Part shown: positions 1 through 64,000 of the stretch, piece by piece
Numbering within the stretch: position 1 is the stretch's first letter
Layout: each line of letters opens with the position of its first letter
NCBI GenBank assembly: GCA_021806605.1
Contig: JAJZQY010000002.1
Coordinates: 1-64,000, forward strand
Direction of reading: 5' to 3'
Origin: Pseudomonadota bacterium
GTDB lineage: Bacteria; Pseudomonadota; Gammaproteobacteria; Burkholderiales; JABEVD01
Length of the DNA: 64,000 nucleotides
Program-made: the position numbers and the translations under genes
Notes under the pieces: generated by a model
The model's database searches: none
What the model saw: the letters and a program-made list of their open reading frames with translations, nothing else
What the model was told of the DNA's origin: nothing

Positions 1-218
1 CGGGTTCCGGCGGGGAGATTCAGCTGACGGACGGCATCGCTGCCCTGCTGGCGGAGGAGAAGATACTCGCCTATCAATTTCACGGCACGCGCTACGATTG
101 CGGCAGCAAGCTGGGATACCTTCAGGCTACCCTGGCCTATGCGCTCAGGCACCCGGAAGTGAGAGATGATTATGCCGATCTGCTCCGTTCCAGAATCGGT
201 TCCGGTGAGGAGGGGTGA
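1..218 (+). CDS. galU: UTP-glucose-1-phosphate uridylyltransferase, C-terminal fragment
   Basis: Only the last 71 codons are inside the window, reading in frame from base 3 to a TGA at 216-218. The peptide contains GEIQLTDGIAALL and then HGTRYDCGSKLGYLQA, the C-terminal signature of bacterial GalU enzymes that make UDP-glucose from UTP and glucose-1-phosphate for cell-surface polysaccharide. The gene is cut by the window edge, not truncated biologically as far as can be seen. The next gene starts one base after this stop, so the two are probably cotranscribed. The family call is fairly safe; a related sugar nucleotidyltransferase remains possible because the catalytic N-terminus is not visible. 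Confidence 0.85.
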   Translation, partial: GSGGEIQLTDGIAALLAEEKILAYQFHGTRYDCGSKLGYLQATLAYALRHPEVRDDYADLLRSRIGSGEEG

Positions 219-219
219 G

Positions 220-768
220 ATGTTGAGTGCAAGAGAAGCCCAGGACATTTATGATAATGCGGAACTGATCTATTCTGCGGAAGAGGTAACTGCTGCTTTG
301 AAGCGGCTTGCCCGGGAAATCGCCGATACCCTTTCGGGAACGCACCCACTTGTGCTGAGCGTGATGGGGGGCGCCGTCGTGTTTACCGGCCAGTTGCTGC
401 CCATGCTGAATTTTCCGCTGGACTTCGATTACATCCATGTCAGTCGCTACGGAAATAAAACAAGCGGAGGCGAGCTGGACTGGCGCGTGGCGCCTCGCGA
501 AAATGCGCGCGGCAGAGTTGTTCTGGTTCTAGACGACATTCTGGACGAAGGGGAAACCATGCTGGGCGTGAAGCAGAGAGTGATGGCTGAAGGGGCGGCA
601 GGTTTCTACAGCGCTGTGTTTTGCGACAAGCAAATAAAAAAGGCAAAGCCGATCAAGGCTGACTTCGTGGGATTGCGGCTGCCTGACAAATATGTCTTCG
701 GGTTTGGCATGGATGTGCATGGCGCCTGGCGGAATTTGCCGGCAATCTATGCCAAGAGGGAAGGATAA
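220..768 (+). CDS. hpt: Hypoxanthine-guanine phosphoribosyltransferase
   Basis: A 182-residue type I phosphoribosyltransferase. The PRPP-binding loop VLVLDDILDEGET lies at about residues 101-113. The family transfers ribose phosphate from PRPP to hypoxanthine or guanine in purine salvage. The ATG at 220 was chosen because it follows the galU stop by one base and has a purine-rich GAGGAGGGG ribosome site just upstream; a longer reading from 166 would run back into galU. It is followed one base later by a purine nucleoside phosphorylase family gene that would release hypoxanthine, so the pair forms a coherent salvage module. Substrate preference (hypoxanthine versus guanine) cannot be read from sequence. 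Confidence 0.88.
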   Translation: MLSAREAQDIYDNAELIYSAEEVTAALKRLAREIADTLSGTHPLVLSVMGGAVVFTGQLLPMLNFPLDFDYIHVSRYGNKTSGGELDWRVAPRENARGRVVLVLDDILDEGETMLGVKQRVMAEGAAGFYSAVFCDKQIKKAKPIKADFVGLRLPDKYVFGFGMDVHGAWRNLPAIYAKREG

Positions 769-769
769 T

Positions 770-1516
770 ATGCTGGCGATAATCGGTGGCTCGGGCTTGA
801 CCGGGCTCGTGAACATGAAAGTGACCCGACGTCTGGTGATGCGTACGCCTTATGGAGAACCCTCAGGCGCGCTGACATTCGGAAAAATCAGGGGACATGA
901 AGTCATTTTCTTGGCGCGTCATGGCTATGCGCATACGATACCGCCGCATGATGTGAATTATCGCGCCAATATCTGGGCGCTCAGTTCGCAGAATGCGAGC
1001 CATGTGGTGTCGATCGCATCCGTGGGCGGCATCCGCAGCGACCTCGCTCCCGGATCACTCGTCATTCCCGATCAGATCATCGATTATACGCATGGACGCA
1101 AATCGACTTTTTTCGATACTCGGGAAAAGCCGGTGACTCATACCGATTTCACCGAACCTTATTGCGAGGATCTGAGGCAAAGATGCATCAAGGCCGCTGC
1201 GTTGTGCGGCAAACAGGTGTCCAATGGCGGAGTTTATGCGGCGACGCAGGGACCAAGACTGGAATCTGCGGCAGAAATCAACAGGCTGGAGCGCGACGGT
1301 GCTGACATGGTCGGCATGACAGGCATGCCCGAGGCGATTCTTGCAAGGGAGATGGGCCTTTGCTATGCAGCGATAGCTGTGGTCGCCAATTATGCAGCGG
1401 GCAGAGGCAGCAGTCTGCATGCGGTGAAACTGGAAGACGTGAATGCCGTGCTCATGGCGGCGATGGGACAGGTCAGGGAAATACTGGAAAGCCTGGCAGA
1501 AATCCATGGCGATTGA
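770..1516 (+). CDS. S-methyl-5'-thioinosine phosphorylase (MTAP/PNP family)
   Basis: A 248-residue purine nucleoside phosphorylase of the MTAP branch. It starts with the phosphate-binding IIGGSGL loop (residues 4-10), has RHG at 50-52, a GPRLES motif at 161-166 and VGMTGMPE near 181-188. The base-recognition segment reads ANYAAG (around 206-211): the two Asp residues that MTAP uses for adenine are Asn and Ala here, which in the family goes with 6-oxopurines. That points to methylthioinosine (MTIP) rather than methylthioadenosine. It would give methylthioribose-1-phosphate plus hypoxanthine, the latter being the substrate of the preceding gene. The ATG at 770 directly follows the hpt stop. General inosine/guanosine phosphorylase activity is the main alternative. 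Confidence 0.8.
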
Positions 1517-2036
1517 TGTACTGAAAATGGGAGATGCGCGCCTCTTGAAGCAGGCGGCTCCCGTGACCGAATTCGATACTCCGGAACTGCATGAACTCGT
1601 ATCCGACATGACCGATACCATGCGCTCCCTGAATGGAGCAGGACTGGCTGCTCCCCAGATCGGAGTCGGGCTGCAGCTTGTTCTGTTCGAAGTTATCGAG
1701 AATCCGCGCTACCCGGATGTGGAATGCATCCCACTCACCATATTGATCAATCCTGTCCTTGAGCCGATAGGAGATGAAATGGAAGAGGGCTGGGAAGGGT
1801 GTTTGAGCATCCCGGGAATGCGCGGGCTTGTGCCGAGATATACCAAGCTCAGATACCGCGGATTCGATGCCTATGGGAATGCAATCGACAGAGAGGTCGG
1901 CGGATTTCATGCAAGGGTGGTGCAGCACGAGTGCGATCATCTTCTGGGCATCCTCTATCCGATGAGGATCAGGGATTTGCGTAATTTTGGATTCAGCAGC
2001 GCACTTTCCTCCGGAAAGTCCTACCCGGAAGAGTAG
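1506..2036 (+). CDS. def: Peptide deformylase
   Basis: A 176-residue metallohydrolase removing the formyl group from the initiator methionine of new proteins. All three family motifs are intact: [10 protein letters not shown] (44-53), EGCLS (97-101, metal Cys) and QHECDHL (140-146, metal His pair and catalytic Glu). The ATG at 1506 lies inside the end of the preceding phosphorylase gene (11-base overlap), which implies translational coupling. Def is usually beside fmt; here it sits in a salvage operon, so this may be a second deformylase. Some deformylases of this type have a longer loop between motifs, as here ([14 protein letters not shown]). The stop TAG is immediately followed by the opposing motB stop with no gap. 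Confidence 0.9.
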
Positions 2037-2987
2037 TTATTTTTTTGGGGATGGCGTTGCTGCGGTTTTGGGGGTCAGCGTATCCGGGGTGACCTTGGTA
2101 TGGCTGTCCACGTTGCTCACGCTTTCGTTGGAAGTGATGGCATCTTCGGTTTTCTTGTTCATGACGATGATGCTGATGCGGCGGTTGATGGGATTGTACG
2201 GGTTGTCCTTGTCGATCGGCACTGCGGATGCGAGTCCGACCACGCGCAGCATCTTGCTGGCATCCATGCCGCCCTTGATCAATTCCCTGCGCGAAGCATT
2301 GGCTCTGTCTGCCGACAGCTCCCAATTGCTGTAGCTTTTGTCGCCGCCGCTGTAGGGGGTTGCGTCGGTATGGCCGGACAGGCTGATTCGGTTCGGTACG
2401 CCATTCAGGGTCTTGCCGATTTCGTCCAGGATGGCTTTTGTATAAGGCTGAAGCACTGTGCTGCCGAGAGCAAACATGGGCCGGTTCTTCGCATCCACGA
2501 TTTGAATGCGCAACCCCTCCGCAGTGATGTCGATGAGAAGCTGGTTCTTGAACTTCTTCATCTCCGGATTGGTGTCGATGGCCTTTTCCAGGGTGCTCTT
2601 GAGGGCTTTCAGCTTCTGCTCTTCCTGATGCTCGATCACCGCCTTGGCATCCATCAGATTGATCTTTTTCTGCTTGACTTCGATGTCGCCGTATTTGACT
2701 TGTCCGGAAGCGCGCGTCAGATCCTGCCCTCCGCCCTTGATGATACTGGAGCTGTCACCAGTGCCTTGGCCGCCGTAAAGCGCCACCTTGAGCGGCGTCT
2801 TGAAGTATTCGGCGATTCCTTTCAAGTTCCCCGCCGTGGTCGAGCCAAGCAGCCACATCAGCAGGAAGAACGCCATCATTGCCGTGACGAAGTCGGCATA
2901 GGCGATTTTCCAGGCACCGCCGTGATGACCCCCTCCGCCCTTCTTGACACGCTTTATGATAATAGGGCGCTGGGAATCGTCGCTCAT
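2037..2987 (-). CDS. motB: Flagellar stator protein MotB
   Basis: A 316-residue protein with a basic cytoplasmic N-terminus (IIIKRVKKGGGGHHGG), one membrane segment at about 28-48 carrying the proton-binding Asp at position 32 (YADFVTAMMAFFLLMWLL), then a periplasmic linker and an OmpA-type peptidoglycan-binding domain (LSGHTDATP, about 205-213, and NWELSADRANASRREL). Together with MotA it forms the torque-generating stator anchored to the cell wall. The C-terminus is a Ser/Thr/Pro/Lys-rich tail. It lies 21 bases downstream of motA. The Asp at 32 and a 316-residue length agree with proton-driven MotB proteins. Confidence 0.95.
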   Translation of the reverse strand: MSDDSQRPIIIKRVKKGGGGHHGGAWKIAYADFVTAMMAFFLLMWLLGSTTAGNLKGIAEYFKTPLKVALYGGQGTGDSSSIIKGGGQDLTRASGQVKYGDIEVKQKKINLMDAKAVIEHQEEQKLKALKSTLEKAIDTNPEMKKFKNQLLIDITAEGLRIQIVDAKNRPMFALGSTVLQPYTKAILDEIGKTLNGVPNRISLSGHTDATPYSGGDKSYSNWELSADRANASRRELIKGGMDASKMLRVVGLASAVPIDKDNPYNPINRRISIIVMNKKTEDAITSNESVSNVDSHTKVTPDTLTPKTAATPSPKK

Positions 2988-3008
2988 TCGCTATGCCTTG
3001 GAGGGGGA

Positions 3009-3869
3009 TTATTTCGCTTTGCTCTTCTTGACATGTTCCTCGAGCTCGCTGAAGGTGGGGCGCTCGGTGGAATTGAGTACTTTTCTGCCGAATTCGACGG
3101 CCAGTGCCGGCGCATAGCCGTTCAGGCTGGCAAGCAGCGTGACGCGCATGCATTGCAGCAGCTTGCTCGATTCGTTCACTTTTTGCTCGAGCAGGCCTGA
3201 AAGCGGGCCGACGAATCCGTAGGACAGCAGAATGCCAAGAAAAGTGCCGACCAGCGCATGGGCGATCAGGAGACCGAGTTCCCTCGGGGGAATGCCGACA
3301 GATTCCATGGTGTGAACCACCCCCATGACAGCGGCGACGATACCGAAAGCGGGCAGGCCTTCGCCGATTTTTCCCAGGATGTGGGCCGGCGCAAGTTCCT
3401 CATGATGATGCGTTTCGATTTCAACGTCCATCAGGTTCTCGATTTCGAATGAGTTGAGGTTTCCGCCGACCATGATGCGCAGATAGTCGGTCAGGAATTC
3501 GATGGCGTGATGGTCGCTGAGAATCTTGGGATATTTGGAAAAGAGGGGGCTGCTCTTCGGATTGTCGACATCGCCCTCGATCGACATCAATCCTTCCTTC
3601 CTGATTTTGGAGAGAATCTCGTAAAGGAGCGCCATCAGCTCCATGTACAGCGCCTTGTTGTATTTCGAACCCTTGAAAACGGTAGGCAGTGCTTTCAAGG
3701 TAGCCTTGATGGCTTTTCCCGAATTGCCCACCACGAAGGCGCCGCCTGCGGCGCCGGCAATCATGAGCAGTTCGATCGGCTGGAGCAGTGCTGCAAGATG
3801 CCCCCCAGCAATCGCAAATCCCCCGAAAACGCATGCCAGGATGATGACGTAACCGACTATGACCAGCAT
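3009..3869 (-). CDS. motA: Flagellar stator protein MotA
   Basis: A 286-residue inner membrane protein with four hydrophobic segments: two near the N-terminus (MLVIVGYVIILACVFGGFAI and the 32-50 region) and two after a large cytoplasmic loop (LPAFGIVAAVMGVVHTM and ALVGTFLGILLSYGFVGPL). The AFGIVAAVMGVVHTM segment is the conserved third helix facing the channel. MotA and MotB form the proton channel that drives the flagellar rotor; the loop contacts FliG. No other flagellar or chemotaxis genes are in the window, so the pair stands alone between unrelated housekeeping genes. A 13-base palindrome lies upstream (3946-3958). Confidence 0.95.
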   Translation of the reverse strand: MLVIVGYVIILACVFGGFAIAGGHLAALLQPIELLMIAGAAGGAFVVGNSGKAIKATLKALPTVFKGSKYNKALYMELMALLYEILSKIRKEGLMSIEGDVDNPKSSPLFSKYPKILSDHHAIEFLTDYLRIMVGGNLNSFEIENLMDVEIETHHHEELAPAHILGKIGEGLPAFGIVAAVMGVVHTMESVGIPPRELGLLIAHALVGTFLGILLSYGFVGPLSGLLEQKVNESSKLLQCMRVTLLASLNGYAPALAVEFGRKVLNSTERPTFSELEEHVKKSKAK

Positions 3870-3945
3870 TGCTCAATCTCTCCCGAAGGCTTGATGGTGG
3901 TGAGGAGGTTCTTCAAGTTAGTGCAACAGTCATCGCATACATGCG

Positions 3946-3958
3946 GGTTATGATAACC
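3946..3958. promoter_or_regulatory. 13-base perfect palindrome upstream of motA
   Basis: GGTTAT-G-ATAACC, two perfect 6-base arms around a single base, sits about 77 bases before the motA start and 30 bases after the suhB-like stop. It is the only striking symmetry in the 118-base gap. It could be an operator for motAB, or a short hairpin at the end of the upstream transcript; there is no T-run to make it a terminator. Confidence 0.3.
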
Positions 3959-3987
3959 AAAACTTGTTGCTTGCGCTATCCTATGGA

Positions 3988-4791
3988 CTATATTTGAACT
4001 TTGAGCTTTTCGGTCAGATGGGACGAGATCGTTTGCAGAAGCTGCCCGAAAATTTTCGGCGAGCCCGCCACGATGTGTCCATTTTTCAAATAATTGGCTT
4101 CTCCATGCAGATCGCCTACGAGGCCTCCGGCTTCCGTTATCAGCAGGGTGCCCGCCGCAATATCCCATGGGCTCAGACTGAATTCCCAAAAACCGTCGAA
4201 CCTTCCGGCTGCGACCGAAGCGAGATCGAGCGCGGCAGAACCCGGACGGCGGATACCAGAGGTTTTTTGCACCAGTTCGCGGAATATGGCGAGGTAGGCC
4301 TCCAGATGGTCGAAATTCCTGAAGGGAAATCCTGTGCCAATCAGGGCGTCTTCCAGACGGGTTCTCTTGGAAACCCTGATCCTTCTGTCGTTGAGGAACG
4401 CGCCGCCCCCTCTGGTTGCCGTGAAAAGATCGTTGTGCACGGGATCGAATACCACGGCTTGCGTGATTACTCCCTTGTGCGCCAGCGCGATGGAAACGGA
4501 ATATTGCGGAAATCCGTGAAGGAAGTTGGTTGTGCCGTCAAGCGGATCGATGATCCACTGGAATTCCGAATCGCCTTGTGTCCCGCTTTCTTCTGCTAGA
4601 ATGGCGTGGCCCGGATAGGAGTCCGTGATGATTTCTAGAATGGCCGCTTCGGCAGCTTTGTCCACTTCGCTCACGAAATCGTTGTAGGATTTGTGCTCGA
4701 CTTTGAGCAGATCAAGATTCTGGGATGCGCGGTTGATGATCGATCCGGCACGGCGTGCAGCCTTGACTGCGGTATTGAGCATGGGATGCAT
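3988..4791 (-). CDS. suhB: Inositol-1-monophosphatase family protein (SuhB-like)
   Basis: A 267-residue Mg-dependent phosphatase. The metal-binding residues are in place: LAEES (Glu67/Glu68), [13 protein letters not shown] (Asp82, Asp85) and [15 protein letters not shown] near residue 215. SuhB proteins dephosphorylate inositol-1-phosphate and in enterobacteria also take part in rRNA antitermination with Nus factors; which role applies here cannot be told. It is transcribed away from trmJ with 80 bases between the starts; the suhB-trmJ neighbourhood also occurs in gammaproteobacteria. A second Met three codons in (MLNTA) is an alternative start. Confidence 0.9.
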
Positions 4792-4871
4792 GGTGCGTCT
4801 CTAAGGGTTTTGTAAACTGCGACATTCTATCAGGTTACGCATTGAAATTTGTTTTCGGGTTGTTTTGAAAT

Positions 4872-5612
4872 ATGGAGACTGTGGACGACAGATTTGAAAA
4901 TATACGCATCGTGCTGTGCCGACCGACGCATCCAGGAAACATAGGGGCATCGGCCCGCGCCATGAAGACGATGGGACTTTCACGGCTCTATCTGGTTTCG
5001 CCGAAACATTTTCCCCATCCGGAGGCCACTGCGCGCGCATCCGGTGCGGAGGATGTTCTGGAAAGGAGCGTGGTTTGCGAAACGCTCGATGATGCGCTCA
5101 TCGGTGCTCAGCTGATGGTTGCAGTTACGGCAAGGCCGCGGGACCTCTCCCTTGAAGTATTCGATCCGCGTGGTGCTGCGCGCCTCCTTCTCGATGAGGC
5201 TGGCCGAAGCGAGGTCGCCCTGGTTTTCGGAACGGAAATGTCGGGTCTCACGACCGAAGAGATTGGAAAATGCCAGAGCATTTCGACCATTCCTGCGAAT
5301 CCGGCCTATTCTTCACTGAATCTGGCTTCTGCCGTTCAGGTCATGGCCTACGAATTGAAGATGGCGCTTCCGGAGGAAATAAAATCGTCCGAAAAGATGC
5401 TTGATCTTGCCACTTTCGAAGAAATCGAACATTTTTATCAGCATTTGGAAATGACTTTGGTTAAGATTGGATTTCTCGATCCCGAAGAGCCGAAAAGATT
5501 GATGCAAAGAATGCGCAGGCTGTTTGCAAGAAGCCGTCTTGAGAAGACGGAAGTGAATATCCTCAGGGGGATTTTGAGAGATTTGTCGGAATATACTCCG
5601 CGCAAGGAATGA
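4872..5612 (+). CDS. trmJ: tRNA (cytidine/uridine-2'-O-)-methyltransferase TrmJ
   Basis: A 246-residue SPOUT methyltransferase. Motif 1 [19 protein letters not shown] (about 18-36), motif 2 [15 protein letters not shown] (about 118-132) and motif 3 [20 protein letters not shown] form the knotted SAM-binding site. TrmJ methylates the ribose of residue 32 in tRNA anticodon loops. The C-terminal extension after residue 165 is typical of TrmJ rather than TrmL. Its last four bases overlap the cysE start (ATGA). The trmJ-iscR order is shared with E. coli, where trmJ also precedes the isc operon. Confidence 0.92.
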
Positions 5613-6367
5613 AATTGTTCGAATCCATAAGAGAAGACATCCAGGTCGTATTCGAACGCGATCCTGCGGCACGCACGCGATGGGAGGTGATCACCTGCTA
5701 TCCGGGTTTTCATGCCATTCTGATTCACAAGCTGTCGCGTCGTCTGTGGCGTGCCGGACTGAAATGGCTGGCGAGATTCGTTGCGCATTTTGCACGCTGG
5801 CTCACTGGAATAGAAATTCATCCCGGCGCAAAAATCGGCAGGCGGGTATTCATCGATCACGGCATGGGGATTGTGATCGGTGAAACGGCCGAGATCGGTG
5901 ATGATTCAACGCTTTACCATGGCGTTACCCTGGGGGGGACTTCCTGGAATGAAGGCAAGCGACACCCAACTCTAGGCAGGGGAGTCATCGTCGGGGCTGG
6001 TGCCAAGATACTCGGGCCCATCCGGATCGGGGATGGCGCCAAGATCGGATCCAATGCCGTAGTCGTCAAGGATGTTCCGGACGGCGCGACCGCGGTGGGC
6101 ATTCCGGCAAGAATTCTTGATGAATCCAAGCAGCGGGTGCGGGAGAAAAAGGCCGAGAAAATGGGCTTTAGCGCCTATGCTATCGGGGACGACATGAACG
6201 ATCCGATTACCAAGGCAATACATGGCTTGATCGATCATAGCGTCGCCAGCGACCACAAGATCGAGCTGATACTCCAGTATCTTGAAAAAATTGGCATCCA
6301 TACCGAAGAAGCCAAAGCCACAGCAGACGGTTTCGATCCAAAATACCTCAATAAAATAGTTGACTGA
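5609..6367 (+). CDS. cysE: Serine O-acetyltransferase
   Basis: A 252-residue left-handed beta-helix acyltransferase. The N-terminal helical part ([31 protein letters not shown], given here as family hallmark in two pieces: [10 protein letters not shown] and CYPGFHAI) is followed by hexapeptide repeats and the catalytic loop [18 protein letters not shown], then [11 protein letters not shown]. The enzyme makes O-acetylserine, the first step of cysteine synthesis. The gene overlaps trmJ by four bases and its stop lies inside the iscR promoter. Location directly before iscR and a cysteine desulfurase links cysteine supply to its use in Fe-S assembly. The C-terminal tail after residue 165 is longer than in epsilonproteobacterial short forms. 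Confidence 0.93.
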
Positions 6368-6387
6368 TTTTTTAAACTTGCTATATA
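6360..6387 (+). promoter_or_regulatory. Putative sigma-70 promoter of iscR
   Basis: A TTGACT -35 element at 6360-6365 overlaps the cysE stop codon and is separated by 16 bases from a TATATA -10 at 6382-6387. The iscR start lies about 50 bases downstream. The -10 overlaps the candidate IscR-binding site, as expected for an autorepressed promoter. Confidence 0.55.
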
Positions 6388-6409
6388 GTTGACCAAAGAG
6401 ATCGGATAT
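6385..6409. promoter_or_regulatory. Candidate IscR type 1 binding site
   Basis: The 25 bases fit the known IscR type 1 arrangement: ATAGTTGAC at the left end, a five-base A/G-rich centre, and GGATAT at the right end in the positions of the inverted half. The outer ATA/TAT, the GAC and the TC-GG contacts match; about five of the central positions do not. The site overlaps the putative -10 and ends 30 bases before iscR. Holo-IscR would repress iscR and the desulfurase gene when Fe-S clusters are sufficient. Judged by eye against the remembered consensus. Confidence 0.5.
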
Positions 6410-6439
6410 GATCTGCTCTGTCAATCATATGAGGCAAAC

Positions 6440-6886
6440 ATGAGATTAACTACGAAAGGCCGCTTTGCCGTGACGGCCATGGTCGATTTGGCCATCCATT
6501 CCGACGGTGCGCCGGTAACATTGGCCGGAGTAAGCGAGCGTCAGCTGATATCCCTGTCCTACCTTGAGCAGTTGTTCGGCAGGCTGAGGCGTCATGGCCT
6601 TGTCGAAAGCGTGAGAGGTCCAGGTGGCGGTTATTGTATAGCCAAGCCATTGGATCAGATTTCGGTTGCGAAAATCATTCTGGCTGTCGATGAACCGCTC
6701 GATGCGACCAAGTGCGGCGGGAAGGCGAATTGCAAGGCCAACGGGCCTTGCCTTACCCATAATCTCTGGACCGACCTGACCGATCAGATCTACAGCTATC
6801 TTGAGTCGATCACCCTCGATCAGCTGATTTACGGCAAGGATGAACCGATTCGGGACAACATGCGGATGATGCTCGCACCTGCTTAA
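6440..6886 (+). CDS. iscR: Fe-S cluster-sensing transcriptional regulator IscR (Rrf2 family)
   Basis: A 148-residue Rrf2-family winged helix repressor. The N-terminus MRLTTKGRFAVTAMVDLA and wing RGPGGGY are typical. The cluster ligands Cys92, Cys98, Cys104 and His107 (KCGGKANCKANGPCLTHNLW) fall at exactly the positions of E. coli IscR, so [2Fe-2S] sensing is very likely retained. The ATG at 6440 was preferred over an upstream in-frame ATG at 6389 because the latter lies inside the promoter/operator. The stop TAA shares a base with the ATG of the next gene. It probably represses itself and the downstream desulfurase through the box at 6385-6409. Confidence 0.93.
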   Translation: MRLTTKGRFAVTAMVDLAIHSDGAPVTLAGVSERQLISLSYLEQLFGRLRRHGLVESVRGPGGGYCIAKPLDQISVAKIILAVDEPLDATKCGGKANCKANGPCLTHNLWTDLTDQIYSYLESITLDQLIYGKDEPIRDNMRMMLAPA

Positions 6887-8031
6887 TGCCGGTTTATCTG
6901 GATTACAATGCTACGTCTCCGATGGAGACGGAAGTTCTGGACGGGATGCTTCCCTATCTCAGAACAGGCTTTGGCAATCCTTCCAGCCTTCACGCCTTCG
7001 GCAGGGTAGCGAGAGAAGCCGTCCACAATGCAAGAAGCCAGGTTGCAGAAGCCGTTGGCTGTCAGAGTTCTCAGGTCATTTTCACGAGCGGCGGGAGCGA
7101 GGCCAATAATTTGTTCATCAAGGGCGCGGCAGGATACCTCAAGCCCGGCACGATTGCGATCAGTTCGATAGAGCATCCCAGTATCGTGAAGCCAGCAGCC
7201 TCACTGATCCGAGCTGGCTGGCTGCTGCGCAAGATTTCGGTGGATGCCGAAGGCCTGCTCGACATCAGCGATGCCGAAAGCGCGCTTTCGAGCCCTTCGA
7301 GTCCATCGTGCATGGTTTCGGTAATGCTGGCCAACAATGAGACAGGCGTCATTCAGGATGTGTCGAAAGTGGCTGAAATCACCCGCTCCCGCGGGGCATG
7401 GATGCACACCGATGCGGTTCAGGCTTTCGGCAAGATCCCCTTGAATTTTCACTCCCTTGGCGTGCATGCCATGACGATTTCGGCTCACAAGATTTGCGGC
7501 CCGAAAGGCGTGGGTGCATTGATCGTGGACAAGCGCCTCGCCCTGATGCCCCTTGTCGAAGGGGGGGGGCAGGAATCGGGCTTGCGCTCGGGGACGGAAA
7601 ATGTTGCTGCCATCGTCGGCTTCGGCGTTGCCGCCATGCGTGCCAAAAACCGCCTCTTGAACTACGCGCGGCACGTCGAATGTCTGAAGAAAAAACTGGA
7701 GAGCGCTCTGCAGGACATGGGGGCGGTTCTTTTTTCCAGGGGGGCGCCACGCCTGCCAAACACGTCCTACTTTTCCTTTGCCGGCATCGATGGGGGTACC
7801 CTTGTCATTGAGATGGATCGCGCCGGCTTTGCTATCGCAAGCGGCTCTGCCTGTGCCAGCGGCGCGACGGATCCGAGTGAGACGCTGCTCGCCATGGGGG
7901 TGTCGCCCGATCTGGCGCGAGGGGCGGTGAGAGTAAGTCTGGGAGCAGAGAGCGACGATTCCCATGTGGCCGATTTTGTCACTGCACTGAAAGCTGCGCT
8001 CCGGCGCCTTTCCACTATGGCAGCCGTATAG
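6886..8031 (+). CDS. Cysteine desulfurase (IscS/NifS family)
   Basis: A 381-residue PLP enzyme that converts cysteine to alanine and hands the sulfur to acceptor proteins. PLP contacts are visible: SEAN (71-74), His97, Asp176 and the Schiff-base lysine Lys202 (SAHKICGPKG). The catalytic Cys323 lies in SGSACASG. It is about 20 residues shorter at the C-terminus than E. coli IscS, whose tail binds IscU, and its active-site loop resembles NifS. No iscU, iscA or hscBA follows; instead glnD converges four bases away. It may serve a scaffold encoded elsewhere, or another sulfur pathway. Translation is coupled to iscR by a one-base overlap (TAATG). Confidence 0.88.
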   Translation: MPVYLDYNATSPMETEVLDGMLPYLRTGFGNPSSLHAFGRVAREAVHNARSQVAEAVGCQSSQVIFTSGGSEANNLFIKGAAGYLKPGTIAISSIEHPSIVKPAASLIRAGWLLRKISVDAEGLLDISDAESALSSPSSPSCMVSVMLANNETGVIQDVSKVAEITRSRGAWMHTDAVQAFGKIPLNFHSLGVHAMTISAHKICGPKGVGALIVDKRLALMPLVEGGGQESGLRSGTENVAAIVGFGVAAMRAKNRLLNYARHVECLKKKLESALQDMGAVLFSRGAPRLPNTSYFSFAGIDGGTLVIEMDRAGFAIASGSACASGATDPSETLLAMGVSPDLARGAVRVSLGAESDDSHVADFVTALKAALRRLSTMAAV

Positions 8032-8035
8032 CCTT

Positions 8036-10594
8036 TCAGGCCTGCAATTCTTCCAGAAGCGCGGTTTCGACGCGGATCAATGTCCTGGGGTTTTCCAGCA
8101 TGGGGCCGGATACCAGAAAAGTGTCTTCGGCGCGCTCGCCGAGCGTGTTGATTCTTGCGCTATGGACACTGATATGGTTGTCCTTCAGCGTTTTTGCGAT
8201 TCGGGATAGCAGCCCCGGGCGGTCGCCTGCGATGATGGAAAGCACCCGGTAAATGCCTCTTTCGTCGGGAGCGATGCTCACCTGCGGCGGTATCGGGAAA
8301 TGCTTCAGGTGACGGCTCAGGCGGCTTTGAAGCGGCGCCTCCAGGGGCTTTTTCTGAACCAGCCTCTGTTCCAGCTCGAATTCAATGAAGCTGATCAGAT
8401 CCCGATATTGTTCTACTTTCCGCTCGGGGTCGAGTACCAGGAAGCTGTTCAAGCAATAGCCGTGTCGGGTTGTATGTATCCTGGCTTCGGCGATATTGTA
8501 GCCGATGCGCTCGAAGAATCCGCTGATCTGCACAAAGAGATCGGGCTGGTTTTCCGCATAGATCATGACTTGCAGGCCTTCCCCGACAGGGCTCAACCTT
8601 GCTCTCACGACGGGTGTGGCGGTGTCGACCCGATTGTGGAGAATGCGTGCATGCCAGGCGATTTCGTTGGCATCGTGCTGCAAGAAATAGCTCATTTCGA
8701 GCTTCGACCAGAGATTTTGCTGGCTGTCTTTGGGCATGGCATAAAGCTGCAACAGCCGGACGGCCTCGATCTGGCGCATCTGGAAGTTTCCGACGGAAGA
8801 GGGCTTGTCTCCCCTCAGGCAGCGTTGCGCCGCTCTGAAAAGATCTTCCAGAAGCTTTTCCTTCCAGGCATTCCATACCTTTGGGCTGGTTCCCCTGATA
8901 TCGGCTACCGTAAGCAGATAGAGCGCTGACAGCTGCCTTTCCGTGCCCACCCTGGCAGCGAAATTCGCAATGACGTCCGGATCCGACAAATCCATTTTCT
9001 GGGCGGTGGATGACATGATCAGATGATTTTCGACAAGATCTCCTACCAATGCCGCGTCGGCCTCGCTCAGGCCATGCTGCCTGCAAAAGGTCAGGGCGTC
9101 GCGCTTTCCGAGCTTAGAATGATCTCCGCCACGGCCTTTGGCAATGTCATGGAAAAGCCCGGACAGATAGAGCACTTCGGGATGCTCGAATTCATTGATC
9201 AGCCTGCTGCAAAGGGGATATTCGTGGACATATTCCGCCATTTTGAAGCGCCTCAGGTTGCGCACCACCTTGAGAATATGCTCGTCGACCGTGTAGACAT
9301 GGAAGAGGTCATGCTGCATGCGCCCCACGATGCGGCCGAAAGCCGGGATGTATTTGCCCAGCACACCGTACTGATTCATGCGTTGCAGGGCATGCGAGAC
9401 CCCTTTGGGTTCGCGCAGAATCTGCATGAAAAGCTCCCGATTCCTTTCATCCCTGCGGAATTTGGCGTCGATTTTAGATGTGGCCCTCCAAAGGGCGCGC
9501 AATGTCTCCGAACTGATGCCCTTGAGTTCCGGATGGCGCTCGATCAGCAGAAAACATTCGAGGATGGCACCGGGTTCGTCCGAGAAAAGCGATTCGCTGC
9601 GTGCAGCGAGCAAGTCGCCTCTAGCCTCGAATCGTTCGTTGATGATAATCCGTGCAGCCTGCGAAGCTGCGAATATGCTGGTACGCATGTTTTGCAGCAA
9701 AATGGTGTTGAGCTGGGAAACCGATTTGGCTATACGGTAATACTGCTGCATCAATTGCTCGCTTGCACGGCGAGAGCGGCTTTCCCGATACCCGAGCTCG
9801 TTTGCAAGCCCTGTCTGGTAATCGAACAGCAGCCTGTCTTCCCTGCGCGCTGCAAGGTAATGCAGACGGATGCGCAGGTTTTCGAGAAAGGCCTGATGTC
9901 GCGCTATGCGCCTAGCTTCGCTTTTCGTGATGATGCCGCTTCTTGCCAGATCGTTCCACGATGAGCCGAGGTTGCAGGCCTTGCCAATCCAGATCAGGGT
10001 CTGGAGATCCCTGAGTCCGCCGGGGCTTTCCTTCAGATTGGGTTCCAGATTGTGCGAGGTGTCATGGAGGCGCATGTGGCGCTGCTGTTGCTCGAGTTCT
10101 TTCGCGTTGAAAAACGCCTTGCAATCGATCGAGGCGCGCAGCGCCTCGGTAAAAGACTGGTACAGTTTTCGGCTGCCGGCGAGGAGTCTTGCCTCCAGCA
10201 TGTTGGTTTGCACCGTGACGTCCTTTGCAGCTTCGATCCCACATTCTTCCAAGGTACGCACGCTGTGTCCGACGTCGAGCCCTGAATCCCACAGCAGGCC
10301 CACTAGTTGCTCCAGCTTTTCGGTCGTGCCCGGGTCGGCTGGTTTCTCGAGCAGGATCAAGAGGTCGATGTCGGAATGAGGGAAGAGCACTTTGCGCCCA
10401 TATCCGCCGACTGCCAACAAGGCAGCGCCATCCGCGGGGGAAATGCCATTCCAGGCGGTTTTCAGGATGCGGTCGACAAGCTGACTGAGGTTTCCTGGGA
10501 GGGTTGAAGCGCGTTCGTCCTGCCGGAATTTTTCCTGAAGGAATTTTTTCCCCTCGGCGAGTTCCAGCTTGATCGCATTCGATATCAGGGTCAA
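8036..10594 (-). CDS. glnD: Bifunctional uridylyltransferase/uridylyl-removing enzyme GlnD
   Basis: An 852-residue nitrogen sensor. Domains in order: nucleotidyltransferase with GGYGRKVLFPHSDIDLLIL (about 65-83), a helical linker, an HD hydrolase domain (LFHDIAKGRGGDHS, about residues 480-495), and two C-terminal ACT domains (starting near 690 and 785) that sense glutamine. It uridylylates and deuridylylates PII proteins (GlnB/GlnK). The length is normal for the family. The start is a TTG at 10592-10594, two bases after the map stop; no ATG precedes the conserved region, so this start is likely but weak. glnD after map is a common proteobacterial arrangement. Confidence 0.95.
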   Translation of the reverse strand: MTLISNAIKLELAEGKKFLQEKFRQDERASTLPGNLSQLVDRILKTAWNGISPADGAALLAVGGYGRKVLFPHSDIDLLILLEKPADPGTTEKLEQLVGLLWDSGLDVGHSVRTLEECGIEAAKDVTVQTNMLEARLLAGSRKLYQSFTEALRASIDCKAFFNAKELEQQQRHMRLHDTSHNLEPNLKESPGGLRDLQTLIWIGKACNLGSSWNDLARSGIITKSEARRIARHQAFLENLRIRLHYLAARREDRLLFDYQTGLANELGYRESRSRRASEQLMQQYYRIAKSVSQLNTILLQNMRTSIFAASQAARIIINERFEARGDLLAARSESLFSDEPGAILECFLLIERHPELKGISSETLRALWRATSKIDAKFRRDERNRELFMQILREPKGVSHALQRMNQYGVLGKYIPAFGRIVGRMQHDLFHVYTVDEHILKVVRNLRRFKMAEYVHEYPLCSRLINEFEHPEVLYLSGLFHDIAKGRGGDHSKLGKRDALTFCRQHGLSEADAALVGDLVENHLIMSSTAQKMDLSDPDVIANFAARVGTERQLSALYLLTVADIRGTSPKVWNAWKEKLLEDLFRAAQRCLRGDKPSSVGNFQMRQIEAVRLLQLYAMPKDSQQNLWSKLEMSYFLQHDANEIAWHARILHNRVDTATPVVRARLSPVGEGLQVMIYAENQPDLFVQISGFFERIGYNIAEARIHTTRHGYCLNSFLVLDPERKVEQYRDLISFIEFELEQRLVQKKPLEAPLQSRLSRHLKHFPIPPQVSIAPDERGIYRVLSIIAGDRPGLLSRIAKTLKDNHISVHSARINTLGERAEDTFLVSGPMLENPRTLIRVETALLEELQA

Positions 10595-10596
10595 GG

Positions 10597-11385
10597 TTAT
10601 ATTCCGGGAGGGGAGCCGGGCGACAGGGTCAATACTTCATGTCCGGTTTCGGTAACCAGTATGGTGTGTTCCCATTGAGCGGAAAGGCTGTGATCCTTCG
10701 TGACTACTGTCCAGCCATCGCCCAGATGCCGAATGGCAGCTTTCCCCGCATTGATCATCGGTTCGATGGTGAAAATCATTCCAGGGAGCAATGTCAGTCC
10801 GGTTCCGGCGTTACCATAGTGCAGGACCTGGGGCTCCTCGTGGAATTTGACGCCTATGCCATGGCCGCAGTATTCTCTTACGACGCTATAGCCATGTTTC
10901 TCCGCATGTTTTTGAATGGCGGAGCCGATATCCCCGAGCCTGTTTCCTGGTTTGACCTGATGGATGCCGTGCCACATGCATTCATGGCTGACTTCGCATA
11001 AACGTCTGGCATGAGGCGCCACTTCCCCGACGCAGAACATGCGGCTGGTATCCCCGTGGTAGCCGTCCTTGATGACGGTGATGTCGATGTTCAGGATGTC
11101 GCCGTTTTTGAGAACCTTGTCTCCGGGGACGCCGTGGCAGATCTGATGATTGATGGATGTGCAGATCGATTTCGGATAAGGCCTGTGACCGGGAGGGGCA
11201 TAATTGAGCGGTGCGGGAATCGTTTTCTGGACGTTTACCATGTAATCGTGACAGAGCCGATCCAGCTCTCCTGTGGTAATCCCGGCTTTTACAAAAGGTT
11301 CGATATAATCCAGAACCTCGGCAGCAAGTCGCCCGGAGATGCGCATTTTTTCGATTTCCTGCTGGTTTTTGATGCTTACTGTCAT
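10597..11385 (-). CDS. map: Methionine aminopeptidase, type I
   Basis: A 262-residue metallopeptidase that removes the initiator methionine. Metal ligands: DINIDITVIKDGYHGDTSRM (two Asp), the HGIGVKFHEEP segment (His), and FTIEPMIN plus the final Glu near EHTILVTE. The start at 11385 (MTVSIKNQQEIEKMRISGRL) was chosen over an upstream in-frame Met because homologs begin with this Ile-Lys-rich segment. It is transcribed divergently from rpsB with a 252-base gap, the usual map/rpsB arrangement in proteobacteria, and leads into glnD. Confidence 0.95.
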   Translation of the reverse strand: MTVSIKNQQEIEKMRISGRLAAEVLDYIEPFVKAGITTGELDRLCHDYMVNVQKTIPAPLNYAPPGHRPYPKSICTSINHQICHGVPGDKVLKNGDILNIDITVIKDGYHGDTSRMFCVGEVAPHARRLCEVSHECMWHGIHQVKPGNRLGDIGSAIQKHAEKHGYSVVREYCGHGIGVKFHEEPQVLHYGNAGTGLTLLPGMIFTIEPMINAGKAAIRHLGDGWTVVTKDHSLSAQWEHTILVTETGHEVLTLSPGSPPGI

Positions 11386-11486
11386 GTGTGTTTTCCCGCT
11401 GGACGAGGATAGGCAGGCGGAGCCTTCAAACTTTTGAGCATATCGAATAGTTGCCTTCAAGGCAATCCGCAAGCGCATGGTTTTTG

Positions 11487-11516
11487 TTGAGGAATTGGCA
11501 GGCGGGATGTTACAAT
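11487..11516 (+). promoter_or_regulatory. Putative promoter of the rpsB cluster
   Basis: TTGAGG (11487-11492) and TACAAT (11511-11516) with an 18-base spacer form a plausible sigma-70 promoter in the map/rpsB gap. It would give an rpsB leader of roughly 115 bases, which contains two hairpins. Confidence 0.5.
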
Positions 11517-11534
11517 CACAGAATCAGTTCGGAA

Positions 11535-11610
11535 GGGGATAGTCCCCCAAAGTCTGAAATTCGCACACTCGTCCTGCAGGGTGCCCGTTATCGGGTCGTT
11601 GAGACGAGTG
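11535..11610 (+). promoter_or_regulatory. Structured 5' leader of rpsB, possible S2 autoregulatory element
   Basis: Two stem-loops can be drawn. The first pairs GGGGA (11535-11539) with TCCCC (11543-11547). The second has a perfect 8-base outer stem, CACTCGTC (11566-11573) with GACGAGTG (11603-11610), enclosing CCCG-TTAT-CGGG (11584-11595). The second stem ends 27 bases before the rpsB ATG. In gammaproteobacteria S2 represses its own rpsB-tsf mRNA through a structured leader; a similar role here is inferred, and the sequence was not compared with a covariance model. Confidence 0.45.
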
Positions 11611-11637
11611 GAAGTCATAACCCTAATGGAGAAATCA

Positions 11638-12381
11638 ATGTCGGTTACAATGCGTCAAATGCTGGAGGCTGGTGTCCATTTCGGGCATCAAACCCGTTAC
11701 TGGAATCCGAAAATGGCTCCCTACATTTTCGGACATCGCAACAAGATCCATATCGTCAATCTCGAGAAAACCCTGGCAATGTACCAGGAGGCGATGAAGT
11801 ATGTGCGCCAACTCGCTTCCAACAAGGGAACGATACTGTTCGTCGGCACCAAGCGACAGGCTCGCGAGATTGTCAAGGAAGAAGCCGCTCGCTGCGGCAG
11901 CCCCTATGTCGATCATCGCTGGCTTGGCGGGATGCTGACCAACTTCAAGACGGTCAAGCAATCGATCAAGCGTTTGCATGACATGGAAGCCATGATGCAG
12001 GACGGGTCCATAGACAAGCTTTCCAAGAAGGAAGCGCTTGAACTGCATCGCGAATACGAGAAGCTCGAAAGGAGTCTCGGCGGAATCAAGGATATGCCGG
12101 GCCTTCCGGATGCGATTTTCGTGATCGATGTCGGGTACCAGAAGGGAACGATCGTGGAAGCTGCCAAGCTGGGCATTCCCGTGGTCGGGGTTGTCGATAC
12201 CAACCACTCTCCCGATGGCGTCGCCTATGTCATTCCTGGCAACGACGATTCCAGCAGAGCGATACGCCTTTATGCAAGAGGCGTGGCCGATGCGATCCTG
12301 GAGGGCAGAAACCAGGTCATCAAGGAACTGGTCAGCGACGAATTTGTCGAAGTGAGCGACCCGGCGGAAGCGGGCGAGTAA
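11638..12381 (+). CDS. rpsB: 30S ribosomal protein S2
   Basis: A 247-residue S2 protein with the family start [20 protein letters not shown] and later [27 protein letters not shown] and [15 protein letters not shown]2 joins late in small subunit assembly and binds S1. The ATG at 11638 has GGAG six bases upstream; the longer reading from 11581 runs through the leader hairpin and is not credible. It heads the large same-strand cluster and is followed by an intrinsic hairpin before tsf. Confidence 0.98.
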
Positions 12382-12386
12382 TCCTG

Positions 12387-12413
12387 AAAAAAGGGGCGAC
12401 AGCCCCTTTTTTT
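12387..12413. terminator. Hairpin with T-run between rpsB and tsf
   Basis: A6 then GGGGC-GACA-GCCCC then T7 makes a compact stem-loop with a T-tract on both strands. It lies 6 bases after the rpsB stop and 28 before tsf. It should act as a partial intrinsic terminator, letting S2 be made in excess of EF-Ts and the downstream genes, or as an RNA-end stabiliser. Confidence 0.75.
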
Positions 12414-12440
12414 AAACTTTTAATTTTGGGAGTCTTGGAA

Positions 12441-13322
12441 ATGGCGGAAATTACCGCAGGTATGGTCAAGGAGCTACGCGAGGTGACCGGTCTTGGCATG
12501 ATGGAGTGCAAAAAGGCGCTGAGTGAAACGGAAGGCGACATGAAGGCCGCCGAAGATCTGCTTCGCATCAAGAGCGGAGCGAAAGCGAGCAAGGCTGCGG
12601 GCAGGGTCGCCGCAGAAGGCATGATAGGCGCCTTCGTCGCTGCAGACAAGAAATCCGGCGCCCTGGTCGAACTCAACTGCGAAACCGATTTCGTTGCGAA
12701 GAACCAGGATTTTGTCGATTTTGCAAAAGCGCTTGCAGAACTGGTGAGCAAAACCGGCACGACCGATGTCGCCGCTTTGTCTGGGTGCGAAATGGATGGC
12801 GGCAAGACAGTCGAGGAATTGCGCCAGGCGCTCGTCATGAAGCTCGGCGAAAACATCAGCATCCGCAGGATGGTGCGCTTCCAGACGCAAGGTCAGCTGG
12901 CCTATTATCTGCACGGATCGAAAATCGGCGTGCTGGTCGATTATGCTGGAGCGGACGAGGCGCTGGGCAAGGATATCGCCATGCACATTGCCGCTAGCAA
13001 GCCGGTATGCGTTTCAAAGGACGAGGTTCCGGCCGATCTTTTGGCGAAAGAGCGTGAAATCTATACTGCGCAAGCTGCCGAGAGCGGTAAGCCTGCCAAT
13101 ATCGTCGAAAAGATGGTCGATGGCAGAGTGGCCAAATACCTTGCTGAAATCACTTTGCTGGGTCAGCCCTTCGTGAAGGATCCGGATCAGACGGTTGAGA
13201 AACTGCTCGCAGCCCGAAAAGCGAAAGTCAATGCCTTTCAGATGTTCGTGGTTGGCGAGGGCATCGAAAAGGCATCCACCGATTTTGTCGCCGAGGTTAT
13301 GGCGCAAGTGGGGCAATCTTGA
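12441..13322 (+). CDS. tsf: Elongation factor Ts
   Basis: A 293-residue nucleotide exchange factor for EF-Tu. The N-terminal UBA-like domain ([27 protein letters not shown]) and the core motif [10 protein letters not shown] (about 81-90) are clear, followed by the second half-repeat ([15 protein letters not shown]). It catalyses GDP release from EF-Tu. The ATG at 12441 follows GGGAG. The last four bases overlap the pyrH start. Confidence 0.97.
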
Positions 13323-14041
13323 CGAAAAAAACGCCTGCTTACAAGCGCATCCTGCTCAAGCTGAGCGGCGAGGCGCTGATGGGCGACGACAGCTACGGGA
13401 TCAACCGTCCGACGATCGCGCGCATCGTTTCAGAAATCAAGGAAGTCGTCGAACTCGGCGTGCAGGTCGCTATCGTGATTGGCGGCGGCAACATTTTTCG
13501 GGGCGTGGCGCTTGGTGCGGCAGGCATGGATCGCGCGACAGCCGATTACATGGGGATGATGGCCACCGTCATGAATGCGCTTGCTTTGCAGGATACAATG
13601 CGTGGTGTCGGACTCGGTTGCCGCGTGCAATCCGCGCTCAATATCGAGCAGGTTGCCGAACCGTATATTCGCGGCAAGGCGATGCGTTACCTTGAAGAGG
13701 GCAAGGTTGTGGTTTTTGCCGCCGGAACGGGCAACCCCTTTTTCACGACGGATACGGCCGCTGCGTTGCGCGGCATGGAAATGAACGTCGATATCGTTCT
13801 CAAGGCAACCAAGGTTGACGGCGTTTATACCGCTGATCCGGTGGCTCACCCCGAGGCTACGCGATACAACCGCTTGAGCTTCGATGAAGCGATACAGAAA
13901 AACCTGAAAGTCATGGATGCTACTGCATTGGCATTGTGCAGGGATCAGAATATGAATGTGAATGTTTTCAGCATATTCAAGCCTTCCGCCTTGAAGCGAG
14001 TCGTGTTCGGGGAGGACGAGGGGACTCTGGTATACTGTTGA
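13319..14041 (+). CDS. pyrH: UMP kinase
   Basis: A 240-residue amino acid kinase family enzyme making UDP from UMP. Motifs: [13 protein letters not shown] (10-22), [11 protein letters not shown], the UMP-binding [13 protein letters not shown] and [19 protein letters not shown]. The start is a TTG at 13319 overlapping the tsf stop by four bases; the first internal ATG would remove the LSGEAL phosphate-binding motif, so TTG is required. Part of the tsf-pyrH-frr block conserved across proteobacteria. Confidence 0.96.
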
Positions 14042-14067
14042 TTTCAGCATATTGGGAAAGCACGAAG

Positions 14068-14625
14068 ATGTTGGGTGAAGTCAAGAAATCTGCCGAGCAA
14101 AGAATGATCAAGGCGCTCGAGTCCCTGAAAGTCGATTTCTCCAAAGTCAGGACGGGGCGGGCGCATACCGGCATACTCGACCATGTGGTAGTGGACTATT
14201 ACGGCAATCCCACGCCGATCAGTCAGGTCGCCGGCGTGAGCTTGCTGGATGCGCGTACCATCAGCGTTTCCCCATGGGAGAAAAAAATGCTGGCGCAGGT
14301 CGAAAAGGCGATCAGGGATTCCGATTTGGGACTCAATCCTTCCACGGTGGGAGATATTGTGCGCGTGCCCATGCCCATGCTCACGGAAGAGCGCAGGCGC
14401 GATCTGATCAAGGTGGTCAGAGGGGAGGCCGAGAACGCGCGTATAGCCATCCGGAATATTCGCAGGGACGCCAATTCCTCCCTCAAGGAACTTGTCAAGG
14501 AAAAGGCCATTTCCGAGGATGACGAGCGGCGTGCGCAGGATGAAATCCAGAAGCTGACTGATCGCCATATCGCTGAAGTGGACAAGGCCTTGCAGGCCAA
14601 AGAAGCCGATCTTCTGGCAGTCTGA
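14068..14625 (+). CDS. frr: Ribosome recycling factor
   Basis: A 185-residue tRNA-mimic that, with EF-G, splits the post-termination ribosome. The three-helix bundle and [24 protein letters not shown] and [11 protein letters not shown]-type motif (here [17 protein letters not shown]) are present, with the C-terminal helix ending in EADLLAV. The ATG at 14068 lies 26 bases after the pyrH stop. Its stop TGA shares a base with the ATG of uppS. Confidence 0.97.
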
Positions 14626-15380
14626 TGGCACAGTTTCAAAGCTCGACTTGCGAGATTCCCAATGCAAAAGCCATTCCCTCGCATATCGCGATCATCATGG
14701 ACGGCAACGGCAGATGGGCAAAGCAGCGCATGCTGCCGAGAATTGCCGGGCATCAGCGAGGCGTCAAGAGTGTACGCAACACGGTCCGGCACTGTGTTGA
14801 AATCGGTGTCGAGTATCTGACCCTGTTCGCTTTCAGCAGCGAGAATTGGCGCAGGCCAAAAGACGAGGTGTCTTTCCTGATGACGCTTTTTTACAGCGCC
14901 CTTGATCGGGAAATTGACCAGATTCACAAGGATAATCTGCGGTTTAGGGTGATCGGGGATCTTGCGCCATTCAATGCCAAGCTGGCCACGCTGATCAAAG
15001 AGGCTGAACTGCGCACTGCAGGCAATACAGGACTGACTTTTACCATAGCTGCCAATTATGGGGGGAGATGGGATATCCTGCAGGCGGCAAAGCGCATGTT
15101 GAACGATCATCCGGAACTTGCAGGCGGATTCGATGAGTGCCATCTCTCTCCCTATCTTTCGATGAATTACGCTCCGGAACCCGATCTTTTCATAAGAACG
15201 GGGGGGGAGCAGCGAATCAGCAACTTTCTTTTGTGGCAGCTTGCCTATACCGAACTCTACTTCACGGATACCCTGTGGCCGGATTTCGATTCGACCGCAC
15301 TGGATCTTGCCATTGCTTCCTATCAGGCGAGAGAGCGTCGCTTCGGGCGAACCAGCGAACAGTTGCTCGCAACCCCCTGA
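14625..15380 (+). CDS. uppS: Isoprenyl transferase (undecaprenyl pyrophosphate synthase)
   Basis: A 251-residue cis-prenyltransferase. The substrate-binding [11 protein letters not shown] (about 25-35), [18 protein letters not shown] and the C-terminal [21 protein letters not shown] (key residues Arg-Thr-Gly-Gly-Glu-Gln-Arg) are all intact. It makes the C55 lipid carrier for peptidoglycan and O-antigen. The start overlaps the frr stop by one base. Followed two bases later by cdsA. Confidence 0.96.
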
Positions 15381-15382
15381 CA

Positions 15383-16195
15383 ATGCTTAAAGCCAGGATA
15401 CTGACAGCAATAGTATTGATTCCGCTTTTTCTGGGCGCTTTATTTTCCCTCTCTGACGAGCTATGGATAGGCGTGACGTTGGCAGTGACGATGATTGCCT
15501 GCTGGGAATGGGGCAGGATGGCCGGCTTTTCGAAAATGCTTGTCCAGTTTTATCTCGTCCTGTCCTTCATGCTGTCGTGGTTCGTTCTCTGGCTGATTCA
15601 TGTCGATTCTGCGCGCATCTTGTTTTTCTACGGGGCTTCGGCCGTTTTTTGGTTGGTTGTCGCTCCATCCTGGCTTGCATTCGGCTGGCATATGCGGCAC
15701 CCGCTCATCATGGCATTGGTAGGGTGGGTTGTGCTGATTCCGACATGGCTTGCCCTGATCGACCTCAGGCTTTATGGGCCATGGCTTTTGCTCGGAGTCA
15801 TGGCAATAGTCTGGGTTGCCGATACCGCTGCTTACTTCGCCGGGAGGCGGTTTGGGGAGCACAAGCTTGCCCCATCGATCAGCCCAGGGAAAACCTGGGA
15901 GGGCGTTGCCGGGGCTGCCACTGGGGTGGGAATTTATGCCTGGTTTCTGGTATTCTCGGGCAATACGGATGCCCTGGCAATTGATCCGCCTTGGCTGATT
16001 CTGTCGACCTGGGTGCTGATGGTTTTCAGCATCATTGGCGACCTTTTCGAATCTTCTGTCAAACGCAATGCAGGCCTCAAGGACAGCGGAAGCATTCTTC
16101 CCGGCCATGGCGGAATACTTGACCGCATTGACAGCCTGACGGCGGCACTTCCTTTAGCCGCACTGGGCCTGATGCTCATACAGCAGCTGCCATGA
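15383..16195 (+). CDS. cdsA: Phosphatidate cytidylyltransferase
   Basis: A 270-residue polytopic inner membrane enzyme making CDP-diacylglycerol from phosphatidate and CTP. Several hydrophobic segments precede the signature SPGKTWEGVAGAATGVG and the C-terminal GDLFESSVKRNAGLKDSG...LPGHGGILDRIDS. The start at 15383 (MLKARILTAIVLIPLFLGALF) gives the expected N-terminal membrane helix; a longer reading overlaps uppS. The end overlaps dxr by four bases (ATGA). Confidence 0.95.
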   Translation: MLKARILTAIVLIPLFLGALFSLSDELWIGVTLAVTMIACWEWGRMAGFSKMLVQFYLVLSFMLSWFVLWLIHVDSARILFFYGASAVFWLVVAPSWLAFGWHMRHPLIMALVGWVVLIPTWLALIDLRLYGPWLLLGVMAIVWVADTAAYFAGRRFGEHKLAPSISPGKTWEGVAGAATGVGIYAWFLVFSGNTDALAIDPPWLILSTWVLMVFSIIGDLFESSVKRNAGLKDSGSILPGHGGILDRIDSLTAALPLAALGLMLIQQLP

Positions 16196-17370
16196 CCATG
16201 CAAAACATCACCATATTGGGATCCACAGGAAGCATCGGCAAAAGCACACTCGACGTGGTGGGGCGGCATCCCGAGAAATTCACGGTGTTCGCATTGAGCG
16301 CGAATACCCAGCATGAGGTCCTGCTCGAGCAGTGCCTGAAATTCAGGCCGAAGTACGCCGTGATGCGGGACGAGTCGGGTGCGCAGCGCTTAAAGGAAGG
16401 CATTGCTGAGGCCGAGCTGAATACCGAAGTCGAATGCGGGGTTGCTGCGCTCGAAAAAATTGCCTCTCTCCCTGAAGTAGATATCGTGATGGCTGCCATT
16501 GTCGGCGCTGCGGGAATGCAGCCAGCGCTTGCCGCAGCAAGAAGCGGAAAAAGAATCCTGCTCGCCAACAAGGAGACCCTTGTCATGGTAGGGCAGCTTT
16601 TTATGGATGCGGTCAAGGAAAACGGCGCCGTTCTTTTGCCCATAGACAGCGAGCACAATGCCATTTTCCAGGTGCTGCCGCGCGAGGGTTCCCTCGGTGG
16701 AGGAGGCGTGAAGCGCATTCTGCTTACGGCTTCTGGCGGCCCTTTCAGAAATTTCTCGAAGGAAGCGCTCGAACGTGTTACGCCGGATGAGGCGTGCAGG
16801 CACCCGAACTGGGTCATGGGCAGAAAGATTTCCATCGATTCCGCGACCATGATGAACAAGGGGCTGGAGGTAATCGAGGCGCACTGGCTATTCAATGCGG
16901 GAGCCGATCAGATCAGGGTGGTCGTGCACCCGGAGAGCATCATCCATTCCATGGTCGAGTACATCGATGGCTCGATACTTGCCCAACTGGGCAATCCCGA
17001 TATGCGAACGCCGATCGCTTATGCGCTCGGTTTTCCCCAACGAATCGATTCCGGCGTCGAATCGCTCGATTTGTGCCGGATCGCGACGCTTCATTTCGAA
17101 GAGCCTGATTTTTCCCGCTTCCCCTGTCTTGCCCTGGCATTTCAGGCATTGAAAGCCGGCGGAGCGGCTGCGACCATACTGAATGCTGCGAATGAAGTGG
17201 CCGTGCAGTATTTTCTCGAGAAGAAAATACGCTTTACGGCCATTTCTGAAATGATAGAACAAACGCTCAGTGAATTGGGCGCCTTGCCACTCGATACTCT
17301 GGAAGAAGCGATCGAGATCGACAGGATAGCGAGGGACGTCGCCAGTGCCCTGCTTTCGAAAGTCGCATGA
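16192..17370 (+). CDS. dxr: 1-deoxy-D-xylulose-5-phosphate reductoisomerase
   Basis: A 392-residue NADPH-dependent enzyme of the MEP isoprenoid pathway. N-terminal nucleotide-binding loop GSTGSIGKSTLDVV (9-22), catalytic and metal residues in PIDSEHNAIFQ (Asp/Glu) and SATMMNKGLEVIEAHWLF, then GNPDMRTPIAYALGFP. It supplies isoprenoid precursors for the UppS enzyme encoded just upstream. Overlaps cdsA and rseP by four bases on each side, so this block is tightly coupled. Confidence 0.97.
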   Translation: MTMQNITILGSTGSIGKSTLDVVGRHPEKFTVFALSANTQHEVLLEQCLKFRPKYAVMRDESGAQRLKEGIAEAELNTEVECGVAALEKIASLPEVDIVMAAIVGAAGMQPALAAARSGKRILLANKETLVMVGQLFMDAVKENGAVLLPIDSEHNAIFQVLPREGSLGGGGVKRILLTASGGPFRNFSKEALERVTPDEACRHPNWVMGRKISIDSATMMNKGLEVIEAHWLFNAGADQIRVVVHPESIIHSMVEYIDGSILAQLGNPDMRTPIAYALGFPQRIDSGVESLDLCRIATLHFEEPDFSRFPCLALAFQALKAGGAAATILNAANEVAVQYFLEKKIRFTAISEMIEQTLSELGALPLDTLEEAIEIDRIARDVASALLSKVA

Positions 17371-18725
17371 ATATCCTGCATACCCTGGCTGCATTTGTCA
17401 TGGCGCTAGGTATCCTCATCGTGATCCATGAATTGGGACACTATCTGATTGCCAGAGCCTGCGGCGTGAAGGTGCTGCGTTTTTCTGTCGGCTTTGGCAA
17501 GCCGCTTTTTTCCAGATGCATAGGGGCGGATCGGACCGAATGGGCGATTGCCGCTTTCCCGATCGGGGGCTACGTCAAGATGCTCGACGAGCGGGAAGGG
17601 GCGGTTACGCCAGAAGAGACTCACCGCGCTTTCAATCGTCAGACGGTCTACCGTCGCTGTGCGATTGTGCTTGCCGGTCCTGCCTCCAATCTTGTTCTGG
17701 CCGTTCTCCTGTACTGGGGGCTTTTCGTGCATGGCATTCCCGGGATGAAACCTGTCCTTGGGACGATCAAGCCGGATTCGGCTGTCGCCCAGGCGGGTTT
17801 CAGGGAAGGCGACGAAATCCTGGATGTCGATCATCAGGAAGTTAAAACCTGGGACGATGTGCGCTGGATTTTGATTCAGAAAGTCGTGAAAAAAGCCGCA
17901 ATTGAAGTTTCGGCGCGCGATGCCGAAGGGCGTATCGTTCCGTATACACTCGATTTGAGCCATGCGGATATCGACAGCAAGGATCTTCTTTCCGACATGG
18001 GCTTCGAGAGAGTGCAGATATCCCTTCCCCCGGTGATCGATGAGGTAAAGAAGGATGGGCCTGCCGATCGCGCAGGTGTTGCGGCCGGCGACAGGATTGT
18101 AGCGCTCAATGGCCATTCCATCAATACATGGTCCGAGGTGGCTGGATTCATCCGAAAGAACGGATCTGTCCCGGTCAGAATGGAAATTGAGCGCAATGGC
18201 GCTCGCTTATCGGTGCAAATCATTCCGGAAGTTGCGACAGAAAATGGTCAGCGTATCGGTAGGATCGGTATCGAAGCGAAAATCGACCGGGACGAAATGG
18301 ATAAATTGTTCACTCAGGTACGCTATCCGCCTCTTGAAGCATTTTTTCGGGCATTCGACAAGACTTGGGAGACATCCGGTTTCACGTTGAAAATGCTCGG
18401 CGAGATGTTTCTCGGGAAAGTTTCCATGAAGAATATCGGCGGGCCGATCACGATCGCCGACTATGCTGGACAGTCTGCCAGGATGGGCTTTGTTGCCTAT
18501 TTGAATTTTCTGGCGCTCATCAGCATCAGCCTCGGCATACTCAATTTGTTGCCGGTTCCTGTGTTAGATGGGGGGCATTTGATGTATTATATGGCCGAAA
18601 TTGTAAGAGGCAGGCCCCTGTCTGACAGGGCTATGGAAATCGGCCAGCAACTGGGAATGTTCCTGCTTTTCTCGCTGATGGCCTTGGCTATTTACAATGA
18701 TCTACACCGTCTGATTACCGGCTGA
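17367..18725 (+). CDS. rseP: Site-2 intramembrane metalloprotease RseP
   Basis: A 452-residue membrane protease. The zinc motif HELGH is at about 22-26 in the first membrane helix, two PDZ domains lie at about 115-200 and 205-290, and the second metal motif is PVPVLDGGHL near residue 400. RseP cleaves anti-sigma factor RseA in the envelope stress response and clears signal peptides. Its position before bamA and skp is the standard envelope-assembly layout. Confidence 0.96.
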   Translation: MNILHTLAAFVMALGILIVIHELGHYLIARACGVKVLRFSVGFGKPLFSRCIGADRTEWAIAAFPIGGYVKMLDEREGAVTPEETHRAFNRQTVYRRCAIVLAGPASNLVLAVLLYWGLFVHGIPGMKPVLGTIKPDSAVAQAGFREGDEILDVDHQEVKTWDDVRWILIQKVVKKAAIEVSARDAEGRIVPYTLDLSHADIDSKDLLSDMGFERVQISLPPVIDEVKKDGPADRAGVAAGDRIVALNGHSINTWSEVAGFIRKNGSVPVRMEIERNGARLSVQIIPEVATENGQRIGRIGIEAKIDRDEMDKLFTQVRYPPLEAFFRAFDKTWETSGFTLKMLGEMFLGKVSMKNIGGPITIADYAGQSARMGFVAYLNFLALISISLGILNLLPVPVLDGGHLMYYMAEIVRGRPLSDRAMEIGQQLGMFLLFSLMALAIYNDLHRLITG

Positions 18726-18730
18726 GTTTG

Positions 18731-21058
18731 ATGAAAATAAAACATTTGGTGGCAATTCTTTCAAGTCTTTATGCAACTTCGAGCTTTGCGATGCAGTCTT
18801 TCGTCGTGAAAAATATCAAGGTAGAAGGCATACAGCGCACCGAAGCCGGCACGGTATTCAGCTATTTGCCGGTGAAGGTGGGCGACACTATGAACGACGA
18901 GAAATCGGTTGCCGCAATCAAGGCCCTTTATGCCACGGGTTTTTTCAAGGACGTGCGCATCGAGGCCGACAAGGGTGTGCTCATCGTGGTTGTCCAGGAA
19001 CGCCCCGCGATTGCGTCGATCGATATTGTCGGTGCAAAGGAAATCAAGAAGGACACGCTGAAGACCAGCCTGAAGCAGATCGGACTCGCAGAAGCGCGCA
19101 TTCTCGACAGATCGCTGCTTGACAAGGCGGTCCAGGAATTGAAGAGGCAATACATCGGGCGCGGCCACTACGCTGTAAAAGTTGTCGCTACGCTTACGCC
19201 TCTTGAGCGCAATCGCGTCGATGTTACCTTCAATATTACCGAGGGGGATGTCGCCAAGATTCACGAGATCAGCATCATCGGAAACCATGTTTTCAAGGAA
19301 AAGGATCTGGTCAAGCTTTTCTCGCTCTCCACGCCGAACTGGCTTTCATGGTTTACGGACGATGATCAGTATTCGAAAACCAAGCTCGCCGCCGATGAGG
19401 AAACCCTGCGTTCTTATTATCAGAATCGCGGCTATCTGGAATTTGCCATCAATTCCACGGATGTTTCGATTACACCGGACAAGAAGGATATCTACATCAC
19501 CCTCAATATCACGGAAGGGCCAAAATATACCATCAGCGGCGTCAAATTCGCAGGAGACATGCTGATTCCGGAGCCGGAATTGCGCAAAATGGTTTCCGTC
19601 AAGGCCGGTGACATTTTCGATCGGGAGAAAATAACTGACTCCATAAAGCTGATCAGCGACAGACTGTCGGACGAAGGCTATGCTTTTGCGAATGTCAATG
19701 CCATACCCGATCTGGACAAGAAAAGCCACACGGCCACCTTCACTTTCTCGATCGACCCGGGACATCGTGTCTATGTCAGGCGAATCAACATCACTGGCAA
19801 TACGCGAACCAAGGATGAGGTGATTCGCCGGGAGTTCAGGCAGATGGAGGGGGGATGGTACATGGGCCAGAATATCAAGGATTCCAAGAACCGAATCGAC
19901 AGGCTGGGCTATTTTTCCGATTCCAACATAGAAACGCCAGCCGTGGTAGGCACGAACGACCAGGTCGATCTCAACCTCAACGTGACCGAAAGGCCGACGG
20001 GCAACATATCGGTCGGTGCGGGTTACGCGAGCGCTGAAGGTCTGATATTGAATGGATCGATTTCGGAAAACAACATTTTCGGGACGGGCAACCAGGCATC
20101 GATATCGGTCAATACGAGCATCCTGAACAGAGTCATCGACCTCTCCTATACCAATCCCTATTATACCGATGCAGGCACCAGTCTGGGATACGATTTGTAC
20201 AGAAGAGATGTCAATCCTTCCGCGCTGATGCTCGGTCAATATCAGACCAACACGACCGGCGCGATGGTACGCTATGGTGTTCCGGTGACCGACATCGACA
20301 CCATCCATTATGGTTTGGGGTTGGAGGAAACGACCATCAATTTGGTCAATTATGCCGCGCTTTTCCCCTATTACGGGCTATATAATCCTTACCTTAACTT
20401 CACCTCGCCGGTATATAGCCAGTTCGTCCAGCAGTTCGGCAACTACAATACCACGGTCAAGGGCACCATAGGCTGGTCGCGTGATACTCGCAACAATGCC
20501 TTCTTTCCCACAGAAGGGAACATGGTCAGTGCCTATACTGAGATGGGGTTGCCTGGCGGCTCGCTGAAGTATTACAAAGTTACGAGCCAGGAAATGTGGT
20601 TCCACGACATCTATAAAGATATTACCCTGATGCTCGAGGGACAGTTGGGTGTCGGCGGCGGCTATGGCGGCAAGCCATTGCCGTTTTTCGACAATTTCTT
20701 CGCGGGCGGCGTGGGTTCGGTGCGAGGTTACGACATCAGTTCTCTGGGACCCAAGGACTCCTATTATGAGCCCATCGGCGGCAACAAGATGGTGACGGTG
20801 AGCAGCGAGGTATATTTTCCCATGCCGGGCATCAAGGACAAGAAGTCGGTTCGCCTGAGCACTTTTGTCGATGGCGGTCAGGTTTACGGAAACAGCCAGA
20901 TTCCGCTTCAGGGTGGGGGGCTACGTTATGCCGCAGGGGTGGCGCTGACCTGGATTTCTCCGGTCGGTCCGCTCAAGTTCAGCTTTGCCCAGCCGATCAA
21001 TCCGCAGCCTCTGGATAATATCCAGAGGTTCCAGTTCATGTTGGGCAACATATTCTAA
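18731..21058 (+). CDS. bamA: Outer membrane protein assembly factor BamA
   Basis: A 775-residue Omp85 protein. A signal peptide (MKIKHLVAILSSLYATSSFA) is followed by five POTRA domains (about 24-420) and a C-terminal 16-strand barrel. The conserved loop 6 motif VRGY is in GGVGSVRGYD, and the chain ends FQFMLGNIF with a terminal Phe as in outer membrane proteins. BamA inserts beta-barrel proteins. The ATG at 18731 is five bases after the rseP stop; a TTG one codon earlier is also in frame. Loops around residues 540-575 are Tyr/Asn/Phe-rich. Confidence 0.97.
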   Translation: MKIKHLVAILSSLYATSSFAMQSFVVKNIKVEGIQRTEAGTVFSYLPVKVGDTMNDEKSVAAIKALYATGFFKDVRIEADKGVLIVVVQERPAIASIDIVGAKEIKKDTLKTSLKQIGLAEARILDRSLLDKAVQELKRQYIGRGHYAVKVVATLTPLERNRVDVTFNITEGDVAKIHEISIIGNHVFKEKDLVKLFSLSTPNWLSWFTDDDQYSKTKLAADEETLRSYYQNRGYLEFAINSTDVSITPDKKDIYITLNITEGPKYTISGVKFAGDMLIPEPELRKMVSVKAGDIFDREKITDSIKLISDRLSDEGYAFANVNAIPDLDKKSHTATFTFSIDPGHRVYVRRINITGNTRTKDEVIRREFRQMEGGWYMGQNIKDSKNRIDRLGYFSDSNIETPAVVGTNDQVDLNLNVTERPTGNISVGAGYASAEGLILNGSISENNIFGTGNQASISVNTSILNRVIDLSYTNPYYTDAGTSLGYDLYRRDVNPSALMLGQYQTNTTGAMVRYGVPVTDIDTIHYGLGLEETTINLVNYAALFPYYGLYNPYLNFTSPVYSQFVQQFGNYNTTVKGTIGWSRDTRNNAFFPTEGNMVSAYTEMGLPGGSLKYYKVTSQEMWFHDIYKDITLMLEGQLGVGGGYGGKPLPFFDNFFAGGVGSVRGYDISSLGPKDSYYEPIGGNKMVTVSSEVYFPMPGIKDKKSVRLSTFVDGGQVYGNSQIPLQGGGLRYAAGVALTWISPVGPLKFSFAQPINPQPLDNIQRFQFMLGNIF

Positions 21059-21078
21059 TTTGGAATCAGGAGATTAAA

Positions 21079-21582
21079 TTGAAAAGAATCTATGCAGGTT
21101 TAGTCGCAATGGTTCTGGCCGCTAGCGCATCCATCAGTTGCGCAGACGAAATCAAGATCGGAATCGTGAACACCGAACGCGTGTTGAGGGAGTCCGCCCC
21201 AGCTATTGCTGCACAGAAAAGGATAGAGAAGGAATTCGCTGCAAGAGATCAAAACCTGCAGAAGATGGCGAAGCAAGCCAAAGATCTCCAGGCGCAGCTG
21301 GACAAGGAAGGGATGACTATGTCCGATACGGACAGGGCAGCCAAGGAGCGCGATCTTGCCAATCTGAGCCGGGATTTCCAGCGCATGCAGCGCGAATTCA
21401 GGGAAGATCTCAACCTGCGGAAAAACGAGGAACTGGCTACCGTGATCGAGAAAGCCAACAAGGCGATCACCAGTATCGCTCAGTCCGAGAAATACGACCT
21501 GATACTGCAGGAGGCAGTGTACAGGAGCCCCAAGATAGATATCACCGACAAGGTGATCAAGGCATTGGCCAACGAGAAGTAA
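21079..21582 (+). CDS. skp: Periplasmic chaperone Skp (OmpH family)
   Basis: A 167-residue chaperone with a signal peptide (MKRIYAGLVAMVLAASASISCA), the start of the mature protein EIKIGIVNTERVLRESAPA, and a long coiled coil (about 40-140) rich in Lys, Gln and Glu. Skp trimers hold unfolded outer membrane proteins on the way to BamA. The start is a TTG at 21079 with AGGAG seven bases upstream. It sits 20 bases after bamA and 3 before lpxD. Confidence 0.92.
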   Translation: MKRIYAGLVAMVLAASASISCADEIKIGIVNTERVLRESAPAIAAQKRIEKEFAARDQNLQKMAKQAKDLQAQLDKEGMTMSDTDRAAKERDLANLSRDFQRMQREFREDLNLRKNEELATVIEKANKAITSIAQSEKYDLILQEAVYRSPKIDITDKVIKALANEK

Positions 21583-21585
21583 TTT

Positions 21586-22626
21586 ATGGGCCAAAGTTTC
21601 CGGCTATCGGATATCGTCGGACGCTTTGGAGGGGAACTCATCGGCGACGGCGAAATCACGGTCTCCCGGGTGGCGACCCTTGCGAGCGCGGAGCCGACGG
21701 ACATTTCTTTCCTGTCCAGCGGGAAATACAGGCAGCAGCTGGAGCACTCACGGGCAGGTGCCTTCATTCTGGGAAAGAGCGATCGCGATGCCACCGAAAA
21801 ACCGAGAATCGTCTGTGACAATCCCTACGTCTATTTTGCGAGGGTGTCATCCTTTCTGAATCCTGCTCCAAGTGCGGAGCCCGGCATCCATCCGAGCGCA
21901 GTGGTCCATGAACATGCCTTAATTCATCCATCTGCATCGATAGGCCCCTATTGCTGCATAGGCAGCAATGCCAGAATAGGGGAAAATTCAGTGCTCGGTG
22001 CATCCTGCGTCATAGGCGAGGATGTCACGATCGGCAGCAATGCAAGGCTCTATGCGGGTGTTTCGGTTTATCAGGGCTGTATTATCGGAAACGACTGCAT
22101 CATTCATTCGGGAGCCGTAATCGGAGCGGATGGATTCGGCATCGCGATGGATCAAGGCAAATGGCTCAAAATTCCCCAGATAGGGAAGGTGCTGATTGGG
22201 AACGATGTCGAAATCGGCGCCAACACGACCATAGACAGGGGGGCGCTCGACGACACGATCATCGAGGAGGGGGTTAAAATAGACAACCAGGTGCAGGTTG
22301 CCCATAACGTGGTGATCGGTGCGCATACGGCAATCGCAGGATGCACGGGCATCGCGGGAAGCACGAAAATCGGACGATATTGCAAGATAGGGGGAAGCGG
22401 AATGATCCTGGGGCACTTGCATATTGCCGACCATGTGGATATTTCGGCAGGAACCATGATCACCAAATCGATCGAAGCGCCTGGCGCCTATACCTCCATT
22501 TACCCGTTCGCTCCCCACCGCGAATGGCTCAGGAATACCGCGCATTTGCGGCATTTGAATGAATTGGCGGAAAAGGTTCGCCAACTCGGGAAAGACATCG
22601 AAGCTCTGGAAAGGAAAAAGTCCTGA
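21586..22626 (+). CDS. lpxD: UDP-3-O-(3-hydroxyacyl)glucosamine N-acyltransferase
   Basis: A 346-residue trimeric acyltransferase for the third step of lipid A synthesis. An N-terminal uridine-binding domain (about 1-100) precedes a long run of hexapeptide repeats (from [20 protein letters not shown]) that forms a left-handed beta-helix; the catalytic His lies in AHNVVIG (about 245). A C-terminal helix ends [13 protein letters not shown]. Stop and fabZ start share one base. Confidence 0.96.
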
Positions 22627-23063
22627 TGAACATCCACGAAATACTCAAGTATTTGCCGCATCGCTACCCGTTCTTGTTGATCGACAGAGTGCTTTCTGTC
22701 GAACCCGGCAAGGAAATCACGGCCCTCAAGAACGTCACGGTCAACGAACCTTTCTTTCCCGGGCATTTTCCCCATCATCCCGTCATGCCAGGCGTTTTGA
22801 TCGTGGAGGCGCTGGCGCAAGCCGCAGCGATCCTTTCTTTCAAGACCATGGACAGCCTGCCGAGCGACGACTCGGTCTATTATTTTGTCGGCATAGACGG
22901 CGTTCGTTTCAAAAAACCGGTCATTCCGGGGGATCAGCTGATACTCAAGGCTTCGATCACGCGTCATGCCCAGGGGTTGTGGAAATACGCGGTGAGGGCG
23001 GAAGTGGATGGGTCCCTAGTGACGGAAGGGCAACTGATGTGCACCTTGCGGTCGGTCAAATGA
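22626..23063 (+). CDS. fabZ: 3-hydroxyacyl-[acyl-carrier-protein] dehydratase FabZ
   Basis: A 145-residue hot-dog fold dehydratase of fatty acid elongation. It has [13 protein letters not shown] (10-22), and the active-site segment [23 protein letters not shown] with catalytic His and Glu. FabZ competes with LpxA for 3-hydroxyacyl-ACP, and the gene lies between lpxD and lpxA as in most Gram-negatives. Its last four bases overlap lpxA. Confidence 0.97.
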
Positions 23064-23830
23064 TACACCCGACTGCCATCATCGAACCCGGTGCGAAAAT
23101 TGCGGGCGACGTCGAGATCGGCGCCTATTCGATCATCGGCTCGCATGTCGAAATCGGATCAGGCACGAAGATCGGGGCGCATGTCGTGATCAAGGGCCAT
23201 ACACGCATAGGCAGGAACAACCGCATTTACCAGTTCGTGTCTCTCGGCGAAATTCCGCAGGACAAGAAATATGCGGGCGAACCGACCCGGCTCGAGATCG
23301 GCGACAACAACGAAATCAGGGAGTTCTGCACGTTCAATATCGGGACGGCTCAGGATGTCGGCGTCACCCGAATAGGCAATGACAACTGGATCATGGCATA
23401 TGTTCATTTTGCCCACGACTGCCAGATAGGAAATCATACTATATTCGCCAACAATGCCCAGTTGGCCGGCCATGTCACCGTCGAGGATTTCGCCATTCTG
23501 GGCGGATTTACCGTCGTTCACCAATTCTGCAGGATAGGTGCCCATTCCATCACTGCAATGGGCACCATCCTGCTGCAGGACATCCCTCCCTATGTCACGG
23601 CTTCCGGTAATCCGGCATCCCCGCATGGCATCAATTCCGAAGGACTGAAGCGGCGCGGGTTTTCTCCTGAAGCCATCCTCGAAATCAGGCGGGCTTACAA
23701 GACGCTTTACAAATCGGGCTTGAGCCTTCAGGAAGCGAAGGATGCCATCTTGCCCAAAGTCGAGACTCATGCCGAACTCGGCCCGTTTCTTGAGTTCATA
23801 AGCGGCTCCAAACGCGGGATCATTCGCTGA
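23060..23830 (+). CDS. lpxA: UDP-N-acetylglucosamine O-acyltransferase LpxA
   Basis: A 256-residue trimeric acyltransferase for the first committed step of lipid A synthesis. Starts [21 protein letters not shown], then hexapeptide repeats; the catalytic His is in [12 protein letters not shown] (about 115-126), and the C-terminal helical domain begins [11 protein letters not shown]. The ATG at 23060 overlaps the fabZ stop; a longer reading covers fabZ and is discarded. Confidence 0.97.
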
Positions 23831-23832
23831 AT

Positions 23833-24981
23833 ATGGAGCGGAAGAAAGTGCGGATCGGCATCGTCGCCGGGGAGGCGTCGGGAGATCTTCTGGGCTCGCA
23901 CCTCGTCAGGGCGCTGAAGGAGAAACTGCCCGAGGTTGAATTCGTCGGCATCGGGGGTCCCAAAATGCAGTCCGCAGGGGTAACTTCCCTGTTCCCGATG
24001 GAGAAGCTGGCCGTCATGGGTTATGTGGAAGTCTTGAAGCGCTATTTCCAGATTACCTCTATCAGGCGCAAGCTGATACGTCATTTCAAATCGAACCCGC
24101 CGGACATATTCATCGGGGTGGACGCACCAGACTTCAATCTCGATCTGGAGCGGGCGCTGAAGAAGTCAGGCATCCCCACCATCCATTATGTGAGTCCTTC
24201 GATCTGGGCGTGGCGGGGAGAGCGCATACACAAGATCAGAAAATCCTGCACCAAGGTGCTCGCGCTTTTTCCTTTCGAGAAGGAGTTATATGACAAGGCG
24301 GGAATAGACGCTGATTACGTCGGCCACCCGCTTGCCGATATGCTTCCGGAGTCCGCGGACAGGGCGGCAATGAGAAGGAGCATGAAACTGCCGCTGGATG
24401 CGAAAATATTCTCTTTCCTGCCGGGAAGCCGGCAGAGCGAATTGCAATACATGGCCGATACTTTCATCCAAACGGCGATGCTGGTGCGGGAAAAATGGCC
24501 CGATGCAAAATTTCTGGTTCCGCTTGCAAGCCGCGAAACCAGGACTCTTTTCGAAGAAGCGATCTATCGCAACCATGCCGAAGGTATTGCCTTCACGCTT
24601 TTTTTCGGACATGCCGTGGATGCGATGATCGCATCCGATATCGTGCTGGTTGCCTCCGGTACTGCCACTTTGGAGGCTGCGCTGCTCAAAAGGCCCATGG
24701 TGATCACTTACAAGATGGCGCCATTGACCTACAGACTCAAGAAGCGCAAGAAATACCAGCCTTACGTGGGGCTTCCCAACATACTTTCCGGGAAATTCGT
24801 CGTGCCTGAACTGCTTCAGGACGATGCGACACCGGAAAATCTGGCACGTGCCCTGATCAATCTGATGCAGGATGAAGCGGCAGTCCGGAAGCTTGAAGCC
24901 ATGTTCGCCGAAATGCAGCATAGCTTGAAGCAGAACACCGCTGAAAAGGCATCATTGGCCATCCTGCCCCTTCTGGCATGA
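23833..24981 (+). CDS. lpxB: Lipid-A-disaccharide synthase
   Basis: A 382-residue GT19 glycosyltransferase joining UDP-2,3-diacylglucosamine and lipid X. Motifs: [15 protein letters not shown] (9-23), [25 protein letters not shown] and the nucleotide-binding [17 protein letters not shown]. Membrane-associated. Two bases after lpxA, and overlaps rnhB by four bases. Confidence 0.96.
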
Positions 24982-25541
24982 CTATCGTCTGCGGCGTGGA
25001 TGAGGCGGGTCGCGGCCCCCTGGCGGGTCCGGTTTACGCTGCAGCGGTAATTCTGGACCCGGTCAGGCCGATCATCGGGCTGAATGATTCGAAGAAGCTG
25101 AGCGAAAAAAGGCGCAAGGAGCTTGCATGCCAGATCAGGGAAGATGCGCTTTCCTGGGCCGTGGCGACCGCTTCGGTGGAAGAGATCGATTCGATCAATA
25201 TTCTCCAGGCGAGCCTGCTGGCAATGAAAAGGGCGATAGAGGGATTATCCGTCCTGCCCCATGAAATTCTGGTCGATGGCATTTATTGCCCAAAAGTGCG
25301 GATGCCTTCGAAAGCGATCGTGAACGGGGATGCCCTGATCCCCGAAATATCGGCCGCATCGATCCTCGCCAAAACGGCGCGCGATGCTTTCATGCTAGAA
25401 TTGCACGGTGATTTTCCCGAATTCGGTTTTGACAGGCACAAGGGCTACCCGACCAAGATGCACCTCGAAGTACTCGGCAGACTTGGCCCGTCAGCCGTTC
25501 ACAGGAAGAGTTTTGCTCCGGTCAAGGCTTTTTTGAGATGA
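24978..25541 (+). CDS. rnhB: Ribonuclease HII
   Basis: A 187-residue RNase H type 2 that removes ribonucleotides from DNA and RNA in hybrids. The acidic active site is visible: [14 protein letters not shown] (5-18, Asp-Glu) and later Asp residues in LVDGIYCPK and AKTARDAFM. The end motif [13 protein letters not shown] is conserved. It overlaps lpxB and the next gene by four bases each. Confidence 0.95.
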
Positions 25542-26014
25542 ACATTCTCTGGTATTACCGCCATGAGCGGCAGGTCGTCGGGCCTGTGCCGCAGCAGGCG
25601 GTAGAGCGCTACCTCATTCTCGGCCGCCTGAAGATGGATGACGAAGTCAGGACGGGTGATTCGCCCTGGCTGAAAATCACGGATTGCCCGGAGTTTGCAC
25701 CTACCTGCGAATTGCTCCGCGAGGGGGACGAGGAGAAGCTTTCTGCAGCGAGACGCTTCGCCGACGAGAGGAATCGCTCCAGGCGTGCCGATGGGAAAAA
25801 CCCGGTGGAGAATCATCGCAGGGAGGAGCGACGCGGTGAAGAGTCCCGGGAAATCATGGAATTGCGTTCCCAGCGTGCGATTGTTTTCGAGCCGCCGAAA
25901 CAGAAAAGCTGGATGGGCTATCTTCTTATCGCATGCCTCATAGGACTGGTGCTGCTTGCCATCGTGTTTTACCATCCTGTCAACCCGATCAAGGTCGGTT
26001 TTTCCGGAGATTGA
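25538..26014 (+). CDS. GYF-like domain membrane protein of unknown function
   Basis: A 158-residue protein with a recognisable GYF_2/DUF4339-like start: [33 protein letters not shown], summarised by Trp5-Tyr-Tyr, Gly15-Pro16-Val17 and the Leu-Gly-Arg-Leu turn, ending around PWLKITD (residue 50). A long polar, Arg/Glu-rich linker (about 60-120) follows, then one membrane helix (about 127-145) and a short tail [13 protein letters not shown]. The fold suggests a cytoplasmic peptide-binding head tethered by a C-terminal anchor. It is translationally coupled to rnhB. Function not known to me; related linkers occur beside rnhB and rRNA methyltransferase genes in betaproteobacteria. Confidence 0.7.
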
Positions 26015-26022
26015 GCCGGTCC

Positions 26023-26787
26023 ATGAAGCACATCGCCTCCAAAGACAATGCGCTTTTCAAGATGCTCTCCAGGATCGAAAGTTCCACGCGTGAAAGAAGA
26101 GAACAACGCAAGACTGTCCTGGACGGAATCCATCTCTTGGATGCCTGTATTTCTGCAGGATTCAAGCCCGAACTTGTCGTCGTCAGGGAATCCTCGCTAG
26201 ATACTGCAGGAATCACGCCCTTTCTGCAAGATGGCAATGTCGTCTCGATTAGCGACAGCCTTTTCGACAGGATTTCGCCGGTCAAGAATCCGACCGGAAT
26301 CCTGGCGCTGATTTCGATTCCGTTTCATGAGCTGCCGGAACGGTCAGAATTCTGCATTTTCCTGGAAGAAATCCAGGATCCGGGCAACCTGGGCGCCATA
26401 TTGCGTTCTGCGGCCGCAGCCGGCGCGACGGATGCCTTCCTTTCCAGGGGCTGCGCGGATCCCTGGTCGCCCAAGGTATTGCGGGCAGGAATGGGGGCGC
26501 ATTTTTCGATCAGGGTCCATGCTGATTCTGACCTTGCCAGCCTCTTGCGCAATTTCCATGGGAATGCGATTGCACTGAGCCTGGATGCCGATATTTCGCT
26601 TTTCGACCTGGATTTGAAGGGAAGGACCGGGTTCGTGATCGGCAATGAAGGAGCCGGAATTTCCAGCGAAATTCTCGCTCTTGCAGGCGTCCGTGCGAGG
26701 ATTCCGATGCCGGGGAGAATCGAGTCGCTCAATGCGGCTCAAGCCGCTTCGGTTTGCTTCTTCGAGCGAGTCAGGCAAATGGCATGA
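26023..26787 (+). CDS. TrmH/SpoU family RNA 2'-O-methyltransferase
   Basis: A 254-residue SPOUT enzyme. An N-terminal L30e-like substrate-binding part ([21 protein letters not shown]-rich) is followed by the SAM knot: [20 protein letters not shown] (about 120-139), [12 protein letters not shown] and [19 protein letters not shown]. Likely target is the ribose of a 23S rRNA or tRNA nucleotide, but the site cannot be assigned. The ATG at 26023 was chosen over an upstream reading that overlaps the preceding gene. It overlaps rluE by four bases. Confidence 0.88.
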
Positions 26788-27314
26788 TCGTTCTGTTCAA
26801 CAAGCCCTATGGCGTGCTTTCCCAGTTCAGCAGGGAGGCAAATCATGGAACGCTCAAGGATTTCATTCCGATTCCCGAAATCTATCCTGCCGGACGCTTG
26901 GATGCTGACAGCGAAGGGCTGCTGGTTCTGACCGACGAAGGGGTCTTGCAGCACAGACTGAGCCACCCCAGAGGGAAAACCGAGAAAACCTACCTGGCTC
27001 AGGTAGAGGGCGAACTCGACGAGGCGGCGATCTCTGCGCTTTCTCAAGGGCTTGACCTGGGTGACTTCATCACCAAGCCCGCGAAAGCCAGAACCATCGG
27101 AGAGCCGGAATGGTTATGGGAGCGCGATCCCCCTATACGATACCGCAAATCCATTCCCACTTCCTGGCTTGAACTCGTGATTTCGGAAGGGAAAAATAGG
27201 CAGGTGAGAAGGATGACCGCCAAGGTCGGGCATCCCACCCTGAGACTGATTCGTTATGCGGTCGGGAACTGGACCCTGGAGGGACTCTTCCCGGGCCAAT
27301 ATTCAGTCCTCTGA
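26784..27314 (+). CDS. rluE: 23S rRNA pseudouridine synthase, RluE type
   Basis: A 176-residue single-domain pseudouridine synthase of the RsuA/RluE group without an S4 domain. It starts [15 protein letters not shown], has the catalytic [17 protein letters not shown] (Asp at about 42) and [22 protein letters not shown]. coli RluE modifies U2457 of 23S rRNA. The ATG overlaps the preceding methyltransferase stop. Its 3' end overlaps the converging typA gene by 12 bases. It is the last gene of the long plus-strand cluster. Confidence 0.9.
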
Positions 27315-29126
27315 TTTGCTGCTTCTGGAATGACGCTTCCTTTCATTTTCCGTGAGGTAGCGCTTTCTCAGGCGTATCGTTTTCGGCGTAATTTCGACGA
27401 GTTCGTCGTCGTCGATGAATTCGATTGCGGATTCCAGCGTCAGCTGGATCGGAGGGGTCAGAGTTACGGCTTCGTCCGTTCCGGAAGCCCTGACGTTGGT
27501 GAGTTGCTTGCCCTTGATCGGATTTACCACGAGATCGTTGTCCCGGCTGTGAACGCCGATGATCATGCCCTCGTACAGCCTGTCTCCGGGGACCACGAAC
27601 ATCCTTCCCCGATCCTGCAATTTCCAGAGGGCATATGCCACGGCTTCTCCCTGCTCGGCCGAAATCAGCACGCCGTTTCTGCGCGATGCAATCTCGCCCT
27701 TCGCGGGCGCGTAGTCGTCGAAGACATGGCTCATCATCCCGGTGCCGCGGGTCAGGGTCATGAATTCGGACTGGAACCCGATGAGGCCCCGCGCAGGAAT
27801 GCGGTAATCGAGCCGGGTTCTGCCCAGACCGTCTGAGACCATGTCCAGCATTTCGCCGCGACGCGTACCGAGGGCTTCCATGACCGCTCCCTGATTCGCT
27901 TCCTCGACATCCACCGTGAGCGCTTCATAAGGTTCGCACTTTACTCCGTCGATTTCCTTCATCACCACGCGTGGGCGGGAAACGGAAAGCTCGTACCCTT
28001 CGCGGCGCATGGTTTCAAGGAGAATGGTCAAATGGAGTTCGCCGCGTCCCGAAACCAGGAAGCTGTCGGTATCCGATGTGTCTTCGACCCGCAGGGCGAC
28101 GTTGGTGAGAAGTTCCTTGTCCAGCCTTTCCCTGACCTGGCGGCTGGTGACGAATTTGCCTTCCTGTCCTGCGAAGGGCGAGGTGTTGACCTGGAAAGTC
28201 ATGGTGAGCGTGGGTTCGTCCACTGCGAGGATAGGTAGCGCCTCTGGCTTGGTCACGTCGCTGATGGTGACGCCGATGCCGATCTCTTCGATGCCGTTGA
28301 CGAGCACGATGTCGCCCGCCTGAGCCTCATCGAGCAAGACCCGGTTGAGCCCTGAAAATCCCAGAACCTGATTGATTTTCCCTTTTTTGGCCGGCTTGTC
28401 GCCGTTCAGAACAACCACTTCCTGCCCCGGCCTGATTCTGCCGCGTGCGATTTTGCCGACACCGATTCTGCCGACAAAGCTCGAATAATCGAGCGCGCTG
28501 ATCTGGAGCTGAAGCGGTTCGTCGGGATTACCGGAAGGGGCGGGAACATGTTTCAAAATGGTATCGAACAGCGGACGCATGTCGACGCTTTCGTCGGTGA
28601 GGTCAAGCTTGGCATAACCGTTCAATGCTGAAGCGTAAACGACGGGGAAATCGAGCTGCTCGTCCGTGGCGCCAAGATTTGCGAAGAGATCGAAGGTGTG
28701 ATTCACCACCCAGTCCGGTCGTGCGCCCGGGCGGTCGATCTTGTTCACCAGGACGATGGGTTTGAGTCCGAGGGCGAGCGCCTTTTTCGTCACGAAACGG
28801 GTCTGCGGCATCGGGCCGTCTACTGCATCGACCAGGAGCACCACGCCGTCGACCATCGACAGAACGCGCTCGACTTCGCCTCCGAAGTCGGCATGTCCTG
28901 GGGTGTCGACGATGTTGACGTGGGTGCCCATGTAATTGACGGAGGTGTTTTTGGCAAGGATGGTGATCCCGCGCTCCTTCTCGAGATCGTTGCTGTCCAT
29001 GACCCTTTCGGATACGACCTGATGGGAAGAAAAGGTGCCGGCCTGATGCAGCAGCTTGTCCACCAGGGTGGTCTTGCCGTGGTCGACGTGGGCGATAATG
29101 GCGATGTTTCTCAAAGCGCGCGACAT
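27303..29126 (-). CDS. typA: Translational GTPase TypA/BipA
   Basis: A 607-residue ribosome-associated GTPase. G motifs: [10 protein letters not shown] (G1), the switch region [28 protein letters not shown] (G3) and [11 protein letters not shown] (G4), then EF-G-like domains and the BipA-specific C-terminal domain ([20 protein letters not shown]). It aids 50S assembly and growth at low temperature and under stress. The ATG at 29126 was preferred to a TTG two codons upstream. Confidence 0.96.
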
Positions 29127-29379
29127 AATCAATTACTCGGTGGATAAAAACGTTGGATTATAACATGCCGGACACTATCAAATTATTTATTATTCGGTTA
29201 TAATTGCTTCGATTTGGTTGTCTTGACTTCCATTTGTTTCATCGTTCCCTGACCTTCCTTTCCAAGCGGAAATTGAAAATTGCCGGTTAGCGACGATGTG
29301 GTGCGCTGGCGGCTTTTTTCTGCCCATTCAGGCTTTATCTGCCTGCGCGCGTTTATTTCATCCATTTAGGAAAAAACAC

Positions 29380-30642
29380 GTGTCTTTTGAAAATTTGAAT
29401 CTGAATTCCCTGATCCTTAAAGCGATTGCCGAGACTGGCTATACGACGGCCACCCCGATCCAGGAAAAAGCCATTCCGGAGCTTGTTGCAGGTCACGACC
29501 TGATGGCTTCTGCCCAGACCGGGACAGGAAAAACGGCTGCATTCATGCTGCCCGCCCTGAACAGGCTGGTCGAGCCGGCCAAGGTCGCCGGAAAAGGTCC
29601 CCGCATTCTCGTTCTGACTCCGACCAGGGAACTTGCTCAGCAGGTGAGCGCTGCCGCCGCGAAATACGGCAAGCACCTGCGTAACGCCAAAGTCGTCACG
29701 ATCCTCGGCGGGATGCCCTATCCGCTCCAGAACAAGCTGCTTTCCCAGCATGTCGATATTCTGGTCGCGACCCCGGGGCGCCTCATCGATCACATCGAGC
29801 GCGGCAGGATAGACTTCTCCCGTCTGGAGATGCTCATTCTGGACGAAGCCGACAGGATGCTCGACATGGGATTCATCGACGACGTCGAAAGAATTGCGGA
29901 TGCGACCCCGAGCGGACGACAGACTGTCCTCTTTTCGGCGACTTTCGAGGGCGGCATTGCCAAGCTCGGCACCGCCCTCCTGCGATCCCCAAAGCTCATC
30001 CAGATCGCTGCGCAGACGGCAAGGCACGAGAACATTGAGCAGCGCCTGCACTATGTGGACGACATGCACCACAAGAATCGCCTTCTCGATCACATGCTGC
30101 GCGACATCAATGTCAAGCAGGCAATCGTCTTTACTGCGACGAAACGGGATGCGGACCTGCTTGCGGACGATCTTCTGTCCAAGGGATACGAGGCTGCTGC
30201 ATTGCACGGCGACATGAGCCAGAGGGAGCGCACCAGGACGCTCACGCGCCTGCGCCAGGGCAGCCTCAAGATACTGGTTGCAACCGATGTGGCGGCGCGC
30301 GGCATCGACGTAGCAGGCATCACCCATGTCATCAATTTCGACTTGCCTAAATTCGCCGAGGATTACGTGCACAGGATAGGACGAACGGGGCGAGCAGGGG
30401 CTTCCGGCATCGCCATTTCCTTCGCATCCGGGCGCGATGCCATGCATGTCAAGAAAATCGAGCGATTTACTGGCCAGAGCATCGCCCCTCATGTGATCGA
30501 GGGGCTTGAGCCCAAATTCAGGAACCGCCCTGTCGTCACCCACAAGAAAGGCTATGCGGGCAGGGGCGGGGAATTCAGGAATGGCGCTCCGCCACGGAGA
30601 AGCTCGGGCGACCGGTTCGCACGCGACCGCGGCAACAGGTAA
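29380..30642 (+). CDS. rhlE: DEAD-box ATP-dependent RNA helicase, RhlE type
   Basis: A 420-residue helicase. Motifs in order: Q motif (GYTTATPIQEKAIP), I AQTGTGKTAAF, II LDEADRMLDMGF, III SAT, V VATDVAARGID, VI HRIGRTGRAG. A short Arg/Gly-rich tail (RPVVTHKKGYAGRGGEF and on) is typical of RhlE. The start is a GTG at 29380 (VSFENLNLNSLIL) with TAGGAA upstream; the ATG at 29296 would add an unrelated peptide. It ends in an intrinsic terminator. RhlE proteins act in ribosome assembly and RNA decay. Confidence 0.93.
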   Translation: MSFENLNLNSLILKAIAETGYTTATPIQEKAIPELVAGHDLMASAQTGTGKTAAFMLPALNRLVEPAKVAGKGPRILVLTPTRELAQQVSAAAAKYGKHLRNAKVVTILGGMPYPLQNKLLSQHVDILVATPGRLIDHIERGRIDFSRLEMLILDEADRMLDMGFIDDVERIADATPSGRQTVLFSATFEGGIAKLGTALLRSPKLIQIAAQTARHENIEQRLHYVDDMHHKNRLLDHMLRDINVKQAIVFTATKRDADLLADDLLSKGYEAAALHGDMSQRERTRTLTRLRQGSLKILVATDVAARGIDVAGITHVINFDLPKFAEDYVHRIGRTGRAGASGIAISFASGRDAMHVKKIERFTGQSIAPHVIEGLEPKFRNRPVVTHKKGYAGRGGEFRNGAPPRRSSGDRFARDRGNR

Positions 30643-30646
30643 TCCG

Positions 30647-30672
30647 AAAACGGCCCCAGGGCCGTTTTTTTT
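30647..30672 (+). terminator. Intrinsic terminator after rhlE
   Basis: A4, then CGGCC-CCAG-GGCCG, then eight T. It starts five bases after the rhlE stop and ends 19 bases before the next start. Confidence 0.85.
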
Positions 30673-30691
30673 CGCCCTATAATAGCGTTCT

Positions 30692-32491
30692 ATGACTCAC
30701 ACCACGGACCATCTCATCAGGCCGGAGCAGGCGGTGACCTTGCACGGGCTTTTCCTCGAACGCGCGCGAATCTCGCCGGAAGCCGTGGCTTACCGCTATT
30801 TCAATGGCGGCTCCTGGCAGGACATGACCTGGATGGCCGCGAAGAAGGAAGTGGCGCGATGGCAGAAAGCACTGATTGCAGAAGGATTATCGCCAGGCGA
30901 CCGGGTAGGCCTCATGCTCAGGAATTGCCCGGAATGGGTGGTATTCGACCAGGCAGCATTGTCTCTTGGGCTTGTCGTCGTGCCGCTCTACACTGTGGAC
31001 AGGCCGGACAATATCGCCTATATCGCGAACGATGCGGAAATCAGGGTACTGCTTTTCGAAACCGAAATTCAATGGAATGCCCTGAAAAGCGTGAAGGCGC
31101 AGTTGCATAACGTGAAGCGTTTCATAAGCCTTTCCGAAATTCAGGATTCCGGCGAGCAAAGGCTGGCTTGTTCCAATGACTGGCTCCCGGAAAACGCGGA
31201 GTTGCAGGAAGGGTTCTGCAAGGATCGCGATGCACTTGCCACCATCATCTATACTTCCGGCACCACGGGCTCCCCGAAGGGGGTCATGCTTTCCCACCAC
31301 AATATCGTCTACAACGCCTATGCGGGGCTGCTCGCCTTTCCCATAGGGCAGGGGGATGTCATGCTTTCCTTTTTGCCGCTTTCGCATTCCTTCGAGCGGA
31401 CGGTGGGTTATTACATCAGCATCATGGCTGGATCCACCATCGCTTTTTCGCGATCCATCCAGTTTCTTCTGGACGACATGGGGGTGATTCGCCCCACCAT
31501 TCTGGTATCCGTCCCAAGGATATACGAACGCATCTACAATTCGGTCCAGGTGGCGCTCGAAAAGGGGACTGCGCTTTCCCGTTGGCTGTTTCAACTCACC
31601 GAAAAAATCGGATGGGGCATTTTCGAGTACCGGCAGGGCAGGGCGGGTTGGCAAGTTTCCTTTCTGCTCTGGCCGGCACTCAGGCGCCTCGTTGCCGACA
31701 AGGTGATGCTGCGCTTCGGAGGCAGGCTGCGCCTTTCGATCAGCGGCGGAGCGCCCCTTCCGCCTGAAATATCGAAGCTGTTCGTATCCCTGGGGCTGCC
31801 GCTCCTCCAGGGCTACGGGCTCACTGAAACGAGCCCCATCGTCAGCGCCAACAGGATGAACAACAATTTTCCGGCAAGCGCGGGACTGCCGCTCCACGGC
31901 ATAGAGGTCAAAATTGGGGAAAGCGATGCGCTGCTCGTCAGGAGTCCCTGCAACATGCTCGGGTACTGGAAAAACAGGGAAGCGACGGACGCCATGATCT
32001 CCCAGGATGGATGGCTGAATACCGGGGATACGGCAAGAATATCCGACACCGGACATATCTACATTACCGGGCGCATCAAGGAGATCATCGTCATGTCCAA
32101 CGGCGAGAAAGTGCCGCCTGCGGACATGCAGCATGCCATTCTGCGGGACCGCCTGTTTGACCAGGTGATGGTATGGGGGGAAGGCAAGCCGGGCCTCGTC
32201 GCCCTTGCCGTCATGAACCCGGAAGTCTGGACGAAACTTGCCGGTGAAATCGGGATCGATCCGGATGCCACTCAGTCTTTGAAGGACAGGCGCGCCGAGA
32301 AGAAGGTTCTGGAGCGCATCGCATTTCAGGTCAGGGAGTTTCCGGGCTATGCCAGGATTTCGAGGGTTCTGCTGCTGCTCGAGCCCTGGAGCATCGAGAA
32401 CGGTCTGCTGACCCCGACGCTCAAACTGAAACGCGGCAAGGTCTTCGACAGATATTCGAAAGAGATTGAAGAGTTCTATTCAAGATATTGA
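30692..32491 (+). CDS. Long-chain acyl-CoA synthetase (AMP-forming, FAA1-like)
   Basis: A 599-residue ANL superfamily enzyme. P-loop IIYTSGTTGSPKGVMLSHHN (about 189-208), LQGYGLTETSP (about 370-380), WLNTGDTARI (about 440) and hinge TGRIKEIIVMSNGEKVPP. The length and N-terminal layout match the FAA1/long-chain fatty acid-CoA ligase group rather than short-chain enzymes. It activates fatty acids for degradation or phospholipid repair. It has its own start after the rhlE terminator and no other beta-oxidation genes nearby, so recycling of exogenous or released fatty acids is the more likely role. Confidence 0.9.
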   Translation: MTHTTDHLIRPEQAVTLHGLFLERARISPEAVAYRYFNGGSWQDMTWMAAKKEVARWQKALIAEGLSPGDRVGLMLRNCPEWVVFDQAALSLGLVVVPLYTVDRPDNIAYIANDAEIRVLLFETEIQWNALKSVKAQLHNVKRFISLSEIQDSGEQRLACSNDWLPENAELQEGFCKDRDALATIIYTSGTTGSPKGVMLSHHNIVYNAYAGLLAFPIGQGDVMLSFLPLSHSFERTVGYYISIMAGSTIAFSRSIQFLLDDMGVIRPTILVSVPRIYERIYNSVQVALEKGTALSRWLFQLTEKIGWGIFEYRQGRAGWQVSFLLWPALRRLVADKVMLRFGGRLRLSISGGAPLPPEISKLFVSLGLPLLQGYGLTETSPIVSANRMNNNFPASAGLPLHGIEVKIGESDALLVRSPCNMLGYWKNREATDAMISQDGWLNTGDTARISDTGHIYITGRIKEIIVMSNGEKVPPADMQHAILRDRLFDQVMVWGEGKPGLVALAVMNPEVWTKLAGEIGIDPDATQSLKDRRAEKKVLERIAFQVREFPGYARISRVLLLLEPWSIENGLLTPTLKLKRGKVFDRYSKEIEEFYSRY

Positions 32492-32536
32492 TAATAAATA
32501 TATATATAAAATAAAAATCTCGCGCTTGATTTATGT

Positions 32537-32552
32537 CGTGATTTTTATCACA
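32537..32552. promoter_or_regulatory. CRP/FNR-family-like inverted repeat before surE
   Basis: CGTGA-N6-TCACA: the half-sites GTGA and TCAC are perfectly symmetric around TTTTTA, close to the CRP consensus TGTGA-N6-TCACA. It lies in the AT-rich 122-base gap between the acyl-CoA synthetase gene and surE, about 62 bases before the surE start. Which regulator binds, if any, is unknown. Confidence 0.35.
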
Positions 32553-32613
32553 ATCTTTCAGTCATCAACGGTCATTTCATGCAGATTCCTCCCTTTTTCT
32601 TCCCTAATATGCC

Positions 32614-33354
32614 ATGCGCATCCTGATCAGCAACGACGACGGCTATTTTTCTCCAGGGCTGGCCTGTCTCGCGGAGACGCTCTCCAAAATCGCGCAGATT
32701 ACCGTAGTGGCGCCGGAGCGGGACAGGAGCGGGGCGAGCAATTCGCTCACTCTTGACCGGCCGCTCAACCTCAAGCGCGCTCACAATGGCTTCTATTACG
32801 TCAACGGTACGCCAACCGATTGCGTGCATCTCGCTGTCACCGGGATGCTGGATGAATTGCCTGACATGGTGGTTTCCGGGATCAATCACGGCGCCAACAT
32901 GGGGGACGACACCATCTATTCCGGGACAGTCGCTGCGGCAACCGAGGGATTCCTGCTGGGTATTCCTGCCATTGCGGTATCCCTTGTGAGAACCGAGAGC
33001 GGGAATTTTCAGACTGCCGCTCGCATCGTTCTGGAAATGGTGCAGCGCTACGGTGAAAAGACGATGGAGCAGCCCATGCTTCTGAACGTCAACGTCCCGG
33101 ATTTGCCCTATGAGGCATTGAACGGCATCAAGGTGACGCGCCTCGGTAAAAGACACAAGGCGGAGCCTGTGGTGAAAACCAAAAATCCGCGCGGAGAAAC
33201 GGTTTATTGGGTTGGGGCGGCCGGGGCGGCCCAGGACATTGCGGAAGATACCGATTTCTATGCCGTTTCCCACAACCAGGTTTCAGTTACTCCCTTGCAG
33301 ATCGATCTGACTCATTTCAACCAAATGGATGCATTGAGAAAATGGCTGATCTGA
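32614..33354 (+). CDS. surE: 5'/3'-nucleotidase SurE
   Basis: A 246-residue metal-dependent survival phosphatase. N-terminal [15 protein letters not shown] carries the Asp-Asp pair (8-9); [14 protein letters not shown] and [21 protein letters not shown] follow. It dephosphorylates nucleoside monophosphates. It opens the surE-pcm-nlpD group and overlaps pcm by 13 bases. Confidence 0.96.
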
Positions 33355-34007
33355 TCAAAAGGCACAATGGCATAGGCATGACCTCCCAGCGCACACGGGC
33401 GCGCATGGTCGAACGCTTGCGCGAACAGGGCATCCGGGATGAGGCTGTGCTGCTTGCGATGAATTCCGTTCCCAGGCATATCTTCGTCGACGAAGCCCTT
33501 GCAAGCCGCGCCTACGATGATGTTTCGCTCCCCATAGGATTCGGGCAAACCATTTCCAATCCGAAAATCGTCGCGCGTATGCTCGAATTGCTCAATCAGC
33601 AAGGCGAACTGCGGCATGTTCTGGAAGTGGGAACGGGTTGCGGCTACCAGGCTGCAGTCCTTTCGAAGATTGCGCGGGAAGTCCATTCGGTCGAGCGCAT
33701 TGCGCCGTTGCTCGCGAAAGCCCGCGCTTCGCTCAAGGAACTGCGCATCCACAACGTCAAGCTACGTCACGCAGACGGCAATTTGGGTTTCAGGGAAGGC
33801 GCACCGTTCGATGGCATCGTCATGGCGGCAGCGGCGACCCAGGTTCCGAAAGCATTGCTGGAACAGCTTGCCGTTGGTGGTAAAATGGTTTTGCCTCTGG
33901 GGGGGCAGGAGCAGCAATTGTGCGTCATCGAGCGCGACGAGCGCGGCTATGTCGAGACGATCATGGATGCGGTGAAATTCGTGCCGCTTGTTCCCGGCAT
34001 AAACTGA
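33342..34007 (+). CDS. pcm: Protein-L-isoaspartate O-methyltransferase
   Basis: A 221-residue SAM methyltransferase that repairs isoaspartyl residues in aged proteins. Key segments: [39 protein letters not shown], the SAM loop [16 protein letters not shown] and [17 protein letters not shown]. The ATG at 33342, inside surE, is given; an ATG at 33378 would give 209 residues, the E. coli length, and is equally possible. Follows surE as in most proteobacteria. Confidence 0.94.
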
Positions 34008-34019
34008 GGATCAAAAACG

Positions 34020-34922
34020 ATGAAATGGCTTTGTCTTGTTCTGCTGTTTCTGGCAGGCTGTTCCACGGTGCCCAACAGGGCGCCGGTCGTTCACAAGTAT
34101 CCGACTGCTCCACGCTTGTCCCAAGTGCAGGCTGGAAAGGATTGGCGACCGCAAGTCTATATCGTGAAAAAAGGGGATACCCTGTTCGGAATCGCCCTTG
34201 AGTTCGGCATGGATTACAGGGAAATCGCCAACTGGAACAACATCAACGACATCAACAAAATCACTGTAGGCCGTGAACTCAGGCTGACTCCGCCACAGAA
34301 TGTGGCCGTGACGAAGCCGCTTGCCGGCATGACGATTCCACAGCAGTCTGGCGCGCCTGTTTCGGCACAGGCCATGGCTCCGTCGGCAGATCAGAATATG
34401 TTGAAAACCCAGCCTGTGGGGGTCGAATTGCCCTATTCAGACAAGGCGCTGCAGCAACTCCAGCCCACTGCGCCGCAGCCCGTTCAGAAGACTGAAGAAC
34501 CCGCTGCCCAGCCGGTTGCAGCGGCGGGTGCCCTGGATTGGGGGTGGCCTACGAACGGCAAGGTCGTGGCAGGGTTCAGCGAAAACGCCAACCTCAAGGG
34601 AGTGGATATTGCAGGGAAGATGGGGCAGCCGATACTGGCAAGCGCACCTGGGAAAGTGGTCTATACTGGAAGCGGTTTGCGAGGCTACGGGAAGCTCATC
34701 ATCATCAAGCACGACAAGACCTATCTCAGCGCCTATGCTCACAACAGCAAGATTCTGGTGAAGGAGGGGCAGATGGTCAAGAAGGGGGAGCAAATCGGGG
34801 AAATGGGGGACAGCGACGCGAATCAGGTCATGCTTCATTTCGAAATCAGGCGATTTGGAAAGCCTGTCGATCCCATGAATTACTTGAAATCCGGTCCCTA
34901 TGATCAAGGTGCTCATCGTTGA
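34020..34922 (+). CDS. nlpD: Murein hydrolase activator lipoprotein NlpD
   Basis: A 300-residue outer membrane lipoprotein. Lipobox LAGC with the lipidated Cys at 14; a LysM domain (YIVKKGDTLFGIALEFGMDY, about 45-90); a Gln/Pro/Ala-rich linker; and a C-terminal LytM/M23 domain (from GKVVAGFSENANLKGVDIAG). The first zinc-binding His of M23 peptidases is replaced (NLKGVD), as in E. coli NlpD, so it should act as a non-catalytic activator of amidase AmiC in cell division. 12 bases after pcm; its last 23 bases overlap the next gene. Confidence 0.92.
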   Translation: MKWLCLVLLFLAGCSTVPNRAPVVHKYPTAPRLSQVQAGKDWRPQVYIVKKGDTLFGIALEFGMDYREIANWNNINDINKITVGRELRLTPPQNVAVTKPLAGMTIPQQSGAPVSAQAMAPSADQNMLKTQPVGVELPYSDKALQQLQPTAPQPVQKTEEPAAQPVAAAGALDWGWPTNGKVVAGFSENANLKGVDIAGKMGQPILASAPGKVVYTGSGLRGYGKLIIIKHDKTYLSAYAHNSKILVKEGQMVKKGEQIGEMGDSDANQVMLHFEIRRFGKPVDPMNYLKSGPYDQGAHR

Positions 34923-35532
34923 TGATCATGCCATAGTCAGGCAGGGTCTGAAAAGAATCCTGGCCGAAACACCCGACATGACCGTGGCCGGGGAGGCCGA
35001 AAACGGCGTCGAGGCTCTGAAGAAGACCAGGGAAGGGGAGTGGGATGTCATCCTGCTCGACGTTTCCATGCCTGGGAGAAATGGCGTGGATACCTTGAAA
35101 CAGATCATGCGCGAAAACAGGGGGGGAAAGGTGCTGATCTTGAGCATGTATCCCGAGGACCAGTACGCGGTCCGCCTTCTCAAAGCCGGCGCTGCCGGCT
35201 ACATGACGAAGGAAACTGCCCCCGGAGAACTGGTGGAAGCGATACGCAAGGTTGCACAGGGAAGGAAATATATCAGCCCGGCGCTTGCCGAACGGCTGTT
35301 GCTCGAACTCGATATCGACGCTGAGAAGCAGCCGCACGAGAGACTGAGCGATCGGGAATACCAGGTTTTCAGAATGCTGGGGTCGGGCAGAACGGCGTCG
35401 GAAATTGCTTCTCTGATGTCCCTCAGCGTCAAAACCATCAGCACGCACCGCACCCATATACTGGAAAAGATGAAGCTGAAAAACAACGCGGAATTGACTC
35501 TGTACGCAATTCAGAACGGATTGCTGGACTAG
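34900..35532 (+). CDS. NarL/FixJ-type response regulator
   Basis: A 210-residue two-domain regulator. Receiver domain with acidic pocket Asp8-Asp9, phosphoacceptor Asp54 (VILLDVSMPG) and Lys104 (GYMTKETAP); LuxR-type DNA-binding helix-turn-helix near residues 145-200 (LSDREYQVFRMLGSGRTASE, SVKTISTHRTHILEKM). No histidine kinase gene is adjacent. The ATG at 34900 lies inside nlpD, so expression is coupled to nlpD. This position downstream of nlpD is where gammaproteobacteria keep rpoS. The input signal and targets are unknown. Confidence 0.9.
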   Translation: MIKVLIVDDHAIVRQGLKRILAETPDMTVAGEAENGVEALKKTREGEWDVILLDVSMPGRNGVDTLKQIMRENRGGKVLILSMYPEDQYAVRLLKAGAAGYMTKETAPGELVEAIRKVAQGRKYISPALAERLLLELDIDAEKQPHERLSDREYQVFRMLGSGRTASEIASLMSLSVKTISTHRTHILEKMKLKNNAELTLYAIQNGLLD

Positions 35533-35644
35533 GGCCCGTTAACACTTGCCCGATGGGTGCGAACGTGATGAATCAGGTGACAGGGCAAGGCCGGAGCGGC
35601 GCGGTTTGGTTATTCCAAACGAGCCGCGAGGAACGCGGCAATAT
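35533..35644. other. Structured intergenic stretch of unknown nature
   Basis: The 112 bases between the response regulator stop and the smpB stop can fold into two stems: CTTGCCC (35545-35551) with GGGCAAG (35583-35589), and a larger hairpin with GCGGC/GCCGC (35596-35600 and 35623-35627) enclosing GTTTGG-TTATT-CCAAAC (35604-35620). It begins with GGGCCCGTTAACAC. There is no T-run. It could be a small RNA, a dispersed repeat unit or an mRNA-end stabiliser. No protein-coding reading is convincing. Confidence 0.45.
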
Positions 35645-36088
35645 TCATTTCGAGCGCATCAGGCGCTGCCTCTCCCTTTCCCAGTCTTTTTCCTTTTCGG
35701 CTTCCCGCTTGTCGTATTGCTTTTTGCCTTTCGCTAGGCCGATCTCCAGCTTGATCCTGCCGCTCTTGTAATGCATGTCGAGCGGGACCAAGGTATAACC
35801 TGCGCGCTCGACCTTGCCGATCAGCTTGTTGATTTCTTCGGCATGAAGGAGCAGCTTGCGGGTTCTCAGCGGGTCAGGATGGATATGCGTTGAGGCGGTG
35901 GTTAGCGGGCTGATATGGCAACCTATGATGTAGATCTCTTTTCCGCGGATCACCACATAGGCCTCTTTCAAATTGGCCCTGCCGGCGCGAATCGATTTGA
36001 CTTCCCATCCTTCCAGGACGATGCCCGCTTCATATCGTTCCTCGATGAAGTAATCGTGGAAGGCTTTTTTGTTCTGGGCAATGCTCAT
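35645..36088 (-). CDS. smpB: SsrA-binding protein SmpB
   Basis: A 147-residue tmRNA partner for rescue of stalled ribosomes. N-terminal [20 protein letters not shown], core [19 protein letters not shown] and [13 protein letters not shown], and the basic C-terminal tail [20 protein letters not shown] that enters the empty mRNA channel. The ATG at 36088 is preferred to one ten codons upstream. The ssrA RNA gene itself is not seen in the window. Confidence 0.96.
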
Positions 36089-36098
36089 GAATCGCGGG

Positions 36099-36121
36099 AA
36101 AATGGGATAAAATGCCATTTT
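36099..36121. promoter_or_regulatory. Inverted repeat in the smpB/ratA divergent promoter region
   Basis: AAAATGG (36099-36105) and CCATTTT (36115-36121) are perfect inverted arms with a nine-base spacer containing GATAAAATG, a likely -10 (TAAAAT, 36108-36113) for the gene starting at 36137. In the 48-base gap between two divergent starts this could serve as a shared operator, or be an AT-rich coincidence. Confidence 0.3.
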
Positions 36122-36136
36122 ACCAGCAATTGACCC

Positions 36137-36571
36137 ATGGCTTTAGTCGAAAAAACGGTACTGGTTCATCATTCCGCCGAGCAGATGTTTTCCCTGGTGG
36201 ACAACATAGAGGATTATCCTTCTTTCCTGCCGTGGTGCGGTGGCGCTTCGGTTGATCTTAAAGAGGAGGAGGGCTTGGTGCATGCCACTGTCATGATCGA
36301 TTTTCATCATGTCAGGAAATCCTTCACCACGGAAAACAGACGGCAGGCGCCCCATCTCATCGAAATGAAGCTGGTGGACGGTCCCTTTGAAATACTGGAT
36401 GGCAGCTGGCGTTTCATCGCTTACGGCGATGAGGCCTGTAAGATCGAATTCCGGCTGCATTATGAGTTTTCGAACAAGCTGCTCGAAACGCTGGTAGGGC
36501 CAATTTTCAACCTGATCGCGAACAGCTTCGTCGATGCATTCGCCAAAAGAGCAGAGAAGGTATACAAATGA
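36137..36571 (+). CDS. ratA: RatA-like START/coenzyme Q-binding domain protein
   Basis: A 144-residue member of the polyketide cyclase/COQ10 (START-like) family. Typical segments are [47 protein letters not shown] and [18 protein letters not shown]. coli RatA is described as binding the 50S subunit, while mitochondrial COQ10 aids ubiquinone function; the true role here cannot be decided. It is transcribed away from smpB and overlaps the next gene by four bases, the conserved smpB-ratA-rnfH neighbourhood. Confidence 0.88.
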
Positions 36572-36885
36572 CAGAAGAAATCGAAGTGGAAGTCGTCTAT
36601 GCACTGCCAGAAGTGCAGACGCTGCTCAAATTGAAGGTTCCCTGCGGGACGACCGCAATGCAGGCTGTTGAGCGTTCGGGGGTCATGGGGCAATATCCGG
36701 AAATCGATCTGGAAAAGAACAAGATCGGCATTTTCGGAAAATTGGTGAAGGGTGACACTGGATTGCGCCAGAACGATAGGGTGGAAATTTACAGGGCGCT
36801 CATCGCCGACCCGAAGGAAGTCAGAAGAAAGCGTGCTGAAGAAGGGAAAGCGATGAAAAAAGGCGGGGGCGATCTGCCTACTTGA
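36568..36885 (+). CDS. rnfH: RnfH family protein (RatB, UPF0125)
   Basis: A 105-residue ubiquitin-like beta-grasp protein: VEVVYALPEVQTLLKLKVP, GTTAMQAVERSGVM, KIGIFGKLVKGDTGLRQNDR and VEIYRALIADPKEVRRKRA are family hallmarks. Function is not established; some homologs lie with Rnf electron-transfer genes, others with ratA as here. The 3' end overlaps the converging TPM-domain gene by 8 bases. Confidence 0.87.
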   Translation: MTEEIEVEVVYALPEVQTLLKLKVPCGTTAMQAVERSGVMGQYPEIDLEKNKIGIFGKLVKGDTGLRQNDRVEIYRALIADPKEVRRKRAEEGKAMKKGGGDLPT

Positions 36886-37549
36886 ATGGGTCGCGCTTGC
36901 GTCCTTTTTTCAGGTATTCGGCGCGATCCTTCCGCTTTCCCGCATAAAGCAGAATGGCCACCAATGCAACTATTCCCAGAATAATCATCAGGTAATACCC
37001 TACGTCTTCAATGGAAAAGGGCTTTATCATGACGGTATGCAGGGGGGGAGTGATGTCGTCGAGCTTTGACTCGGCAATTTTCTCCGAAATCGCATCGATT
37101 CCTTCGGACAGCGCCTGGACCATCAATCCTTTTCTCAGGAGCGGGTTGACCTTGGCGCTCAGGATGGATTTTGCTTCCGGTTCGGTAAGCGCGTCCTGAA
37201 GTCCTTCGCCGATCACGAAATGCGCTTTCTTGTCGCCCGCGGAAGCGATGAAAAGTATATGCTTGTCCACTGCATTTTCTTCTGGATACCAGGCATTTTC
37301 GACCCGATCCGCATATTGCTGGACTGACTCCTTGCCAAGCAAAGGCACTACCACGATTTCGACGTTTGCGCCCGTGGAAAATTCCAGGCTTTTCAACTTT
37401 TCATCCAGCGCGTTGACTTGGGTTGCATTAAGAAGCCCGGCCAGGTCGGTGATGCGATTTCCTTCGGGAGGAACGTCAATTTCTGCAGATGCTATGCCTG
37501 TGCAAAGCAGCATGGCAATACCCAGCAATGGCCCGATTAGTTTTTTCAT
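36878..37549 (-). CDS. TPM-domain membrane protein (YgcG-like)
   Basis: A 223-residue protein with a signal peptide (MKKLIGPLLGIAMLLCTGIASA), a TPM domain in the periplasm (about 30-160: RITDLAGLLNATQVNALDEKL, GKKESVQQYADRVENAW-type segment, HFVIGEGLQDALTEPEA) and one C-terminal membrane helix (about 183-205) followed by a basic tail RKDRAEYLKKGRKRDPFK. Such proteins often neighbour lemA, which is absent here. TPM domains have been linked to phosphatase-like activity and photosystem repair in plants; no function is assigned. Confidence 0.8.
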   Translation of the reverse strand: MKKLIGPLLGIAMLLCTGIASAEIDVPPEGNRITDLAGLLNATQVNALDEKLKSLEFSTGANVEIVVVPLLGKESVQQYADRVENAWYPEENAVDKHILFIASAGDKKAHFVIGEGLQDALTEPEAKSILSAKVNPLLRKGLMVQALSEGIDAISEKIAESKLDDITPPLHTVMIKPFSIEDVGYYLMIILGIVALVAILLYAGKRKDRAEYLKKGRKRDPFK

Positions 37550-37724
37550 GTTTAGATGCCCGCCTGAGGTGATCGCATTGGATGCGATTATAACGCCGAT
37601 GGAGGGGGGGCTGTCATGAAACCATTTTTATTTTTTCCGGTTTTCCATACAGATCAATTTCGCATAATGTATATTATGTTAAATAAGTGAAATGGCGAGA
37701 TTGCCGATTCGAAATGCCCCTTTC

Positions 37725-37753
37725 TTGACAACGACTCTCAGGCGGACTATTAA
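37725..37753 (+). promoter_or_regulatory. Strong sigma-70-like promoter of the small secreted protein gene
   Basis: TTGACA at 37725-37730, a 17-base spacer and TATTAA at 37748-37753. The -35 is a perfect consensus. The gene starts 28 bases further on, after AGGAGGA. Confidence 0.7.
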
Positions 37754-37767
37754 TGATAATCGATCTA
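37749..37767. promoter_or_regulatory. Fur-box-like sequence overlapping the -10
   Basis: The 19 bases contain TAATGATAATC and match about 13 of 19 positions of the classical Fur box when aligned by eye. It overlaps the -10 and start region of the promoter above, the position expected for repression by iron-loaded Fur. Part of the match comes from general AT-richness. Confidence 0.4.
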
Positions 37768-37781
37768 TTTAGGAGGATGAC

Positions 37782-38114
37782 ATGAGATACGCCCTGATTC
37801 TGGCCCTGCTGGTGCCGCAACTGGCTCTTGCGCAAGGCGCCATCACCATCCTGTCGCCCAAGGACGGCGCAACCCTTTCCAGCGGGATGGGGAACAAACT
37901 CGAATACAACGTCAAACTGGGTCCGACAGGCAATCACCTGCATGTCTATGTCGACAACCAGGATCCTATCGTAGACCGCAACGTGAGCGGTTGCCCATGC
38001 AGCATCGATCTTCCCGACCTTTCCCCGGGCAAGCATTCCATCGTGGTCAAGGAAGCAACCGCCGGCCATGTTTTGACCGGTTTGCAATCCGGGGTGACGG
38101 TGACCGTCAAATAG
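37782..38114 (+). CDS. Small secreted protein of unknown function
   Basis: A 110-residue protein with a clear signal peptide (MRYALILALLVPQLALAQ, cleavage after Ala-Gln/Ala region) and a short beta-rich mature part: ITILSPKDGATLSSG, GNHLHVYVDNQDPIVD, a CPC motif (NVSGCPCSIDL), and LPDLSPGKHSIVVKEATAGH. The pattern resembles a small Ig-like or DUF4399-like sandwich. His-x-His and Cys-Pro-Cys could bind metal, but that is speculation. It has an excellent ribosome site (AGGAGGA) and a consensus promoter with a Fur-like box. The end overlaps the converging cfa gene by 8 bases. Confidence 0.75.
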   Translation: MRYALILALLVPQLALAQGAITILSPKDGATLSSGMGNKLEYNVKLGPTGNHLHVYVDNQDPIVDRNVSGCPCSIDLPDLSPGKHSIVVKEATAGHVLTGLQSGVTVTVK

Positions 38115-39417
38115 CCGATTGCAGCAGGTCGCTGCGAGTCAGGGGAAGCGGCAACTCTCCCCTGATCTTTTTCGCTGCCAGGATTTGGTAGACGCCCATG
38201 TAGCCGGATTCGAACTGCAGTGCGCAGCCTGCCATGTAGAGGCGCCAGACCCGGTAAACGGCTTCGGACGCGTGATGCAGCGCATCCTGATGCCTTGCTT
38301 CCAGCCTTTTTACCCATTCCCTCAGGGTGAGCGCATAATGCGGTCTCAGCGATTCGACGTCATGGATCTCGAAATGGCTTTTCTCCATTCGCCTCTGAAT
38401 GTTGCTCACCCAGTCGAGTTCGCCGTCCGGAAAGACGTATTTGGAGATGAAATCGGTTTCGACGCATTTGTTCCAGCCGTCTTCATCGTGCGTGATGCCG
38501 TGGTTCAGGAACAGGCCGCCTGGCTTCAACAGGCGATGCACTGTCGAAAAGTAGAGGGGAAGGTTCTTCAATCCGACATGCTCGAACATCCCCACGCTCG
38601 AGACCTTGTCGTAGATTTCCGTTCCATCGAGATCGCGGTAATCTTTCAATTCGACGCTGACCTGCCCTTCAAGGCCGTTTTCTCGTATTTTCCTGTTCGC
38701 ATAATCGAACTGGTTGCGGCTCAAGGTGATGCCGTGGGCCCTGACGCCGTAATGCAGGGCGGCCCACTGGATGAGCGAGCCCCAGCCGCATCCGATGTCG
38801 AGCAAATTGTCGCCTTCCTTCAGTCTGAGCTTGCGGCAGATCAGATCGAGCTTGTTTTTTTGTGCAGCATCGAGCGATTCCATTTCATCAGTGAAGTAGG
38901 CACAGGAATAGATCATGCCCTCGTCGAGCCAGAGCCTGTAGAAATCGTTCGAAACGTCGTAGTGGAAGCCAATCGCCTCCCGGTTCATTTCCCGGCTGTG
39001 TTTTGGCGCGGATTGCGTCCAGTGCCACGACGACCAACCCGCAGATTCATGCGATTCTTCGCGCATCCTGAAGGCGGTAAACAGGAAAGCGATTTTTTCC
39101 TCGACGGAAAGGCTTACTGATTTGAGATAATCCTTCAGTTCGATCGCCGGGTAGATGCTTCCTTCGATGTCGACGCTTCCGTTGAAATAGGCTTCTGCCA
39201 GACGTATCGGGTCGGAATGAAGTATCAGGTCGCGAAAAGGTTTCATTCTCTTGAAAACCAAGGTGCAGTCCGGTGCTTTTTTTCCGAAGCGCATCGTGTC
39301 CCCGTTCCACAACCGGATTGCCAGGTTGTTGCCGTAGTCGCGGAAAATGCGTGCCAGAATCCTGCCGGCCCCCTCCTGTTCGGGCATGGGCAGATCCACA
39401 TCCATATTCAAATCCAT
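38107..39417 (-). CDS. cfa: Cyclopropane-fatty-acyl-phospholipid synthase
   Basis: A 436-residue SAM-dependent enzyme that adds a methylene bridge to unsaturated acyl chains of membrane lipids, usually on entry to stationary phase. SAM loop LLDIGCGWGSLIQWAA (about 207-222), HYDVSNDFYRLWLDEGMIYSC segment (key His-Tyr-Asp), EHVGLKNLPLYF and the conserved C-terminal FESGYMGVYQI. N-terminal domain of about 140 residues binds membrane. In other bacteria cfa is under RpoS control, and rpoS is encoded about 8 kb away. Confidence 0.94.
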   Translation of the reverse strand: MDLNMDVDLPMPEQEGAGRILARIFRDYGNNLAIRLWNGDTMRFGKKAPDCTLVFKRMKPFRDLILHSDPIRLAEAYFNGSVDIEGSIYPAIELKDYLKSVSLSVEEKIAFLFTAFRMREESHESAGWSSWHWTQSAPKHSREMNREAIGFHYDVSNDFYRLWLDEGMIYSCAYFTDEMESLDAAQKNKLDLICRKLRLKEGDNLLDIGCGWGSLIQWAALHYGVRAHGITLSRNQFDYANRKIRENGLEGQVSVELKDYRDLDGTEIYDKVSSVGMFEHVGLKNLPLYFSTVHRLLKPGGLFLNHGITHDEDGWNKCVETDFISKYVFPDGELDWVSNIQRRMEKSHFEIHDVESLRPHYALTLREWVKRLEARHQDALHHASEAVYRVWRLYMAGCALQFESGYMGVYQILAAKKIRGELPLPLTRSDLLQSAI

Positions 39418-39487
39418 CGGCTATCCCTCCTTCTCTCTTTGTATAGCTGCAATCGGCCATAATTCAAGAAAGGAGCAGCCCTCAGAG

Positions 39488-40378
39488 TCAGCCCTTGAAA
39501 AGCCAGGCGCGGTGTATCTTCCTGTTACGGAAATCTTCCGGAACGGTCTGGCTGGAGATTTCACTGTAATCGAAGCCCGAGAGCGATTCCTCGTCCAGTT
39601 TGAAGCTTTTGAGGTTGTTGGAGAAAAAAAGCTCGCCTCCCGGGGCCAGCAGCTTCATGCAGCTACGGATCATTTCCCCGTGATCGCGCTGCACGTCGAA
39701 AGTGCCGGTCATTTTCTTGGAATTGGAAAAAGTGGGTGGATCTAGCACGATGAGGTCGTACTTGCTCCTGCATTCTTCTAGAAAGACATTAACATCAATT
39801 CTTATGTTATTGTTATTAAATATACCGTTTAGATCGAAGTTCCTTTTTGCCCATTCGAGATAGGTATTCGACAGGTCGACTGTGGTGGTGGAAATCGCGC
39901 CGCCTTTTGCTGCGTACACGGTGAAGCTCCCCGTATAGGCGAAAAGATTGAGAAAGCGCCTGCCTCGCGCCCTTTCTCCGACCATTTTCCGCATGTTGCG
40001 GTGATCGAGGAAAAGCCCGGTATCGAGATAGGCATCAAGGTTGACGATGAATCGGTATCCGTTTTCGGAAACGACGAAATCACTTCCTATCCTGCCGGTT
40101 TTCTCGTATTGCGAGTCGCCCTTCTGTCCTTCGCGCTTCTTGAGATGGATTGCTTCCATGGGCAATTCCAGCGCCTCTGCAACAGCTTTCACCGTTTCCT
40201 TTGAAAGCTCACCGGAGAGGGCCTGGAGATGGATTTTTCCCTCGTAATAGTCGACCACGAACGGAAACTCCGGGATGTCGCGGTCGTAAAGCCTGTAGCA
40301 GGATATACCTCGCCGCCTTCCCCATTTCGCCAGGTGCTTCGCATTCTTGCGCAGCCTGTTTGCGAACATTTCGGCCAC
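39488..40378 (-). CDS. RlmK-like 23S rRNA (guanine-N7-)-methyltransferase, stand-alone
   Basis: A 296-residue class I methyltransferase corresponding to the C-terminal half of E. coli RlmKL. The opening FANRLRKNAKHLAKWGRR, CYRLYDRDIPEFPFVVD, LDHRNMRKMVGERARGRRFL, SAM loop NLFAYTGSFTVYAA and catalytic LIVLDPPTFSNSKKM are typical. It would methylate G2069 at N7. The partner RlmL half is not adjacent. A short AT-rich patch (about 39785-39840) encodes GIFNNNNIRIDVN. Three bases after the ABC-F gene, so probably cotranscribed. Confidence 0.83.
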   Translation of the reverse strand: MAEMFANRLRKNAKHLAKWGRRRGISCYRLYDRDIPEFPFVVDYYEGKIHLQALSGELSKETVKAVAEALELPMEAIHLKKREGQKGDSQYEKTGRIGSDFVVSENGYRFIVNLDAYLDTGLFLDHRNMRKMVGERARGRRFLNLFAYTGSFTVYAAKGGAISTTTVDLSNTYLEWAKRNFDLNGIFNNNNIRIDVNVFLEECRSKYDLIVLDPPTFSNSKKMTGTFDVQRDHGEMIRSCMKLLAPGGELFFSNNLKSFKLDEESLSGFDYSEISSQTVPEDFRNRKIHRAWLFKG

Positions 40379-40381
40379 GAC

Positions 40382-42274
40382 TCAGCCCTTTTGCGCTTCG
40401 AGTTCTTCCCATCTGGAAAGAACGGCAAGTATTTCTGATTCGATCTCGCTGAAGCGCTGTTGAAGCGCCGCAATTTGTTCCGATGGCTGGCTGTAGAGAT
40501 CGGGGTCGGAAAGTCTGGCTTCGAGTGCCTTCTGCTCGGCTTCCAGTTTTTCTATTTTCCCCGGAATGGACTCCAGTTCCCTGATTTCGTTGAACCCCGG
40601 TTTCTTCTGCTTGTTGCCGGGCAATGGGGGCTTTGGACTCTTTTCTCCGGCAGATATGGGCTGCCCCCTGACGGCATGCTTTTGCCGCACCCAGTCTTCA
40701 TACCCTCCGACATACTCCCGCCATTTTCCCGATCCTTCGGAAGCGATCACCTGGGTCACGACATTGTCCAGGAAAGCCCGATCATGGCTCACCAGAAAAA
40801 GGGTACCGGAATAGTCGAGAAGCAGCGATTCCAGCAATTCCAGGGTTTCGATGTCGAGATCGTTGGTGGGTTCATCCAGAACGAGGACATTGACCGGGCG
40901 CGTGAAAAGCCTTGCGAGCAGCAGCCTGTTCCGTTCCCCGCCGGAGAGGCTTTTCACGGGCGAGCGGGCGCGCTCCGGCGAGAAGAGAAAATCGCCCAGA
41001 TAGCTGATGACATGCTTTTTCTCGCCGTTTATCTCGATGAAGTCGCTTCCCTGGCTGATGGTGTCGGCGAGGCTTGCATCCATATCAAGCCGTTCGCGCA
41101 ACTGGTCGAAATAGGCAATCTCGAGCTTGGTGCCGAGACGGATGCTTCCTGAATCGGGCTCGATTTCCCCCAGGATCAGCTTGAGTAGCGTGCTTTTTCC
41201 AGCGCCGTTGGGTCCGAGCAGCCCGATCTTGTCGCCGCGCATGATTCTGCAGGAAAAGTCATCGATGACCCTGAGATTGCCGAAGGATTTCGAAACATGC
41301 TCCAGTTCGGCGACCAGCTTCCCCGATTTTTCGCCTTCTTCGAGATTGAAGCTGACCTTGCCCTGGACTTCCCTGCGCTTCGACCGCTCTATCCGGAGCG
41401 CTTCGAGCCGCCTCACCCTGCCCTCGTTCCTTGTTCTTCTGGCCTGTATTCCCTTTCTGATCCAGACTTCTTCCTGTGCCAGGATCTTGTCGAATTTTTG
41501 CCCGTGGATTTCCTCCACTTCGAGCATCTCGGCTTTCTTCATCTGGTACTTCGAGAAATTGCCCTCGAAGCTTGCGAGCTTGCCCCGGTCCAGTTCGACT
41601 ATCCGGGTTGAGACATTGTCCAGGAAGCGTCGGTCGTGCGTGATGAAGAAAACGCTTCCCGTGAAGGCCGTGATGAATTCCTCAAGCCATTCTATGGATG
41701 AGAAATCGAGATGATTGGTGGGTTCATCTAGGAACAGGATATCCGGCTGGGAAACAAGCGCACGCGCGAGTGCGACCCGCTTCTTCTGCCCGCCTGAAAG
41801 GGAAGAAAGTCGTGCGTCTTCAGGAAGATCGAGTCGCCTGATCGCGGTTTCGACGTGGGACTGAACAATCCAGCCATCTTCTGCTTCAAGCTTCGTTTGC
41901 ACTTCGTGGAGTTGTTCCAGCAGGAGATCGGTGTCCCCTTCCCCGCTTGCCAGCTGATGCGACAGGGCATGATAGTCGATCAGCGTCTGCCTCACCTCCC
42001 CCAGTCCCTTGGCAACTTCTTCGAAGACGCTGCTTTCCGAGTCGAATGCCGGCTCCTGGTCGACCGCGGCCATTTTGAGTCCTGGGGCATGCCATACCCG
42101 CCCGTCATCGAGTTGCATCGATTTCGAGAGAACCTTGAACAGGGTGGATTTCCCCGCGCCGTTCCTGCCGATCAGCCCCACTCTTTCCCCGGGTTCGAGA
42201 ATCAGCTCGGCAGCATCGAGGAGCGCATAGTGCCCGAAGGCGAGAGAAGCTTTTTCCAGCGTAATGAGCGGCAT
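40382..42274 (-). CDS. uup: ABC-F family ATPase, Uup type
   Basis: A 630-residue soluble protein with two ABC domains: Walker A GRNGAGKSTL (about 37-46), signature LSGGQKKRVALARALV and LFLDEPTNHLDF; second Walker A GPNGAGKSTLLKLI (about 350), signature LSGGERNRLLLARL and LVLDEPTNDLD. The linker is Arg/Lys-rich (about 240-300). A C-terminal coiled coil (about 565-630, EKLEAEQKALEARLSDPDLY) is the Uup hallmark. ABC-F proteins act on the ribosome; Uup also affects transposon excision. The start overlaps the peroxiredoxin stop by one base. Confidence 0.92.
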   Translation of the reverse strand: MPLITLEKASLAFGHYALLDAAELILEPGERVGLIGRNGAGKSTLFKVLSKSMQLDDGRVWHAPGLKMAAVDQEPAFDSESSVFEEVAKGLGEVRQTLIDYHALSHQLASGEGDTDLLLEQLHEVQTKLEAEDGWIVQSHVETAIRRLDLPEDARLSSLSGGQKKRVALARALVSQPDILFLDEPTNHLDFSSIEWLEEFITAFTGSVFFITHDRRFLDNVSTRIVELDRGKLASFEGNFSKYQMKKAEMLEVEEIHGQKFDKILAQEEVWIRKGIQARRTRNEGRVRRLEALRIERSKRREVQGKVSFNLEEGEKSGKLVAELEHVSKSFGNLRVIDDFSCRIMRGDKIGLLGPNGAGKSTLLKLILGEIEPDSGSIRLGTKLEIAYFDQLRERLDMDASLADTISQGSDFIEINGEKKHVISYLGDFLFSPERARSPVKSLSGGERNRLLLARLFTRPVNVLVLDEPTNDLDIETLELLESLLLDYSGTLFLVSHDRAFLDNVVTQVIASEGSGKWREYVGGYEDWVRQKHAVRGQPISAGEKSPKPPLPGNKQKKPGFNEIRELESIPGKIEKLEAEQKALEARLSDPDLYSQPSEQIAALQQRFSEIESEILAVLSRWEELEAQKG

Positions 42275-42813
42275 TATTTTGCGGACAGCCTCTTCAGATC
42301 GTTCAACACGTCATTGACATGGGCATAAACCTGCACCTTGTCGTAAACCTTCACCAAATGTCCTTGGGGGTCGATCAGGAAGGTATCGCGCTTGGCGATC
42401 TTGAACAGCACGAGATGCATCAGCACGCCGTATGCTTCGGCGACTTTTCCCGAAGTGTCGGAAAGCAGCGGGAACGGAAGGTGGTTCTTTGCTGCAAATT
42501 TCGCGTGGCTGGCGGCATTGTCCAGACTGATGCCGACGACATTTGCGCCTGCTGCCGTGATTTTGGCGAAATCGTCCCTGAAGGCGCAGGCTTCCTTGGT
42601 ACAGTAGGGAGTGTCGTCCTTGGGATAGAAATAAAGCACCAGCCATTTTCCCCGGTAGTCCGCAAGCTTGTGCATTTTTCCGTTCTGGTCGGGTAGGTCG
42701 AATCCGGGGGCAACCTGTCCCGGCTTTGGCATGCCTCCAGTTTTGTCCACTTGATACCAGAAATATGCCGCCAGGGCAGCCATCATGGCGACAAAAATAA
42801 TGAACCACTTCAT
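42274..42813 (-). CDS. Membrane-anchored peroxiredoxin (Bcp/PrxQ type)
   Basis: A 179-residue peroxiredoxin. The catalytic segment is KDDTPYCTKEACAFRDDF with peroxidatic Cys71 and likely resolving Cys76, five residues apart as in BCP/PrxQ. The usual Gly before the first Cys is Tyr. Unlike cytosolic Bcp, it starts with a hydrophobic stretch (MKWFIIFVAMMAALAAYFWY), so the domain is probably anchored facing the periplasm or exported. It reduces hydrogen peroxide and organic peroxides with thiol donors. Start at 42813; an upstream in-frame extension is not credible. Confidence 0.88.
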   Translation of the reverse strand: MKWFIIFVAMMAALAAYFWYQVDKTGGMPKPGQVAPGFDLPDQNGKMHKLADYRGKWLVLYFYPKDDTPYCTKEACAFRDDFAKITAAGANVVGISLDNAASHAKFAAKNHLPFPLLSDTSGKVAEAYGVLMHLVLFKIAKRDTFLIDPQGHLVKVYDKVQVYAHVNDVLNDLKRLSAK

Positions 42814-42868
42814 TCGTTGCTCCAGATTCGAAGGAGGAAATGATACCACGTAAGGCAGCCGGAACGGC

Positions 42869-43501
42869 TCAGAATTCCCGCTTGAGGCCGAACGAGAATC
42901 CGCCGGGCAGAATCTGCAGGGTGAATGATTTCTGCCTCGAATGGGCGTAATAGCCCGAGACCGTGCCCAGGGCAAAGCCTCCCAGGACATCGCTCTGCCA
43001 GTGCGCCTGGACCTTCATGCGTGCGACCATGTCGTACGCGGGAAGCGCTTCGAGAGCGTAGATCCAGGGCGTGTCCTGTCTGTATTCGAGAACGAAGGGC
43101 GTGACGAGCGCGCTCATTGCCGCGACTTCTCCGCTCGGAAAGCTATAGTGCCCGCTTCCCTGGAAAAACTGGTTGGGATCATTGGTCTGGGTCGGTCTGG
43201 AGCGAGTGAAAACAGCCTTCATGACGGCGGCGGAGCCTGAAGCCAGGACGGTCGAATCGACGGATTGCCAGAGCGTCTTGCCCAGTCTCGACTGGTCCCC
43301 TTCCCAAAGCGCTCCGGCGACATCCCCTGCCACCATCAGGGAAAGCAGGTTCTTCTGGATCTGGCGCCTGTAGATGCCGCTGTCATCGTAGCTCCATCTG
43401 TGGTCTATGCCGAGCGGACCGCCTCCTGCGGATGCGCTTTCTGCAATCATGGCAAAAAGCAGGAAAGCTGGCGTTTTTGCGCTTCGCACGGCACTTGGCA
43501 T
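42869..43501 (-). CDS. PAP2 superfamily phosphatase-like protein
   Basis: A 210-residue protein with a signal peptide (cleavage after AESASA, about 25). PAP2 motif 1 KAVFTRSRP (Lys95, Arg102-Pro103) and motif 3 RMKVQAHWQSD (Arg161, His167, Asp171) are intact. Motif 2, normally PSGH, reads PSGE (122-125), so the usual proton-donating His is replaced by Glu. The family includes lipid phosphatases and acid phosphatases; with this change activity is uncertain. The C-terminus ends in alternating hydrophobic residues and Phe (GGFSFGLKREF), which would suit an outer membrane location. Confidence 0.82.
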   Translation of the reverse strand: MPSAVRSAKTPAFLLFAMIAESASAGGGPLGIDHRWSYDDSGIYRRQIQKNLLSLMVAGDVAGALWEGDQSRLGKTLWQSVDSTVLASGSAAVMKAVFTRSRPTQTNDPNQFFQGSGHYSFPSGEVAAMSALVTPFVLEYRQDTPWIYALEALPAYDMVARMKVQAHWQSDVLGGFALGTVSGYYAHSRQKSFTLQILPGGFSFGLKREF

Positions 43502-43522
43502 GACAAGTCCTCCAAACCGGAT

Positions 43523-43556
43523 TTATCAATCGCGCAATTTTGCTGTAAAATTGCGC
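43523..43556 (+). promoter_or_regulatory. Putative tRNA-Arg promoter within a perfect inverted repeat
   Basis: GCGCAATTTT (43532-43541) and AAAATTGCGC (43547-43556) are perfect 10-base arms with a five-base spacer. A -35-like TTATCA (43523-43528) and -10 TAAAAT (43546-43551), 17 bases apart, point at the tRNA starting at 43567. The bases just after the -10 are GC-rich (TGCGC), as in promoters under stringent control. The repeat could equally be an operator or a hairpin. Confidence 0.45.
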
Positions 43557-43566
43557 TAATCGGAAA

Positions 43567-43641
43567 GCCTTCGTAGTTAAATGGATATAACGGGCCCCTC
43601 CTAAGGGCCAGTTACAGGTTCGATTCCTGTCGAGGGTACCA
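43567..43641 (+). tRNA. tRNA-Arg (anticodon CCT)
   Basis: A 75-base cloverleaf. Acceptor GCCTTCG (43567-43573) pairs with CGAGGGT (43631-43637) with G-T at the first pair and one more wobble; D arm around GTTAAATGGATATAAC; anticodon stem GGGCCC/GGGCC with loop CTCCTAA giving anticodon CCT; T arm ACAGG-TTCGATT-CCTGT. The discriminator A and an encoded CCA end follow. It reads AGG codons. The D and T arms closely resemble E. coli argW. No integrase lies beside it. Confidence 0.95.
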
Positions 43642-43777
43642 CCCCCGTTTCAAGATAGTATTCCGTTCGGAAGAGATCAAACTGCATGCCCACGCCATGC
43701 TGATTCAGAAATTGCATTGACCATATGCAACTTCAGAAGGTAAAGTGGATTCCTGCAATTCACGCTGGCCCCGATCC

Positions 43778-44053
43778 ATGGACAAAGAAGACTTGAGCAA
43801 GGAACAACGCATCCTGCGCCTGATGCGCAAGACCCTGGGCAACGTCGTCAAGGATGTGACGCCGCGCGGCGGTCGAGCCAACCCGCTTTCGGACAACACC
43901 ATCCTGGATATCAGGGATTGTTTTGCCCTGATTTCGGAGCGCGAAAGAGAACTGGCCGAAGCGCTCGATTTCGATCGGGAAAGGCCCTATTTCGCAGACG
44001 GCGAAGCGCCGAATGCGAAAGTGATCAGCATCGTCAAGCCGCCCAAAAAATAG
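43778..44053 (+). CDS. Small conserved-looking protein of unknown function
   Basis: A 91-residue charged protein without signal or membrane segment. It begins MDKEDLSKEQRILRLMRKTL, continues DVTPRGGRANPLSDNTILDI and DCFALISERERELAEALDF, and ends FADGEAPNAKVISIVKPPKK. The regular Leu/Arg/Glu pattern suggests helices. I recall short betaproteobacterial proteins of this type sometimes labelled as segregation and condensation related, but nothing in the sequence proves that. A GTG at 43745 with AGAAGG four bases upstream would add 11 residues; the ATG was preferred because the sequence looks natural from MDKED. Confidence 0.65.
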   Translation: MDKEDLSKEQRILRLMRKTLGNVVKDVTPRGGRANPLSDNTILDIRDCFALISERERELAEALDFDRERPYFADGEAPNAKVISIVKPPKK

Positions 44054-44142
44054 TCAGGGTGATGAATTAAAGGTGAGCAACCCGTTTTTCCGTTTGTTGT
44101 GCGTATGGATCGACGAAGGATGAACGAGCAGATAGCTCAAGA

Positions 44143-44487
44143 ATGCATGGTGTAATCATCATGGCCCGTCTCAAGCATTATCACGTCTACGTAATCGAAC
44201 TGTCGAAAGACGTCCTTCTCGAAGGCCGATTCAAGCGCTGCAATCCAGGCTACGTTCCGGGCAGGCCCTGCGTGTATGTCGGCATGACCGGCCTCGACCC
44301 CGACCTGCGCTTCGACAGGCACAAGGCAGGCATCCAGTCCAACCGCTACGTCAGGGAATACGGCTTGCGGCTATTGCCCGACTTGTACGAGGGATTCAAC
44401 CCGATGGCGCATGATGAAGCTTGCGAAAGGGAGGTCGAAATCGGCATCGACCTGCGGGGCGCAGGATTCGGCGTCTGGCAGGGCTGA
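44143..44487 (+). CDS. GIY-YIG-like protein of unknown function
   Basis: A 114-residue protein. The core [13 protein letters not shown] followed by [20 protein letters not shown] looks like a GIY-YIG nuclease fold: the first strand has VYV in place of GIY and the second YVG in place of YIG, and Arg plus His residues (LRFDRHKAG) follow at the right distance. The C-terminal Glu normally needed for catalysis could be in [10 protein letters not shown]. It may be a nuclease or an inactive relative. An internal ATG at 44161 is an alternative start. Neighbours give no functional hint; it lies just before mutS on the same strand. Confidence 0.6.
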
Positions 44488-44590
44488 GCGCATTTACGGC
44501 GGGTTGCCAATCCACGAGGACTGCGGCAAACTTCCGGGGCTGCATCTGGCAGCTGGCGCAATTGGACAAATCAACCAGCAAGCAACTGAA

Positions 44591-47110
44591 TTGGAAAACA
44601 CAGGCAACCACACCCCGATGATGCAGCAGTATCTGCGCATCAAATCTGGCCACCCCGACATGCTGCTGTTCTACCGGATGGGGGATTTCTACGAGCTGTT
44701 CTTCGAGGATGCCGAAAAAGCGGCGAAGCTTCTCGATATCACCCTCACCCGCCGCGGCACCTCCAACGGCGAGCCGATCAAGATGGCAGGCGTCCCCTAC
44801 CATGCAGCGGAGCAATACCTCGCGAGGCTGGTCAGAATGGGCGAGTCGGTCGCGATCTGCGAGCAGATCGGGGACCCGGCGACAAGCCGCGGCCCCGTCG
44901 AACGCAAGGTCACTCGCATCATTACCCCGGGAACCCTCACCGATTCAGCCCTCATGGAAGAGCATCGGGACAGTTTGCTGCTCGCTTTCTGTTTTTCCGA
45001 AAAAAAACTGGGGCTCGCCTGGCTCAACCTCGCCGCCGGTCGCTTCAGCATTCTCGAAACGGAGCGGTCGAACCTGCAGAGCGAACTCGAAAGACTCAAG
45101 CCCTCTGAAATCCTGATCCCGGAAGATGCCGATTTCGACGACCCGCGATTTTGCACGAGGCGTCTGCCAAACTGGCATTTCGAATTCGACTCCGCATCGA
45201 GAAGCCTCTCCAGGCAATTCGAAACCCGCGATCTGGCAGGTTTCGGCTGTGAAGGCCATATCCCCTCTATACAGGCGGCGGGCGCCCTGCTCGATTATGC
45301 GAGGCTGACCCAGGGGAGCGATCTCAATCATGTGAAGGAACTGAAAGTCGAGCGCATCGATGCCTTCCTCAACATGGACGCTGCGACGAGACGCAACCTG
45401 GAAATCACCGAAACCCTCAGGGGGGAGCCTGCTCCCACCCTGCATGCGCTCATGGATGTCTGCGCGACGAACATGGGAAGCCGCCTGCTGCGCCACTGGC
45501 TGCATCACCCCCTCAAGAACAGATCGCTGATCGAGCAGCGGCTTGCTGCGGTATCCGGTCTGCAGACGGATTGCAGGTCCGTCCTGAAGCTGCTCAAGGG
45601 GTGCGCCGACATGGAGCGCATCACCACCCGCATCGCCCTGAAAAGCGCAAGGCCCAGGGATCTTTCAGGCCTGAGAGACAGCCTTGCGCTCATGCCTTCA
45701 CTCGCCGCCATGCTGGAACAGCAGGAAGCGCTGCGCCTCAGGGAGCTCGCGTCCCTGCTCGACGTGCCGCAGCACCTGCTGTTTCTGCTGAAGAGCGCGC
45801 TCCAGGACGAGCCCTCCGCGGTATTGCGGGAAGGGGGCGTGATCCGGGACGGTTTTGATGCGGAACTCGACGAACTTCGCGCTATCCAGAACAATTGCGG
45901 AGAATTCCTGCTCGAACTCGAGACCCGCGAGAGACAGCGGACCGGGATCGCGACGCTGAAAGTCGAATACAACAGGGTTCACGGTTTCTACATCGAAGTG
46001 TCCATGGCGCAATCGGCCAACGTTCCGGACGATTACAGGCGACGCCAGACGCTCAAGAATGCGGAGCGCTACATCACCCCCGAGCTCAAGGCTTTCGAAG
46101 ACCGGGCGCTTTCCGCTCAGGACAAGGCTCTGGCGACCGAAAAGCGGCTTTATGAGGAACTGCTGGAAAAGCTGCTCCCCTTCGTCCAAACATTGCAGCG
46201 TATCGGGAGCGCGGCAGCGGAAACCGATGTCCTCGCCGCATTTTCGGAGCGCGCGCTGGACCTCGGTTTCGTCGAGCCGGTATTCTGCGATCAACCTTCG
46301 GTCAGGATAGAAGGCGGGAGGCATCCCGTCGTGGAAAGCCAGATCGACAGTTTCATCGAGAATGACGCGTGGCTCGACGCATCCAGAAGGATGCTGCTCA
46401 TCACGGGGCCGAACATGGGCGGAAAATCGACTTACATGAGGCAAGTCGCGCTGATCGCCCTGCTCGCTCATGCTGGATCCTTCGTGCCTGCAAGAAGCGC
46501 GCATCTCGGCGTGCTAGACCGGATTTTCACTCGCATCGGCGCCTCCGACGATATTGCCGGAGGGCGCTCCACCTTCATGGTCGAAATGACCGAAGCTGCG
46601 AACATTCTCAACAACGCCACGGAATCGAGCCTTGTGCTGATGGACGAGGTCGGGAGGGGGACATCGACTTTCGACGGCCTGGCGCTGGCCTGGTCGATCG
46701 CAAGGCATTTGCTGGAAAAAAACCGTGCCCTTTCATTGTTCGCCACGCACTATTTCGAACTGACCCAGCTCGAAACGGAATATCCCCAGGCGATCAACGT
46801 GCACCTTGCCGCAGTGGAACACCAGCATCACATCGTTTTTCTGCACAGCGTGAATCAGGGGCCTGCAAGCCAGAGCTACGGCCTTCAGGTGGCGGCGCTC
46901 GCAGGCATCCCGGGCAGCGTGATCAGGGCTGCAAAAAAATATCTCATGAATCTGGAAGAGCGGGTTGCGGAAAGACAGGGGGACCTCTTCTCGCACAAGG
47001 CACCCGAAGCTGAACCCCACCCTGCCCTGCGCCTCCTCGAGGAGACCGATGTCGACGGCCTCAGTCCGCGGCAGGCGCTGGATTTGCTTTATGAGATGAA
47101 AAAGCTATAG
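44591..47110 (+). CDS. mutS: DNA mismatch repair protein MutS
   Basis: An 839-residue mismatch sensor. N-terminal mismatch-binding segment [20 protein letters not shown] (Phe-x-Glu), connector and lever domains, then the ATPase: Walker [28 protein letters not shown], Walker [15 protein letters not shown] and ATHYFEL. The C-terminal helix-turn-helix ends DLLYEMKKL. The start is uncertain: TTG at 44591 gives the family-like [15 protein letters not shown], while ATG at 44618 begins at MMQQYL. A longer ATG at 44411 would overlap the preceding gene and is unlikely. Its stop overlaps that of rpoS by 6 bases. Confidence 0.96.
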
Positions 47111-48019
47111 CAGCATTTCCTTGTGGATGCCGTTGCTGGCGAAACGCTTCCTGAGTTGCTGCAACGCTTCGATCTGGATCTGCCTGATCCTCTCCCTGGT
47201 GAGTCCCATGCATTTCGCAAGTTGCTCCAGCGTCATGGTTTCTTCCCCGTTGAAGCCGTAGCGCTTCTCGATCACTTCTCTTTGCTTGACACTGAGATCC
47301 TCTATCCATTCCACCACGATTTTCTGCATTTCGGCCTGCTCCAGCATCTTGTCCGGTGGGAGATTCTGCTCGTCCTGAATTGATTCGCCGATGGATAGCA
47401 TGGGATCGATGTCGAGCGGCGCATCCAGGGAAACCATCCGTTCGTTCTGGCGCAGCGTCCACCTGACGGTTTCGACAGGAATGTTGAGGCGGGCTGCGGC
47501 ATTTTCGGCATTGTTTTCGACGTCCTCGTCGTTTTCCATGTTCCGCATCACCTTCAGTATGGCATTGAGCTCCTTGACGACATGCACCGGCAGCCTGATG
47601 GTGCGGGACTGGTTCATGATGGCGCGCTCGATGTTCTGCCTGATCCACCAGGTCGCATAGGTGGAAAAGCGAAACCCCAGCTCGGGATCGAATTTTTCCA
47701 GCGCATGGATCAGCCCGAGATTGCCTTCCTCGATCAGGTCGAGCAAGGTGACGCCGCGATTGGCATAGCGCTTGGCGATGTTGACGACGAGCCGCAGGTT
47801 GTGCTCGATCATCGTCTGCCTGGCGTCGAAATCGCCCCGCTTGACGAGACGCGACAAATGTCTTTCCTGCTCCACGGTCAGGAGCGCCCGCTGCCCAATT
47901 TCATTGAAATAAATCTGCGTGACATCGTATACCATATCGTCCGCGCAGAAGTCCGTCTGTTCCTCATCCATGGGAAGGCTTGCGCCATGAGTGAATTCGT
48001 CTTCGATGTAGGTGTTCAT
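47105..48019 (-). CDS. rpoS: RNA polymerase sigma factor RpoS
   Basis: A 304-residue group 2 sigma-70 factor. Region 1.2 ([20 protein letters not shown]), 2.1-2.4 ([58 protein letters not shown]), 3 and 4.2 ([20 protein letters not shown]) are complete. Phrases such as [16 protein letters not shown] and [14 protein letters not shown] are those of RpoS rather than RpoD. It directs stationary phase and stress transcription. It converges on mutS, unlike the gammaproteobacterial nlpD-rpoS-mutS order. A good ribosome site (AAAGGAG) precedes ATG 48019, and an 11-base inverted repeat lies 29 bases upstream. Confidence 0.93.
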
Positions 48020-48047
48020 GACGCGCTCTCCTTTTCGCTTTCAGAAA

Positions 48048-48087
48048 TAATCAAAATCTATCTGTACGCATTCAACGATTTTGATTA
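48048..48087. repeat. 11-base inverted repeat upstream of rpoS
   Basis: TAATCAAAATC (48048-48058) and GATTTTGATTA (48077-48087) are perfect inverse complements with an 18-base spacer. The nearer arm is 29 bases before the rpoS ATG, on the side of the leader. It may be a leader RNA hairpin, or two half-operators for a regulator at the divergent rpoS/acnA region. Confidence 0.6.
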
Positions 48088-48115
48088 ATTATGATCACGC
48101 CGGAGGGGCGAAGTA

Positions 48116-48232
48116 ATGAGCGTTTCGCTTAATCTGGGCACGGAAAAATGGAAGAGGCGGCATCGGTGTTTGTCCTATGCGCGTGGGCTTTCGCTCAAGC
48201 CCTTCACTCGGTATCATTGCAGGTTTGCATAA
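48116..48232 (+). CDS. Possible 38-residue leader peptide between rpoS and acnA
   Basis: ATG 48116 to TAA 48232 with an excellent ribosome site GGAGGGG seven bases upstream. The peptide is basic ([20 protein letters not shown] and on, 10 Arg/Lys of 38) with no membrane segment. It ends 22 bases before acnA, which has its own GAGGAG site. It could be a regulatory upstream ORF for acnA, a small protein, or chance. Confidence 0.35.
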
Positions 48233-48254
48233 GATGATGCTTCGAGGAGCGCCG

Positions 48255-50942
48255 ATGGGACACAATCTTTATAATTCACTCAGACAATTCACCCTGGCGT
48301 CATCGGGAAAAACGGGAAGCTATTATTCCCTTTCAGCCCTGGAGGAAGCCGGACTCGGGAAGATCTCCCGCTTGCCCGTATCGATAAGGATCGTGCTCGA
48401 ATCCGTCTTGCGCAATTACGATGGCAAAAGGATATCCGAAGCCCATGTGAAACAACTGGCCGGCTGGAAGCCTAACGATGCAAGGACCGAAGAGATCCCT
48501 TTCGTCGTCTCGCGCATCGTGCTTCAGGATTTCACCGGCGTGCCGCTCCTTGCCGATCTTGCTGCGATGCGAAGTGCCGCACGGCAGCTGGGCAAGGATC
48601 CGGGGATCATCGAACCGCTCGTGCCAGTCGACCTGGTCGTGGACCATTCCATCCAGGTAGATCATTACCGCTCCCGGGATGCGCTTGAGCTCAACATGGC
48701 CCTGGAGTTTTCCCGCAACGGGGAGCGCTACCAGTTCCTCAAATGGGGGATGCAGGCATTCGATACCTTCAAGGTCGTTCCGCCCGGCATAGGGATCGTT
48801 CACCAGGTCAACCTGGAATATCTGGCGCGCGGCGTACTCTCTCAGGAGAATGTCTATTTCCCCGATACGCTGGTCGGAACGGATTCCCATACCACTATGA
48901 TCAACGGCATCGGCGTCGTGGGCTGGGGCGTGGGCGGAATCGAGGCCGAGGCCGGGATGCTCGGGCAGCCCGTCTATTTTTTGACGCCCGACGTGATCGG
49001 GGTGAATCTGACTGGAAAGCTGCGTGCCGGGGTGACCGCGACCGATCTCGTGCTCAACATCACGGAAAAGCTGAGGGGCGCCAAAGTAGTCGGCAAATTC
49101 GTCGAATTCTTCGGCGAGGGGGCGGTATCCCTTTCCGTGCCTGATCGCGCGACCATCGCCAACATGGCTCCGGAATACGGCGCTACGATGGGCTTCTTTC
49201 CTGTCGACGACGCGACATGCAGCTATTTCAGGGCAACGGGGCGCACACCTGACGAAATCGATGCGCTGAAATCCTATTACATTGCCCAGGACCTGTTCGG
49301 CATTCCGCTTGCCGGAGAATGCGACTACACCCGGGTCATCGAAATAGACCTGGGTGCGATCTCTCCGAGCGTGGCGGGGCCGAAGCGCCCCCAGGACAGA
49401 ATAGATCTTTCCGGACTCGGAAAGGCTTTTTCCGCTCTCATCGAAAAACCGCAGGCGGAAGGCGGCTACGGCAAGTCTGGCGGTGCGCTTGGGATGCGTT
49501 ATCCTGTCGAAGGCGGGGGCAGCATCGGCAACGGCGATGTGCTGATCGCTGCGATCACTTCCTGCACCAACACCTCCAATCCCGGCGTTCTGCTTGCCGC
49601 GGGCTTGCTTGCCAGGAAGGCGGTCGAAAAGGGACTCAGAGTCGATCCCAGGATCAAGACTTCGCTCGCTCCCGGCTCCCGCGTCGTGACCCGCTATCTC
49701 GAAAATGCAGGGCTGCAATCCTATCTCGATAAGCTTGGCTTCAGCCTGGTCGGCTATGGCTGTACGACCTGCATCGGCAATTCCGGGCCGCTCGAAGCGC
49801 ATATCGAGGATGCGATCGTCAAAAACGATGTCGTCGCCGCAGCCGTGCTTTCCGGAAACAGGAATTTCGAGGCCAGGATCCATCAGAACATCAAGGCAAA
49901 TTTCCTGATGAGCCCGCCTCTGGTGGTCGCTTTCGCCATTGCCGGCACCGTGAACATCGATCCCGAGCACGATCCGCTCGGGCTCGACGGGGAGAACCGC
50001 CCGGTCTACCTCAAGGATATCTGGCCTTCTGGCGACGAGATCGCCGCTGCCATGGCTTTTGCGACAGATCCTGCAATCTATCGCGAACTCTATGCCGATT
50101 TCACCAAAGACAATCCCCTCTGGGAAAAGGTCGCCTCTTCACGCGGGGCAGTCTACGAATGGGACAGGGATTCGACCTACATTCAGGAGCCGCCCTTCTT
50201 CAAGGAGCAGCAGATTCATGTCGGGGACGTCCTCGGCGCGCGCGCGCTGGGCATCTTCGGCGACTCCGTCACGACGGACCATATCAGCCCTGCAGGCGGC
50301 ATCAAGGCATCTTCGCCGGCAGGAAAATATCTGACGGATCACCATGTCGGCATCGACGATTTCAACAGCTATGGTTCCCGACGCGGCAACCACGAAGTCA
50401 TGATGCGCGGCACCTTCGCCAACGTCAGGATAAGGAACCTGATGGTTCCGGGATCAGAGGGCGGTGTCACCCTCTGCCACGGAGAAACCGCAAGCATCTA
50501 TGATGCGGCAATGCGTTATGTTGCGGAGGGCATTCCCACCCTGATATTCGCAGGGGAAGAATACGGAACCGGCTCGTCCCGCGACTGGGCCGCGAAGGGA
50601 ACCAGACTGCTCGGCGTCAAGGCCGTGATCGCTTCGAGCTTCGAGCGCATCCATCGCAGCAATCTGGTGGGAATGGGAGTTCTGCCCTGCCAGTTCAAGG
50701 GAGGAATGACGGCTCAGAGCCTGAGGCTCGATGGCAGCGAAACCTTCGATGTTCTGGTGGGAAGGGATATTGCGCCGCAGCAGGACGTTGTCCTGGTGAT
50801 CCATCGCAAGGATGGCAGTGTCGAGCAGGTGCCGCTGCTGCTCAGGATAGACACCCCGATCGAAGTAGAATACTACCGTCAGGGGGGTATTCTGCCCTAT
50901 GTGTTGAACAGGTTGACGGCTTCCCAGCCTGGAAAGGCTTAG
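48255..50942 (+). CDS. acnA: Aconitate hydratase A
   Basis: An 895-residue TCA cycle enzyme with a [4Fe-4S] cluster. Cluster ligands are in TSCTNTSNP (Cys about 437) and [10 protein letters not shown] (two Cys about 505), and substrate residues in [30 protein letters not shown] and [13 protein letters not shown]-terminal lengths and TSNP match AcnA/IRP-type rather than AcnB. The ATG at 48255 with GAGGAG was chosen over an upstream reading. 2-methylcitrate dehydratase AcnD is a close relative but no prp genes are near. Supply of its cluster may rely on the Isc genes at 6440-8031. Confidence 0.94.
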
Positions 50943-50972
50943 CAGCCTGCAAGAGCTTGGCAGCCAGCAAGG

Positions 50973-51743
50973 TTAGGTCCGGATCTCCAGGCCGAAGAGC
51001 CTGGAGAAGTTCTGCGTTGTGGCTAGGGCCACCTCCTCGAAGGAAGTGGCTTTCAGCAAGGCGATTTCTTCTGCGACATGCTTCACGTAGGCGGGCTGAT
51101 TGGTCTTTCCCCTGTAGGGAACAGGCGCAAGGTAGGGCGAATCGGTCTCGACCAGCATCCTGTCCAGGGGTACCCGCTTCGCGACTTCCTTCAGTTCCAG
51201 CGCCTTCTTGAAGGTGACGATGCCTGAAAACGAGATATAAAAATTCATTTCCATCGCCGCCTGTGCGACTTCCCATATTTCGGTGAAGCAGTGCATGATC
51301 CCGCCGACTTCCGCAGCCCCTTCTTCCCGCATGATGCGCAAGGTGTCGGCTGCGGCTTCCCGGGTGTGCACGATGATGGGCTTGCCTGTTTCTTTGGCTG
51401 CGCGGATGTGGTTGCGGAACCGCTCCCTTTGCCATTCGAGATCGCCTTCCAGCCTGAAATAATCCAGCCCCGTTTCGCCAATGGCGATCACCCTGGGGTG
51501 ATGCGCAAGATTCAGGATGGCTTCGACCGAGGGCTCCGCCACTTCGTAATCCGGATGGACGCCGACCGATGCATAAACTTCAGGATGGGCTTCGGCGATT
51601 TTCACGATGCCGGGGAAATCCTCGAGATTCACCCCGACGCACAGGGCCGCAACTACCCCGTTTTCCTTCATTGCACCAAGCACAGAGTCCAGGTTTTCGG
51701 AAAATTCCGGAAAATTGATATGGCAATGCGAATCGACCAGCAT
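50973..51743 (-). CDS. TatD family metal-dependent hydrolase (YcfH type)
   Basis: A 256-residue TIM-barrel hydrolase. Metal ligands: DSHCHINF (4-11), GETGLDYFR (Glu), IIVHTREA, MHCFTE and ETDSPYLAP. TatD relatives are 3'-5' DNA/RNA exonucleases; YcfH type proteins often follow holB and pilZ as here. It is the last gene of the minus-strand cluster and ends 31 bases from the converging acnA. Actual substrate unknown. Confidence 0.9.
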   Translation of the reverse strand: MLVDSHCHINFPEFSENLDSVLGAMKENGVVAALCVGVNLEDFPGIVKIAEAHPEVYASVGVHPDYEVAEPSVEAILNLAHHPRVIAIGETGLDYFRLEGDLEWQRERFRNHIRAAKETGKPIIVHTREAAADTLRIMREEGAAEVGGIMHCFTEIWEVAQAAMEMNFYISFSGIVTFKKALELKEVAKRVPLDRMLVETDSPYLAPVPYRGKTNQPAYVKHVAEEIALLKATSFEEVALATTQNFSRLFGLEIRT

Positions 51744-51745
51744 GG

Positions 51746-52084
51746 TTACATCGTATGAGTGGGCCGGGTGGATTTGGACATCCCGGCGAGGATCTTTTCA
51801 ATTTTCGATCGCACCAGATTGCCGTTCTCGTCGTCTCCGAACCGGATGCCTATTCCTTGGACGCGGCTGCCCATTGCATTGGGCGGGGTGATCCAGGCCA
51901 CTTTCCCGGATACGGGAAGCTTTGCGGCCTCTTCCGGTAGTCCGAGCAGCATGTACACTTCGTCGCTCAGCCGGTAAGGCTTATCGGTCGGAATGAACAA
52001 CCCTCCTCCCTGGATATGGGGCATGTAGGCCGAATACAGGGCATTTTTGTCCTTGATGGCGAAGGAGAAAACATTCGGTTTCAT
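51746..52084 (-). CDS. pilZ: Type IV pilus-type PilZ domain protein
   Basis: A 112-residue PilZ domain of the kind found after holB. MPHIQGGGLFIPTDKPYRLSD is close to pilus assembly PilZ proteins, followed by VSGKVAWITPP and VQGIGIRFGDDENG. The N-terminal RxxxR c-di-GMP motif is absent, so it probably does not bind c-di-GMP and instead works with PilB/FimX-like partners. The ATG at 52084 overlaps the holB stop (ATGA), and the gene lies two bases upstream of tatD. Confidence 0.88.
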   Translation of the reverse strand: MKPNVFSFAIKDKNALYSAYMPHIQGGGLFIPTDKPYRLSDEVYMLLGLPEEAAKLPVSGKVAWITPPNAMGSRVQGIGIRFGDDENGNLVRSKIEKILAGMSKSTRPTHTM

Positions 52085-53061
52085 TGCGAATCCATCAGCG
52101 CTCGATAAGTCAACATCATTTCCTCGATGAACAGTCTGGCATTGACCGGGTGGGTGGACATCCTTTGCGCTTCGCACAATTTCCGCTGGAATCGCGCCAG
52201 TCCGATTCTATCCATCCTGGTGGAGACAGTCCTGATTCTATCCGAAAAATCCGGAAAGTAGCGTATTTTTCCGGAAAAGGCGAAGCTTGAGAGGTCATGG
52301 CACCACTTCTGCAGCCAGCGCAATATCAGGGACAGCTCCGTTTTATGGAAGGTCTCTGCGACCGAGATCGGATCGAGCGACGAGGATCCGATCTCGTCCA
52401 GAAACCTGTTTTTCAGGGAGGAATCTTCGCTCGCCAATTGGAGCGCTGCGAGCGGAGCATGGCCCGCTTCTGCAAGGAAGGAGGCGGGGTTGGTTATGCC
52501 GTTTTCGCGAAGCCACGCCTCTCCTTCGGCAGGTTTTGGAAATGGCATCGCCAGTGCATGGCAACGGCTCACCATGGTCGGCAAAAGCTGGTTTGGCCGG
52601 GAAGTCACCAGAATGAAAAGCGTTTTTCCAGGAGGTTCTTCCAGCGTTTTGAGCAGCGCGTTGGCAGCCGGCAGATTCATCGCATCCGCTGGATGAATCA
52701 GGATGATGCGGTAGCCGTTGCGATGCGTCGTCATGTTCGTGAACGCCGAAAGGGAACGGATCAGATCGATGGTGATCCGGCTCGATTTCTTGCCGGAATC
52801 GGAAGTATCGATTTCCGGTTCGATTTTCCTGAAGTCAGGGTGCAGTCCGTTGGCGAACCACGAACAGGCCTGGCATGCATCGCAGGCTTCACCGCTTTCA
52901 TGAGGCGATTCGCACAACAGGGACTGGGCAAGACGATTGGCAAAATCCAGCTTGCCTGTGCCGTCCCTTCCCTTCAGGATAAGCGCGTGCGGCAGAGTTT
53001 CCCTGCTCCGAAGCAGCTTTTCCATGAGCTTTTTATGCCATGGATAATTTTTCATAAACAT
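52081..53061 (-). CDS. holB: DNA polymerase III subunit delta prime
   Basis: A 326-residue clamp-loader AAA+ subunit. P-loop-like [16 protein letters not shown] (29-44), a zinc-binding cluster [17 protein letters not shown], the [20 protein letters not shown] segment and the sensor SRC motif (MVSRCHAL). Delta prime usually does not hydrolyse ATP. The start at 53061 (MFMKNY) overlaps the end of tmk; a second Met two codons on is possible. Order tmk-holB-pilZ-tatD is standard in proteobacteria. Confidence 0.92.
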
Positions 53062-53666
53062 AATGTTGCGATAACTTCTTCAAGTCTTTCGCCAATTTCT
53101 TCTGGAGGGGCCCCGGAATCGATCACGACGAATCGCTCGGGAAAGCGCGCCGCCCGGTCGAGATAGGCATCCCTAACCCTGCCGAAGAAAGCGTCCCTTT
53201 CATGCTCGAAACGGTCTAGGGAGGCATTTTTCATCAGTCTTTTTCGGGCAACTTCGACAGGCACGTCGAAGAGCAGGGTGAGATCCGGCCGGAATGTCCC
53301 CTGAACCCACTGCTCCAGCATGGCGAGTTTCCCGTAATCGAGTCCCCTTCCCCCCCCTTGGTAAGCGAAGCTCGCGTCGGTGAAGCGGTCCGAAATCACC
53401 CAGGTTCCCGCTTCCAGCGCGGGCCTGATGACGCTGGAAAGATGCTCGGCGCGGGAAGCGAACATCAGGAGGGCTTCTGTTTCCGGATGCATATCCTGGT
53501 GCAGCAGGATGTCCCGCAGCTTTTCACCCAGGGGCGTTCCGCCGGGTTCTCGCGTCACCAGATAGCCGATGCCGAGGCTGTCAAGGGCGGCTTCGATCCG
53601 GCTCATCTGGGTGCTCTTGCCCGCGCCGTCAATGCCTTCTAGGGTGATGAATCTGGCTTTTTTCAT
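53052..53666 (-). CDS. tmk: Thymidylate kinase
   Basis: A 204-residue P-loop kinase making dTDP from dTMP. P-loop [16 protein letters not shown] (8-23), [14 protein letters not shown], the [20 protein letters not shown] segment (Asp-Arg-Phe and LID-side residues). It overlaps mltG by four bases and holB by ten, within the replication part of the cluster. Confidence 0.95.
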
Positions 53667-54628
53667 TTTTTCTGGTACCGGTTCACCGCGCGATTATGCT
53701 CGGCCAGGGAATGGGAAAAGTAGGAAGTGCCGTCTCCCCTGGCGACGAAATACAGCGCCGTGGAATCCGCGGGATGCAGCACCGCATCGATCGACTTCAA
53801 TCCCGGCATGGAGATCGGGGTCGGCGGCAGCCCGCCTCTGGTGTAGGTATTGTAAGGCTGATCGGCCAAGAGATCGCCTTTTCTCAAGTTGCCGTCGAAA
53901 TGCTCGCCAAGGCCGTAAATGACCGAGGGATCGGTTTGAAGCTTCATTCCGAGCTTCAGGCGGTTGATGAAAACGGCCGCGATCATCGGCCGTTCGGCAG
54001 CCTTGCCGGTTTCCTTCTCGACGATGGAGGCGAGCGTCAGCGCCTGATATGGATTGGAGAAAGGCAGACCCGCTGCCCGGCCCTGCCATTGCTTTTCAAG
54101 TCGCTTTTCCATCAGCACATAGGCTCTCCCAATTATGGAGAAATCGCTCTGCCCCTTCGCGAAATAATAGGTGTCCGGGAAAAACAGACCTTCCGGAGAG
54201 GAAATAGGCGACCCCAGCCTCGATAGAATTTCGGCGTCCGACAGTTTCGCGGAATCATGCCTGATGTCCGGGTTTTCGTCGAGCATCCGGCGAAACTCCC
54301 TGAAAGTGTCGCCTTCGACAAGCATGATCTTGCTCTGGGTGAAATCGCCTTCGGTGATCTTCTCCAGAAGCTGCAACGGGGAGGCCGGCGCATCCAGTTC
54401 GTAATTCCCTGCCTTGATGGAGGATGCCTTGCCCATTACCCGGGCGAGCATTTCGAAAGGCAGGGGATTGCCGATCACGCCGGCGTCGCTCATCTGCTTT
54501 GCGGCATGCCTGAGGCTTCCCTGCTCGAGCGTGAATGCCACCGGCGCACGGGGTATGGGATGGGGGTGAAACAGATAATAGGCGAGCGTAACAGCGCAGA
54601 TGATAAAAAAGGCCGATGCCTTTCTCAT
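53663..54628 (-). CDS. mltG: Endolytic murein transglycosylase MltG
   Basis: A 321-residue inner membrane lytic transglycosylase (YceG family) that cuts nascent glycan strands. One N-terminal membrane segment ([20 protein letters not shown]), a LysM-like part, and the catalytic domain with [16 protein letters not shown] (catalytic Glu) and [21 protein letters not shown] near the end. The start at 54628 was chosen over an upstream reading that overlaps pabC. Order pabC-mltG-tmk matches E. coli. Confidence 0.94.
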
Positions 54629-55416
54629 TGCAGCCAGTTCCTCAATGCTTCGCAGAATGCGCCCTTCTGCCAGGATGCATTTTCCAGCGAAACGATTTGC
54701 CACAGCCCGATCACGCTGTTGACCAGGAAGACTTCGTCTGCCTGTTTGAGGAAATCGATTCCGAATGGCTTGATCTCGACCGGAATGCCTTTTTCGCGAG
54801 CATATTCGAGCACGCGTTCCCGCTGGACGCCGCCCACCCCGCAAAAGGAAAGATCCGGCGCAACCAGACCCCTTTCCCGGTACAGGAAAAGGCTGCTCAT
54901 CGTGCCCTCGATGACGTTTCCTTCGGCATCGAGCAATATGCCTTCTGCAATATCAGGATCGCGCCATTCCATTCTGGCCAAGATGTTTTCGAGCCGGTTG
55001 AGATGCTTGATTCCGGCAAGGGCGGGTTGTCTTGACAGTCTGAGCTTGCAAAGGTACGCCCTGATTTCGTCATGTTTCACGCGATCAGGCATCGGACTCG
55101 TCAGGATGATGCGGGTGGGTTCGGCAGCAGCCTCGGGAAGAAATCCCCGCTCGCCGGGCCCGCGGGTGACGACGATTTTCGCCACGCAATCGGGCGTCTT
55201 TTCTGCAGCGAGATTCAGTTCATTTTCAAGAAGCGCAGCCGAAGGACAGGTTATGCCCAGAGCCGCGCAGTCACTGTTCAGCTTGAGGTAGTGGCGATCC
55301 CAATACCTGGGTACGCCGCGTTCGACGCGCAGGGTACGGAATACGCCGTCCCCGTACATCAAGCCGCGGTCGTTCGCTTTGACGGAATCGGTAAATATGC
55401 CATTTACCAGCACCAT
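54625..55416 (-). CDS. pabC: Aminodeoxychorismate lyase
   Basis: A 263-residue fold-type IV PLP enzyme splitting 4-amino-4-deoxychorismate into pyruvate and p-aminobenzoate for folate. YGDGVFRTLRV (near 21-31), the PLP lysine in AGIKHLNRLENILA (about 143), and EGTMSSLFLYRE. It could in principle be a related D-amino acid or branched-chain aminotransferase, but location between fabF and mltG supports PabC. It overlaps mltG by four bases. Confidence 0.92.
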   Translation of the reverse strand: MVLVNGIFTDSVKANDRGLMYGDGVFRTLRVERGVPRYWDRHYLKLNSDCAALGITCPSAALLENELNLAAEKTPDCVAKIVVTRGPGERGFLPEAAAEPTRIILTSPMPDRVKHDEIRAYLCKLRLSRQPALAGIKHLNRLENILARMEWRDPDIAEGILLDAEGNVIEGTMSSLFLYRERGLVAPDLSFCGVGGVQRERVLEYAREKGIPVEIKPFGIDFLKQADEVFLVNSVIGLWQIVSLENASWQKGAFCEALRNWLQ

Positions 55417-55422
55417 TTCTGG

Positions 55423-56661
55423 CTAGAGTTTCTTGAAGACGATCGTTCCGTTGGTGCCGCCGAATCCGAACGAGTTAGAAATCGCCACATCGATGTTCAT
55501 CTGCCTCGCGACATTCGGAACGAAATCCAGATCGCACTGCGGATCCTGCTCGAATAGATTGATCGTCGGCGGCGCGACCTGGTGATGGACGCTCAGCGCC
55601 GAGAAAACCGCCTCGATGCCACCTGCGGCGCCGAGCAGATGGCCTGTCATGGATTTCGTCGAACTGACCGCAATTTTTCCGGCATGGTCACCGAAAAAGC
55701 GCTTGAGCGCGACCGTTTCGGCGATGTCCCCCAGGGGGGTGGAGGTGCCGTGCGCATTCACATAATCGACTTCATCTGGATTCAGTCCCGCATTCCTCAA
55801 GGCGTGCATCATGCAGCGCGCAGCGCCTTCGCCGTCTTCGCAAGGCGCCGTCATGTGGTAGGCGTCGGCGCTCATGCCGAAGCCTGACAATTCGGCGTAG
55901 ATTTTCGCACCCCTAGTTTTGGCATGCTCGAACTCCTCCAACACGAGCACTCCCGCTCCTTCCCCGAGCACGAAGCCGTCTCGCCCGATGTCCCATGGGC
56001 GGGACGAGGTGGCGGGATCGTCGTTGCGCGTGCTGAGCGCCCTCGCCGCGCCGAATCCGCCTATCGCAAGCGGGCAGACCGTCGATTCTGAGCCGCCGGC
56101 CACCATCACGTCGGCATCCCCGTACTCGATCATCCTTGCCGAATTGCCGATACAGTGGGTTGCCGTGGTGCAGGCTGTCACCATGGCAAGATTCGGTCCC
56201 TTGAGTCCGTACATGATCGAGAAATTCCCGGAAATCATGTTAATGATGGTGCCAGGGATGAAAAACGGGGAGATCTTGCGCGATCCGCCTGCAAGATAAA
56301 CGTTGTGGGTTTCCTCGATAGACGGCAGGCCGCCGATTCCTGAACCGATGTTGACGCCGATCATTTCGGCATTTTTTTCAGTGACTTCCAGGCCAGAATC
56401 CTTGAAGGCTTCCATGGCGGCGGCCATGCCGTAATGGATGAAGGTATCCATGCGGCGCGCTTCCTTGGCCGGAAGATAGGCGGTCACGTCGAATCCCTTG
56501 ACTTCACCTGCGACCTGGGAAGAAAAGGAGGAGGCGTCGAATCGGGTGATTCGGGTGATGCCGGATTTGCCCGCGGTCACATTGGCCCAGGCTTCATCCA
56601 CGCCGATTCCGACAGGCGAGACGATTCCCAGGCCGGTGATCACTACTCTGCGTTTGGTCAA
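55423..56661 (-). CDS. fabF: 3-oxoacyl-[acyl-carrier-protein] synthase II
   Basis: A 412-residue condensing enzyme for fatty acid elongation. Catalytic Cys in VTACTTATHCIGN (about 163), His in NAHGTSTPLGD (about 303) and TKSMTGHLLGAAGG (about 340), and C-terminal NSFGFGGTNGTIVF. Six bases after come the pabC start; acpP, its carrier, lies 30 bases upstream. FabF also adjusts membrane lipid unsaturation with temperature. Confidence 0.97.
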   Translation of the reverse strand: MTKRRVVITGLGIVSPVGIGVDEAWANVTAGKSGITRITRFDASSFSSQVAGEVKGFDVTAYLPAKEARRMDTFIHYGMAAAMEAFKDSGLEVTEKNAEMIGVNIGSGIGGLPSIEETHNVYLAGGSRKISPFFIPGTIINMISGNFSIMYGLKGPNLAMVTACTTATHCIGNSARMIEYGDADVMVAGGSESTVCPLAIGGFGAARALSTRNDDPATSSRPWDIGRDGFVLGEGAGVLVLEEFEHAKTRGAKIYAELSGFGMSADAYHMTAPCEDGEGAARCMMHALRNAGLNPDEVDYVNAHGTSTPLGDIAETVALKRFFGDHAGKIAVSSTKSMTGHLLGAAGGIEAVFSALSVHHQVAPPTINLFEQDPQCDLDFVPNVARQMNIDVAISNSFGFGGTNGTIVFKKL

Positions 56662-56691
56662 CTTCTCTCCTCTGGAAAGGATTGAGGCGGA

Positions 56692-56928
56692 TCAGTTCTG
56701 ATGCGCAACAACGTAATCGATCGCCTGTTGCACGGTGGTGATCTTCTCGGCTTCTTCGTCGGGAATTTCACATTCGAATTCTTCCTCAAGCGCCATGACG
56801 AGTTCAACCGTATCGAGCGAATCGGCTCCGAGATCATCAACAAATGACGAGGCATTCTTGACCTCGGCCTCGCTCACGCCGAGCTGCTCGGCGACTATTT
56901 TCTTGACGCGCTGTTCGATGTTTTCCAT
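56692..56928 (-). CDS. acpP: Acyl carrier protein
   Basis: A 78-residue acidic four-helix protein: [20 protein letters not shown], the phosphopantetheine site [18 protein letters not shown] with Ser37, and the terminal [13 protein letters not shown]. It carries growing acyl chains between the enzymes of this cluster and LpxA/LpxD. The ATG at 56928 follows an AGAGGC purine stretch; a longer reading extends into noncoding DNA. Confidence 0.98.
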
Positions 56929-57013
56929 TGTTGCCTCTAGCCTTTTATGTTGATTTACAAAAAAACGAACTATTTTACCAAATTTGGCACCAATGCAAAA
57001 TGCATGGGCAATT

Positions 57014-57754
57014 TTATTCCATGTAAAGTCCGCCGTTGACATGCAGGGTGCTGCCTGTAATGTAGCCTGCGGCAGGCGATGCGAGGAATGTCACGGCTGC
57101 CGCGACGTCTTCGGCCTGCCCAAGGCGGCCCAGCGGCACATGCTGGATCAGGGAGTCGCGCTGTGCATCCGACAGGGCGCGCGTCATGTCGGTATCGATG
57201 AATCCGGGCGCGATGCTGTTGACGGTTACGTTTCGGCTTCCGACTTCGCGCGCCAGCGATTTGCTGAAGCCGAAAATCCCGGCCTTCGCCGCAGCGTAGT
57301 TGGCTTGCCCGGCATTGCCCATGGCGCCGACAACCGAAGAAATGTTGATGATCCTGCCGTATCTGGCTTTCACCATGGCGCGCAAAACCGCACGGCTCAT
57401 CCTGAATATGGATTTCAGGTTGGTCGACATGATGTCGTCCCATTCGGCATCCGTCATGCGCATGACCAGATTGTCGCGGGTGATTCCGGCATTGTTGACG
57501 AGAATGGCGATTTCCCCGAATTCGCTCCTGATCATGGCGAGCGCAGCCTCGATCGCGGCAGCGTCGTTGACTTCAAGTACGAGCCCCCTGCCGGATACGC
57601 CAGCTTCTCCAAGGTAATGCGTGATGGACTGTGCTCCGGATTCGCTGGTCGCAGTCCCGATCACGGTCGCGCCATGCTTTCCCAGATCCAGGGCGATCGC
57701 CCTGCCTATTCCGCGGCTTGCGCCAGTGACGAGCGCAATCTGTCCCTTCAGCAT
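57014..57754 (-). CDS. fabG: 3-oxoacyl-[acyl-carrier-protein] reductase
   Basis: A 246-residue short-chain dehydrogenase. NADPH loop [20 protein letters not shown] (10-29), NNAG (about 87), catalytic Ser in [10 protein letters not shown] and YxxxK in [15 protein letters not shown]. It reduces 3-oxoacyl-ACP. The ATG at 57754 has GGAGG upstream and overlaps fabD by seven bases. Confidence 0.97.
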
Positions 57755-58692
57755 GCTTCCTCCCTGTTCAATGTATCGGCTGCGTCCCTGAGTGCCGTGC
57801 TGTCCGTCAATGCCAGAATGATTTGAGCCGGTTCGATGCGCTTGTTGAGCCCGGCCAGGACCTTTCCGGGGCCGCACTCGGCGGCTTGTCCGATGCCTTC
57901 TCCGAAGATTGCGCGAATGGTTTCGACCCACCTGACCGGATGATCCAGCTGATTTACCAGCGCGGCCCTGATCGCTTCGGGTTCGGCATGGGGTTTCACG
58001 TCGACATTGTGCAGCACGGAAATCTCCGGTCGGCCGATGCGCACATCTTTCAGATAGTCATGTAGGGCCTCGGCCGCTGGCTTCATCAGGGAGCAGTGGG
58101 ATGGCACGCTCATGGGAAGCATGATGGCCCGCTTCGCTCCCTTCTCCTTCGCAGCTTCCATGCCCCGCAATACCGCATCGCGATGACCGGCTATCACCAC
58201 CTGGCCAGGAGAATTGAAGTTGACCGCTTCCAGCACTTCGCCCTGCGCCGCGGAGAGGCACACTTCCTTTACGGCGTCATCTTCGAGCCCGAGCACTGCT
58301 GCGATGCCCCCCGTGCCTTCCGGCACGGCCTCCTGCATGCTCTGGGCGCGAAAGCGCACGAGCGGCAATGCGTCCTCGAAGGCAATGGCATTCGATGCGA
58401 CGAGCGCGGAATATTCTCCCAGGCTATGGCCTGCGAGGATCGCGGGGCGCGAAGCCGAGAGCTGCTTCCAGGCCCGGTAGATCGCAACGCCTGCAGCGAG
58501 CATCAGGGGCTGGGTGTTGACGGTTTGATTGAGCGCTTCCGCAGGCCCTTCGCTGGCCAGCTTCCATAAATCCTGATGGAGTATGTCGGACGCTTGCCCG
58601 AAGGTTTCGCGCACGATCGGAAAATCGGCGAATCCGCCCATCATGCCGACGGACTGGGAGCCTTGGCCCGGAAAAACAAATGCGTATTTCAT
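57748..58692 (-). CDS. fabD: Malonyl CoA-acyl carrier protein transacylase
   Basis: A 314-residue transacylase loading malonate on ACP. FPGQGSQSVGMMGG (8-21), nucleophile Ser in LAGHSLGEYSALVAS (about 93), and VPSHCSLMKPAAEAL with His about 203. Standard length. Sits between fabH and fabG. Confidence 0.96.
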   Translation of the reverse strand: MKYAFVFPGQGSQSVGMMGGFADFPIVRETFGQASDILHQDLWKLASEGPAEALNQTVNTQPLMLAAGVAIYRAWKQLSASRPAILAGHSLGEYSALVASNAIAFEDALPLVRFRAQSMQEAVPEGTGGIAAVLGLEDDAVKEVCLSAAQGEVLEAVNFNSPGQVVIAGHRDAVLRGMEAAKEKGAKRAIMLPMSVPSHCSLMKPAAEALHDYLKDVRIGRPEISVLHNVDVKPHAEPEAIRAALVNQLDHPVRWVETIRAIFGEGIGQAAECGPGKVLAGLNKRIEPAQIILALTDSTALRDAADTLNREEAC

Positions 58693-58717
58693 CTGGAAAG
58701 ATAGGTTATTGAGAAAA

Positions 58718-59677
58718 TCACCATTTCAGGAGCAGCGAGCCCCATGTAATGCCGCCCCCCACGCCTTCCATGAGCAGGGTTTCCCCTTCCCTGAAGCGCC
58801 CTTCCCGCGCCGCCTGATCCAGCGCGAGCGGAATGGATGCGGCTGAAGTGTTGCCGTGCCTGTCCACCGTCACGACCACCCTGTCCATGTCCATGGATAG
58901 CTTTTTGGCGGTTGCTTCGATGATCCTGATATTGGCCTGGTGAGGAACCAGCCAGTCGACATCGGAAGGCGACATCCGGTTGGCCTGGATGGCTTCACTG
59001 GCGACCTGCTCGAGGACATTGACGGCGATCTTGAATACGGCATTGCCGTTCATGGACACGAAGGGAGAGCCCTGTATTGTTCCGTTACAAACCCTTCCCG
59101 GTGCCGCAAGAATGGGATTGTAGCTGCCGTCGGCATGAAGATGGGAGGATAGAATGCCGGGGGTCTCGCCGCACTTCAGTACGACTGCCCCTGCCCCGTC
59201 CCCGAAAAGCACGCAGGTCGAGCGGTCCGTCCAGTCGATGATTCTGGACAGCACTTCTGTTCCGACGACGAGCGCATGCCGATATTTTCCGGACTTCAGG
59301 TAGCAGTCAGCGGTGGCAAGCGCGTAGATGAAACCGGTACAGACGGCCTGGACATCGAAGGCGGGGCAATTGTTCCCTATGCCGAGCTTGGACTGGAGTA
59401 TCGTCGCCGTGCTCGGAAAGAGCATGTCAGGGGTGGTTGTCGCAACGATCACGAGATCGATCTCGTCAGCAGCAATGCCGGCAGACTCCATCGCCCTGCG
59501 GCTTGCATGGGCCGCGAGGTCGCTCGCCAGTTCGTTTTCCCCTGCGATATGCCGCTCGTTGATGCCGGTCCTGGAGAAAATCCAGTCGTGGGACGTATCG
59601 ACCATCTTTTCGAGGTCGTGATTCGAGAGAATTTTCTCGGGAAGGTAGCTGCCGGTACCGATAATTCTGGAATACAT
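58718..59677 (-). CDS. fabH: 3-oxoacyl-[acyl-carrier-protein] synthase III
   Basis: A 319-residue initiating condensing enzyme (acetyl-CoA plus malonyl-ACP). Catalytic Cys in [17 protein letters not shown] (about 112), His in [11 protein letters not shown] (about 246) and Asn in [15 protein letters not shown] (about 276). The ATG at 59677 shares a base with the plsX stop; a TTG one codon upstream is also in frame. Confidence 0.97.
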
Positions 59678-60702
59678 CAAACCTCTCCTGCTGGCTGCGG
59701 GTTCATGATTTGCATGCGCATGCCGAGTTCATTGAGCATCCCGCTTCTCGCTTCTTCCAGTGCCCGCTCCAGTGCGCACTGGAAGGAATAGGCATCTGCA
59801 GAGCCGTGACTCTTGATGACGATTCCTTTCAGTCCGAGAAGGCTTGCACCGTTGTAGCGGCGAGGATCGACGCGGTGTTTGAAGGCGTTGATCACGGGCA
59901 AGGAGATCAGCCCGGCAATGCGGGTGATGAGATTTCTGCCGTATTCTTCCCTGAGAAAGGTGGCCAGCATATGGGCGAGTCCTTCGGATGTTTTCAGGGC
60001 GACATTGCCGACGAAGCCGTCGCAAACCACGACCTCCGCAGTCCCCTTGAAGATGTCGTCTCCTTCGACGTTTCCGACAAAATTGAGGCCGCTGGACTTC
60101 AAAAGCTCGGCTGCGCGCTTCACCACTTCGTTGCCCTTGATTTCCTCTTCACCCACGTTGAGCAGGCCTACGCGCGGCTTTTCGATCTGCTCCACGGAAG
60201 AAACGAGGATCGATCCCATGACTGCGAACTGAAGCAGGTTTTCCGCACTGCAATCGACGTTGGCGCCCATGTCCAGCATATAGGTATGCCCCTTGAGCGT
60301 CGGCAAAAGGGTGATGATGGCCGGCCGTTCAACGCCGGGGACCATTTTCAGAACGAAGCGGGAAATCGCCATCAACGCGCCGGTATTGCCTGCGCTGACG
60401 CAAGCCTGCGCCTCGCCGCGCTTCACGAGATTGATCGCGACGCGCATCGAGGAGTCCTTCTTGTTCTTGAGCGCGGCAGCCGGAGGATCGTGCATCTCGA
60501 CCACCTCGCTCGCAGGCTGGATGCGCAGACGCGAGGACAGGTCGGAATTCCCGACTTTCAATTCCGCCTCTATGACTTCAGCCGCACCGACCAGAACGAC
60601 CCCCGCTTCGGGATGCTCCCTGAGAAAGTTCAGGGCGGCAGGAACAGTCACGCCGGGGCCGTGATCTCCGCCCATGCAATCGATAGCAACCGTGATATCC
60701 AT
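59677..60702 (-). CDS. plsX: Phosphate acyltransferase PlsX
   Basis: A 341-residue peripheral membrane enzyme making acyl-phosphate from acyl-ACP for phosphatidic acid synthesis. N-terminal [19 protein letters not shown] (6-24), [22 protein letters not shown] and [18 protein letters not shown]. Follows rpmF as in E. coli. Confidence 0.96.
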
Positions 60703-60771
60703 AGATCCTTGCTGAGTTCAGGCCGAAAAACCGGAACCGCCGGAGAGGACGAAAGCCATCCTGAGACTGTC

Positions 60772-60951
60772 TTACTCGCTCTTGCCCTTCGCCACTTTCT
60801 TGCCGCGATAAAATCCGTTCGGGCTGACATGGTGGCGCAGGTGGACTTCGCCCGTGGAGGCTTCGACTGCAAGCGGCGGGTTGGTCAGAAAATCATGCGC
60901 CCTGTGCATGCCGCGCTTGGAAGGGGATTTCTTGTTCTGTTGAACTGCCAT
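60772..60951 (-). CDS. rpmF: 50S ribosomal protein L32
   Basis: A 59-residue basic protein: [20 protein letters not shown], then [20 protein letters not shown] and [18 protein letters not shown]. This is the non-zinc form: the paired cysteines of zinc-ribbon L32 are absent, as is usual in beta- and gammaproteobacteria. It lies 24 bases after the DUF177 gene and 69 before plsX, the usual place. Confidence 0.96.
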
Positions 60952-60975
60952 GTTCGACTCCTATATAAATGCTGT

Positions 60976-61449
60976 TTAGATCCTGTCCTTCAGGATCGAA
61001 AAAGGGGACTCCCTGACGGATTCATTGCCGCTCTCGCATGTTGCATGCCTGGGAGAGAAAGGCAGATCGAGCAGGATTTCGTCCTCGATCAGGGGCAAGA
61101 CTTCCATCTTATCCTTGACGACAATGCTGTCCACTTCCGGGTCTTCCTCCTCGATGTCCGGAAGATCCGATTCTTCCTTCACGAGCTTCAGGCCGGCCTT
61201 CAGCTCCAGCGGATATTCGATATCCTCCAGACAGCGCTGGCATCTCAGATGGAGCACCCCATCTATTGCAAGATGCAGCAGATAAGCGCCTTCCACATCG
61301 ACTTCGCCGATCAGCGCATAGTCAACCTGTCCCGATTTGGAATACAATAAATCGGTCAGCCTGTCCATGCGCGAGACATCCATTTTCCCGCTGAGCGACC
61401 TGCCCATTCTGGCAAATTCGAATCCATCGATGACGGTCAACTCGGACAT
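60976..61449 (-). CDS. yceD: DUF177/YceD large ribosomal subunit accumulation protein
   Basis: A 157-residue protein of the YceD family, needed for 23S rRNA processing or stability in E. coli and maize. It has the CQRCLEDIEYPLEL motif (Cys-x-x-Cys) and an acidic segment EESDLPDIEEEDPEVDSIVV, with ALIEDEILLDLPFSP-like end (here PLIEDEILLDLPFSPRH). The start at 61449 was preferred to an upstream in-frame Met that runs into maf's 5' end. It heads the minus-strand cluster, divergent from maf with a 65-base gap. Confidence 0.9.
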   Translation of the reverse strand: MSELTVIDGFEFARMGRSLSGKMDVSRMDRLTDLLYSKSGQVDYALIGEVDVEGAYLLHLAIDGVLHLRCQRCLEDIEYPLELKAGLKLVKEESDLPDIEEEDPEVDSIVVKDKMEVLPLIEDEILLDLPFSPRHATCESGNESVRESPFSILKDRI

Positions 61450-61514
61450 AAGCTCGTAATTGTATATTTTTTTGTTTTTTCTGTCAAAATGAACCCCTTT
61501 TTCCTGGAGGGCAA

Positions 61515-62093
61515 TTGAGCAAGCTGATTCTCGCCTCTTCCTCGGTCTATCGCCGCATGCTGCTGGAGCGGTTGCGCCTTCCTTTCGATGTCGAATCTCC
61601 CGAGATCGACGAGGCGCCCTGCTCCGGAGAATCGCCTGAGGGCACTGCATTGCGGCTTGCCAGGGAAAAAGCCCAAAAGGTCGGGGTGGCGCATCCTGAT
61701 GCGCTTGTCATCGGATGCGATCAGGTTGCGGTTCTGGATGGCATGCAGATCGGCAAGCCGTATACTTTTGACAATGCATTCAGGCAACTGAAAGCGATGC
61801 GCGGCAAAACGGTCGTCTTTCACAGCGCGCTTTGCTTGTATAACAGACGGGAAGAACGCATCCAGTCGACCATCGTCCCCTGCTCCGTTTCATTCCGCAA
61901 TTATTCCGATGCCCAGATCGAGAACTATCTGAAAATCGAAGAGCCTTATCATTGCGCAGGGAGTGCAAAGTCCGAAGGATTGGGCATTGCCCTGATCACA
62001 TCAATCCAAGGGGAAGATCCCACCGCGCTGATCGGGTTGCCGCTCATCGCCCTCGTCGGCATGCTCGAGCGCGAGGGAATGCGGGCGATCTGA
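61515..62093 (+). CDS. Maf-like nucleotide pyrophosphatase (YceF type)
   Basis: A 192-residue house-cleaning pyrophosphatase. [17 protein letters not shown] (4-20), the SPEIDE motif, [21 protein letters not shown] (Asp in active site) and the C-terminal [13 protein letters not shown]. The SSSVYRR start and CDQ motif fit the YceF subgroup, which prefers m7GTP. It starts at TTG 61515 with TGGAGG upstream. Divergent from yceD, as in E. coli. Confidence 0.9.
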
Positions 62094-62104
62094 AAAGATC
62101 GCCC
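62083..62104 (+). repeat. 8-base inverted repeat around the maf stop codon
   Basis: GGGCGATC (62083-62090) and GATCGCCC (62097-62104) are perfect arms with the maf TGA in the six-base loop. No T-run follows, so it is not a classical terminator; it may stabilise the mRNA end or slow release. Confidence 0.5.
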
Positions 62105-62180
62105 GATGCGCCGCCAGGCGGCTCGGCTTCAGTTTTCTGGAGCACCTATCGAAGTCGAGCCTTCCGGTGTTTTCACGGCG

Positions 62181-62282
62181 CTATTTTCCCTTTTTCCTCG
62201 CCATAATTTCATCCAGCGAGATGAAAGACAGTATCAGGCACAACTCTAATGCGATTTCGCCGATGATTTCGTAATCGTTCAT
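62181..62282 (-). CDS. Candidate 33-residue small membrane protein
   Basis: ATG 62282 has an AGGAG site eight bases upstream (AAAGGAGAACCATC). The peptide MNDYEIIGEIALELCLILSF plus ISLDEIMARKKGK has an acidic N-terminus, a hydrophobic central helix with two or three embedded Glu/Asp, and a basic C-terminus. That layout suits a small inner membrane or amphipathic peptide. A longer reading from 62420 is unlikely. Lies alone between maf and the mutarotase gene; function unknown. Confidence 0.45.
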   Translation of the reverse strand: MNDYEIIGEIALELCLILSFISLDEIMARKKGK

Positions 62283-62447
62283 GATGGTTCTCCTTTCATG
62301 ATGGATTGAAGCCATCCATCGTTCAGCAATGTCCGTGCCAGAAATTACCATGCTGATTTTAAAGGGAATATAAATAATGGGGCGGGAATGTCGCGTCATT
62401 TCCGGTGCATTCGAGTGCATCAGTGCATGCTTATGGTGCCTGGAGGT

Positions 62448-63320
62448 TCATGCGAGGACCGAGTACCTGACCGAGAGTCGGTGCGATTTTCCGGGAGGGA
62501 CGATGACGACATCGTCTGCCGCATTGCAGCTCTCGACGCACAGCATGTTCAGGTAGCCGTCATCTCCGAGGTCGCCCATTTTGATCGCCTTCTCCAACCA
62601 GGGATTCCACACCACGGTCGAGCGGCTCCCCTGCTTTTCCACCCGGATGACGCGATTGTAAATCGGGTCACGAATCAGGCAATCCGACGCAGTGTCGAGA
62701 TAGATCCTGTCGACCTCGGAATTCACGGTCACCGGGCCGGATTGGCGATTTTTGCCACCGTTCACCTTGTCGATATAAGCGGCTTCCTCCAGCCCCAGGA
62801 TTTCGATTTTTCTTACGTCGCCCACCTCGAAATAGGTGTGCAGGGCGCATCCCAGTGTAAAAGGCTCAAGCCCTGTATTCCGGGTGATCAATTCCATTTC
62901 CAATGTCTTGCCTACCTTGACCCGGCATTCAAGTTCGGAAGGATAAGGCCAGAATGCCTCGTTCGGAACCAGTCGCAGAGCAACTTGGGTCGCATTCATC
63001 AGGCTTTTCGTCCCGGCCACTTCCCACACGATGTTCCTGGCGAAACCGTGAGCGGGATAGGAAGATTCTTCCGGATGCGGCCCGAACCAGGGCCAGCAAA
63101 TCGGGATGCCTCCCCTCACGGATTTCCCCTGCACGTATTTCGCATTTTTCGAAAGCCAGATTACCGGCTTTTCGCCGGCCGGCGCCCAGGAAAGCAACTG
63201 TGCGCCCTGCAGGGCGATTGTGGCGATTCCAGCAGAATTTTTCACCTCGATCAGCTTGAACCCGTTCTGGCCTTCCACAAAATCCACTTCGCCAAATGTT
63301 GCTTCCAGTTTTGAATCCAT
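62448..63320 (-). CDS. D-hexose-6-phosphate mutarotase (YeaD family)
   Basis: A 290-residue aldose-1-epimerase-like enzyme interconverting alpha and beta anomers of glucose-6-phosphate. Typical segments: GAQLLSWAPAGEKPVIWLS, KSVRGGIPICWPWFGPHPEE, AHGFARNIVWEV (His), ALHTYFEVGDV (His) and NMLCVESCNAADDVVIVPPG (catalytic Glu about 263). Transcribed away from the GGDEF gene. Not part of a visible operon. Confidence 0.9.
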   Translation of the reverse strand: MDSKLEATFGEVDFVEGQNGFKLIEVKNSAGIATIALQGAQLLSWAPAGEKPVIWLSKNAKYVQGKSVRGGIPICWPWFGPHPEESSYPAHGFARNIVWEVAGTKSLMNATQVALRLVPNEAFWPYPSELECRVKVGKTLEMELITRNTGLEPFTLGCALHTYFEVGDVRKIEILGLEEAAYIDKVNGGKNRQSGPVTVNSEVDRIYLDTASDCLIRDPIYNRVIRVEKQGSRSTVVWNPWLEKAIKMGDLGDDGYLNMLCVESCNAADDVVIVPPGKSHRLSVRYSVLA

Positions 63321-63440
63321 GCCGCTCCCCTAACGTATTGGCCTGAATGATACCCTATCGCGTTTGTGGCGTCTCGGGAAAGACTAGCCTTCTGGCTTCT
63401 GTTAAAATGATTTTTCAATCAAAGGGGAAGGTCGTTGAGG

Positions 63441-64000
63441 GTGAGATACGAGCAGGGACGCGACGCTAGTGGGGAGATTCTGAGGCTGGTCATCCAGAAA
63501 ATGGCCGCTCATCCCGCTTCCTTCACCCCATGGACTTACGCAGTGTGGTTCGAGCACCTTGTCGGGATCAATCCCGCCTTGTCAGATGCGCTCGAACAGT
63601 ATCTGGATTCGGGGACCAGGCTCGACGATGAGGCAATCGAAAAACTCTATGCCGAGTATGTTTCGGAATGCAACTTGGATATCCACAAGATGCTCAGGCA
63701 GGATCTCCAGAAAATCCTGTGTAAGCTTGCGGGATTCACCGAAGAAACGGACAGGCAGGCCATGGGGTTCGGGGACAATCTTCAATCTTATGGTGAGAAG
63801 CTCAAGCAGAACCTCGACGAGTCCGCCCTGGGCAACCTGATCGGAGAGATGGTCGAAGATACCGAGCACATGCGCGGCAGCGTGCTGAACCTTCAGAACC
63901 AACTGGAGCACAGCAAGCAGGAAGTCGAAGAACTGCATCGCGAGCTTGAGTCTGCCAAGGGGGAGGCCATGATCGACCCCTTGACCGGAATTCTCAACCG
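63441..64000 (+). CDS. Diguanylate cyclase-type GGDEF protein, N-terminal part
   Basis: 186 codons are visible before the window edge. The N-terminal part (ILRLVIQKMAAHPASFTPWT, AVWFEHLVGINPAL) is a helical domain of about 125 residues, followed by a coiled coil (about 145-175, NLQNQLEHSKQEVEELHREL) and MIDPLTGILNR, the opening of a GGDEF domain. It would make c-di-GMP if its GGDEF motif is intact, which is not visible. The GTG at 63441 is chosen because it gives VRYEQ; a TTG at 63435 is also in frame with AGGGGAAGG upstream. Confidence 0.8.
   Translation, partial: MRYEQGRDASGEILRLVIQKMAAHPASFTPWTYAVWFEHLVGINPALSDALEQYLDSGTRLDDEAIEKLYAEYVSECNLDIHKMLRQDLQKILCKLAGFTEETDRQAMGFGDNLQSYGEKLKQNLDESALGNLIGEMVEDTEHMRGSVLNLQNQLEHSKQEVEELHRELESAKGEAMIDPLTGILN

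Follow-up and report, generated by a model that had tools for sequence, protein, structure and literature searches.

A predicted Fur box at the gene for a small secreted Ig-like protein, candidate half of a two-gene module

The 64,000-nt stretch of DNA analysed here (the window; G000:C27:1-64000, from a genome that is 82% complete) contains a gene for a small secreted protein that we propose to be the Fur-repressed periplasmic half of a two-gene module, undescribed and probably metal-handling; we give this reading as a whole an even chance of being right. In the proposed mechanism, iron-loaded Fur would sit on a box over the -10 element and block RNA polymerase. When cytosolic Fe(II) drops, a strong -35 element and ribosome-binding site would drive synthesis of a secreted Ig-like domain of ~93 residues, and this domain would work in the periplasm with a small inner-membrane protein of four transmembrane segments (4-TM), encoded elsewhere in this genus. 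The residues of an HxH and a CPC motif would probably bind a metal ion and pass it to or from the 4-TM partner. Regulation by iron is well supported by the sequence, and it is the molecular function that we infer.

The gene, its promoter and a predicted Fur box

The gene lies on the plus strand (37782 to 38114, from the ATG to the end of the stop codon) and, according to the ORF list, its orthologues and AlphaFold2, encodes a secreted Ig-like protein of 110 aa that carries the motifs HxH (H52, H54) and CPC (C71, C73). A -35 element TTGACA (37725 to 37730), a -10 element TATTAA (37748 to 37753) after a 17-nt spacer, a ribosome-binding site AGGAGGA (37771 to 37777) and a signal peptide (37782 to 37832) can be read directly from the same strand, where the first-pass annotation had placed them along with the two motifs. 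By eye, the signal peptide is MRYALILALLVPQLALA|QG, with the cut expected after ALA (residue 17); the mature part then has 93 residues, and the 92 given in that annotation would apply only if cleavage followed Q18. The signal peptide suggests a periplasmic location for the mature domain. TTGACA is common to five of the six genus orthologues, with TTGACT in L006. TATTAA agrees with TATAAT at four of six positions, and TA[TA][TCG]AA occurs at the equivalent -10 place in all six orthologues; a strict promoter scan listed none for the target gene because the sixth -10 base is not T. The left neighbour, a gene for a TPM-domain protein (37549 to 36878), is divergent and the right neighbour, a gene for a cyclopropane-synthase-type protein (39417 to 38107), is convergent. 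Because both are on the minus strand, the target gene stands alone, and an operon with either neighbour is ruled out. The cyclopropane synthase gene separates the target gene from a gene for an rRNA-methyltransferase-like protein in the window, L002, L003 and L004 and is missing from that spot in L005 and L006, which points to a local insertion or loss.

The annotation had proposed a Fur-like box over the -10 element from 13 matches in 19 positions. This count, obtained at 37749 to 37767 against GATAATGATAATCATTATC, is correct, but the best 19-mer of ordinary ~3-kb stretches from the genus also reaches 11 to 14 matches, so that 13 of 19 alone is no evidence for a Fur site. We therefore rejected counting matches to the E. 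coli Fur consensus as evidence; the site itself is upheld by conservation and by a Fur matrix from the host genus, the check that the annotation had suggested. A Fur gene (PF01475 above cut-off) is present in all nine genus genomes, as are feoB loci, and a clear Fur-type box, AATGAGAAT[T/G]GTTCTT[AT/GA]T in the genus feoAB promoters, lies upstream of feoA in every one. The second source of boxes was an operon that encodes a secreted, outer-membrane-like protein and, in six genomes, carries near-perfect boxes; the gene was viewed in five of these (L118, L123, L190, L183 and L175), and L191 was included on the strength of a site identical to that of L183. The resulting matrix comprised seven distinct sites from feoAB and the outer-membrane-type operon, with the target gene excluded. 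No site above background was found at TonB receptor promoters (30 of the 50 listed matches) or at the fur loci themselves.

Two observations concern these other Fur-type sites. The outer-membrane-like protein has ~270 residues and no Pfam match in the two examples scanned, and in L190 its gene is followed by one for an LTXXQ/Gly-His-Met-rich protein; given the boxes, this gene set is likely a Fur operon. Seven of the nine genus genomes contain repeats of the AATGATAATGATAATGATAC type, among them one 25 kb past the end of the window (G000:C27:89723). Those in the three viewed loci (L189, L195 and L185) are near an alternative-complex-III-like operon that includes genes for a multihaem cytochrome c and for a molybdopterin/Fe4S4 protein, and such repeats may act as Fur-type sites for a respiratory complex.

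With the genus matrix, the predicted Fur box AATGATAATCGATCTATTT (37752 to 37770, plus strand, overlapping the -10 element) scored 14.1 bits and ranked first of the 63,982 window positions, the next reaching 10.8; it ranked second with a feo-only matrix and first with a matrix of the other sites only. First-order Markov copies of the window reached 14.1 bits ~0.5 times per copy (in 16 of 40 copies). Because a random 64 kb reaches the score this often, the rank in the window is weak alone, and the case for a Fur box rests on position and conservation. Orthologues with CPC were found in six of the nine genus genomes; two of the other three are 88-89% complete and the third, G003, is 99% complete. 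In all six orthologues, the best matrix site within -150 to 0 is at the equivalent place, with 14.1 bits in the window, 17.7 in L002, 20.6 in L003, 17.8 in L004, 11.3 in L005 and 17.9 in L006. The window site, whose right half-site is poor, is thus the second weakest after that of L005. The pattern CTTGAC...CTA..AAT.A.A.TC is invariant over these otherwise diverged promoters, and the left neighbour of the window gene differs from that in L003, L004 and L006.

Pattern searches gave a similar picture. The 13-mer AATGAKAATCRWT occurs six times in the nine genomes, three of these hits being the promoter of this gene (reversed-pattern control, 0), and its single occurrence in the window's own genome is the target promoter. 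A looser genus box pattern, searched with up to three mismatches, matched four of the six orthologue promoters (G004, G005, G006 and G008), and its reversed control gave 0 in eight of nine genomes; the window site has four mismatches by manual count, and the L005 site is also outside the limit. The target promoters show a T-to-G switch, GATAAT/GAGAAT, and the same switch separates the feo from the outer-membrane boxes.

These data bear on the possibility that the site is a chance product of an AT-rich -10 region or belongs to another regulator. The background-level consensus count and a matrix score reached ~0.5 times per random 64 kb speak for chance, and a second FUR-family protein in eight of the nine genomes supplies another candidate regulator. 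Nevertheless, the site is kept in six of six diverged promoters, including the GATAAT/GAGAAT switch, and since the matrix was partly trained on feoAB, a regulator of feoAB would be expected to bind the target promoter too. We consider chance or another regulator a distinctly improbable explanation. Control of the target gene by Fur is highly probable on this sequence evidence, in keeping with the iron response that the annotation had predicted. The annotation had also suggested high expression; under Fur, however, the gene would be shut down in iron-replete conditions, and its -10 element agrees with the consensus at only four of six positions.

The protein family: fold and motifs

The annotation had placed the protein outside the named iron systems, and as far as searched this holds: there was no Pfam match at cut-off and nothing in NCBIfam or among PDB sequences. 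Partial-domain matches to DUF6130 (PF19625; E 0.024, 14.9 bits against a cut-off of 23.7) and to the bacterial Ig family Big_7 (PF17957; E 0.035, 15.2 bits against 24.1) stayed below threshold, and the relative L028 reached 24.0 bits for Big_7. Over 62 family members at E≤0.01, Pfam matches were to Big_7 (26), DUF6130 (19), BiPBP_C (18) and CopC (2), with none for the window protein. Structure prediction, another check that had been proposed, gave an all-beta model of seven strands (AlphaFold2 with a 62-row alignment; pLDDT 89.4, pTM 0.77). It matched the Ig/FnIII fold (3pe9, Z 10.9, rmsd 2.1 over 83 residues; 9kvu by Foldseek, E 5.8e-6), and the best structural neighbours were ordinary Ig/FnIII modules and the Ig-like domain of sulfite oxidase. 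We conclude that the window protein is predicted to be an Ig/FnIII-fold domain.

A scan of genome contigs found 98 relatives, of which 80 were kept, 32 with CPC and 48 without. By record titles, the CPC relatives come from this genus (5), Gallionella (11), Ferrovum (3), Ferrovaceae (1), Nitrosomonadales (2), Polynucleobacter (2) and unspecified Proteobacteria (8); Gallionella, Ferrovum and Ferrovaceae are known iron oxidisers. HxH, which lies on one strand, is nearly invariant (91 of 99 family loci). CPC is present in 38 of the 99 loci, corresponding to 33 distinct genes since five were counted twice, and marks one clade. All 99 loci have exactly two domain cysteines, as CPC in 38 and as a pair elsewhere in 61, placed in the last two strands in the alignment rows shown. 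The pair has moved within the family, CPC (window residues 71 to 73) being a three-residue insertion.

The Fur site follows only part of this family. It ranked first within the locus in 6 of 6 genus loci, 2 of 27 other CPC loci (both far upstream), 0 of 52 non-CPC relatives and 1 of 9 genus paralogues, where the 3.3-kb genus loci present an easier test than the loci of the others, mostly 6 to 12 kb. Non-CPC relatives thus keep HxH but not the Fur box, which we count against the proposed reading, as we do the three genus genomes in which no CPC orthologue was found.

Linkage to a predicted four-helix membrane protein

Of 79 loci outside the window's genus, 75 have a gene for a ~135-aa 4-TM protein downstream on the same strand, less than 300 nt away (4 of 4 in L007-L010, 26 of 27 in L026-L052 and 45 of 48 in L053-L100), and in the four exceptions it is 766 to 1133 nt away. 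No other neighbour was widespread among the non-CPC relatives. In the Gallionella-type loci, mutL-like and pntAB-like genes, identified by eye, flank the module and suggest no function. None of 15 distinct loci from the window's genus has the 4-TM gene beside the target family gene, yet eight of the nine genomes encode the protein at another locus. There the uncoupled gene (L228:822-1878, equivalents in L227-L234) follows a gene whose short secreted product shows only weak, sub-threshold similarity to Secretin_N. No Fur box was found at this partner locus in the genus, so co-regulation of both genes is not seen there. The linkage supports a two-gene module of a secreted Ig-like protein and a 4-TM protein, whose products may be physical partners. 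As far as searched, the module is undescribed in family libraries and in the literature on a Fur box or IscR in Gallionella, Thiobacillus and betaproteobacteria and on DUF6130.

AlphaFold2 predicted four helices for the 4-TM partner (pLDDT 92.4). Its invariant residues include H13, N14, Q48, P67, D68, K80, C83, R124 and W125, among them one His, one Cys and one Lys. We rejected the identification of the partner with CopD or with a haem b protein: CopD was matched by none of 28 members, and the Pfam hits that they gave were weak and scattered. The PDB yielded no fold of significant similarity (best E 0.25), and a missing match does not speak for a new fold.

What the pair does is the more tentative part of the interpretation. 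One explanation is that the gene is Fur-controlled but its product, instead of carrying metal, is an Ig-like accessory with a structural or redox role. It could, for instance, serve a membrane or respiratory protein as an assembly or disulfide factor, and its two conserved cysteines would be joined in a disulfide whose place in the fold has shifted. The constant cysteine count, the ordinary character of the nearest structures and a partner with one invariant His, Cys and Lys each would all fit such a role. An Ig domain with no more than a structural role would, however, rarely keep HxH near-invariant on one strand, and iron-type control in two lineages suggests a role with metal. We regard an accessory of this kind as a serious but unlikely alternative, and metal handling through HxH and CPC as possible, at slightly under even chances.

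Possible iron-type control in other lineages, and known systems

The second lineage is that of the Gallionella-type orthologues. With an IscR matrix built only from iscR promoters of Gallionella-type genomes, a box resembling IscR type 1 ranked first in the locus, at -43 to -57, in 10 of 18 loci (L026-L043), where many promoters are closely related and the TTGAC also resembles a -35 element. The boxed loci match the type 1 consensus ATASYYGACTRWWWYAGTCRRSTAT at 19 to 22 of 25 positions. First ranks were obtained in 0 of 6 genus loci, 11 of 27 other CPC loci (one at -94), 1 of 9 genus paralogues and 7 of 52 non-CPC relatives, and five of these last seven sit on a TTGAC that is possibly a -35 element. 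Neither a Fur nor an IscR site was found in the Ferrovum and Polynucleobacter relatives. Because the Gallionella promoters are close relatives, IscR-type control of these orthologues is suggestive only, and we read the box as a separate clue to control by iron or Fe-S status. A more ambitious reading is that a clade centred on acid-water iron oxidisers gained CPC in an undescribed metal-transfer module, consisting of a secreted Ig-like metal carrier and a novel 4-TM inner-membrane protein, and came under iron control on two occasions, through Fur in this genus and through IscR in Gallionella; we hold this full version to be unlikely, at about one chance in four.

Residents of ferrous-iron-rich water should seldom starve for iron, which makes their Fur- or IscR-controlled genes informative. 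The pair of small proteins is testable, the way it is regulated suggests a link to iron or Fe-S stress, and lineages near those that dominate mine-water treatment carry it.

Acid mine waters are often rich in copper, and the pair might by analogy handle copper as CopC and CopD do; control by iron would then be secondary, a consequence of the damage that copper does to Fe-S clusters. The layout is alike, an exported beta sandwich with a polytopic membrane protein, and Cys and His suit Cu(I). The CopC model (PF04234) matched 2 of 62 relatives at E≤0.01 (best E 0.00089, below cut-off), and for the window protein no match was listed at E≤10. The mature N-terminal His of CopC is a copper ligand, whereas the predicted mature N-terminus here is Gln (Gln18-Gly19). 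The four-helix partner also differs in giving no CopD match among the 28 members, and a Fur box predicts a response to iron, not copper. A copper-handling pair therefore seems improbable to us.

The closest parallels for the proposed iron control are regulatory. The E. coli consensus and Pseudomonas iscR site B agree with the site of the IscR matrix, as far as the consulted part of that account goes (PMC3899308). The isc promoters regulated through IscR type 1 sites, as presented there, resemble the Gallionella-type boxes; the difference is that the box here is on a gene for a secreted protein and is absent from the window's genus. In the Fur regulon of Acidithiobacillus (feoABC/feoP, mntH), a Fur box overlaps a sigma-70-like promoter, according to the portion of the report consulted (PMC2631029). 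The predicted box in the window is placed likewise, and feoAB is boxed in all nine genus genomes. The target here is instead a secreted Ig-like protein, a type not among the targets described in that portion of the report (PMC2631029).
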